A DNA stretch of 35,329 bases from Oscillospiraceae bacterium (GTDB lineage Bacteria; Bacillota; Clostridia; Oscillospirales; Oscillospiraceae), in contig JAGBQR010000013.1 in the NCBI GenBank assembly GCA_017632775.1, positions 1 to 35,329 of the forward strand. Reading direction: 5' to 3'. A program made the translations under genes and the position numbers. The notes under the pieces were generated by a model. It did no database searches and was not told the origin of the DNA. It was given only the letters and a program-made list of their open reading frames with translations. This document shows positions 1 to 35,329 of this stretch, in pieces. Numbering within the stretch: the stretch's first letter is position 1; the number at the start of each line of letters is the position of its first letter.

Positions 1-2
1 CA

Positions 3-995
3 GGAGCCCAGCGTTCCTCTTCTCTCGGTATACCGGGTGAAGAACTGCAGGGAGTATGGGGCGGAATAGACTTTCTCCGGGAAGTCAACTCCGGCAGCCG
101 GCCTGCTGTCGGCAAAAAAGTCATCGTTGTCGGCGGAGGCAACGTGGCTATGGATGTCGCCCGTACAGCAGTGCGTCTCGGGGCGGAAGTCACCGTCGCC
201 TACCGTCGCACGGAGAAGGATATGCCCGCTGATCCCGCTGAGGTCGCGGAGGCCAGGGAAGAAGGTGTCTGCTTCCTGTTTGAACACAGACCTCTTGCGA
301 TCGAAGGGAAGGACGGAAAGGTCTGCGCGTTCGTTTTCGAAGGGGATAAGCGCGTCGAATGCGACGCTGTCCTTGCTGCGATCGGCCAGAAGATCGACCT
401 TGGCGGACTGGATCTCGGAGAACTGAAGCTCGATGAAAAAGGCCGTGTGGAAGCAGATGCCTTCACATATCAGACCGCACAGAAGGACATTTTTGTCGGC
501 GGTGATGCCTATACCGGGCCGAAATTCGCCATCGACGCCATCGCTCAGGGCAAGCAGGCTGCCATTTCCATCCACCGTTATGTTCATCCCGGCCAGAGTC
601 TCGTGATCGGACGCGACCGCCTCACATACCGTTCCTTTGACAAGGACAATGTGGACTTCGACACAGTAAAGCGGAGCTATAACGCTTCTCCGCGGCAGGT
701 CCCGATGAAGGACGCCGCCAAGGCCTCCTCTTTCCGGGACGACCGCAGGACGTTTACCGAGGAACAGGTGAAGGTCGAAACAGCACGCTGCCTCGGCTGC
801 GGAGCCTCTTACGTCGATCCGAACAAGTGTCTCGGCTGCGGAGTATGCACCACCCGCTGCAAATTCGATGCCATCCACCTGCGCAAGCGCACAGATATCG
901 AAAGCATCGATTATTTCGATCGTCCGAAAGTCCTCCCGAAGTTTATCGAGGAACGGCAGAAGAGAATCGAGATCCGCAGAAGGAACAGCGTATAA
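3..995 (+). CDS. FAD/NAD(P)-dependent oxidoreductase with 4Fe-4S cysteines (5' end cut by window)
   Basis: The reading frame is open from the window edge to the TAA at 993-995, giving about 330 C-terminal residues of a larger protein. It resembles the GltD-like (glutamate synthase small subunit) pyridine nucleotide oxidoreductases. A second Rossmann motif, VIVVGGGNVAMDVART, lies near residue 40 of the fragment and would bind NAD(P)H. A GGDAYTGPKFAIDAIAQGKQA stretch matches the FAD-binding C-terminal motif of this family. The last 70 residues carry a cysteine-rich ferredoxin-like region (CLGCG, then CLGCGVCTTRC) that could hold Fe-S clusters. The FAD-binding N-terminal Rossmann fold must lie upstream of the window. 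The electron partner and substrate cannot be told from this fragment; true GltD would be expected beside gltB, which is not visible here. A terminator follows at once, so this is the last gene of its transcript. Confidence 0.85.
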   Translation, partial: GAQRSSSLGIPGEELQGVWGGIDFLREVNSGSRPAVGKKVIVVGGGNVAMDVARTAVRLGAEVTVAYRRTEKDMPADPAEVAEAREEGVCFLFEHRPLAIEGKDGKVCAFVFEGDKRVECDAVLAAIGQKIDLGGLDLGELKLDEKGRVEADAFTYQTAQKDIFVGGDAYTGPKFAIDAIAQGKQAAISIHRYVHPGQSLVIGRDRLTYRSFDKDNVDFDTVKRSYNASPRQVPMKDAAKASSFRDDRRTFTEEQVKVETARCLGCGASYVDPNKCLGCGVCTTRCKFDAIHLRKRTDIESIDYFDRPKVLPKFIEERQKRIEIRRRNSV

Positions 996-1008
996 GGGCA
1001 GCCTTCAG

Positions 1009-1045
1009 GAAGGCGGAAAGCAAACGCTTTCCGCCTTCTCTTTAT
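1009..1045 (+). terminator. Intrinsic terminator after the oxidoreductase gene
   Basis: A perfect 12-bp stem (AAGGCGGAAAGC / GCTTTCCGCCTT, arms 1010-1021 and 1026-1037) with an AAAC loop, followed by a T-rich CTCTTTATAA tail, lies 15 bases after the stop codon. Confidence 0.85.
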
Positions 1046-1097
1046 AAGTTCACATCGTTTTTCAGTTACGCGGAGTCACTACAGGAAGGAGTGTCCC

Positions 1098-1694
1098 ATG
1101 CTCTATATCATCCGGCACGGTCAGACCGAAATGAACAGCCGCAGACTGCTGCAGGGAAGGAGCGATATCCCGCTGAACAGTCAGGGGATCGCGCAGGCAG
1201 AGGAAGCAGCTCTTCTTCTCCGTTCCAAAGGGATCTGTTTTGATCACGTTTTCTCCAGTCCGCTCGCCCGCGCGGTGCAGACAGCTGCGATCCTTGCCGA
1301 CGGCACCCCGGTGCATACGGATCCGCGCCTGATCGAGATGGACTACGGTCCCTATGAAGGAGCGGATCTGCGTGATCCTGCTCCGGAACTGCGGCACTTT
1401 TTTGAGGATTTTATCCGGAATCCCGCTCCGGCCGGCATGGAACCTCTCCAGGAAGTCGTGGCAAGAACCGGACAGTTCCTGGAGGAACTCCGCCTCCTGA
1501 AGGGCAACGTGCTCATCTCCACCCATGCCGTTTCCATGAAAGGGATCCTGGAATATCTTTCCCCGGATTCACACGGCAGCTACTGGTCAAAGTATATCGC
1601 CAACTGCGAGATCTACTGCTGTGAGCAAAGTGAGGCGGGCTTCACGGTTCCCTTCTCTCTCGGTACCGGTCTTCCCGTCACACCGGGTGTCTGA
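1098..1694 (+). CDS. Histidine phosphatase family protein (phosphoglycerate-mutase-like)
   Basis: The 198-residue protein begins MLYIIRHGQTEMN, the RHG signature of the histidine phosphatase superfamily, with His7 as the expected phospho-acceptor. The second catalytic histidine is seen in ISTHAVSMKG (His143), and an acidic residue precedes the conserved MDYGPYEG (around Glu80). The length is typical of the small bacterial members (CobC/GpmB-like), which remove phosphate from small molecules in the cytoplasm; the actual substrate cannot be deduced. A GGAAGGAG ribosome binding site sits 7 bases before the ATG. The gene stands alone between a terminator upstream and an aldehyde dehydrogenase gene 94 bases downstream. 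No cobalamin genes are nearby, so a CobC role is not supported. Confidence 0.88.
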   Translation: MLYIIRHGQTEMNSRRLLQGRSDIPLNSQGIAQAEEAALLLRSKGICFDHVFSSPLARAVQTAAILADGTPVHTDPRLIEMDYGPYEGADLRDPAPELRHFFEDFIRNPAPAGMEPLQEVVARTGQFLEELRLLKGNVLISTHAVSMKGILEYLSPDSHGSYWSKYIANCEIYCCEQSEAGFTVPFSLGTGLPVTPGV

Positions 1695-1788
1695 GCGGCA
1701 TCCGTCCCGTCCGCGTTATACCGGGATCACACCCGGGAACAGCAGACCTGATCCATAACCTTGTATCCTTCCATTGGAGGCCGAATGA

Positions 1789-3195
1789 ATGACAGATATC
1801 CATCAATGCGTCGAAAATCAGCGGGCTTTTTTCCATACCGGCACCACACTGCCGATTTCCTGGCGTCTTCGTCAGCTGAAAACGCTCCGGTCCTGTATCC
1901 TTGCAAATCAGGAAAAAATAGCGGAAGCTCTCGCAGCTGATCTGGGCAGGCACCCTGTCGAAGCCTATTTCTGTGATACGGGGACGCTTCTGCTTGAAAT
2001 CAACGAAACGATCCGCGGTCTCCGCAGATGGGCAAGACCTGAAACTCATTTCAGCGGACTCGTGTGTTTCCCCAGTCTGCTCACCAAGGTTTATCCCATG
2101 CCTTACGGAGTCTCGCTGATCATCAGTCCGTATAATTTCCCATTTCTTCTCTCCCTCGGAGTGCTGACCGCAGCCATCGCCGGGGGAAACACTGCCGTGA
2201 TCAAGGCAAGTTCCAAATCCCCGTGCAGTACCGCCCTTCTGAAAGAACTGACAGCGGCCTGTTTTCCTCCGGAATATGTGACGGTGATCGACGGCGGTCA
2301 TGATACGGCCGATCTCTGTCTTGCGGAGCGCTTTGACAAGATCTTCTATACCGGATCTCCGGCTGTCGGACGTCATGTGATGGCGGAAGCCGCGAAAAAT
2401 CTTACCCCTGTCGCTCTCGAGCTCGGCGGAGAAAACGGGAACTGGTGCATTGTCCGCAAGGATGCCGATCTGAAAGATGCCGCGCGGAAGATCGCCTTTT
2501 TCAAGCTGCTCAACAGCGGTCAGATCTGCATCGATATCAATCAGGTCGCTGTCGCGGAGGAAGTGGCAGAGGATTTTCTGCGGGAACTGCAGGCCGCCTT
2601 TCAAAAACAGATCGGAGATTTCCCTCTCCAAAACCCTGAATATCCCCGTCTCATCTCCCGGGCTGCCTATGAACGCTGTGTGAAAACAGCCGAACAGTAC
2701 CGTGACCGTATCCTTTTCGGCGGAGAAGGCGATGCCGATACCCTCCGGTTTTCCCCTTCTGTGATCTATCCGGTGCGAATCGACGAAGAGATCGTTCAGA
2801 GGGAACTGTTCAGTCCGATCCTCCCGGTCGTTCCTTATCCGGACGTGTCGGCCGATGAACTGCTGGACACGATTTCCCGCCGGGAGCACGGACTTGCTCT
2901 CTATCTTTTTACCAGAGATCTTTCCTGGGCAAAACGTGTGATGCGTACCCAGCAGTACGGAGGAGGCGGAATCAATGAGGTCTGTCTCCATCTGCTGGTC
3001 CGGGGCGTTCCCTTCGGCGGCACCGGGCACTCCGGGATCGGCGCGTACCACGGCCGATGGGGCTTCCGGGAGTTCACGCATCCGTCTTCCGTTCTCATCG
3101 GCTCGACACGATTCAATCTTCCTCTCCGGGAACACCCTTATTCCGGCAAAGGGGAAAGAATCCGTTCTTTTCTGATTCGCCTGTTCGAACGCTGA
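1789..3195 (+). CDS. NAD(P)-dependent aldehyde dehydrogenase, class-3-like
   Basis: The 468-residue protein has the aldehyde dehydrogenase fold markers in order: SPYNFPFLLSLG near residue 113, the FYTGSPAVG nucleotide-binding stretch near 186, the general base Glu211 in ALELGGENGN, and the catalytic Cys247 in NSGQICID. The layout (short N-terminus, ISPYNFP, no extra domains) resembles class 3 / fatty aldehyde dehydrogenases, which oxidise aldehydes to acids. The usual ELGGKS reads ELGGEN here and the residues just after the catalytic cysteine (IDINQ) differ from the commoner APDY, so substrate specificity may be unusual. Start chosen at 1789 because a GGAGG lies 8 bases upstream; an overlapping ATG at 1785 is in another frame. 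A promoter is not obvious. Confidence 0.9.
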   Translation: MTDIHQCVENQRAFFHTGTTLPISWRLRQLKTLRSCILANQEKIAEALAADLGRHPVEAYFCDTGTLLLEINETIRGLRRWARPETHFSGLVCFPSLLTKVYPMPYGVSLIISPYNFPFLLSLGVLTAAIAGGNTAVIKASSKSPCSTALLKELTAACFPPEYVTVIDGGHDTADLCLAERFDKIFYTGSPAVGRHVMAEAAKNLTPVALELGGENGNWCIVRKDADLKDAARKIAFFKLLNSGQICIDINQVAVAEEVAEDFLRELQAAFQKQIGDFPLQNPEYPRLISRAAYERCVKTAEQYRDRILFGGEGDADTLRFSPSVIYPVRIDEEIVQRELFSPILPVVPYPDVSADELLDTISRREHGLALYLFTRDLSWAKRVMRTQQYGGGGINEVCLHLLVRGVPFGGTGHSGIGAYHGRWGFREFTHPSSVLIGSTRFNLPLREHPYSGKGERIRSFLIRLFER

Positions 3196-3203
3196 CCGCT
3201 TTC

Positions 3204-3785
3204 TCAGAACAGCAGCAGCCGTGCCTCCGTGACGATCCCGTCCATCGTGACGTCCCACGGTTCCGTAATGACTTTTTCCAGCCGCTGTGCTTCGAACGCG
3301 ACAAGCAGACGGAAGGCCTGCGGACACTTCGGAAAGAAGCGGTCATAATACCCTTTCCCCATTCCGAGCCGTCCGCCGGACTCGTCAAATCCGGCACACG
3401 GACAAAGGATCAGATCGATTGAAGCCGGATCGGCTTCCTCTGCATCCGTCCGAACCGGTACCCGGATCCCGAAACGATCCGTTTCCCATGCGCCTCCCGG
3501 TTTCAGCGGCAGCAAATGTTCCTGATCCGGACAGAAGGGGTACAGCAGCGTCTTTCCTTCCGATCCCGCTGCCTGTTCGAATACGGACAGATCCGCTTCG
3601 CTCCCGAATGCTTTGAAAACCAGGATCGTATCCGATCTGCGGTATATCTCCGAGCGAAGTATCTGTTCGCAGATAGTACGGGAATCCTTTTCCCGCTGTC
3701 CCGGGGAAAGTTCATTCCGTCTCTGCAGAACAAGACGGCGCTGCTCCGCCTTTCTCTCTGCGGTTTTTTGTCCTTCCTGCATCAT
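3204..3785 (-). CDS. 5-formyltetrahydrofolate cyclo-ligase
   Basis: The protein (193 residues from this start) ends with the GGRLGMGKGYYDRFF motif that binds ATP/phosphate in 5-formyl-THF cyclo-ligases, which convert 5-formyltetrahydrofolate to 5,10-methenyltetrahydrofolate with ATP. A basic N-terminal R/K-rich segment (ERKAEQRRLVLQRRNELS) and the DLILCPCAGFD stretch also fit the family, and the length is typical (180-200). ATG codons exist at 3791, 3785 and 3782; the GAGGGAG at 3792-3798 abuts the first but is well spaced (6 bases) for the second, so 3785 is preferred. The gene is convergent with the aldehyde dehydrogenase, 8 bases between the stops. A terminator separates it from the upstream lipoprotein gene, so it probably has its own promoter in the short gap or depends on readthrough. 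Confidence 0.92.
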   Translation of the reverse strand: MMQEGQKTAERKAEQRRLVLQRRNELSPGQREKDSRTICEQILRSEIYRRSDTILVFKAFGSEADLSVFEQAAGSEGKTLLYPFCPDQEHLLPLKPGGAWETDRFGIRVPVRTDAEEADPASIDLILCPCAGFDESGGRLGMGKGYYDRFFPKCPQAFRLLVAFEAQRLEKVITEPWDVTMDGIVTEARLLLF

Positions 3786-3819
3786 TTGCATCTCCCTCGG
3801 CCAATAAATATATCCCGAT

Positions 3820-3860
3820 ATAGAAAAACAGCGGCAGATCCGATGCCGCTGTTTTTCTAT
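3820..3860 (-). terminator. Terminator of the Ig-like lipoprotein gene
   Basis: Perfect 17-bp inverted repeat, arms 3820-3836 and 3844-3860, 7-base loop. Read on the minus strand, the right arm ends in CTGTTTTTCTAT. It lies 12 bases after the lipoprotein stop. Confidence 0.85.
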
Positions 3861-3872
3861 CCTGCTCCCTGT

Positions 3873-5156
3873 TCAGCTGCGGAAGAAGAATGTGTTGGAT
3901 ACACTCGTATCATAGGCTGTCACATTGGACGTCCAGTAGATCCCGTTCTCCGCTGCGGAATAAACGAGTTTTCCCGTGCCGTTGGTATAAACCGTGACCG
4001 ATTCCAATGTGTTTTCGTCTTTATATGTATAGTCCACCCGAACGGCGTTCTGGTAGTTCATCACCCCGTTCGCATCAAAGGAACCCTTGAAGGTCCACTC
4101 GGTATATTCCCATGCGCTGCTCGGCCAGCGTGCCTTGACCGAGTATTCTCCGGCCCCGCTGATCGTGATGGTGGCACGCTTTGCGATATTCTCAACGTAC
4201 TCGCCCGTATATCCCGTAGAGGGAACAGGCGCTGCTCCGGCAACCGAGATGGTGGCAACCGCCGTATCCGAGTATCCATAGGTATTGGAATAACGGCAGT
4301 AGACTTTCCAGCCGTTCATGGACGCCGGGATATTGCTCACGGTCATCGTGCTGTACATCCCGTCGGTCACTTTGACTGTCGGATAATTCTTGGCAAACGT
4401 GTCATACGGAAGGTCGATCGAGGAATCCGGGCTGACAAAATGCCATACTGCGAACGTGGCATTCACGTAATCCGCTTTGAATATGGCAGATCCGCCTTCA
4501 TTCACCGTCACAGATACAGGATTCAGCGTGATTTCAGGAAGATTGGAAGTCGACCCTCCGGACGCGCGGACCACCGTGATCGTAGCTTTTGTCGTATCGG
4601 AATAGCCGTTGTTGTTGGAATAGCGGCAATAGACCTTCCAGCCGTTCAGATTGTATGAAACATTGCTCAGCTTCATGGTGCTGTACATTCCGTCGACGAT
4701 CTGCACCGAAGGAAAAACCTTTATGGCTTTCTCATACGTCATGTCCGTGTTCCCGTCCGGACTGACAAAGTGCCAGACTGCCCATATCGCGTTCACATAG
4801 TCCGCTTCAAAATAGCAGGCCTGGCCTTCGGCTACCGTGACAGATCCCGGATTTTTCGTGACCAGAGGCACATCCGCCTTCGGGGTCGGAGTCGGAGTCG
4901 GCGTCGGGGCGGGGGTCGGCGTCGGCGTCGGGGAAGGCGTCACGATCACTACGGTCTGTTCCGGCGTCGGAGTGGGCGTTACGATCACGACCGCCGGGTT
5001 CTCCTCTTCAGGGGCCGAAGAAGGCTCCACAGGCACGACCACCGGACTGACCGTCTCTTCCTGCTTCCCGGCGGGTGTCCCGTTCATTCCGCATCCTGCC
5101 AGAATCAGGAGTGCCAGCACGAAAAAACCTGTTCTGATCCATGCTTTGCAATTCAT
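3873..5156 (-). CDS. Lipoprotein with Pro/Thr linker and two Ig-like repeats
   Basis: The 427-residue protein starts with a type II signal peptide (hydrophobic FFVLALLILAGC) with the lipid-anchored Cys22 in an LAGC lipobox. Residues 30-95 form a low-complexity linker rich in TPTPTP, the sort that spans the cell wall. Two repeats of about 100 residues follow (about 97-197 and 206-307), each with NPxSVTVxEG, ADYVNAxxAVWHFVSPD, DGMYSTM and NGWKVYCRYSNxxGYSDT; these look like bacterial Ig-like beta-sandwich domains. A third, different C-terminal domain (about 317-427, GEYVENIAKRATITISG onward) is also beta-rich. No catalytic motif is visible; a binding or structural surface role is the most that can be said. 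An AAGGAGAG lies upstream of the ATG and the gene is followed by a strong terminator, so it is monocistronic. Confidence 0.85.
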   Translation of the reverse strand: MNCKAWIRTGFFVLALLILAGCGMNGTPAGKQEETVSPVVVPVEPSSAPEEENPAVVIVTPTPTPEQTVVIVTPSPTPTPTPAPTPTPTPTPKADVPLVTKNPGSVTVAEGQACYFEADYVNAIWAVWHFVSPDGNTDMTYEKAIKVFPSVQIVDGMYSTMKLSNVSYNLNGWKVYCRYSNNNGYSDTTKATITVVRASGGSTSNLPEITLNPVSVTVNEGGSAIFKADYVNATFAVWHFVSPDSSIDLPYDTFAKNYPTVKVTDGMYSTMTVSNIPASMNGWKVYCRYSNTYGYSDTAVATISVAGAAPVPSTGYTGEYVENIAKRATITISGAGEYSVKARWPSSAWEYTEWTFKGSFDANGVMNYQNAVRVDYTYKDENTLESVTVYTNGTGKLVYSAAENGIYWTSNVTAYDTSVSNTFFFRS

Positions 5157-5202
5157 TTTTCCTTATTCTCTCCTTGTAACAGATTCCTGGAATATTTGCT
5201 CT

Positions 5203-5208
5203 ATTATA
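5203..5208 (-). promoter_or_regulatory. Extended -10 promoter of the Ig-like lipoprotein gene
   Basis: On the minus strand TATGCTATAAT gives an extended -10 (TGC before TATAAT) about 50 bases before the ATG at 5156. No good -35 element is seen, which the extended -10 would compensate for. Confidence 0.55.
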
Positions 5209-5327
5209 GCATAAACCCTTTCCCTGTTCTATAGATATTCTGTGAATCGGTAAGGTATGTTCTCTGTTCTTTCGCATCCGGGCGGCCGTTTGTTTCTCCG
5301 ATGTTCCAGCGCCGGAGAAATACCCTA

Positions 5328-5356
5328 TGGACAAGCCTTTGTGAACCCGATATAAT
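5328..5356 (+). promoter_or_regulatory. Promoter of the zinc-ribbon protein gene
   Basis: TGGACA at 5328-5333 and a consensus TATAAT at 5351-5356 are 17 bases apart. It points to the gene at 5464 and predicts a leader of about 100 bases in which no clear structure was recognised. Confidence 0.65.
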
Positions 5357-5463
5357 CTCCTTGTGATCAGCGGACGACCGCGAGCCGGTTTCCTTTTCCG
5401 CCCGCTGCTTTGTTCTGCACCGATCCGCTCTTTTTTGAAAAAACGCTAAAGGAGATACTTATT

Positions 5464-5904
5464 ATGGCACTTTGTCCGTACTGCTCTTCCGAACTCCCGG
5501 AAAACGCCAAATTCTGCACCAACTGCGGTGCCCCGCTGAATCCCTCGCCTTCCGATGCCGCTTCCTCTCTGCCTGAGGAACCGCAGTATCCCGCGGTCGA
5601 TTATCCCGAATCTCTTGTTTCCGATCAGGAAGTGTACGCCAGACCTGCCCAACAGCCGGTCACGTATCATCCGCAGCCTGCCGTCGCCCCGGTGAACACC
5701 ACCGGGCTGCTGATATGGGCCATCATCACCGCGCTGTTCAGCCTGATCCCCGGCATCGTCGCCATTGTTCAAACCACTGCGATAAACAAGCAGACGACCG
5801 TTGAAGCTCAGCAGCAGAAAATGAGGTCCGCCAAGATATGGTGCATCGTGGGAACGGTGCTCGGTATTCTGGTCATTATCGGCCAGTGCGGCAACGCCTT
5901 GTGA
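5464..5904 (+). CDS. Zinc-ribbon membrane protein
   Basis: The 146-residue protein opens with a double CxxC zinc ribbon, CPYCSSELPENAKFCTNCGAP (residues 4-24), of the kind annotated as zinc-ribbon or zinc_ribbon_2 domain. A flexible Pro/Ser/Tyr/Gln-rich linker follows to about residue 75. The C-terminal half has two hydrophobic segments (LLIWAIITALFSLIPGIVAIV and IWCIVGTVLGILVIIG) joined by a short polar loop, giving a two-pass membrane protein with the ribbon probably in the cytoplasm; the layout resembles CD225/interferon-induced transmembrane-like small proteins. Start set at 5464 because AAAGGAGA lies 8 bases upstream and the ribbon begins immediately; an ATG at 5410 lacks these supports. 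Function unknown. It has its own promoter and terminator. Confidence 0.8.
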   Translation: MALCPYCSSELPENAKFCTNCGAPLNPSPSDAASSLPEEPQYPAVDYPESLVSDQEVYARPAQQPVTYHPQPAVAPVNTTGLLIWAIITALFSLIPGIVAIVQTTAINKQTTVEAQQQKMRSAKIWCIVGTVLGILVIIGQCGNAL

Positions 5905-5940
5905 CGGATCCTTGCGTCTTTCTGCTGTTCCCTGTTTCTC

Positions 5941-5970
5941 AGGAACCGGTGTGAACCGGTTCCTTTTTTA
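5941..5970 (+). terminator. Terminator after the zinc-ribbon gene
   Basis: 10-bp stem AGGAACCGGT / ACCGGTTCCT (5941-5950 and 5955-5964) with GTGA loop and a TTTTTT run (5965 onward). It overlaps the 3' end of the convergent leucine-rich repeat gene. Confidence 0.88.
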
Positions 5971-7170
5971 TTCCATTCCTGTCCCTCCGGGCAGATAATC
6001 CATATGGAAGAAATCGCGCATCTCATAATACGCCTGATCCTCACGCCATCCGCCGCCGGTAGAGCCCATCGGATCTGAGGGCGGAGCATAGATCAGGGTG
6101 CCGGGAAGGGCTTTTCTCAGTTCTTCCAGTTCTTCTGCGCTGATCTCCACATGCGGCATCCAAAGCCTCTCCAGACCGGTCATGGATGTCAGCGTCTCCC
6201 ACTCGGCATAATAGCAGTAACCGATATTGAGGTGCTTCAGTTTCCGGCAGCTGAGCAGCGGCGTCAGGTCAATGATCCGGTTGTTGTTGAACAGTTCCAG
6301 ATACTCCAGATCCGGCATGCCGGCCAGTACTCCGATATCACTGAACTTTCCCTGTACAAGGATGAGGTAGCGGATTTTAGTCATGTCCCGGAGAAAACTC
6401 AGATCCCGATAGTTCATGTGGCCCAGATCCAGAGCCTCCAGATCCGTGCAGTACCGCAGCGGCGCCAGTTCATCGGAAGACAGTTCCGGAGCCACATTCC
6501 CGAGCCGCGGCACGTCCGATGCGCAGAAATACACCGCATCCGTACGCAGACTGTATACGCTGAAATGAACAGTCCAAACAAAGCGGATATCCGTATATCT
6601 GCGGTTCAGTGCGTCCATCTGTTCATCCGGGATCCCGCAGTCGCAGAGGATGATCTTCCGGATCCTTTGGAAGTACGGCAGGTTTTCTTCGATCACTTCC
6701 GTCCCCTCCATCCTGATTCCGCTCAGGTCCAGCTCCTCCAGATCGGAGGCGAAACTGCGTCCGAACAGCGGAACATCCCAGACAAAGTCGATCCCGGGAA
6801 AACTCCGGGCCAGTTCCAGCGCGCTCTCCGGTGTTATTTCCGTTCCCCGCAGATCGACGCTGCAAAGGGCCGGGAAGAGCGGAAGCGTATCCCTCAGCGC
6901 GTTTTCCTCCACAGAAAGCCCTGTAAGGACGAGACGCGGTGTTTCCGCACTGAACAGCACTCCATCGATCTCCACCGGAGCACTCTCCGTCTTCTCCGGT
7001 CCGTTCTCCTCATATCCTGATGCGGCAGTCATCTCCGGAACCGTCATTTCCGGGGGACCGGAACGCAGGCCGCAGCCCTCAAGCAGCAGGCAGAGTATCA
7101 ACAGCATTCCGAACTCCGGAAAGATCCGGTTTCTCGATTTCATTCTCCTTGATCGGATGGTTTTCTGCAT
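5968..7170 (-). CDS. Leucine-rich repeat lipoprotein
   Basis: The 400-residue protein has a basic N-terminus, a hydrophobic core and a lipobox LLEGC with Cys33 as lipid anchor. A charged linker is followed by irregular leucine-rich repeats between about residues 90 and 345, seen in LEELDLSGIRMEG, LEALDLGHMNYRDLSFL, LEYLELFNNNRIIDLTPLL and LKHLNIGYCYYAEW. Such domains form solenoid surfaces for protein or ligand binding. The last 50 residues (YAPPSDPMGSTGGGWREDQAYYEMRDFF) are outside the repeats and contain a motif resembling the terminal tail of other clostridial LRR lipoproteins. The start at 7170 has a GGAGGA 7 bases upstream. It is monocistronic and convergent with the zinc-ribbon gene. 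No enzymatic residues are apparent; the binding partner is unknown. Confidence 0.83.
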   Translation of the reverse strand: MQKTIRSRRMKSRNRIFPEFGMLLILCLLLEGCGLRSGPPEMTVPEMTAASGYEENGPEKTESAPVEIDGVLFSAETPRLVLTGLSVEENALRDTLPLFPALCSVDLRGTEITPESALELARSFPGIDFVWDVPLFGRSFASDLEELDLSGIRMEGTEVIEENLPYFQRIRKIILCDCGIPDEQMDALNRRYTDIRFVWTVHFSVYSLRTDAVYFCASDVPRLGNVAPELSSDELAPLRYCTDLEALDLGHMNYRDLSFLRDMTKIRYLILVQGKFSDIGVLAGMPDLEYLELFNNNRIIDLTPLLSCRKLKHLNIGYCYYAEWETLTSMTGLERLWMPHVEISAEELEELRKALPGTLIYAPPSDPMGSTGGGWREDQAYYEMRDFFHMDYLPGGTGME

Positions 7171-7201
7171 ACCGCGTTCCTCCGTCGTTTATCACTACGG
7201 C

Positions 7202-7207
7202 ATTATA
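7202..7207 (-). promoter_or_regulatory. Extended -10 promoter of the LRR lipoprotein gene
   Basis: Minus-strand TGCTATAAT at 7202-7210, about 32 bases before the start codon; a weak TTATGA lies 17 bases further upstream. Confidence 0.55.
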
Positions 7208-7267
7208 GCACGCTTTTCCCGCTTTCATAAGTCTCTTTTCCCGCAACCCGCGGCTCTTCCGGACGAT

Positions 7268-7296
7268 TTGACCTGTTTCGCGGATTATAGTATACT
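7268..7296 (+). promoter_or_regulatory. Promoter of the YdcF-like gene
   Basis: TTGACC (7268-7273), 17-base spacer, TATACT (7291-7296); 71 bases before the ATG at 7368. Confidence 0.7.
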
Positions 7297-7367
7297 TATA
7301 CCTACTTTACTTATATACATAATCACTTTTTTGCTCTTTGATCGCAGTACACAGGAAAGGACCGGTA

Positions 7368-8156
7368 ATGCGCATTCGGAAAATCAAGAACAACATCATT
7401 CTGGTGATAGGGCTTTTATGCATCCTGTATTATCTGGCCATGGGGTTTGCCGTCCGTTTCGGCCAGTCCCTGCTCTGGCTGTGGCCGCTTGCCGGCGTCG
7501 TATGCATCCTGCGCTACTTTATCGTGCGCCGATCCATCCGGACGGGTGAGCCTGTCCCCCTGCCGAAATGGTGCATCACGATATGGCGGGTCGCTTTGGC
7601 GATCGGTTTTTCCCTTTTCCTTCTTGTCCAGGTCTCCATACTCGTCACCGCGTCAAAAACGCCGCCGGCGGGGCTTGACTCCCTCATCGTCCTCGGGGCC
7701 AAGGTGAACGGGACGCAGCCCAGCGGAGCTCTGAACGAACGGATATCGGCTGCTGCCCGTTATCTGAAAGAGAATCCCGGGACACTCTGCATCGCCTCCG
7801 GAGGGCAGGGACCGGATGAAGGGATCAGCGAAGCGGAGTGTATCCGCCGCGGCCTGACAAAGCTTGGGATCAGTGAGGAGCGCATCCTTCTGGAGGATCG
7901 CTCTACCGACACCAGTTCCAATTTCACCAACAGCTTCCGCCTTCTCCCGGAGGGCACCCGCACCGCCGGGGTCGTAACCAATGATTTTCATGTCCTCCGT
8001 GCGCTCTGGACAGCCCGTGAACTCAGTGATCTGCAGTTTTACGGTGTTCCCGCCGGTTCCTCTTTCGGCGGCTATATACACTACTGTGTCCGTGAGTTCT
8101 GCGCCATCATCGTAGGCATCCTGATCGGTGAACTGAAACCCGGAGCGCTGTATTGA
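7368..8156 (+). CDS. YdcF/SanA-like DUF218 membrane protein
   Basis: The 262-residue protein has three hydrophobic segments in its first 95 residues (IILVIGLLCILYYLAMGFAV; LLWLWPLAGVVCILRYFIV; VALAIGFSLFLLVQVSILV) and then a soluble DUF218 domain. The family marks are DSLIVLGAKVNG, GALNERISAAARYL, IASGGQGPDEGISEAECI, LLEDRSTDTSSNFTNS and VVTNDFHVLRAL. DUF218 proteins such as YdcF, SanA and ElyC act at the cell envelope; SanA and ElyC affect peptidoglycan or envelope integrity in enterobacteria, but the biochemical reaction is not settled. ATG 7368 is preferred over 7338 because AGGAAAGGA lies 6 bases upstream. The C-terminus ends with another hydrophobic stretch (CAIIVGILIGEL). Confidence 0.85.
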   Translation: MRIRKIKNNIILVIGLLCILYYLAMGFAVRFGQSLLWLWPLAGVVCILRYFIVRRSIRTGEPVPLPKWCITIWRVALAIGFSLFLLVQVSILVTASKTPPAGLDSLIVLGAKVNGTQPSGALNERISAAARYLKENPGTLCIASGGQGPDEGISEAECIRRGLTKLGISEERILLEDRSTDTSSNFTNSFRLLPEGTRTAGVVTNDFHVLRALWTARELSDLQFYGVPAGSSFGGYIHYCVREFCAIIVGILIGELKPGALY

Positions 8157-8265
8157 ACGATTCCGCGCTTCCTGAACAGACAACGCTGTGATGCCCGCAG
8201 ACCCGGTTGCCCGTTTTCTGTAGATACAGCATGCTTCTGACCGGAACCCGGTCATAGGTCATATT

Positions 8266-8297
8266 TTCAGCGCCCCGCAGAACTGCGGGGCGCTGAA
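8266..8297. terminator. Hairpin between convergent ydcF-like gene and lon
   Basis: Perfect 14-bp GC-rich stem (8266-8279 / 8284-8297) with GAAC loop lies 3 bases from the lon stop. Neither side has a long T-run, so termination in both directions is likely but not certain. Confidence 0.6.
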
Positions 8298-8300
8298 CGA

Positions 8301-10592
8301 TTATTCCACTGTATTGGCGATCAGGCCGGTCCTGCGGAGGACATCCTCCACCGTGCCGACCGGAATGATCTCTATCCGGTCCTTTACCTCCGCGGCAACG
8401 TCCTTCAGATCAAAAACATTCTCCTCCGGTATAAACACACTCGTGATTCCCGCTCTTTCCGCCGCCATCAGTTTTTCCGGCAGACCGCCGATCGGAGTGA
8501 CCGCTCCGCGGAGCGCCACTTCTCCGGTCATCGCGATATGCGGATCCACGATCTTTCCGGTGAGGAGCGATGCCAGGGCAGTGGTGAGCGTGATTCCGGC
8601 AGAAGGTCCGTCTTTCGGGACAGCTCCCGCAGGGACATGGATATGCAGATCATGATCATTCAGCCGCTCCGCTTCCGCAGGAAAGAGTGAACGGACAAGG
8701 CTGAGCGCGATCAGCGCCGACTCCTTCATCACGTCGCCAAGCTGTCCTGTTATTTTCAGCTCGCCCTTTCCTTTCGTCAGCATCGTTTCGATATACAGGA
8801 TCTCGCCGCCTACCGGTGTCCACGCGAGGCCCGTGACCACACCGGCCTTCGGCTCCGGCAGGATGCGGCTGTGCTGGATCGGGCGGGACTCCATCTCTTC
8901 CCGGACGATCTCCGGCGTTACACAGAGACTCTCCTCCGGGTGTGAGGACACTTTCACCGCCAGGCTCCGGCATAGCGTATCGATGCATTTCCGCAGCCCG
9001 CGCACCCCTGCCTCCATTGTATAGTCCGAGATCATCGTCTCCAGGGCGGCTTCTTCAATGCTCATCTGTTCACCGGATATCCCCATGCTTTCCATCGCCT
9101 TCGGAACCAGATGATTCCGCGCGATCTGCAGCTTCTCAAGGGGCGTATATCCGCTGAACTGGATGACTTCCATACGGTTGAGCAGCGGCTCCGGGATCGT
9201 ATCGGCGGTATTGGCCGTACAGATGAACAGCACATCCGAAAGATCATACGGAACATTCATGTAATGATCCGTAAAGGTATTGTTCTGTTCCGGATCCAGG
9301 ACCTCCAGAAGCGCGCTGGCCGGACTGCCGTTGTACGAAGCCGAGAGCTTGTCTACCTCATCCAGCACCATTACAGGGTTTGAAACTCCGCTTTTATGGA
9401 TCCCGTCCATGATGCGTCCCGGCATTGCCCCGATATATGTCCTGCGATGCCCGCGGATATCGGATTCGTCATGGACCCCGCCGAGGCTCACCCGCACATA
9501 TTTGCGCCCCAGCGCACGCGCGATGCTTTTGCCTATGCTGGTCTTGCCTGTTCCGGGAGCTCCGACGAAGAGCAGAATGGATCCGGACTGCTGTTTTTTC
9601 AGGTTCATCACGGCGATCTGCTGGATGATGCGGTCCTTTACTTTCTTCAGCCCGTAATGATCTTCGTCCAGGATCTCTCTTGCCACTTCCAGATCGATCC
9701 TCTCGGCGTCTTCTTTCTTCCAGGAGAGTCCGGTGACAAAATCCAGATAGTCATAGAGCATGCCGGACTCTACACTTTCCTTTCCTTCCTGCCGCAGCCG
9801 GTTCAGTACCTTTTCCGCTTCTTTCCGCGCTGTTTCGTTCATCCCGGACTCGGCGATCTTCTTCGCAAAACGCTGGACATCCGTTACGTTCTCAGGATGC
9901 ATCTCATCCAGTTCTCTCTGCAGGTGCTCCATCTGGCGCTTGATCGCCGCTTCGCGGTACCGCTGCTGATACTCCTTCTGCTGGGAGCTCAGCGCCTCAT
10001 TGGTGATCCTTCCGACCTCCATGAATTCGTAGAGCACTTTCTCGATCCGCTCGGCCCTTTTCAGTTTGCTGTCCTCCGCAAGGATGGCGTAACGCTCTTC
10101 GTTGGATATTTCCAGCATCGGAGACATGATGCAGGCAGCCATACCGATGGAATCGATCTGATTGACAAAGTATTCCGCGGTTTCCGCCCACTGAAGCGTC
10201 GAAGCGAAGCGTCTCATCTCCTCAAGGAGGTTTTTCAGCTTCTCCGCCTCAACGGCTTCTTCCAGATCTTCGGTATCCCTTCTGCGGGATGTCATGAGCC
10301 GGATCGTATGGTCCGGATCGATGAACACATCCTCCAGATTCACCCGGTAACCCGTCCGGATCACCGCATAGCCGTGCTGATTGAGTTCTGTTATGATCCC
10401 GGAAACGCCGATGGGATAAAAACTGTCTTCTGTCAGTTCATTGGTCTTTCGGTTCTGTTTCGCGACGATCATGATCATCCGTTCTCCGACAGCGATCCCG
10501 TTTCCTCCGGAACTGCGGCGCAGCTGATCGATGGGATAATAAATCGCGGCATCCGGTGACAGAATGATATTATAAGTCGGTATAACTAACAT
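8301..10592 (-). CDS. lon: ATP-dependent protease Lon (LonA)
   Basis: The 763-residue protein contains all LonA elements: an N-terminal substrate-recognition domain (1-200), a helical stretch rich in K/R/E (200-280), the AAA+ module with Walker A GAPGTGKT (344-351) and Walker B VLDEVDK (409-415), and the protease domain with catalytic Ser664 in PKDGPSAG and Lys707 in GLPEKLMAA. It degrades misfolded and selected regulatory proteins in the cytoplasm as a hexamer. It is slightly shorter than the usual 780-820 residues, the shortening being at the N-terminus. A GGAGGA lies 8 bases before the ATG. It follows the tetR-family gene by 30 bases with no terminator between, so the two very likely form one transcript; this is not the usual lon neighbourhood (clpX or yihA/engB). 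Confidence 0.97.
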   Translation of the reverse strand: MLVIPTYNIILSPDAAIYYPIDQLRRSSGGNGIAVGERMIMIVAKQNRKTNELTEDSFYPIGVSGIITELNQHGYAVIRTGYRVNLEDVFIDPDHTIRLMTSRRRDTEDLEEAVEAEKLKNLLEEMRRFASTLQWAETAEYFVNQIDSIGMAACIMSPMLEISNEERYAILAEDSKLKRAERIEKVLYEFMEVGRITNEALSSQQKEYQQRYREAAIKRQMEHLQRELDEMHPENVTDVQRFAKKIAESGMNETARKEAEKVLNRLRQEGKESVESGMLYDYLDFVTGLSWKKEDAERIDLEVAREILDEDHYGLKKVKDRIIQQIAVMNLKKQQSGSILLFVGAPGTGKTSIGKSIARALGRKYVRVSLGGVHDESDIRGHRRTYIGAMPGRIMDGIHKSGVSNPVMVLDEVDKLSASYNGSPASALLEVLDPEQNNTFTDHYMNVPYDLSDVLFICTANTADTIPEPLLNRMEVIQFSGYTPLEKLQIARNHLVPKAMESMGISGEQMSIEEAALETMISDYTMEAGVRGLRKCIDTLCRSLAVKVSSHPEESLCVTPEIVREEMESRPIQHSRILPEPKAGVVTGLAWTPVGGEILYIETMLTKGKGELKITGQLGDVMKESALIALSLVRSLFPAEAERLNDHDLHIHVPAGAVPKDGPSAGITLTTALASLLTGKIVDPHIAMTGEVALRGAVTPIGGLPEKLMAAERAGITSVFIPEENVFDLKDVAAEVKDRIEIIPVGTVEDVLRRTGLIANTVE

Positions 10593-10622
10593 TGTCTTTC
10601 CTCCTGTTCTGTACTTCCCTTA

Positions 10623-11183
10623 TTATTCAATCAGAAGAACCTGCAGCATCCGGACCAGCTCGCCCAATTCCCTTTCCGTGTTCTCCAGCGTTCTCCGGTT
10701 CACCGCCAGATAACGCACCGGGGGGAACAGGACGGCTGCCAGACTCGCATCGCTGTAGCTCCGTATTTCCCCTTTCTTCTGACGGGCGTGCAGCAGATCG
10801 AAGATCTCACAGGTACAGTCCTTCTCCGAAACGATCGGAGAGATCGTGGGACAGTGCGAGCACTGCTCTACAAAACTGAAAACTTCCTCGTGCTCCACCG
10901 TATACTCAAAATATCCCCGTATGATCGCATCGATCAGCTGCGCCGCATCCATTTCCTCCGCGATCCTTCGCATAAGAAAACGGTACGACTGCATGGAGCA
11001 CTCCCGATATACGGCCGAAAGCATATCTTCCTTGCTGGTATAATAGACATAGATCGTGGCGGGGAATACCCCGGCTTCCTGTGCGATCTTGGATATCGAC
11101 GCTCCGTTGATCCCTTCACGAAGGATAAGCCGGACGATCGCTTTTTTGATCCTCTGCTGTTTTTCCTCGTCTCTGGTCCTCAT
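10623..11183 (-). CDS. TetR/AcrR-family transcriptional regulator
   Basis: The 186-residue protein has the N-terminal helix-turn-helix of the TetR family (residues about 8-55: RIKKAIVRLILREGINGASISKIAQEAGVFPATIYVYYTSKEDML) and a divergent helical ligand/dimer domain. TetR proteins usually repress nearby promoters until a small ligand binds. The C-terminal half carries Cys and His residues (EQCSHCPT, CTCEIF) that are not typical and might hint at metal or redox sensing, though this is only suggestive. The promoter upstream contains two palindromes over and just after the -10, expected for autoregulation, and lon is the next gene, so this protein probably controls its own and lon expression. 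Confidence 0.88.
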   Translation of the reverse strand: MRTRDEEKQQRIKKAIVRLILREGINGASISKIAQEAGVFPATIYVYYTSKEDMLSAVYRECSMQSYRFLMRRIAEEMDAAQLIDAIIRGYFEYTVEHEEVFSFVEQCSHCPTISPIVSEKDCTCEIFDLLHARQKKGEIRSYSDASLAAVLFPPVRYLAVNRRTLENTERELGELVRMLQVLLIE

Positions 11184-11213
11184 AGTCGTCTCTCCCTGTT
11201 TGAATGAGCGATG

Positions 11214-11236
11214 ATTTAATATTAAATGAACATTCA
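11214..11236 (-). promoter_or_regulatory. Candidate TetR operator in the tetR-lon promoter
   Basis: Two dyads lie directly downstream of the -10: a perfect 14-bp palindrome ATTTAATATTAAAT (11214-11227) and TGAACATTCA (11227-11236, TGAA-NN-TTCA). Their position at the expected transcription start fits repression by the adjacent TetR-family protein. The assignment is inferred from position. Confidence 0.55.
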
Positions 11237-11265
11237 GTTATAATCAATGACTTTTTTGTAAACAA
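11237..11265 (-). promoter_or_regulatory. Promoter of the tetR-lon operon
   Basis: Minus strand: TTGTTT (11260-11265), 17-base spacer, TATAAC (11237-11242), 54 bases before the tetR start. Confidence 0.65.
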
Positions 11266-11300
11266 AAAGAACAGCCCTCTTTCATAAAAAGAGAGCTGCT
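11266..11300 (-). terminator. Terminator of cdsA
   Basis: A 13-bp stem with two G-U pairs (arms 11270-11282 and 11288-11300), followed on the minus strand by CTTTTTG. It sits between cdsA and the tetR promoter, so cdsA and tetR-lon are separate units. Confidence 0.75.
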
Positions 11301-11337
11301 CCTATATATGCCGTCTGAGGCGGGATTTCCCCTTTTA

Positions 11338-12168
11338 TCAGGGCATTCCCGTAAAAAGCCACACAAGCGCATAGGTCACGGGAACAGAAAACAGGAGACT
11401 GTCCGCCCGGTCCAGCATGCCTCCATGACCGGGAATGATGTTTGAGAAGTCCTTGATGCCGATCATCCGTTTGATAAGGGACTCCGCAAGATCTCCCAGC
11501 TGCCCGGCCGTGGATGCGATCAACGCGATCAGCAGACATCCCCACAGCGGGATAAGGCGGTAAGAGTTGTGGAGAAAACTTCCACCGAAGGCCCGGCCAA
11601 GCAGCCAGGCGGCCAGTCCGGCTGCAAGAGAGAACAGCGCCCCGCAGATACATCCTTCAAGCGTTTTGTGGGGTGAGATCTCCGGAGCGATCAGGGTTTT
11701 CCCGTATCTGCTCCCGCCAAGCAGAGCAAAACAGTCACAAACCCATGTGGAAAGGCAGGCAAGGACCACTGTCTCCAGCCAGAGCTTCCCGGTTGAAACC
11801 GCCATCAGTATGGCAAACTGCAGACAGGGATATCCCAGCGCGGCGATCGTCACGACCGTTCCCCCGCCTTTGACATCCTTCCGGAAAACCGCGCAGACCA
11901 TGGCCAAAAACACACAGGCGATAAACCAGAGGCCGTAAACCGCAAAATCCGGATAAAACAGTACCAGAATCGCCTGTCCGGAGAGGTAGACCGCCGCTAC
12001 CGAGAGCTGACACCCCACGTTCATCCGCTCCAGATTGGTCGACAGTTCCCACGCGCACATCATCGCTGCCGCAAAGAAAAACAACACTCTCGTAAATTTG
12101 GAAAGGAAGACGAACAGCAGCATAGCAGCGATGAGTACCGCTCCGGAAATCACTCTTTTCTTCATCAT
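11338..12168 (-). CDS. cdsA: Phosphatidate cytidylyltransferase CdsA
   Basis: The 276-residue protein (from this start) is an integral membrane protein with about eight hydrophobic segments. It carries the CDP-diglyceride synthase signature near the C-terminus, SLIKRMIGIKDFSNIIPGHGGMLDRADSLL, including the conserved KD...PGHGG..DR.D acidic residues that bind Mg and CTP. It makes CDP-diacylglycerol from phosphatidic acid and CTP at the inner face of the membrane, the precursor of phosphatidylglycerol and cardiolipin. The start at 12168 is chosen because a GGAGGA is 7 bases upstream; an in-frame ATG at 12210 has no ribosome binding site. Usual neighbours (uppS, frr, dxr) are absent, so the gene is detached from the standard cluster and has its own promoter and terminator. 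Confidence 0.93.
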   Translation of the reverse strand: MMKKRVISGAVLIAAMLLFVFLSKFTRVLFFFAAAMMCAWELSTNLERMNVGCQLSVAAVYLSGQAILVLFYPDFAVYGLWFIACVFLAMVCAVFRKDVKGGGTVVTIAALGYPCLQFAILMAVSTGKLWLETVVLACLSTWVCDCFALLGGSRYGKTLIAPEISPHKTLEGCICGALFSLAAGLAAWLLGRAFGGSFLHNSYRLIPLWGCLLIALIASTAGQLGDLAESLIKRMIGIKDFSNIIPGHGGMLDRADSLLFSVPVTYALVWLFTGMP

Positions 12169-12261
12169 TCCGCTTTCCTCCGCCTGTTCGTCGTTCTGTC
12201 CCTGTCCCATACGGTTTTCGTTGACGGGAACACCGCAGCATCTGATGGATATCAGGTATTA

Positions 12262-12290
12262 ATAATACAATCTTCCTCCCGTCCCGTCAA
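12262..12290 (-). promoter_or_regulatory. Promoter of cdsA
   Basis: Minus strand TTGACG (12285-12290), 17-base spacer, TATTAT (12262-12267), roughly 95 bases before the chosen cdsA start. Confidence 0.68.
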
Positions 12291-12354
12291 GGTCCGCCGT
12301 CCCCGGAAAAAAGACCGAGCATGCAGAAAACGGTCCATTTGCCGATACAGGCAG

Positions 12355-12383
12355 TTGCCGTCCGCACTATTGTGTGGTATCTT
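12355..12383 (+). promoter_or_regulatory. Promoter of the CsoR-family gene
   Basis: TTGCCG (12355-12360), 17-base spacer, TATCTT (12378-12383), 41 bases before the start codon. Confidence 0.5.
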
Positions 12384-12423
12384 ATTCAAAAACCGGACCA
12401 TAACCGGAAAACAGGGTGACACT

Positions 12424-12792
12424 ATGAACGAAAAAGACATCTATTATCATGATCACGGTGACGGGATCCTTCACAGCCATCACGCGGAGGAGCACACCCA
12501 TGACGGTGCTTCGGAGCATACCCACGGGCATGTCCATTCACATACACAGACAAAAGCGGTCCTTAACCGCCTTGCCCGCGCGATCGGCCATCTTGAGCAT
12601 GTGAGAAGGATGGTCGAAGACGGGCAGGACTGCACGGATGTTCTCATTCAGCTTGCCGCCGTTCGATCCGCGCTCAGCAGCACGGCAAAGATCATTCTGA
12701 AAGATCATATCGAACACTGTGTCACCGGAGCAAACGGCGGGGACGCTGACAGTCTTGCCGCGCTCAACGATGCGATCAACAAATTTATCTGA
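12424..12792 (+). CDS. CsoR/RcnR-family metal-sensing repressor with His-rich N-terminal tail
   Basis: The 122-residue protein has two parts. Residues 1-43 hold 12 histidines in HxH patterns (HDHGDG, HSHHAEEHTHDG, HTHGHVHSHT) and are probably disordered and metal-binding. Residues 44-122 are the helical DUF156 domain of the CsoR/RcnR/FrmR repressors. The Cu(I) ligand triad of CsoR is conserved in identity and spacing: Cys70, His95 and Cys99 (25 and 4 residues apart, as in Cys36/His61/Cys65 of the M. tuberculosis protein), which favours copper over nickel or formaldehyde sensing. CsoR-type proteins release DNA when loaded with metal and so induce exporters, yet no metal exporter is adjacent. 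The ribosome binding site (GGGTGA) is weak. A strong bidirectional terminator lies downstream. Confidence 0.88.
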   Translation: MNEKDIYYHDHGDGILHSHHAEEHTHDGASEHTHGHVHSHTQTKAVLNRLARAIGHLEHVRRMVEDGQDCTDVLIQLAAVRSALSSTAKIILKDHIEHCVTGANGGDADSLAALNDAINKFI

Positions 12793-12871
12793 TCGCGCCG
12801 CCCGGTTTTTTCAGAAAAGCCTTTGCCCCGTCCTCCCCCTTCAGAAGCCCTTGAAAAAGAAACATACAGAT

Positions 12872-12907
12872 AAAAACGGACCGTCATCTGACCGGTCCGT
12901 TTTTTTC
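12872..12907. terminator. Bidirectional terminator between csoR-like gene and radical SAM gene
   Basis: 12-bp stem AAAAACGGACCG / CGGTCCGTTTTT (12872-12883 and 12893-12904), with T-runs on both strands. The right half is also the last codons of the minus-strand radical SAM gene, so the terminator is built into its coding end. Confidence 0.9.
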
Positions 12908-13519
12908 CCGTATCACGTACTCGAACAGCTCCAGATTCGTCACCCCCATTTTTCTCAGCTTGTCCGCACTTCGCCCCTGATCTTCCTCCGTATTGTACTC
13001 CGGTATCCGGGGCACGCGCACAAAAAGGCGCTCCGGGCCGGCTGTCCGCAGAAGAAGCCTGAGATTGCTCTCCATCAGGGAGAACTCCCCTCCCGTATAG
13101 CGCCGGTAAGTCTCTTCATTCATGTCCTTGCAGTCAACGATGAACAAGTCGACCGCGCAGAGGACCGTCAGCAGCTGTTCTTCCGGAACGGCAAGACTCG
13201 TTTCCGCGCTTACCTTCCACTCCGCAGGAATGAGCTCACGGAATCGCCGGATGAACTCCGCGTGCAGAAGCGATTCTCCTCCTCCAAAAGTGATCCCGCC
13301 TCCGGTTGCCCGGAAATACAGATCATCGACCTTCACACGTTCCAGCAGTTCCTCCGGAGTGATCCTTTCAGGCTGCGGGTCACGCAGCAGCCGTCCGTTG
13401 ATGCACCACCGGCAGTGCAGCGGGCACCCGGCTCCGGCCACCAGCGTGGTCACCCCGTTTCCATCGGTTCCCATGCGAAGCCGCGAAAGGCTCAGAAGCG
13501 GGTAGCGGACATCATCCAT
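12884..13519 (-). CDS. Small radical SAM protein, glycyl-radical-activase-like
   Basis: The 211-residue protein has the radical SAM CxxxCxxC signature in GCPLHCRWC (Cys32, Cys36, Cys39), which binds the 4Fe-4S cluster that cleaves S-adenosylmethionine. The GGE motif appears as TFGGGESLLH (79-86; Ser replaces the usual Pro) and DCKDMNEETYRRYTG (129-143) matches the DIKHMDxxKHxxYTG segment of pyruvate formate-lyase activase. There is no ferredoxin-like insert and no SPASM domain, so it is close to PflA/NrdG-type activases, but no glycyl radical enzyme is in the window. Start 13519 is chosen because its ATG overlaps the stop of the upstream cysteine-rich gene by 8 bases (translational coupling) and GGGAG lies upstream. 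The target is unknown; the coupled cysteine-rich protein is the obvious candidate partner. Confidence 0.85.
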   Translation of the reverse strand: MDDVRYPLLSLSRLRMGTDGNGVTTLVAGAGCPLHCRWCINGRLLRDPQPERITPEELLERVKVDDLYFRATGGGITFGGGESLLHAEFIRRFRELIPAEWKVSAETSLAVPEEQLLTVLCAVDLFIVDCKDMNEETYRRYTGGEFSLMESNLRLLLRTAGPERLFVRVPRIPEYNTEEDQGRSADKLRKMGVTNLELFEYVIREKNGPVR

Positions 13520-13988
13520 CGTTTTCTTCTCCCGGGGCATACGCCACATACCCCGTCAGATCGAACTCCGGCACATATTCCGGAGCGACGGGCCCTGTCT
13601 TATTCTCTGCCTCCTCTTCTTCTGGCCAGGCAACTTCACCGGTCGTTACAAAGATCTCCTCTTCCTCCGGCTGACGCTCTTCGACTGCGACATCACCGGA
13701 CAGCTCGGTCTCTCCGCCCGCGGGCCCCTTCTGGCCTGGAAACGGAGAACATCCGGCTGTGCTGAGCGTTATCCCGGCACAGAGTGCTGCCAGTGACACC
13801 CGCTTCCCCAGCGATTTTCGCAAAGAAAGCTGCTGTTCCAGATAGCGCAATTCACTTTCGCAGCGCGGACAGGTCCCCTTGCATTCCCCTTGAAAACCGC
13901 ATTCGCGGGTAACGTAGGGAATATCGTTTTCGTCCGCGATCCGCCGGCGGATCTCTTTCAGGATCCTGCATTTCTTCTTGCCAGGCAT
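13512..13988 (-). CDS. Cysteine-rich protein with internal lipobox-like membrane segment
   Basis: The 158-residue protein is not one I can name. Its first 60 residues are basic and helical with a cysteine cluster Cys30-x5-Cys36-x3-Cys40-x2-Cys43 (ECGFQGECKGTCPRC), suited to binding zinc or an Fe-S cluster. Residues 60-80 look like a lipoprotein signal peptide placed internally: KSLGKR, a hydrophobic VSLAALCAGITL, then STAGC with Cys80. The remaining half is very acidic (EERQPEEEEI, WPEEEEAEN) and ends in a short DLTGYVAYAPG motif. Predicted topology is N-terminus inside, acidic tail outside. It is translationally coupled to the radical SAM gene. AGGGGG precedes the ATG. I recall similar GECKGTCPxCE proteins beside radical SAM genes in anaerobes, but this was not checked. 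Confidence 0.72.
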   Translation of the reverse strand: MPGKKKCRILKEIRRRIADENDIPYVTRECGFQGECKGTCPRCESELRYLEQQLSLRKSLGKRVSLAALCAGITLSTAGCSPFPGQKGPAGGETELSGDVAVEERQPEEEEIFVTTGEVAWPEEEEAENKTGPVAPEYVPEFDLTGYVAYAPGEENDG

Positions 13989-14072
13989 TGTCTCTTCCCC
14001 CTTCTCTGTTCTTATCCATTAAGACGGTCAAACAGGCAAAGAGGTTTCATGAAGAATCTGTTTTCGGCCGGC

Positions 14073-14112
14073 AAAAAAAGCAGGGGTGCTGTCCGCATCC
14101 CCTGCTTTTTTG
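14073..14112 (-). terminator. Terminator of the SH3-like gene
   Basis: 13-bp stem AAAAAAGCAGGGG / CCCCTGCTTTTTT (14074-14086 and 14099-14111), minus-strand T7 run. It separates the SH3-like gene from the cysteine-rich / radical SAM pair, about 85 bases before the latter's start. Confidence 0.88.
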
Positions 14113-14115
14113 TCT

Positions 14116-15242
14116 CTACAGCACCGGCGCTGTCCATTCTCCTTCGCCGCTGCTTCCTCCGCCGCCGGACCAGACGATCTGTTTTTCACTGATATCTCCT
14201 GCCGCCATGTATCCCTGCCGGCCGTTTGCTTCCACATAGTAACCGCCGTCCGTCTGCAGCAGTACCGTGATCTTCGTGTTCAGTTTCAATTCCTCGCCCG
14301 TTCCCGCAAGACGATAGTTTTCAAAAAGCTTTGCCTTGCTCTTTGCAAACCCCTGCCATTCCCGGAAAGCCTCATCTCCTTCCAGATAAAGCGCCCATCT
14401 CGGCAGAGTGCCCTTTTCTTCTCCGGTCCAGATCGTGCAGATCTTTTCCTCCTTTTCCGTCACCATCACGGACTCTCCCGCAGTGACAAGCTGCAGATAC
14501 AGTTCTGCCCCGTCCGCAAGGATCCGTCCCCGTTCCGGAAGCCCTTCGGCGGCTTCCTCCTCCATATACGCCGGAAACAGCCCTTCCACCGGCTGCAGAA
14601 AACTCCGGATCCCCAGAAAGATATCTCCGCCGTCGGCTCCTCCGCCGCTTCCGCCCCCTCCGCCGCCGGACCAGGTGATCCTGACCGGGCTGAAACGGGA
14701 CGCATCGGCATAACCCTGCGCAGCATCCGTTTTCACCAGAATGATATCGCCCAATTCTTCGATTATCGTGACCGGAGTGTTGAGTTTCAGGGTTGCCAGC
14801 GGTTCTCCCGTCAGATAGGGAGATGCGAAAAATTCTGCTCCGGTTCGCGCATAGGCCGTTTTCTCTTCCTGAGGTTCTTCTCCGTCATCCCTGACAAACC
14901 GTTTTTCAATGAACAGCGTTTTTTCATCCAGTCCGATCCGGTAATAGTTCCCCTCTTCGCCGAAGATATCTGCGATCTCTCCCCTTTCGGCTGTACGATA
15001 CAGGACTCCGATGTCATAAGCCGCCACGATCCCTTCTTCCCAGGAAGGGGTCGGCACCGGAGTGGGCGCCGGTTCCGGCGTCGGGGCAGGCGCGGATACG
15101 GCCGCGGTTTCGACAGCAGGCGTCTCCACCGGTTCCGAAGGCTCTTCCCCCGGCGATACAACGGTCCTCCTGCTGAGGGAAACGAACGCAAGAAGGGCGG
15201 CAAGAACAGCGATCGCAATGATCGAAAAGACTTTCTTTTCAT
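14116..15242 (-). CDS. SH3-like membrane/surface protein with WSGGGG tails (start codon out of frame)
   Basis: The frame from about 15243 to the stop at 14116 encodes a membrane anchor (VFSIIAIAVLAALLAFVSLS), a Pro/Glu linker (TPEPAPTPVPTPS) and two bacterial SH3-like regions: TAYARTGAEFFASPYLTGEPLATLKLNTPVTII... and SKAKLFENYRLAGTGEELKLNTKITVLL.... Each ends in a WSGGGG motif, the second forming the C-terminus (SGEGEWTAPVL). SH3-like domains of this type bind cell wall or ligands. Oddity: the only ATG with a ribosome binding site (AAAGGA, ATG 15240-15242) reads into another frame; a -1 shift in the A-run after codon 2 would give MKKKVFSIIAIAV, an ideal start. The in-frame ATG at 15384 would overlap the previous gene by 107 bases and lacks a proper site. 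Either a 1-base deletion, an assembly error or a non-ATG start. Confidence 0.75.
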
Positions 15243-15277
15243 CCGTCGATCCTTTCTGCTTCTTATCCGGGCGGATC

Positions 15278-15661
15278 TTATTCCAGGTCCAGTTTATCGA
15301 AAAGTGCCGTTGCAAGACGGACACTTTTTCGCGGATCTCCGCGATAATCCAGCGATACGTCCTTTGCATCGCTCCTCGCCACATTCAAGCGATAGGCCGC
15401 ATTATGCACTTCCCACTCCGCGGCAAGGTTTTCGTAACTCCGGTCCGTAAGTCCGGTCCGGGAAATGATCTCGCAGACCAGATGACGGTCCTCCTGCGAG
15501 TTTACCAGATAGGAATCGATGATCTCCGCATCGAATTCCCTGAATTCCACAGAGCAGTTCTCCCCGTAGCGGAAGAGGATCTCATCGATCCGCTCCTTCG
15601 CCTCCGAAAGGCTGAGTTTCTCCGGAAGACTCCGAAAGACCTGAGGGGGCTCTCTTTTCAT
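15278..15661 (-). CDS. Hypothetical protein, 127 residues, in the surface-protein cluster
   Basis: I do not recognise a named family. The protein is soluble, mostly helical, with a mixed-charge composition and no signal peptide or membrane segment. Notable stretches are LPEKLSLSEAKERIDEILFRYGENCSVEF, EFDAEIIDSYLV and RTGLTDRSYENLAAEWEVHN, which look like a compact conserved domain. A GGAGAG lies 7 bases before the ATG. It begins 15 bases after the stop of the large esterase-like gene and ends 35 bases before the apparent ATG of the SH3-like gene, so the three are probably one transcript. The cytoplasmic prediction and position between two exported proteins suggest a chaperone- or regulator-type helper, but this is inference. 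Confidence 0.72.
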   Translation of the reverse strand: MKREPPQVFRSLPEKLSLSEAKERIDEILFRYGENCSVEFREFDAEIIDSYLVNSQEDRHLVCEIISRTGLTDRSYENLAAEWEVHNAAYRLNVARSDAKDVSLDYRGDPRKSVRLATALFDKLDLE

Positions 15662-15676
15662 GCTTGCTCTCTCCTG

Positions 15677-18600
15677 TTACTGTTTATAGTCACTGTCGTA
15701 TTTCGTGCCGTATACATGGTGAACGATCTCCCAGATGTACCGGTAAGCCGCTGTTCCCGGGGCGAAGGCGGTCCTGTTCTGCCAGGCGATGTAGCCGATC
15801 GACCGATGGAGCGTTCCGCCATAGATCACTGCTGTGCTCCCGTCCGGTGCCTTCAGTTTCATGTAGGCACGCAGCGTAAGATCCGGCGCGCACTGGTCAA
15901 GGCTGAAGCCGACCAGCACATTCGTATACTGCTGCACCCCGTTCACAGTCGCGAACACCGGATCCGCCTCTCCCCGCTTATAGGCGTAGTTCGATTTGGC
16001 GGACGGGGTCTCCAGGGTAAGGTCCCTTCCGTTCAGCTTATCCTTCCACTGAACAACTGTTCCGTATTCCAGCAGCGTATAGCCATCGATCCCGCTTCCG
16101 GCAAGTTCCCGCTTGATGCTTTCCGGGACACCGGTGATCATCCGTATACCCTTGTTCCCGCTGATCCGGATCGACGAGCCTGCGTAACAGAGGATATCGT
16201 TCAGCCGCTCCATATACTCCACTGCGTATTCCGTGCTGTTCTTCTTCGTGAAGACATAGACCTTCATCCCCGTCGGATAGCGTTCATGCTCGTCGCCGGC
16301 GGTTTTATTATAGCTGTAGCATGTGAGGATCTTCGGATTTCCGGACGTGATCCGGATATTCCCGTCCGCGTCCGCCGTATAGGAGACGCCATCGATGCTG
16401 ACTGTTTCATTCGCTTTCCAGCGAAGCGTGATCACTCCGCCTGAAGATACGGCTTCGTACGATTCTTTCGCCCACTGCGCATAGAGTTTCAAAGACTGAT
16501 CGTCATAAAAGAAAACGTTGACCAGCTTTTCTTTATCCGCGATCGGCACCCCCGTTCCATCCGGTTCCGTATTCCAGCCGGTGAAGCGATATCCTTTCCG
16601 TCCGAAAGCGTTTGCCGTGATCACCGCTGTCGCTGTGACTTTTCCCGACATGGCTTTCATGGTTCCGGTCGCCGCAGCGGCATTTTTATCAAAGACGATC
16701 CGGTAGCTGTAACCGATATTATCCGTCCCGGGCTTGAGGAATGCTGCCTCCGCACGGATATCCGAAGCCGGCATGATGAGGGAATAGACATTGGTTCCAT
16801 TCTCATTCCCTTCATACGTGACGGCAACGGCTTCTCCGGTCTTCACGCTGATCACGGTCATTTCCGTCTGGATCGAGCCTTCAGCCGGCTTTCCTTTCAG
16901 GATGACCGTGTCCCCGGGGCTGGCAGTGCTGATGCCGCTCCCGTTCTCATCCTGATAGCTCAGGCTTCCTTTTCCGGAAACCGTCCCTTTTTTCAGTTTA
17001 TATTTTTCACGCCTGACCGTATATGTTTTCGTTGCGGAACCCATCGTCACTTTAAGAAGGAGGTCCTCATGGACAGCAGAAATGTCCGGAAAGTATCCGC
17101 ATCCGGTCATCAGTCCTTCCGCCCTGCTCCCGTCCTCATGCGTCAGTTCCATGGTGACGCCGCCGCAGGACCCGCTCCTCGGCGTCGGAACCACTGTGAG
17201 CTGTGCCGCCTTCTTCTCCCGGGCATTCGCCTCGCCGGTTATCAGCCGGTGGTTTTCTATGAAAATGACCGAGGCTTCTTCTATTGCGGTCGTTCCGTCA
17301 TATCCGTACAAGGTAAAATCCGTTGCGCCGGAGCCGGAAAGCCATCCGGACCAGATCCCGTCAGCCGCATCGAGTCCCAGCATGTTATAGGCCGTCTGAG
17401 CGTAATGGAGTCCTGCGAAAAGACTGCTGATCTTTCCGGTGCTTGCTGAATACTTCCCGCTCTTTGCCTTATACGTGAAGCTCTTCGTATCCGAGAATTT
17501 CCAGGAGTCGGTCAGGACGGAAGCCATGAAGAGATCTCCGTAGCGGTTAGCAAGATACTGCTGGGCGGCGCGAGGCCCGCAGTATTCACTCTTTTCGTTT
17601 TTTCCCGCATAATTGTTCCAGCTGCGGACCGCCAGGATCCCTCCGAACGCCGGTATCCCTCTTGACGAAAAAGCTGAGATATAGCTGTTGTGCACTGCTT
17701 CGAATGCCTCTGCATATTCCGGAGCAGTAGCATAAACCATCTGTGAGCTGGATGAGTCCGGATTGGAATTCGATTCGCCGTGAAGCCAGAAATAGCCTCC
17801 GTTCACAACCGTGTATCTGTTTTCATCGATGCTTTCCAGGCAGGCGTTGAGCGTCTGCACAGCAGACGCCGCATAACCTGTCCATTCCTGAACAGGCCTT
17901 CCGTTATGCGCCACGTTGATGATCACCGGTTTCGATCCGGTCAGAGCATTCCATTCCGCGGCAAGGGCAGGCCAAAAGCCCACGCTGGCATCCGGAGATT
18001 CTTTTTCTGCCGCCTTCACTGCGGTCCGCAGATCTGTCAACGCCCCGTTTTTCCACAGGTATCCGTTCCCTGAAGCCGGCACGATAGCCGCGGCGTCATG
18101 CGATCCCGAATCCCCGTAGGCGTTCGACTGGCCATCGATCAGGAAAATACTGAGCCTCGCTTTTGTGACCGTGACCCGATAGACCGTCTCGTCGACGGAA
18201 AGAAACACAGGCTCTTCCGTCACATCAACCGCCCGGATCCTGTTCTCTTCTACCTGGAGGGCATTGCCGCTCCGCTGGGTCTCAATGTTTTCCGCATCTT
18301 CAAAATCGATGACATCGTCAACCTGCATTTCGATTTCGACAGCGGATATCTCCTCCTCGTCAGCAGCCTTTTCTTTCTCCTCTTCCTGCTCTTCCTTTTT
18401 CTCCGGCTCCTCTTCTTCCAGCTTCTCTTCTACCTTCGGCTCCTCTTCTTCCTTCGGGTTTTCTTCCTTCTCCGGATCCGGGACGGTTTCTTCGACGTTC
18501 AGACCTTCCCGGTTTTCCTGCTCATTCCCTTCGCCCGGCAGAATCCCGGAGGAAGCCTCCGGATCCGTCTCCGATGACTGGGACTGCCCGGGATCCGCTG

Positions 18601-18919
18601 TCTCTGCGGCCTGATCGATCCGCTCCTTCAGGAGCTGTGCGTTTTCTTCCGAAAGGCTCTCCAGAAACGCATCCCGTTCTTCTTCCGTCAGCGTCAGATA
18701 ATACTCGTATGCTTTTTCTGTGTCAAAGATGCCTTCCGTCAGAAAATCCTCCTCTGTTCTCAGAAGGGCATCTTCTTCTCCCGCCTCCACCCCAGGGGAT
18801 CCGGGTCCTTCCCCGCTGTCGGCGAAAGCCGCGCCGGGAAACGACGGGAAGAATACGCCCAGGAACAGGATCACCAGAAGGATCGCCGATATGGTTTTTT
18901 TCAGTTTTCGGTCCATCAT
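15677..18919 (-). CDS. Large secreted SGNH (sialate O-acetylesterase-like) protein with InlB-type repeat
   Basis: The 1080-residue protein has a Sec signal peptide (residues 1-34, cleavage near AFA-DS), a helical region (50-100), and a very acidic Glu/Lys-rich spacer (120-200). Residues about 255-530 form an SGNH hydrolase of the SASA (sialate O-acetylesterase) type: IFLIDGQSNAYG with nucleophile Ser near 265, FWLHGES near 378-383 (cf. WxQGE in the family) and GLHYAQTAYNMLG near 503, offering the catalytic His. Such enzymes remove acetyl groups from glycans. A Listeria-Bacteroides (InlB B) repeat lies at about 741-816 (KGYRFTGWNTEPDGTG...LYAQW). The C-terminal 200 residues (SSIRISGNKGIRMITGV, TLLEYGTVV) resemble a domain shared by clostridial surface proteins. 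No sortase motif or membrane anchor is seen at the C-terminus, so attachment is unclear. It heads the cluster. Confidence 0.85.
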   Translation of the reverse strand: MMDRKLKKTISAILLVILFLGVFFPSFPGAAFADSGEGPGSPGVEAGEEDALLRTEEDFLTEGIFDTEKAYEYYLTLTEEERDAFLESLSEENAQLLKERIDQAAETADPGQSQSSETDPEASSGILPGEGNEQENREGLNVEETVPDPEKEENPKEEEEPKVEEKLEEEEPEKKEEQEEEKEKAADEEEISAVEIEMQVDDVIDFEDAENIETQRSGNALQVEENRIRAVDVTEEPVFLSVDETVYRVTVTKARLSIFLIDGQSNAYGDSGSHDAAAIVPASGNGYLWKNGALTDLRTAVKAAEKESPDASVGFWPALAAEWNALTGSKPVIINVAHNGRPVQEWTGYAASAVQTLNACLESIDENRYTVVNGGYFWLHGESNSNPDSSSSQMVYATAPEYAEAFEAVHNSYISAFSSRGIPAFGGILAVRSWNNYAGKNEKSEYCGPRAAQQYLANRYGDLFMASVLTDSWKFSDTKSFTYKAKSGKYSASTGKISSLFAGLHYAQTAYNMLGLDAADGIWSGWLSGSGATDFTLYGYDGTTAIEEASVIFIENHRLITGEANAREKKAAQLTVVPTPRSGSCGGVTMELTHEDGSRAEGLMTGCGYFPDISAVHEDLLLKVTMGSATKTYTVRREKYKLKKGTVSGKGSLSYQDENGSGISTASPGDTVILKGKPAEGSIQTEMTVISVKTGEAVAVTYEGNENGTNVYSLIMPASDIRAEAAFLKPGTDNIGYSYRIVFDKNAAAATGTMKAMSGKVTATAVITANAFGRKGYRFTGWNTEPDGTGVPIADKEKLVNVFFYDDQSLKLYAQWAKESYEAVSSGGVITLRWKANETVSIDGVSYTADADGNIRITSGNPKILTCYSYNKTAGDEHERYPTGMKVYVFTKKNSTEYAVEYMERLNDILCYAGSSIRISGNKGIRMITGVPESIKRELAGSGIDGYTLLEYGTVVQWKDKLNGRDLTLETPSAKSNYAYKRGEADPVFATVNGVQQYTNVLVGFSLDQCAPDLTLRAYMKLKAPDGSTAVIYGGTLHRSIGYIAWQNRTAFAPGTAAYRYIWEIVHHVYGTKYDSDYKQ

Positions 18920-18968
18920 TTTCGTTTTCTGTCTCCGAATCGCTGCACCGCGTTATCTCTGAACAATG

Positions 18969-18987
18969 AAATGGATCATATCCATTT
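18969..18987. promoter_or_regulatory. Palindrome at the start of the SGNH-protein transcript
   Basis: AAATGGAT-CAT-ATCCATTT, a perfect 8-bp inverted repeat 5 bases downstream of the -10 box; it could be an operator or a 5' hairpin. Confidence 0.5.
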
Positions 18988-18992
18988 TGTTT

Positions 18993-19021
18993 ATTATACT
19001 TCTCCCGTTCTCTTCTGACAA
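18993..19021 (-). promoter_or_regulatory. Promoter of the SGNH-protein cluster
   Basis: Minus strand TTGTCA (19016-19021), 17-base spacer, consensus TATAAT (18993-18998), about 75 bases before the start codon. Confidence 0.72.
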
Positions 19022-19135
19022 CCGCTTTCTCGGCCGCTCCGCCTCTGAAGGCCGGGCCTTTTTCTCCGCCGATCCTGTGCAGGTTTCCAGGTGCATGTGC
19101 TTTCTTTTCTTCGTCCACAGCGCTGATTTCTTCTA

Positions 19136-19165
19136 TTGCAAGATCCCCCCTGCGGATGTTATAAT
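19136..19165 (+). promoter_or_regulatory. Promoter of the NAD salvage operon
   Basis: TTGCAA (19136-19141), 18-base spacer, consensus TATAAT (19160-19165), 71 bases before the first start codon. The 19022-19135 stretch between this and the divergent promoter holds nothing I recognise. Confidence 0.68.
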
Positions 19166-19182
19166 TTTAAGCGCTTTTAAAA
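19165..19182 (+). promoter_or_regulatory. Inverted repeat at the NAD operon transcription start
   Basis: TTTTAA-N6-TTAAAA with a central AAGCGCTT palindrome overlaps the end of the -10 box and the expected +1. It is positioned as a repressor operator; which regulator uses it is unknown. Confidence 0.5.
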
Positions 19183-19236
19183 ATGATCGGAAACAGCGTG
19201 TTCCGGAATGACTCTGCCATGAAAAGGAGCATCTGA

Positions 19237-20310
19237 ATGAACAACTTCAAGGCTTTTCTGAAAAGGAAAAACATCGTCTTCACAGCCAGGCGCTACGGGA
19301 TCGATGCTCTTGGTGCCATGGCGCAGGGCCTTTTCTGCTCCCTGCTGATCGGTACCATTATCCGGACGCTCGGGCAGCAGCTGAACATATCCTTTCTGGT
19401 GGATATCGGCACTTATGCCATGGCTGTTTCCGGCCCCGCGATGGCCGTGGCCATCGGTCATGCTCTCCAGGCGCCGCCCATGGTGCTGTTTTCACTGGCT
19501 GCAGTCGGCTGGGCGGCAAACGCGGAAGGAGGCGCAGGCGGGCCTCTCGCCGTGCTGATCATCGCCATCGTAGCCGCGGAATTCGGTAAAGCCGTCTCCA
19601 AGGAAACGAAAGTGGATATCCTGGTCACCCCGGCTGTCACTATCCTGATCGGCGTCGCACTTGCCAAACTGATCGCTCCGCCCATCGGAACCGCCGCAAA
19701 CGCCTTCGGACTGATGATCGACAGTGCTACCAAGCTTCGTCCGTTCTGGATGGGTATCGCTGTTTCCGTTCTGGTCGGGATCGCGCTCACTCTTCCCATA
19801 TCGTCCGCGGCAATCTGTTCGGTCCTCGGACTGACCGGACTGGCAGGCGGTGCTGCAGTCGCCGGCTGCTGTGCGCAGATGGTTGGTTTCGCAGTAATGA
19901 GCTTCCGTGAGAATCGCTGGGGGGGACTGGTTTCCCAGGGTCTCGGCACTTCCATGCTCCAGATGCCGAACATCGTGAGGAACCCGCGTATCTGGATCCC
20001 GCCCGTTATCACTTCCGCGATCACCGGGCCGATCGCGACCTGTGTGTTCCGGATGGAGATGAACGGCGCTGCGATCAATTCCGGTATGGGCACCTGCGGA
20101 CTGTGCGGTCCCATCGGAGTCTGGACGGGCTGGCTCAGTCCCTCGGAAACAGCTGTTGAACGCGGCGCATCCGCCATCCAGGCCGGTGCCTTTGACTGGA
20201 TCGGTCTGCTCCTCATCTGTATCGTGCTTCCCGCCGTGATCTGCCCGCTGCTGAATCTTCTCTGCCGCAGGCTCGGCTGGGTGAAAGACGGGGATCTCAA
20301 GCTGAGCTGA
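19237..20310 (+). CDS. EIIC-only PTS-like permease (PTS_EIIC_2 family), candidate pyridine-precursor transporter
   Basis: The 357-residue protein is hydrophobic with about ten membrane segments. Its opening (FKAFLKRKNIVFTARRYGIDALGAMAQGLFCSLLIGTIIRTLG) and the MNGAAINSGMGTCGLCGPIGVW region match my knowledge of the PTS_EIIC_2 family of putative PTS IIC proteins. No EIIA, EIIB or phosphorylatable Cys/His domain is in this protein or its neighbours, so a phosphotransfer mechanism is not supported here. The three genes that follow make NAD from nicotinate on the same strand with gaps of 41 and 15 bases and one 4-base overlap, so import of nicotinate, nicotinamide or a related precursor is a reasonable inference. 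GAAAAGGAG lies before the ATG. Confidence 0.8.
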   Translation: MNNFKAFLKRKNIVFTARRYGIDALGAMAQGLFCSLLIGTIIRTLGQQLNISFLVDIGTYAMAVSGPAMAVAIGHALQAPPMVLFSLAAVGWAANAEGGAGGPLAVLIIAIVAAEFGKAVSKETKVDILVTPAVTILIGVALAKLIAPPIGTAANAFGLMIDSATKLRPFWMGIAVSVLVGIALTLPISSAAICSVLGLTGLAGGAAVAGCCAQMVGFAVMSFRENRWGGLVSQGLGTSMLQMPNIVRNPRIWIPPVITSAITGPIATCVFRMEMNGAAINSGMGTCGLCGPIGVWTGWLSPSETAVERGASAIQAGAFDWIGLLLICIVLPAVICPLLNLLCRRLGWVKDGDLKLS

Positions 20311-20351
20311 ATCCTCTCCCCCTCATCATTAACAATTGGAGGAAAACATCT

Positions 20352-21110
20352 ATGAACGAAAAACTTCGCGCATATCTTGCTTCCCGGGACTATGACGCCA
20401 TCACCCGCGGCTGTGTGGAATGGATCCGCGGCTGGTTTGCCGAGAACGGTCCCGCTTCGCCGGCAGTGATCGGCATCTCCGGGGGAAAGGATTCCAGTGT
20501 AGTCGCTGCACTGTGCAAGGAAGCCCTCGGAAGGGACCGGGTATTCGGCGTCATGATGCCGAATTCCGTGCAGCCGGACATCAATTACTCCCGTCTTCTC
20601 GTGGAGCATCTTGATATCCCTCATGCGGAGGTGAACATTGCCGAGAGCGTTCTCGGCGTACGCAACTCCGTTCTGGCCGCCGGCCTGGCCTTCACCGATC
20701 AGATGACGATCAACCTTCCCCCGCGTATCCGCATGACAACGCTCTATGCCGTCTCCCAGTGCATGAATGGCCGCGTTTCCAACAATTGCAACCGCTCCGA
20801 AAACTATGTCGGCTATTCTACGGTCTTCGGCGACGCTGCCGGTGACTTCTCACCGCTGGCGAATCTCACCGTCACGGAAGTAAAGCAGGTGGGCAGATGT
20901 CTGGGACTGCCGGAGATGTTCGTGGAAAAACCGCCCTCCGACGGTCTTACGGACAGGACAGACGAGGACAACTTCGGTTTTACCTATGAGGATATGGACA
21001 CCTACATCCTTACCGGCTTCTGCCCGGACGAAGAAATCCGTGAACGGATCGACCGGAGACACAAGGCCAACCTCTTCAAGCTCCGTCCGATGCCGGAGTA
21101 TGTATTTTGA
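20352..21110 (+). CDS. nadE: Ammonia-dependent NAD+ synthetase NadE
   Basis: The 252-residue protein amidates nicotinate adenine dinucleotide to NAD+ using ATP and ammonia. The PP-loop GISGGKDSS (residues 41-49) binds ATP pyrophosphate, and PPSDGLTDRTDEDNFGF is the family's deamido-NAD and ATP binding loop. It lacks the N-terminal glutaminase domain of glutamine-dependent enzymes, so it uses free ammonia. GGAGG lies 10 bases before the ATG. It is the second gene of the NAD salvage operon, 41 bases after the permease and 15 before the nicotinate phosphoribosyltransferase gene. Confidence 0.96.
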   Translation: MNEKLRAYLASRDYDAITRGCVEWIRGWFAENGPASPAVIGISGGKDSSVVAALCKEALGRDRVFGVMMPNSVQPDINYSRLLVEHLDIPHAEVNIAESVLGVRNSVLAAGLAFTDQMTINLPPRIRMTTLYAVSQCMNGRVSNNCNRSENYVGYSTVFGDAAGDFSPLANLTVTEVKQVGRCLGLPEMFVEKPPSDGLTDRTDEDNFGFTYEDMDTYILTGFCPDEEIRERIDRRHKANLFKLRPMPEYVF

Positions 21111-21125
21111 CGGGAGAATATCCAG

Positions 21126-22583
21126 ATGAATCAGCAGGACAACCGCAATATCACGATGGTCATGGACTTTTACGAGATGACCATGGCCAACGGCTATTTC
21201 AACAGCCATGTCAGCGAAACGAAGGCCGTTTTTGATGTTTTCTTCCGGAAAAACCCTGACGATGCCGGTTTTTCCATTTTCGCCGGCCTGGAACAGGTGA
21301 TCGAATACATCAAGAACCTGCATTTTGAGAAGGAAGATATTGAGTATTTCCGCAGCCAGCATCTCTTCAGTGAAGAATTTCTCGATTTTCTTGCCGGCTA
21401 CCGTTTTCGCGGCGACATCTATGCCATGCCGGAGGGCACGATCGTTTATCCGAACGAACCGCTGATCACCGTTGTGGCCCCTCTGCTCGACGCGCAGCTC
21501 GTGGAGACCGCCATCCTCCTGCAGGTGAACCATCAGTCCCTCATCGCCACGAAGACCAACCGCATCGTCCGGGCAGCGGAAGGAAAGGCCGTCTCGGATT
21601 TCGGCGCGCGGAGGGCCCATAACGTGGACGCGGCGGTCTATGGGGCCAGAGCAGCCTATATCGGCGGTGCTGTAGGAACCGCTACCGTCCTGGCCGGACA
21701 GATGTTCGGAATCCCCATCTCAGGAACCATGGCCCACAGCTGGGTGATGTTTTTTGAGAATGAATACGAGGCTTTCAAAAAGTATGCCGAGACCTATCCG
21801 GACTCCACGCTCCTTCTCGTGGATACTTTTGATGTCCTCAGAAGCGGCATTCCCAACGCCATTCGTATCGCCAGAGAGGTCCTTGAACCTATGGGCAAGC
21901 GCCTGAAAGGCATCCGCCTCGATTCCGGTGACCTGGCTTATCTTTCCAAGGAAGCAAGGATCATGCTCGACGAAGCCGGACTTACAGACTGCATCATCGT
22001 TGCTTCCAACAGTCTCGATGAGTTTACCCTTCGCTCCCTTAAGCAGCAGGGTGCCCGTATCGACAGCTACGGCGTCGGCGAGCGCCTTATCACATCCGCT
22101 TCCAACCCGGTGTTCGGAGCGGTATATAAGATGGCTGCCATTGTAAAGGACGACGGAACATTCATTCCGAAAATCAAAGTCTCCGAGACACCGGAGAAAA
22201 TCACGAACCCCGGTCTCAAAAAGATCTACCGCGTCTATGACTCGGACGGCAAGGCGATCGCCGAGTATCTGACCCGCGCGGATGAACAGATCGATTTCAC
22301 GAAACCGGTCCGTTATATCGACTCGAAAAAGTACTGGAAGACCCGCTATTTTGAAAACTGCACGTTCAAAGAGCTTCAGGTGCCGGTTTTCCAGAACGGT
22401 GAATGCGTCTACCAATGCCCGCCGCTGAAGGATGTCCGGGACTATGTGAGACGGCAGCTCAATGAGGAGATCTGGGACGAAGAGCAGCGTTTTTCCAATC
22501 CGCATACCCATTACTTTGATTTCAGCCCGCTCCTTTATGAGACCAAGATGGACCTGCTGGCGGAGGATCACAAAAACGGATGA
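21126..22583 (+). CDS. pncB: Nicotinate phosphoribosyltransferase
   Basis: The 485-residue protein converts nicotinate and PRPP to nicotinate mononucleotide, the entry step of the Preiss-Handler route. Characteristic stretches are MVMDFYEMTMANGYF at the N-terminus, FGARRAHNVDAAVYGARAAYIGG, ISGTMAHSWVMFF (with the regulatory/catalytic His), and KGIRLDSGDLAYLSKEAR. Length fits the Gram-positive type of the family. GGGAGAA lies upstream of the ATG. The stop codon overlaps the start of nadD (ATGA), so the two are translationally coupled. Confidence 0.95.
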   Translation: MNQQDNRNITMVMDFYEMTMANGYFNSHVSETKAVFDVFFRKNPDDAGFSIFAGLEQVIEYIKNLHFEKEDIEYFRSQHLFSEEFLDFLAGYRFRGDIYAMPEGTIVYPNEPLITVVAPLLDAQLVETAILLQVNHQSLIATKTNRIVRAAEGKAVSDFGARRAHNVDAAVYGARAAYIGGAVGTATVLAGQMFGIPISGTMAHSWVMFFENEYEAFKKYAETYPDSTLLLVDTFDVLRSGIPNAIRIAREVLEPMGKRLKGIRLDSGDLAYLSKEARIMLDEAGLTDCIIVASNSLDEFTLRSLKQQGARIDSYGVGERLITSASNPVFGAVYKMAAIVKDDGTFIPKIKVSETPEKITNPGLKKIYRVYDSDGKAIAEYLTRADEQIDFTKPVRYIDSKKYWKTRYFENCTFKELQVPVFQNGECVYQCPPLKDVRDYVRRQLNEEIWDEEQRFSNPHTHYFDFSPLLYETKMDLLAEDHKNG

Positions 22584-23185
22584 GGACCGCGATTTACGGA
22601 GGAAGCTTCAACCCTCCTCACCTCGGCCATATTGCTGCCGCAAAAACCGTAATGACGGATCTCAGGCCTGACCGTCTGCTTATCATGCCGGACTGTCTGG
22701 CTCCGCATAAGGCGATGGCAGCGAATACGCCCTCTCCGGAGCACCGCCTGGAAATGTGCCGTCTGGCTTTCGGTGACATTCCCGGAGCAGAGATCTCCGA
22801 ACTGGAGATCCGCCGCGGCGGAAAAAGCTATACCGTCGACACTCTTGAACAGCTCACCGCCCTTTTCCCGGAGGATATCTTTTATCTCGTGATGGGTTCC
22901 GACATGTTTTTGAGCTTCACCACCGGCTGGTACCGCTTTGAAGACATCCTGCACATGTGCATTCCGGTGGTCATCTCCCGGGAAGAGGATGACCTGGAGC
23001 AGCTTGAGAGCGGAGCGGAATACATGCGTTCACGCTACGGAGCGGATATACGTATCCTTCGCCGGCATAAACCGGTCGTCCTGAGCTCCAGCGAAGTTCG
23101 GGAAACCATCCTCGCCGGCGGCCTGCATCTTCTGCTCAGTGATCCCGTCCGGGAGTACATTGAAAAAAACGGTCTGTACCGCTGA
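22580..23185 (+). CDS. nadD: Nicotinate-nucleotide adenylyltransferase NadD
   Basis: The 201-residue protein transfers AMP from ATP to nicotinate mononucleotide, giving deamido-NAD for NadE. The nucleotidyltransferase motif GGSFNPPHLGH (residues 7-17, HxGH) is intact and the C-terminal SSSEVRETI matches the ISSTxIR ATP-binding motif of the family. It is the last gene of the operon, and its stop lies inside the terminator hairpin. Many Firmicutes place nadD beside yqeK and rsfS; here it is instead grouped with the two other nicotinate salvage enzymes. Confidence 0.95.
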   Translation: MRTAIYGGSFNPPHLGHIAAAKTVMTDLRPDRLLIMPDCLAPHKAMAANTPSPEHRLEMCRLAFGDIPGAEISELEIRRGGKSYTVDTLEQLTALFPEDIFYLVMGSDMFLSFTTGWYRFEDILHMCIPVVISREEDDLEQLESGAEYMRSRYGADIRILRRHKPVVLSSSEVRETILAGGLHLLLSDPVREYIEKNGLYR

Positions 23186-23200
23186 GGGCAGACCGTTTTT
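23163..23200 (+). terminator. Terminator of the NAD salvage operon
   Basis: 12-bp stem AAAAACGGTCTG / CAGACCGTTTTT (23165-23176 and 23189-23200). The nadD stop codon (23183-23185) is in the loop. Confidence 0.9.
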
Positions 23201-23203
23201 GTG

Positions 23204-23245
23204 AAAAAAGAACCGCGATGTCTGCCGACACCGCGGTTCTTTTTT
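23204..23245. terminator. Second hairpin between nadD and the convergent gltS-like gene
   Basis: 14-bp stem AAAAAAGAACCGCG / CGCGGTTCTTTTTT (23204-23217 and 23232-23245), T-runs on both strands. It backs up the nadD terminator and serves the minus-strand transporter whose stop it touches. Confidence 0.88.
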
Positions 23246-24657
23246 CATTCTTCGTTCGCTTTTTTCCGGAAGATCACATCACGGTACTGCAGAAGCAGCA
23301 TCACTCCGAAGAGCACGAGGATGATGCCCATGCAGACGAACTGATGCGTCATGCTGCGCGGAACGAAACCCATCATCAGAAGCATGGGCGCTCCAAGCAC
23401 GATAGACCACAGATTCTGGTAGATCAGGTTGTGGGACGCGGGGGTCTTGAACAGAGGATCTATCTCCCGCAGAAGGATCACTCCTGTCGATGCCGTTCCT
23501 GTGAGCATGCCGAACATCACCAGGAACATCTCGTCGGAATAGCCCGGGAACAGATGCCGGCATACTTTATTGCAGTACCAGTATGTAACGAATGCCCCGG
23601 CAATGCAGACGAGCAGGAGCGGCACCCAGAATTCCTTGTAGCGGAACGCCGACAGATCGATGGAGGCGATGGATGCCACGACCATGATGTCGAACATGAG
23701 ACCGCTGATACGGTTGAGCATGAAATTGTTGGTATACTCCCGGTGCATGACGCCTTTCGCGCGGAGTCTGTTCCCGATGTTCTTGAACAGGATCGCCCAG
23801 GCCGTCCCGACCAGGAAATTGAATCCCCAAATGAGCGGATTGATCGTGTTCATGGCGAATCCTCCCGCCGGTGCGAGAACGAATTTGTAAAGCGCCCACA
23901 TGGAAAGAAACGCTACGGCATATGTCAGGAAGACCAGCCCGAACTGAATGGTCAGTTTGTCCATCGACTCGGAGACCGGGATCTCGTTGTCGCCGCAGTA
24001 ATCCTCTGCTTTCAGATCGTCCCGGATCTCTTCCCCGTCCTTGCGGAGCCTGTTCCTGAGCGCGGGCCTGTTCAGATAGAATATGCCTCCGACACTGGCG
24101 CTGACGAAGCCCATGGCCGCTATGGTGAGTCCGAAACTCGATCCGTTTGTGAAGCCGTATCCGTTTTGGTAATTGACGCCCCAGTTAAACGCCTGTCCGG
24201 GTCCCTGGCCGTAGCCCATCGGAAGAATGATGCCGCCTGCCGCAAAGCTGCCGATCAGGTAGAAAAGGATCGTGGTAATGATCAGACCCACGATGGCCTG
24301 GATCAGATATCCCCCGACCGTTACAGTAGATGTATTGAAAACGTCGCGGCGGGCCTTTTTCCCCTTGACCCCGTCCAGATGCCGCCATGCGAGAGCAATA
24401 AACCCGAGTCCGAGACCGTGATAGGTCAGGGCTTCAAGCGTGTTCGCCTGGAACATGGAACTCCCGGTGATCTTTTTGTAGATGCTTTCCGCTATCAGGG
24501 CAATAAACCCGCCCAGCACCGCACTCGGAAGAAGCGACCTGCGGAGAAATGGGATCTTCCTCCGCAGAATATTGGCCAGAAGCATCGCACCGATCAAAAT
24601 CGCTATCGTGATGACAAAAGACCAGATCTCAACATCCCAGAAATTGAAGGTTCCCAT
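23245..24657 (-). CDS. Sodium/glutamate symporter, GltS/ESS family
   Basis: The 470-residue protein is hydrophobic with about 11-12 membrane segments and belongs to the glutamate:Na+ symporter (ESS) family. Family marks include PSAVLGGFIAL, the glycine-rich GYGQGPGQAFNWG loop (corresponding to the GxGQG re-entrant motif), GLTIAAMGFVSASVGGIF and FGMLTGTASTGVILLREIDP, which repeats the pattern in the second half of the inverted-repeat fold. It would import glutamate or a related amino acid with sodium. It is longer than E. coli GltS (about 400) through a larger central loop (RKDGEEIRDDLKAEDYCGDNE). GGAGGG lies before the ATG. Monocistronic. Confidence 0.88.
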   Translation of the reverse strand: MGTFNFWDVEIWSFVITIAILIGAMLLANILRRKIPFLRRSLLPSAVLGGFIALIAESIYKKITGSSMFQANTLEALTYHGLGLGFIALAWRHLDGVKGKKARRDVFNTSTVTVGGYLIQAIVGLIITTILFYLIGSFAAGGIILPMGYGQGPGQAFNWGVNYQNGYGFTNGSSFGLTIAAMGFVSASVGGIFYLNRPALRNRLRKDGEEIRDDLKAEDYCGDNEIPVSESMDKLTIQFGLVFLTYAVAFLSMWALYKFVLAPAGGFAMNTINPLIWGFNFLVGTAWAILFKNIGNRLRAKGVMHREYTNNFMLNRISGLMFDIMVVASIASIDLSAFRYKEFWVPLLLVCIAGAFVTYWYCNKVCRHLFPGYSDEMFLVMFGMLTGTASTGVILLREIDPLFKTPASHNLIYQNLWSIVLGAPMLLMMGFVPRSMTHQFVCMGIILVLFGVMLLLQYRDVIFRKKANEE

Positions 24658-24692
24658 AGTTTCCCTCCGTTCAGTCGATCATTCATGACAAT

Positions 24693-24722
24693 ATCATACC
24701 GCAAACGAGGGCATTTTCGCAA
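24693..24722 (-). promoter_or_regulatory. Promoter of the gltS-like gene
   Basis: Minus strand TTGCGA (24717-24722), 18-base spacer, TATGAT (24693-24698), 36 bases before the start codon. Confidence 0.6.
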
Positions 24723-24749
24723 CGGAAAGTTTTGAAATGTTTTAAATTT

Positions 24750-24899
24750 TTAAAGTAAAATGTTCTCCCGCCGCAGGTACCAGTTCTCCGTTTTCATCAA
24801 CCGGTGCCGGTTGTCATACGTACCGCCTTCGCGAACGATCTGCAGCTCATCCAAACGGGATCTCCCCGGAAAAGGTGAATGCCGGACGACGGTGATCAT
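24750..24899 (-). CDS. Possible 49-residue protein in the gltS-putP gap
   Basis: This otherwise empty 325-base gap holds a minus-strand frame beginning MITVVRHSPFPGRSRL and ending KTENWYLRRENILL. Its composition (Asp, Glu, Asn, Tyr and Trp, with ordinary codon use) looks like real protein and unlike the neighbouring shadow frames. A stop codon lies 9 codons upstream of the ATG and there is no clear ribosome binding site. It lies 73 bases after the putP-like stop on the same strand, and could be a small gene, the tail of a decayed gene or chance. No function is proposed. Confidence 0.35.
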   Translation of the reverse strand: MITVVRHSPFPGRSRLDELQIVREGGTYDNRHRLMKTENWYLRRENILL

Positions 24900-24982
24900 C
24901 CCGTCATCCGGCTCTCTGTTACTTCAGAAAATCTTACTTACAGTATCCGTTACTGTGATCCGTATGCTGCCTCCCGCGGTTC

Positions 24983-26509
24983 TCAGGCGTTGACACTTTC
25001 AAATTCCGCCAGGATCTCCTCATCGGGTTTCCCGGTCGCCAGACTTACCGCCGCGATGACGACAGAGGAGATGACGAAGGCGGGGAGAAGCTCATAGATG
25101 GCCAGCACGCCTCCCAGAGGAGCGACCGCGAATTTCCAGATGAAGATGGTCGCCGCGCCGGCTATCATTCCCGCAATGGCCCCCCACTTGTTGCAGCGTT
25201 TCCAGAAGAGGCTGAAAAGCATGACCGGTCCGAACGTTGCGCCGAAGCCCGCCCAGGCGAAGGAAACAACCCGGAAAATGGAACTGGAGGGATCTCTTGC
25301 AAAGATAACGCCAAGGACAGCCACCGCAATCACGGTGAGTCTTGCAACCAGCATGTTTTTCCGGTCGCTGAGTTTTATGCCGAACACCCCGTTCAGAAGG
25401 TTCTGCGTCACCGCGGACGCCGCGCCCAGAAGCTGAGCGTCTGCCGTGGACATGGTTGCGGCCAGTATCCCCGCAAGGCAGATCCCGCCGATGACGGCAA
25501 AGAAGATGCCTTTCGAGGCAAGAAGGGAAGAGCTGTCCACGATGATGCTCTCTGCAGCGGAAGAACTCCCGTAGGCAGGCACAGCTCCCGCCTTCAGCAT
25601 GGAATAGCCCACAATGCCTACAAGAACCGCTACACCGAGAGAAACGACACACCAGATACTCCCCACTCTGCGGCTCGTTTTCAGCTTTTCATCATCCTCG
25701 ACCGCCATAAAGTGGATAAGCACATGCGGCATGCCGAAATAACCAAGCCCCCAGGCCAGGGTCGTTGCGATCAGGAAGGGCGTATACCTGCCTGGCGACC
25801 CGCTCATGATGTTCGTATTTCCAAAGATGCTGAGATATCCCGGAATGCTCCGGGCATTCGCCAGCACATTGGACCAGCCGCCGGCCGTTCTGATCCCGAA
25901 GACGACCATCACGATCAGGGCAAAGGTCATCACAATGCTCTGGATCAGACTGGTGACCGAGGCCGCCATAAAGCCGCCCATGGCGCAGTAAGCAACGATC
26001 ACGATCGCGGAGATGATCATTGTCGTCATGTAGTCGAATCCGAAAAGACTGTGGAACAGCTTTCCGCATGCGGAAAAGCCGGAAGCGACATACGGAACGA
26101 AAAACACGATGATCATGAGCCCGCCGATGATCTGTATGATCCTTGTGTTATCCCGGAAGCGTGAGGAGAGAAACCCCGGAACTGTGATGGCTCCCAGTCT
26201 TGAACTGTAGCGGCGGAGCCGCTTCGCCACGAAAAGCCAGTTGAGATATGTACCGATGGAAAGGCCGATGGCTGTCCAGCTGGCTTCAGCGACTCCGCAG
26301 AAAAGCGCCAGGCCCGGCACGCCCATAAGGAGATACGCACTCATATCTGAGGCTTCTGTGCTCATCGCCGTGACGATGGGTCCCAGTTTTCTTCCTCCGA
26401 GATAAAAATCCTCAGAGTTTTTGTTTTTCGAATAGCGAAGCCCTATATAGAGCATGCCGAGAAGATATACGATGATCGCGATCAGGATGCAGACATTCGC
26501 AGCAGTCAT
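24983..26509 (-). CDS. putP: Sodium/proline symporter PutP-like (SSS family)
   Basis: The 508-residue protein has about 13 membrane segments and is a solute:sodium symporter of the proline type. Recognisable stretches are the N-terminal YSKNKNSEDFYLGGRKLGPIVTAMSTEASDMSAYLLMGVPG, which is characteristic of PutP, GLGYFGMPHVLIHFMA, and the sodium-site region GILAATMSTADAQLL. It imports proline, likely as a nutrient or osmolyte. GAGGA lies 10 bases before the ATG. It is divergent from a LysR-family regulator, which is a common arrangement for regulator and target. Confidence 0.88.
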   Translation of the reverse strand: MTAANVCILIAIIVYLLGMLYIGLRYSKNKNSEDFYLGGRKLGPIVTAMSTEASDMSAYLLMGVPGLALFCGVAEASWTAIGLSIGTYLNWLFVAKRLRRYSSRLGAITVPGFLSSRFRDNTRIIQIIGGLMIIVFFVPYVASGFSACGKLFHSLFGFDYMTTMIISAIVIVAYCAMGGFMAASVTSLIQSIVMTFALIVMVVFGIRTAGGWSNVLANARSIPGYLSIFGNTNIMSGSPGRYTPFLIATTLAWGLGYFGMPHVLIHFMAVEDDEKLKTSRRVGSIWCVVSLGVAVLVGIVGYSMLKAGAVPAYGSSSAAESIIVDSSSLLASKGIFFAVIGGICLAGILAATMSTADAQLLGAASAVTQNLLNGVFGIKLSDRKNMLVARLTVIAVAVLGVIFARDPSSSIFRVVSFAWAGFGATFGPVMLFSLFWKRCNKWGAIAGMIAGAATIFIWKFAVAPLGGVLAIYELLPAFVISSVVIAAVSLATGKPDEEILAEFESVNA

Positions 26510-26543
26510 AGTTCTGTCCTCGTTTCTTCAATAAACAAGTGCG

Positions 26544-26572
26544 ATTATATCCACCCGTCCGCGAGGCCGCAA
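26544..26572 (-). promoter_or_regulatory. Promoter of putP
   Basis: Minus strand TTGCGG (26567-26572), 17-base spacer, consensus TATAAT (26544-26549), 35 bases before the start codon. Confidence 0.68.
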
Positions 26573-26593
26573 GCGTCCTTTCCGAGAAAAAAC

Positions 26594-26623
26594 TTGAAAA
26601 CCGCGCTTTCCGCGTTGTATTAT
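26594..26623 (+). promoter_or_regulatory. Promoter of the lysR-truA operon
   Basis: TTGAAA (26594-26599), 18-base spacer, TATTAT (26618-26623). It lies back to back with the putP promoter, with 21 bases between the two -35 boxes. Confidence 0.6.
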
Positions 26624-26640
26624 TAGAAAAGATAATCATA

Positions 26641-26670
26641 CTCATGAAAGCATGAGAATAATTCATGAAT
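26641..26670 (+). promoter_or_regulatory. Dyads in the lysR leader, candidate regulator binding site
   Basis: CTCATG-AAAG-CATGAG (26641-26656) and ATTCATGAAT (26661-26670, containing the start codon) are two CATG-centred inverted repeats. Position fits autoregulation by the LysR-type protein. Confidence 0.45.
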
Positions 26671-27546
26671 ACATCAAAATATGCCAGCTTCCTCAAAACA
26701 GTCGAATACGGCAGCCTTACCCTGGCTGCCGAAAGCCTGGGCTGCACACAGAGCGCAGTCAGTCACAGCATTGCCTCACTGGAATCTGAACTCGGTTTTC
26801 CGCTTATCACGCGGAACCGCGGCGGCGTGAAACTGACGGACGAGGGTGAACGTCTCCTGCCCGCAGTCCGTGCTCTCCTCTCCGGAGCAGAGCAGCTCGA
26901 ACAGACGGCTTCCTCCATCCGCGGGCTGCACGCAGGCACCGTCCGTATCGGCGCTTTCACCTCCGTTGCCGTTCACTGGCTTCCCCCGATCCTGAAGCGT
27001 TTTCAGCAGGATCATCCGAACGTGGATTTCCGCCTTCTCAACGGGGACTATCACGATGTGAACCAGTGGATACAGGACGGCAGCGTGGATATCGGCTTTG
27101 TCAATATGCCGAGTTCTCTGGACTGCGAATGCATCACGCTGATGGAAGACCGTCTTCTTGCCATCGTTCCGAAGGACAGCCGCTTCGCCGCTTATCCGAA
27201 ATTTCCCCTCATCGAATGCGAGACCGAGCCTTTTATCAGTCTGCTGGAAAGTTCCGATCACGATGCCCGGAGAGCGCTGGAAGCCGCCGGGGTCCGCCCG
27301 AACGTCCGCTTCTACACCAAAGACGATTATGCGATCATTGCCATGGTCGAGCAGGGTCTTGGTATTTCCATCATGCCGGAACTTCTCCTCAAGGGCCGTC
27401 ACGACGATCTGGTCATCCTGCCTCTGCAGCCGGCCTCCGTCCGGACGATCGGACTCGCCGTGGCTTCAAACGGTCCCGCAACGAGGAGATTTGCTGAATA
27501 TGTCGTTGATTTTGTAAAAAACGGAAAAGGAGCACCGGAACTGTGA
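26665..27546 (+). CDS. LysR-family transcriptional regulator
   Basis: The 293-residue protein has the LysR winged helix-turn-helix at residues 1-60 (KYASFLKTVEYGSLTLAAESLGCTQSAVSHSIASLESELGFPLITR) and a periplasmic-binding-protein-like effector domain after residue 90 (GTVRIGAFTSVAVHWLPPILKRFQQDHPNVDF; VEQGLGISIMPELLL). Such proteins respond to small metabolites. It is divergent from putP and co-transcribed with truA, overlapping it by 4 bases. The likely target is the shared intergenic region. The start lies inside a palindrome and its ribosome binding site is weak, which could keep its level low. Confidence 0.92.
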   Translation: MNTSKYASFLKTVEYGSLTLAAESLGCTQSAVSHSIASLESELGFPLITRNRGGVKLTDEGERLLPAVRALLSGAEQLEQTASSIRGLHAGTVRIGAFTSVAVHWLPPILKRFQQDHPNVDFRLLNGDYHDVNQWIQDGSVDIGFVNMPSSLDCECITLMEDRLLAIVPKDSRFAAYPKFPLIECETEPFISLLESSDHDARRALEAAGVRPNVRFYTKDDYAIIAMVEQGLGISIMPELLLKGRHDDLVILPLQPASVRTIGLAVASNGPATRRFAEYVVDFVKNGKGAPEL

Positions 27547-28274
27547 ACCACAAACTTGAGATCTGTTACGACGGAAGCCGCTATTCCGGCTGGGAACGTC
27601 AGCCGGGCAGAGAGACGATCCAGGGAAAACTGGAAGCCGTTCTCAGCCGCATGGCCGGGACCGCCGTCGAAGTGATCGGAGCCGGAAGGACCGATGCCGG
27701 TGTGCATGCGAAAGCCATGATCGCCAACGCACACTTTGACACGGATCTTTCCTGCGACGAGATCCGTATTTATCTGAACCGCTACCTTCCGGACGATATT
27801 TCGGTCACAAGCGTGAGCATCGCTTCCGAACGCTTCCACGCACGATATAAGGCGGTCGGAAAACTGTATACCTACACCTGTTATATCGGAGATGCGAAAC
27901 CGGTTTTCACCCGCAGATATGTGACCGTTCTCGAGCGCGTCCCGGATGTGGATGCAATGCGAAAAGCAGCCGCCATTCTTGTCGGCGAACATGATTTCAA
28001 GGCTTTCTGTTCCAATCCGAACATGAAAAAATCCACCGTCCGGACCGTTGACTCCATCGAAATCGTCCGAAGCCGGAACCGGCTGTATTTCAATTTCCAC
28101 GGGAACGGCTTTCTTCAGAATATGGTCCGCATCCTTACAGGGACCCTTCTCGAGGTGGGCTTCGGCAGGATGGAACCCGAAGCGGTACGTTTCATTCTGG
28201 AAAGCAGAGACCGCAAGCTGGCGGGACCGACAGCCCCGGCACAGGGACTGTGCCTGATGAAGGTGGAGTACTGA
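27543..28274 (+). CDS. truA: tRNA pseudouridine(38-40) synthase TruA
   Basis: The 243-residue protein converts U38-U40 in the anticodon stem-loop of tRNAs to pseudouridine. The catalytic Asp51 is in GAGRTDAGVHA, and FHARYKAVGKLYTY and NGFLQNMVRILTGTLLEVG are conserved RNA-binding and core segments. Length is typical of TruA. The start is GTG at 27543, preceded by AAGGAG, and it overlaps the LysR stop, so translation is coupled. Pairing of truA with a LysR gene is unusual; truA more often follows the energy-coupling (ecfT) or ribosomal protein genes in Firmicutes. Confidence 0.95.
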   Translation: MNHKLEICYDGSRYSGWERQPGRETIQGKLEAVLSRMAGTAVEVIGAGRTDAGVHAKAMIANAHFDTDLSCDEIRIYLNRYLPDDISVTSVSIASERFHARYKAVGKLYTYTCYIGDAKPVFTRRYVTVLERVPDVDAMRKAAAILVGEHDFKAFCSNPNMKKSTVRTVDSIEIVRSRNRLYFNFHGNGFLQNMVRILTGTLLEVGFGRMEPEAVRFILESRDRKLAGPTAPAQGLCLMKVEY

Positions 28275-28291
28275 TCCGTTCTTTCAAAAAC

Positions 28292-28334
28292 AGAAAGAGG
28301 ATCCCCGGAGATCATCTCCGGGGATCCTCTTTCT
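28292..28334. terminator. Bidirectional terminator, truA and ABC transporter
   Basis: A 20-bp perfect stem (28292-28311 / 28315-28334) with a TCA loop; on the minus strand it is followed by GTTTTTG. It lies between convergent units and touches the ATPase stop. Confidence 0.88.
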
Positions 28335-29077
28335 TATGATTCTTTTCTCGTCCGGGAGAGGAACTCTTTCGTTCTCTCCTGCTGAGGATTTTCAAAAATC
28401 TGCTCCGGAGTCCCCTGTTCGCAGATGACTCCGTCAGCCATATATACCACCCTGCCGGAGACCTCTTTCGCAAAACCCATCTCATGTGTCACGACCAGCA
28501 TGGTCATGCCGTCATCCGCAATGGTCTTCATTGCATGAAGGACCTCCCCCACCATTTCCGGATCGAGCGCCGAGGTCGGTTCGTCAAAAAGCAGGACCTC
28601 CGGATTCATCGCCAGCGCCCTGGCTATGGCCACGCGCTGTTTCTGGCCGCCGGAGATCTGGCGGGGCTTCGCATTGATATACGGGCCCATGCCGACTTTT
28701 GTCAGATACTGCAGGGCATTGGCCCTTGCCTCCTCCCTGTTCCGGCGAAGCACCTTCATCTGTCCGATCACGCAGTTTTCAAGTACCGTAAGGTTGCTGA
28801 ACAGGTTGAAGGTCTGGAATACCATTCCGACTTTTGCCCTGTACGCCGGAACGTTCGCCCCCCGGCGGGCAACGTCTTCTCCGTGGAAGAGGATCTCTCC
28901 GCCGGTCGGCGTTTCCAGAAGGTTGATGCAGCGCAGCAAGGTGGATTTTCCGGATCCGGAAGCGCCGATGATACTTATTACGTCCCCTTTGCAAACAGTA
29001 AAATCGATGTCTTTGAGGACTTCATTGTTCCCGAAGGTCTTGGAAAGGTGGTTCACCTGCAGAATAAGCTCATCCAT
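28334..29077 (-). CDS. Polar amino acid (probably lysine) ABC transporter, ATP-binding protein
   Basis: The 247-residue protein belongs to the GlnQ/ArtP class of polar amino acid importers. Walker [10 protein letters not shown] (residues 38-46), Q-loop Gln88, signature SGGQKQR (142-148) and Walker B LLFDEP are intact. It drives uptake by hydrolysing ATP with the membrane protein encoded just upstream. The ATG at 29077 has AAAGAGG 8 bases upstream; a GTG at 29086, overlapping the permease stop, is an alternative and would add 3 residues. The whole operon is preceded by a lysine riboswitch, which points to lysine as the substrate. Confidence 0.93.
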
Positions 29078-29082
29078 CGGGC

Positions 29083-29928
29083 TCACCTCTTTCCTTCCGT
29101 GTATTCACCGCTGTGCTCGTCAAAGGGACTTCCCTTGACGGGATGATTGTATGTCCCGGCGGTCATGACCAGCTGATCATCGTTGACGAGTTCATAGCTG
29201 TCCGCGCCATCCATTTTCTTCTCTACCCATCGCAGGATGAAGGAAGCAAGAAGCGTCATGCACAGATACCCCGCCATTTCGACCGTCGCACTGGGAAAAT
29301 ACTTGAAGGTCGCTCCGGCGGCCATCTTGTGCACGGCGAAAAACTCAATGAAGCCGATGATGAACATGACGGACGTATCCTTCACGTTGATGATATAGTT
29401 GTTGCCGATCTGCGGCATGATGTTCCGGAGCGCCTGCGGGAGAATAATGTTCACCATTGTCTGGAAATGGGTCATTCCGATGGACTTTGCAGCCTCCGTC
29501 TGCCCGGGATCGATCGAAAGGATCCCTCCTCTTACGGACTCGGACATGTAGGCTCCCGTATTGATGGAAACGACCAGGATCGCGACTCCCCAGATGCTCG
29601 AGAACTGCATCCTGTTCCCGGAAAAGTAGGGAAGGCCGTAATAGATGAACACAGCCTGAAGGATCATGGGTGTCCCGCGGAATACTTCAACATAGATCCG
29701 GATGAGTATCCGCACCGCTCCGAGGAGGAACCTCTTCAGAGCGCCGTCTCCCGGATTGAGCGGGATGGTCTGGAGTATACCGCAGATGAAGCCTATCACG
29801 CAGCCGATAAAAGTTGCAATGACGGCAAGAAGCAGCGTGCTGCCGGCGCCCTTGAGGTACGCTCCCCCGTAGGTGCTCATCAGAGCCGCTATATCCTTGA
29901 ACAGCAGGGTTATTCGTTCTGCGAACAT
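29083..29928 (-). CDS. Polar amino acid (probably lysine) ABC transporter, permease
   Basis: The 281-residue protein is a HisM/GlnP-type membrane component. It has about five membrane segments, and the EAA loop that contacts the ATPase is seen in [26 protein letters not shown]. Other family stretches are [20 protein letters not shown] and [21 protein letters not shown]. The C-terminus extends into a 40-residue polar tail ([27 protein letters not shown]) beyond the usual length. It lies 45 bases after the binding-protein gene, and the ATPase gene begins at its end. Confidence 0.92.
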
Positions 29929-29973
29929 CTTGGTCCTCCCGGAGAACAGAAATCAGGTTATCGGCTCGTCTTC

Positions 29974-30870
29974 TCAGCCGATGGGCTGGATCGCTGTAGC
30001 CTGCGCCATGAGCGCATTGAAATCATCGGCGGTCTTTGTACCGAGGACAGCATTCATCGCATCCAGAAGGACCGTGTTTCCCTTTGCCACGGAGATGCCT
30101 ATATTGACCTCTTCCTCACTCACTTCGAAATCGTCCCCGCTCCCGGCAAAGTCCAGGATCACCATGTCCGGATAGACGATCAGCGCGCCCTGAGCGGTGG
30201 GCATATCGGTGCAGACGAAATCAACGGTACCGCTTTCGAGCGCCATGAGCATCGAAGGAGCATCGGCAGCAGCCGTAGCGATGTTCGCTCCCTCTATCTG
30301 AGGCAGGCAGGATTCATACCAGATCGTGCCGCTCTGGCTGGTAGCCGTGCCGCCGGACAGATCAGACTTTCCCTGCGCAGACGCAAAGGCGCTGTCCTGA
30401 AGCGTGAGGCAGACGATGGACGCATAGAGATAGGGGCCGGCAAAATCCACGGACTCCATCCGTTCGGACGTCATGGACTGACCTGCGATGACCGCATCGA
30501 CCGTCCCCGCCATGACCGCAGGGATCAGGCTGTCCCATTCCAGCTGGACGATCTCAAGTTCCCATCCGTTTGCTTCGCAGATCTGCTTCGCGGTCATCAC
30601 ATCGTAGCCGTTGGCAAACATATTGGTGCCCTTGATGGGAACTGCGCCGTTCGAATCGTCGGGCTGGGCCCAGTTATAAGGGGCATAGGCGCATTCCATC
30701 GCCACGGTGAGCACTCCGTCCTCCACTCCCGATGGAGCCGCATTGGATGCGGTGCTATCCGACGAGGAGGCCGCGGCAGGAGCCGCCGGAGATGTATTGC
30801 CGCAGGCGGCAAGAGAGACTGCCATGAGCAGCGCGAGCAGTACAGCAAGAATTCTAACAGTGCGATTCAT
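29974..30870 (-). CDS. Lysine-riboswitch-controlled substrate-binding lipoprotein
   Basis: The 298-residue lipoprotein has a type II signal peptide with lipobox LAAC (Cys23) and an Ala/Ser-rich linker to about residue 50. The rest is an SBP_bac_3 domain (extracellular solute-binding protein family 3): GVLTVAMECAYAPYNW, FANGYDVMTAKQICEANGWELEIVQLEWDSLIPAVMAGTVDAVIAGQSMTSER, SVDFAGPYLYA, and ESGTVDFVCTDMPTAQGAL. It captures the amino acid outside the membrane. GGAG lies 8 bases before the ATG, and a riboswitch expression platform ends about 30 bases upstream. Lysine is inferred from the riboswitch, not from the binding pocket. Confidence 0.92.
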   Translation of the reverse strand: MNRTVRILAVLLALLMAVSLAACGNTSPAAPAAASSSDSTASNAAPSGVEDGVLTVAMECAYAPYNWAQPDDSNGAVPIKGTNMFANGYDVMTAKQICEANGWELEIVQLEWDSLIPAVMAGTVDAVIAGQSMTSERMESVDFAGPYLYASIVCLTLQDSAFASAQGKSDLSGGTATSQSGTIWYESCLPQIEGANIATAAADAPSMLMALESGTVDFVCTDMPTAQGALIVYPDMVILDFAGSGDDFEVSEEEVNIGISVAKGNTVLLDAMNAVLGTKTADDFNALMAQATAIQPIG

Positions 30871-30895
30871 TTGTTTTTCTCCTTCCCTTTTTCGG

Positions 30896-30931
30896 GTAAA
30901 TAATATCGGCCGAAGCGTTGTGCTTCGGCCG
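30896..30931 (-). terminator. Regulated terminator of the lysine riboswitch
   Basis: 10-bp stem CGGCCGAAGC / GCTTCGGCCG (30907-30916 and 30922-30931), 5-base loop, then ATATTATTT on the minus strand. It lies between the aptamer and the binding-protein gene, as an expression platform should. Confidence 0.75.
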
Positions 30932-30957
30932 CATCCCTTCAGAAAGAAGAATCATAG

Positions 30958-31127
30958 CGCGAACAATAGCACTCCGCATCACTGCGACAGTCGTCTGGAT
31001 ATTCTCCAGCCGCCCAGCTCCGATCCTCTCAAACGGATCTTTGCTTCGGCGAAACTCCCTTTCCCTCCTCTTCAGCGGTCTTTGAGGACCTCAGAAACGG
31101 TACTTATGAGTCCCGCGCCTCTATTAT
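30958..31127 (-). ncRNA. Lysine riboswitch (L box) aptamer
   Basis: Read on the minus strand from 31127, the leader shows the lysine aptamer's conserved segments in order: AGAGGCGC, AGTACC, CTGAAGAGGAGGGAAAGGGA, CGCCGAAGC, GGCTGG, ACTGTC and GGAGTGCTATT. The 5' AATAG and 3' CTATT can form the closing P1 helix. With lysine bound, the downstream terminator should form and reduce expression. Identification rests on the match to remembered consensus segments and their order. Confidence 0.92.
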
Positions 31128-31144
31128 TGCTTCGGTTGTGCAAC

Positions 31145-31173
31145 AATTTAGCATACTAAATCAATACTGTCAA
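31145..31173 (-). promoter_or_regulatory. Promoter of the lysine riboswitch operon
   Basis: Minus strand TTGACA (31168-31173), 17-base spacer, TAAATT (31145-31150) with an extended TGC just upstream. It begins transcription a few bases before the aptamer. Confidence 0.75.
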
Positions 31174-31305
31174 GGTGCGTTCCTAACAAATAATCCATCT
31201 ATTCCCCCCGGATGTTCTGTGGATTTTACCTTGTTTTCAATGCAAAACGCACGGGTAAGGCCGCTGTCTCCTTTCGAAGGGATGGATTTTTCCCGCAGGT
31301 TCCTG

Positions 31306-31311
31306 TATAAT
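31306..31311 (+). promoter_or_regulatory. -10 box of the EFR1 gene promoter
   Basis: Consensus TATAAT at 31306-31311, with a TG in TGTATAAT; the -35 (TGGATT at 31283-31288) is weak. About 54 bases before the start codon. Confidence 0.5.
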
Positions 31312-31364
31312 GCTGATCAGATTGAACGGCAGCTCATCATGAATGATCCGGAGGAGCAGACATT

Positions 31365-32129
31365 ATGAATATTTCCCGAAAAACCTGTTTCTTTTTCAGT
31401 GCATACGGAGGCACAGAACGCGTTGCACGGCTGCTCAGCGAAAAGCTTGGCATAGAGAAATACGTCTTCAATTTCACATCCGATTCCGTCTTCCTTGATT
31501 TTCGGGAGGATGATCTTGTTGTATTCTGCGTTCCCGTATACGGCGGAAGGATCCCGTCCCCCATTTACGACCGCATGAAGGATATATCCGGGAAAAAGAC
31601 TCCCGCGGTCGTCGTCACGGTCTACGGCAACAGAGCCGTTGACGACGCCGGCATCGAGATGCGCGATCTGGTCAGCTCCAAAGGCTTTGTCGTGGTCGGA
31701 TACGCGGAGTTCATCGCTCCGCACAGTCTTGCCCCCCAGTACGGTGCCGGCCGGCCGGACTCCTCCGACATTTCGGTAATGGATCATTTTGCCTCTGAAC
31801 TCTCCTCCCGGATCGAGGCGACAGACAAACCGCAGCCGGTGACCGTTCCCGGGAACAGACCATATACGCGTTACAGCGGTTCCCTTGTCAAACCGGTCGT
31901 GAGCCGCAGCTGCATCCAGTGCGGCGAATGCGTGAATTTCTGCCCGGCCGGAGCCGTAGATCCCGATGAACCCAGACATATCGACGGCAAAAAGTGCATC
32001 GGCTGCATGGGCTGCATCGAACGCTGCCTGCAGGGCGCCCGTTCCGTTCCGAAGCCGGTGCAGGCCGGGATCGCACTTGCTCTTCGAAAAAGCTGTTCCG
32101 AGAGGAAGGAACCACGGTTCATTTTATAA
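31365..32129 (+). CDS. EFR1-family flavodoxin/ferredoxin fusion protein
   Basis: The 254-residue protein joins an N-terminal flavodoxin-like domain (residues 1-150; FFFSAYGGTERVARLLSEKLG, VPVYGGRIPSP) to a C-terminal 2x4Fe-4S ferredoxin domain. The latter has two clusters of cysteines: CIQCGECVNFCPAG and CIGCMGCIERC. This matches the EFR1 (EFR1 family ferrodoxin) group found in anaerobic Firmicutes, which probably carry electrons; partners are not known. GGAGGAG lies 8 bases before the ATG. It is divergent from the lysine transport operon and followed by a bidirectional terminator. Confidence 0.9.
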   Translation: MNISRKTCFFFSAYGGTERVARLLSEKLGIEKYVFNFTSDSVFLDFREDDLVVFCVPVYGGRIPSPIYDRMKDISGKKTPAVVVTVYGNRAVDDAGIEMRDLVSSKGFVVVGYAEFIAPHSLAPQYGAGRPDSSDISVMDHFASELSSRIEATDKPQPVTVPGNRPYTRYSGSLVKPVVSRSCIQCGECVNFCPAGAVDPDEPRHIDGKKCIGCMGCIERCLQGARSVPKPVQAGIALALRKSCSERKEPRFIL

Positions 32130-32136
32130 TAATTTG

Positions 32137-32174
32137 AAAAAGAAGCAGGCGCAGAAAGGCGCCTGCTTCTTTTT
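32137..32174. terminator. Bidirectional terminator, EFR1 and MATE genes
   Basis: Perfect 16-bp stem AAAAAGAAGCAGGCGC / GCGCCTGCTTCTTTTT (32137-32152 and 32159-32174) with a 6-base loop; T-runs on both strands. Confidence 0.92.
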
Positions 32175-32197
32175 CGCAGAAGACCCGCTCCTGCTCA

Positions 32198-33610
32198 TCA
32201 TCCCTCTTCTATAGGATGCAGTTTCCTTTCCGCGTCCTGCTCCTCTGCTTCGCGGATCATTCGCCGGATTGAGAGCAGCGCGGGGATCGCCAGGGCCAGT
32301 GTGAGCACATCGGCTACCGCCTGCACGGATGCTATCCCTTCCGCTCCGAAGAGACGGGAGAGCGGATAGAGAACAGGAATGAAACAGCTTCCCTGCCTTG
32401 CCGTGGCAAGCAGGATCGCGATCTTCGCCTTCCCAAGTCCGGCAGCCATGCTGTTCACGATGGCGACCCAGGCATGGATCGGAAGAGCCACAGCCTGCAG
32501 GCGGATGCACAAAGTACCAAGCCTTATCAGTTCCGCATCGCCGCTGGAAAACCACCGGATGATCTGCGGAGCGAAGACCCCCGTGAGCATAGCCATGACC
32601 AGGCCCCCCAGAAAAGCGGTCCGGGAAGCAAACCGGAAGCTTCCCCGCACCCGGTCATATCGCCGGGCGCCCCAGTTGAAGCCGGCAACCGGTTGGAAAC
32701 CGTTGGAAAACCCAAGGATGATACTGAAGCAGAACATCATGCATTTATTCGTCACCCCGATGCACGCGAGAGCCGCATCCGATATAAGTCCGGCTTCCCT
32801 GTTGATCAGAATCCCGGAAACAATGCTCAGCAACGTGCGAAACATGGAGGAGGAACCAACGGAAAGCACTTCCCTGAACATGGAAGCCTGAAAGACCACA
32901 TTCCGGATACTCAAACGAAGCATGCTTCTGCCCCTCAGATAGGGGATGATCAGAATGACAAAGCCGATCAGTTTTGATATCGCCGTAGCCAGGGAAGCGC
33001 CTGCGACTCCCATATCCAGTCCCCAGGGCAGGATGAATACCGGATCCAGAAAGCAGTTGATCACTCCGCCGATCCCCATGCCGAACATGGAATACAAGGC
33101 ACTGCCCTCTGCGCGAAGGCACTGGTTCATGACGAAGCTTGCAGCCATAAAGGGAGCCGCATACAGGACATAGGTCGCATAGTCGATAGCATACTGTTCA
33201 CAGGTCTCCGTAGCCCCGAAGAGCCTCACCATAGGTCTGCGGAAGCTGACGCCGATAAGCATGATAAGAAATCCCAGAACAAAAGCGATGCAGAAGCAGG
33301 TCGATACCGTCTGTTCCGCCTTTTTTCTGTTCCCAGCCCCGAGAAGGCGCGCGACATAACTGCTGGCTCCAACGGCAAACAGGCTGCCGGCCACCATGAT
33401 CAGGCTGTCCAGTGCGGAGTTCACGCTCACGGCAGCTGTTGCGTTCGTGCCGATGGAACTGACAAAATAGATATCCGCCATGCTGTAGATCGAGTTGATC
33501 AAAAACGAGATGATCGTCGGGTAGGCCATCGTAAGGATGACCTTCGGCAACGGCATCGAGAGCATCATGTTCTCCCGTTTCAGCTGCCGGCTTTCTTTTC
33601 TGTCTGTCAT
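32198..33610 (-). CDS. MATE-family efflux transporter
   Basis: The 470-residue protein has about twelve membrane segments in two homologous halves and fits the DinF/NorM-type MATE exporters, which expel cationic compounds using sodium or proton gradients. Diagnostic stretches are MLSMPLPKVILTMAYPTIISFLINSIYSMADIYFV near the N-terminus, the SSYVARLLGAGNRKKAEQ loop, and GFSNGFQPVAGFNWGARRYDRV in the second half. An AAGGGA precedes the ATG. No regulator is adjacent. The actual substrate cannot be deduced. Confidence 0.92.
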   Translation of the reverse strand: MTDRKESRQLKRENMMLSMPLPKVILTMAYPTIISFLINSIYSMADIYFVSSIGTNATAAVSVNSALDSLIMVAGSLFAVGASSYVARLLGAGNRKKAEQTVSTCFCIAFVLGFLIMLIGVSFRRPMVRLFGATETCEQYAIDYATYVLYAAPFMAASFVMNQCLRAEGSALYSMFGMGIGGVINCFLDPVFILPWGLDMGVAGASLATAISKLIGFVILIIPYLRGRSMLRLSIRNVVFQASMFREVLSVGSSSMFRTLLSIVSGILINREAGLISDAALACIGVTNKCMMFCFSIILGFSNGFQPVAGFNWGARRYDRVRGSFRFASRTAFLGGLVMAMLTGVFAPQIIRWFSSGDAELIRLGTLCIRLQAVALPIHAWVAIVNSMAAGLGKAKIAILLATARQGSCFIPVLYPLSRLFGAEGIASVQAVADVLTLALAIPALLSIRRMIREAEEQDAERKLHPIEEG

Positions 33611-33670
33611 ACCGATTCCCTTTTCCGTATTCCGTGCTTTTCCCTGTTTATTATTTTACTATTTGTAAAA

Positions 33671-33700
33671 AGTATAACACCTCCGCTGCTTCCCGGTAAA
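33671..33700 (-). promoter_or_regulatory. Promoter of the MATE transporter gene
   Basis: Minus strand TTTACC (33695-33700), 18-base spacer, TATACT (33671-33676), about 60 bases before the start codon. Confidence 0.5.
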
Positions 33701-33790
33701 GCATTTCTTTTTCCCTTTCTTTTGTGTATTTGGTAAAAAAACACCTATCCCCGCCGCTCGTATTCCGCTCAGAATTGTAGGAGCTGACGA

Positions 33791-33819
33791 TTGCATTTTC
33801 CTGTTCCATCCAGTATAAT
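33791..33819 (+). promoter_or_regulatory. Promoter of pyrR-uracil permease operon
   Basis: TTGCAT (33791-33796), 17-base spacer, consensus TATAAT (33814-33819). Confidence 0.72.
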
Positions 33820-33846
33820 TCCACACAGAAAAAAGGTTTTTAAAAA

Positions 33847-33950
33847 CGGTACAGAGAGACCGGCAAAATCGACATATGGTACAGTGCTGATCAGTCAGTC
33901 TGCTTATTTTGTGTCTTGCCGGGTACCGGCAGGGCATTTTTCTTTTTGAG
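33847..33950 (+). promoter_or_regulatory. PyrR-type RNA attenuator upstream of pyrR
   Basis: The leader holds three mutually exclusive parts. A binding-loop hairpin CGGT-ACAGAGAG-ACCG (33847-33862) resembles the PyrR site consensus (UCCNGNGAGG). Its 3' side with the next bases, CCGGCAA (33860-33866), can instead pair with TTGCCGG (33916-33922) as an antiterminator. That same TTGCCGG is the left arm of the terminator CTTGCCGG / CCGGCAGG (33915-33922 and 33926-33933), followed by ATTTTTCTTTTT. PyrR with UMP would stabilise the first hairpin and so termination. Confidence 0.8.
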
Positions 33951-33956
33951 GTGCAC

Positions 33957-34499
33957 ATGAGAGTCAAAGCCAGACTGATGGACGAAGCCGCCATGAACCG
34001 CGCCTTGATGCGGATCTCCCATGAGATCGTGGAAAAAAACAAGGGCGCCGAAAACCTCTGTCTCGTCGGGATCCTGCGGAGAGGATGGCCGCTGGCGCAG
34101 AAGCTTCAGCAGAACATACTCGCCATCGAGAGCATCACTGTCCCCTGCGGGAGCGTCGATATCCGGTTTTACCGGGATGACCTCTCCCATATTTCCGAAT
34201 CCCCCACCATCCAGCATTCGGAGCTTCCTTTCGATGTCAATGAGAAAGACATCGTACTTGTGGATGACGTCCTGTATACCGGCCGTACGGTGCGGGCAGC
34301 CATCGAAGCGGTTTTCCGCTGCGGAAGGCCGAAAAGCATCCAATTCGCTGTACTGGTCGACCGGGGACATCGCGAACTTCCGATCCGCGCTGATTATGTC
34401 GGAAAGAACGTACCGACTTCCCGTACGGAAATGATCGAAGTCCGGATTCCCGAGTATGACGATGAAACGGCCGTATATCTGGTGGATCTGAGCGAGTGA
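33957..34499 (+). CDS. pyrR: Pyrimidine operon attenuator / uracil phosphoribosyltransferase PyrR
   Basis: The 180-residue protein carries the phosphoribosyltransferase PRPP loop VDDVLYTGRT (residues 102-111) and the PyrR-typical RRGWPLAQ, DIRFYRDD and PTSRTEMIEVR stretches. It binds pyr leader RNA in response to UMP and PRPP, and can make UMP from uracil. ATG 33957 is chosen because the AGG of GAGGTG lies 6 bases upstream and the protein then begins exactly at the family start; an ATG at 33909 would translate the terminator. The adjacent attenuator implies autoregulation. The downstream permease is probably in the same operon, 52 bases away. Confidence 0.95.
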   Translation: MRVKARLMDEAAMNRALMRISHEIVEKNKGAENLCLVGILRRGWPLAQKLQQNILAIESITVPCGSVDIRFYRDDLSHISESPTIQHSELPFDVNEKDIVLVDDVLYTGRTVRAAIEAVFRCGRPKSIQFAVLVDRGHRELPIRADYVGKNVPTSRTEMIEVRIPEYDDETAVYLVDLSE

Positions 34500-34551
34500 A
34501 TCCGCTCATTTTCATATATATTTTCATTTAAGATTATTTAGAAAGGTAACA

Positions 34552-35329
34552 ATGAAAATGGGAAAAGACAAAAAAGTAATCGACGGCCCGATTTATGACG
34601 CCAGAGAACTCGGGACACCGAGAATGCTCGTCCTCGGTGTGCAGCATCTGTTCGCCATGTTCGGTGCGACGGTCCTTGTCCCGATCCTGACCGGACTGAG
34701 TGTTTCCGCAACGCTGCTTTTCGCCGGTCTCGCCACGCTGTTCATGCATCTGGTCACGAAGAGAAAGGTCCCTGTTTTCCTCGGCTCCTCCTTTGCCTTC
34801 CTCGGCGGCTACTTCGCGGTCGTTGCGTCCGGTGCCGAACTCGGTCTCTCCCAGCGTGAAGCGCTGCCCTATGCCTGTGTGGGCGTAGCCTGCGCCGGTC
34901 TGCTTTACCTGGTCCTCTCGCTGATCTGCAAAGTCTTCGGCTCGAAGAACGTCATGCGCTTCTTCCCGCCCGTTGTCACCGGCCCGATCATCATTGCCAT
35001 CGGTCTGATCCTGGCGCCTTCCGCAATCAACAACTGCTCCTCCAACTGGTGGATCGCCCTGATCGCGATCGTCGTCGTGATCGCCTGCAACATCTGGGGC
35101 AAGGGCATGATCAAGATCGTCCCGATCCTGATGGGTGTCCTCGTTTCCTACCTCGTCGCTGCCGTGACCGGTCAGGTCGACTTCAGCGGTGTGAAGGAAG
35201 CCGCCTGGATCGGCATCCCCTTCCAGACCCAGGATACTGTTTTCGGACTCTTCGCGTCCGGAAATGTCAACACCGGTCTTCTTGTCTCCTCGATCATCAT
35301 GATCGTTCCGATCGCTTTCGCCACCATGA
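34552..35329 (+). CDS. Uracil/xanthine permease, NCS2 family (3' end cut by window)
   Basis: The frame opens at ATG 34552 (GAAAGG 6 bases upstream) and stays open to the window edge, giving 259 N-terminal residues. It is a hydrophobic, UraA-like transporter of about 420-430 residues in full: ELGTPRMLVLGVQHLFAMFGATVLVPILTGL is the family's N-terminal hallmark, and FLGSSFAFLGG and FFPPVVTGPIIIAIGL follow. The window stops at IAFATM-E, just where the catalytic glutamate motif (TxxEHxGD) begins. It would import uracil, consistent with PyrR upstream. A xanthine substrate is possible but less likely given that context. Confidence 0.93.
   Translation, partial: MKMGKDKKVIDGPIYDARELGTPRMLVLGVQHLFAMFGATVLVPILTGLSVSATLLFAGLATLFMHLVTKRKVPVFLGSSFAFLGGYFAVVASGAELGLSQREALPYACVGVACAGLLYLVLSLICKVFGSKNVMRFFPPVVTGPIIIAIGLILAPSAINNCSSNWWIALIAIVVVIACNIWGKGMIKIVPILMGVLVSYLVAAVTGQVDFSGVKEAAWIGIPFQTQDTVFGLFASGNVNTGLLVSSIIMIVPIAFATM

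Follow-up and report, generated by a model that had tools for sequence, protein, structure and literature searches.

Two overlapping genes of an Oscillospiraceae bacterium encode a PflA-like radical SAM (rSAM) enzyme and a small protein carrying a five-cysteine module, and we are nearly certain that the enzyme and the module are dedicated partners. The partnership, the module, the exchange of its cargo, the enrichment of a motif in its tails, and the catalytic residues retained by the rSAM are computed results, and glycines of the tail motif are a candidate modification target to which we give about an even chance. The window, i.e., the whole stretch of DNA analyzed, comprises 35,329 nucleotides (contig JAGBQR010000013.1), and the pair has the following features in its numbering.

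13512..13988, minus strand: 158-residue module protein, with five-cysteine module, membrane segment/lipobox, and acidic tail
13812..13988, minus strand: five-cysteine module, residues 1 to 59 (C7, C30, C36, C40, C43)
13749..13808, minus strand: hydrophobic segment with lipobox STAGC, residues 61 to 80, predicted from sequence
13689..13703, minus strand: tail motif 1, LSGDV (Gly98), which fits the strict pattern given below
13632..13646, minus strand: tail motif 2, TTGEV (Gly117), which fits the strict pattern
13587..13601, minus strand: tail motif 3, variant KTGPV (Gly132), which misses the strict pattern
13545..13559, minus strand: tail motif 4, variant LTGYV (Gly146), earlier read as DLTGY, which misses the strict pattern
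12884..13519, minus strand: 211-residue PflA-like rSAM protein
13403..13426, minus strand: rSAM CX3CX2C, residues 32 to 39 (C32, C36, C39)
13512..13519, minus strand: 8-nt gene overlap, ATGGATGA, translational coupling
12870..12905: hairpin with T-runs on both strands, past the rSAM stop, common to the pair and a convergent plus strand gene

The sequence-only reading had described this pair correctly: the Cx5Cx3Cx2C at residues 30 to 43, the membrane segment, the STAGC with C80, the acidic tail, and the overlap of the stop with the rSAM ATG (8 nt) were all recovered. It left unstated that both genes lie on the minus strand, and its cysteine cluster, although correctly placed at 30 to 43, overlooked the invariant C7. 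The 158-residue protein, for which no Pfam or NCBIfam family was found at an E value of ≤1, has cysteines at positions 7, 30, 36, 40, 43, 70, and 80. Its STAGC (residues 76 to 80), a putative lipobox, closes a basic and a hydrophobic stretch, and the hydrophobic stretch is preceded by a cytosolic-type region of about 60 residues instead of a short n-region. The tail past C80 consists of 78 residues, 21 of which are D or E versus 3 K or R. The rSAM ATG at 13519 is located inside the 158-residue open reading frame (ORF), and an alternative start at 13549 would yield 221 residues; the 211-residue form is preferred because the rSAMs of most relatives begin near its start position. Purine-rich AGAAGGGGGAAGAGACA lies ahead of the ATG of the 158-residue ORF and GGGAGAAG ahead of that of the rSAM gene.

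The hairpin past the rSAM stop gave folds of −21.0 and −20.4 kcal/mol (z values of −4.65 and −6.87), with 0 of 200 shuffles as good. It was not listed in a simple terminator scan and, judged by fold and T-runs, is likely a bidirectional terminator. A further hairpin sits between the next upstream gene and the pair, which is thus flanked on both sides and therefore probably represents a two-gene unit. The product of the convergent neighbor (12424 to 12792, plus strand) is rich in His near its N terminus and matches the metal-sensitive-repressor family (PF02583, 89.7 bits). The upstream gene (14116 to 15384, minus strand) codes for a protein with an SH3_3 domain and several glycine-rich linkers, and a strong hairpin lies at its end.

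Co-occurrence was examined in samples of 197 genomes (the window's order), 247 genomes (the order Bacteroidales), and 151 genomes (another order), 595 in total. The rSAM subfamily and the module were found together in 19 of the 595; the remaining cases were one module with an rSAM fragment only and one rSAM fragment without a module. Among the genomes carrying the rSAM, 9 of 9, 6 of 6, and 4 of 5, respectively, also carried the module. In the 197-genome sample, the module search listed 11 genomes, 9 of which were true on inspection (the window included), and the rSAM gene was directly downstream in all nine. In the converse search, with an alignment of 52 rSAMs as the query (E ≤ 1e-40), nine rSAM matches were obtained, located in exactly the same nine genomes. 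Of 64 matches in the 247-genome sample at an E value of ≤1e-25, six stood apart at 2e-74 or better, the next being at 1e-37; their genomes were the module genomes, except for G730 (locus L083), where the rSAM is reduced to a fragment (region 312 to 690, a short frame beside an intact Bacteroidales-type module protein). The 151-genome sample gave four matches at 4e-70 or better, all four in the four module genomes, and a fragment in genome G600 (3e-50) that lies among transposase-like ORFs, with no module match in that genome. One of the 19 genomes (G166, locus L006) has an in-frame TAG inside the cysteine motif of its module gene and an intact rSAM gene downstream, reflecting either recent decay or an assembly error.

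Adjacency was then assessed by scanning a genome collection with the module alone. The best 80 of 560 confirmed relatives were fetched, from records of Lachnospiraceae, Oscillospiraceae, and other Clostridia, plus one labeled Bacteroidales; these are not all independent, since they collapse to about 74 distinct proteins at about 90% similarity. An rSAM gene adjoined the module in 76 of the 80 (74 just downstream and 2 just upstream), counting the L083 fragment, an rSAM that runs into Ns (L024), and one cut by a contig end (L058). Two of the other four loci stop at a contig end, and two (L027 and L032) have no rSAM in the locus. Among the 51 loci spanning 9 kb or more, and apart from shadow ORFs, no third gene family recurred in more than 5; the most frequent families besides the pair occurred in 9 and 5 loci, and the 9-locus family and one 5-locus family were ORFs antisense to the pair. 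These data bear out the earlier proposal that the coupled genes encode partners, and homologues of the small protein keep the cysteines and, in 76 of these 80, the rSAM neighbor. In the window's family the module was present in 7 of 160 genomes, with none in two genus-mates; the rSAM is adjacent in the other six module genomes or, in locus L205, fused to the module. In the order of the isolate Lachnospiraceae bacterium AB2028 (locus L034), 2 of 246 genomes had the module. With such low counts across samples, its distribution is sporadic. Several weak module matches were rejected, either because they covered the signal region only (L010 and L011) or because they were other cysteine proteins (L096 to L100, L102, and L103). 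Another module search, which listed 12 genomes, contained two true ones (G000 and G466) by our own reading of its weak matches other than L101, L104, and L105.

Two alignments, one of 30 and one of 24 modules, showed no variation at the five cysteines C7, C30, C36, C40, and C43, and in the latter alignment G3 and G38 were invariant as well; by eye, the fused modules of L126 and L127 showed a slightly different cysteine spacing. None of the 24 modules matched a Pfam family at an E value of 0.001 (best, 0.0048), and the search of the PDB gave no significant match for the module (best E value, 0.5). Together with the NCBIfam search of the window protein, these results argue strongly that the module represents an undescribed domain. 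A literature search did not find the pair described, which is weak evidence, as subscription papers mostly lay outside its coverage.

The module is attached to very different cargo. In Clostridia, the carriers are predicted lipoproteins: the lipobox cysteine is present in 92 of 93 Clostridial-form proteins, lies at +36 from the cysteine cluster in 85 of the 92, and always follows G, A, or S in these 92 relatives. Cys80 is thus conserved in the Clostridial form. The FtsZ-like, solo, and fused forms lack this cysteine, as do 3 of 7 Bacteroidales module proteins that were inspected. Carriers in Bacteroidales include TonB_C proteins (L139, twice, L140, and L142) and CarbopepD_reg_2 proteins (L141, L196, and L198), and a Segatella copri plasmid has two module genes annotated “energy transducer TonB” followed by one annotated “radical SAM protein.” In three Tubulin/FtsZ-domain proteins (L115, L116, and L117), the module forms the C terminus; L118, an FtsZ-like carrier of similar size, had no Pfam hit. 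At the L118/L137 locus, the neighbor of the FtsZ-like protein matches VWA_CoxE marginally (26.3 bits; cutoff, 26.4). The module also occurs solo, as a 95-residue frame without a tail (L125), and in one chain with the rSAM in L126, L127, and L205, the first two from two Bacteroidales genomes with the same neighbors and the last from the window's family.

The module gene precedes the rSAM gene in Clostridia and at the FtsZ-like loci; the order is reversed in several Bacteroidales loci. A single rSAM may be accompanied by two tandem module proteins (L046, L054, L139, L196, and L036, one of whose copies is odd) or by three (L071 and L198), and L141 encodes two module proteins with no rSAM within 12 kb, the rSAM of that genome being on another contig. 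On an IMG/VR contig (L195:3721-4317 and 4289-5147), the gene for a NADAR-domain protein (PF08719) is followed by that for an rSAM and then by a module cut by the contig end. The predicted lipoproteins of L030, L031, L034, L035, L039, L041, L045, and L131 have an extra C-terminal domain of about 150 residues past the motif tail; the one tested, that of L030, had no Pfam hit.

The window rSAM belongs to the radical SAM superfamily by both score (Radical_SAM PF04055, 49.7 bits; cutoff, 29.5) and its CX3CX2C, and its best PDB match is Escherichia coli PflA (3c8f; E value, 2.5e-13). Radical_SAM and Fer4_12 were the only domains above the cutoff; no SPASM/Twitch or PqqD-like recognition domain, as in rSAM-RiPP enzymes, was. 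Its best NCBIfam family, TIGR02494, scored 122.5 bits, below the cutoff of 174.35, and NrdG (TIGR02491) scored 20 bits against a cutoff of 126.1; four clade rSAMs scored about 117 to 123 bits on TIGR02494, again below 174.35. A tree was built from 38 module-linked rSAMs and 16 outside ones, without the L205 fusion; a single branch with 100/100 support set all 38 apart from the others. The CX3CX2C cysteines were invariant in 94 module-linked rSAMs, and the clade has retained the catalytic residues C32, C36, C39, D19, GGGE, D129, K131, and R168. Thirteen positions, including R15, T24, L26, G79, E106, L109, and Y138, separate the 94 clade sequences from 15 outside sequences. The rSAMs of L115 to L118 start with MxG[DE]I (MKGDI, MLGEI, MLGEI, and MTGDI), matching the tail motif at the enzyme N terminus, and the G600 rSAM fragment also has MLGEI.

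The genes around the outside relatives are of another kind. Pfam identified a PFL-like/Gly_radical protein adjacent to the rSAM in 10 of 10 loci examined; a Gly-loop regular expression had missed these glycyl radical enzymes (GREs). When 125 module loci were searched with a profile of the outside-locus GREs, no GRE was found; these loci, some of them overlapping or short, amount to 1,075 kb. Homologues of the window rSAM are thus not mostly neighbors of a GRE as far as this clade is concerned. Since both the family cutoff and the GRE neighbor were tested and neither was found to apply, we do not class the window enzyme as a GRE activase; it is an rSAM enzyme with a dedicated protein partner. 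The L205 rSAM (L206:9208-10149, minus strand), which carries the module at its C terminus, is intermediate: it scored 178.2 bits on TIGR02494, above the cutoff like an ordinary GRE activase, and 179.5 bits with the clade profile, a value that falls between those of clade members and those of outside rSAMs. These scores suggest that the module system may have descended from a GRE activase.

To define the tails, we took 93 proteins, set aside the second copy of L036 (which lacks the lipobox cysteine), and removed identical and near-identical sequences, leaving 81 Clostridial tails. The best-surrounded residue was Gly, with L at −2 (5.2-fold), D/E at +1, V/I at +2, A at +3, and Y at +4. The strict pattern [LIVMTA]xG[DE][VIMLA] occurred 179 times versus 17.6 expected (maximum of 34 in 1,000 shuffles), about a 10-fold excess that is flattered by the choice of the pattern after the same tails had been seen. 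At least one copy was present in 79 of the 81 tails; the exceptions were the first copy of L071, whose locus has two short-tailed copies without an LxG[DE]V motif, and L074. With the pattern fixed beforehand, seven Bacteroidales tails contained 6 matches versus 1.0 expected, and 0 of 2,000 shuffles reached 6. Four of these seven tails had the strict pattern, and all seven had a looser one chosen afterwards. Over 49 tail pairs, identity was 83% at motif glycines (n = 155), 61% at other glycines (n = 503), and 50% at the remaining positions (n = 5,233). In the window tail, two of the four motif glycines miss the strict pattern, and DLTGY, far from being invariant at the C terminus, turned out to be one variant of this repeated LxG[DE]V motif. 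By eye, LTGYV resembles the PFL loop RVSGY, and CX5CX3C of the module resembles part of a SPASM motif. The LGEVV of Bacteroidales CarbopepD_reg cargo may derive from ordinary receptor sequences. Of the FtsZ-like carriers, L118 alone has a clear motif and L115 a near-match; neither the solo module (L125) nor any of the fusions (L126, L127, and L205) has LxG[DE]V in the same chain.

GRE activases abstract a hydrogen atom from Gly in the glycine loop of their partner. We propose, with the case for and against about equally balanced, a two-gene protein modification system in which the module docks the rSAM and motif glycines undergo hydrogen abstraction before export. The module would be cytosolic, with C7 in a first helix and C30/C36/C40/C43 between this helix and a second one, and the positive segment ahead of the hydrophobic stretch would hold it in the cytosol with the tail outside. 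Probably as a Zn or Fe-S site, it would dock the dedicated PflA-like rSAM, whose 5′-deoxyadenosyl radical would take the α-hydrogen from Gly of LxG[DE]V-type motifs in the same chain. Modification would come before the tail leaves the cell by way of the membrane segment and before lipidation at the lipobox cysteine, a step specific to the Clostridial form. Candidate products are a glycyl radical, hydroxylation/cleavage, or a crosslink. The occurrence of several tandem module proteins per enzyme fits a substrate role for these proteins. In its broadest version, the portable five-cysteine tag would mark unrelated proteins for glycine radicalization by a dedicated PflA-like enzyme outside GREs, and at tandem glycyl sites of surface proteins oxygen could trigger cleavage and so release the tail; we regard this version as speculative and unlikely.

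Other readings assign the two proteins different roles. An ordinary lipoprotein with a chance rSAM neighbor has practically no probability left, contradicted as it is by co-occurrence, adjacency, and fusion, and nothing speaks for it beyond the lack of any described function. It also seems very unlikely that the rSAM activates a GRE encoded elsewhere, with the module protein as a chaperone or membrane anchor. Membership in the PflA-like family and the L205 score above the GRE-activase cutoff favor such an activase, whereas no Gly_radical domain (PF01228) was found in the 65% complete genome of the window, no GRE was detected in the 125 module loci or within 19 kb of L205, and the outside relatives examined adjoin their GREs.

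The module may instead be the Fe-S/Zn subunit of the enzyme, provided in trans as its dedicated electron donor or as an auxiliary cluster, with the substrate elsewhere and the tails serving as tethers or regulators. The five invariant cysteines, the tailless solo module, and the three rSAM-module fusions agree with this role, the fusions fitting either docking or an accessory cluster. As only its CX3CX2C cysteines are invariant, the rSAM has no second cluster of its own. The absence of the motif from solo and fused forms, the main weakness of the glycine-target model, keeps the accessory role alive. Such a subunit would nevertheless leave unexplained the tandem module proteins, the L141 locus without a nearby rSAM, and the tail motif, and on balance we consider it rather unlikely. 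A still less probable alternative is that the enzyme modifies the module itself, for example at the conserved Gly that opens the G[KR]xxC ending in C7 or at inter-cysteine glycines, and that the cargo inherits a modified module. The module is the only part common to every carrier, and it contains the invariant G3 and G38; this invariance is, however, equally expected of a docking or metal-binding fold, and the tail motif would again have no explanation. The cysteine cluster as the target, another suggestion of the sequence-only reading, is not favored.

The glycine-target model has partial counterparts among known systems. Like the GRE activases (PflA, the TIGR02494 group, and HypD-type enzymes), the module-linked rSAMs show the radical SAM fold by sequence, CX3CX2C, GGE, D19-G-x-G, and K131; unlike them, they form a separate clade, score below the cutoff, and have module proteins instead of a GRE as neighbors. 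The nearest parallel to the module is the class III ribonucleotide reductase NrdD/NrdG, where a zinc finger of four cysteines lies close to the activated glycine loop (PMC9669993). The window pair differs in that it has no NrdD or GRE barrel, the module has five cysteines at other spacing, and tail motifs replace a single C-terminal loop. rSAM RiPP systems (mycofactocin and sactipeptides) share a small gene with a constant N-terminal and a variable C-terminal part, a dedicated adjacent rSAM, and several substrates per enzyme; compared with RiPP precursors, the module proteins likewise combine a conserved module with a variable, motif-rich tail, modification of such a core being putative. In contrast to RiPP systems, the module system has no SPASM/recognition domain match and no recurring peptidase or transporter, and its products would be membrane-anchored or exported proteins with folded domains. 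The FtsZl1-vWA membrane-remodeling operons (Makarova and Koonin 2010, PMC2875224) also include an FtsZ-like protein, which in L118/L137 adjoins the marginal VWA_CoxE match; the term “radical SAM” does not occur in that text, and the FtsZ-like protein here ends in the five-cysteine module.

Taken together, the module and its rSAM point to a chemical modification of proteins that has not been described before and would concern surface proteins for the most part. If the glycine-target model is true, PflA-type hydrogen abstraction from glycine would be used outside GREs; its substrates in gut and rumen bacteria would be exported or cytoskeleton-like, and it would be mediated by an undescribed module movable between proteins. 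An rSAM subfamily that now falls below the curated GRE-activase cutoff would gain a name and a testable target, as would proteins annotated as hypothetical or as energy transducer TonB, such as those on the Segatella copri plasmid. With the module also fused to an FtsZ-like GTPase, one may ask whether a cytoskeletal-type protein is subject to radical modification.
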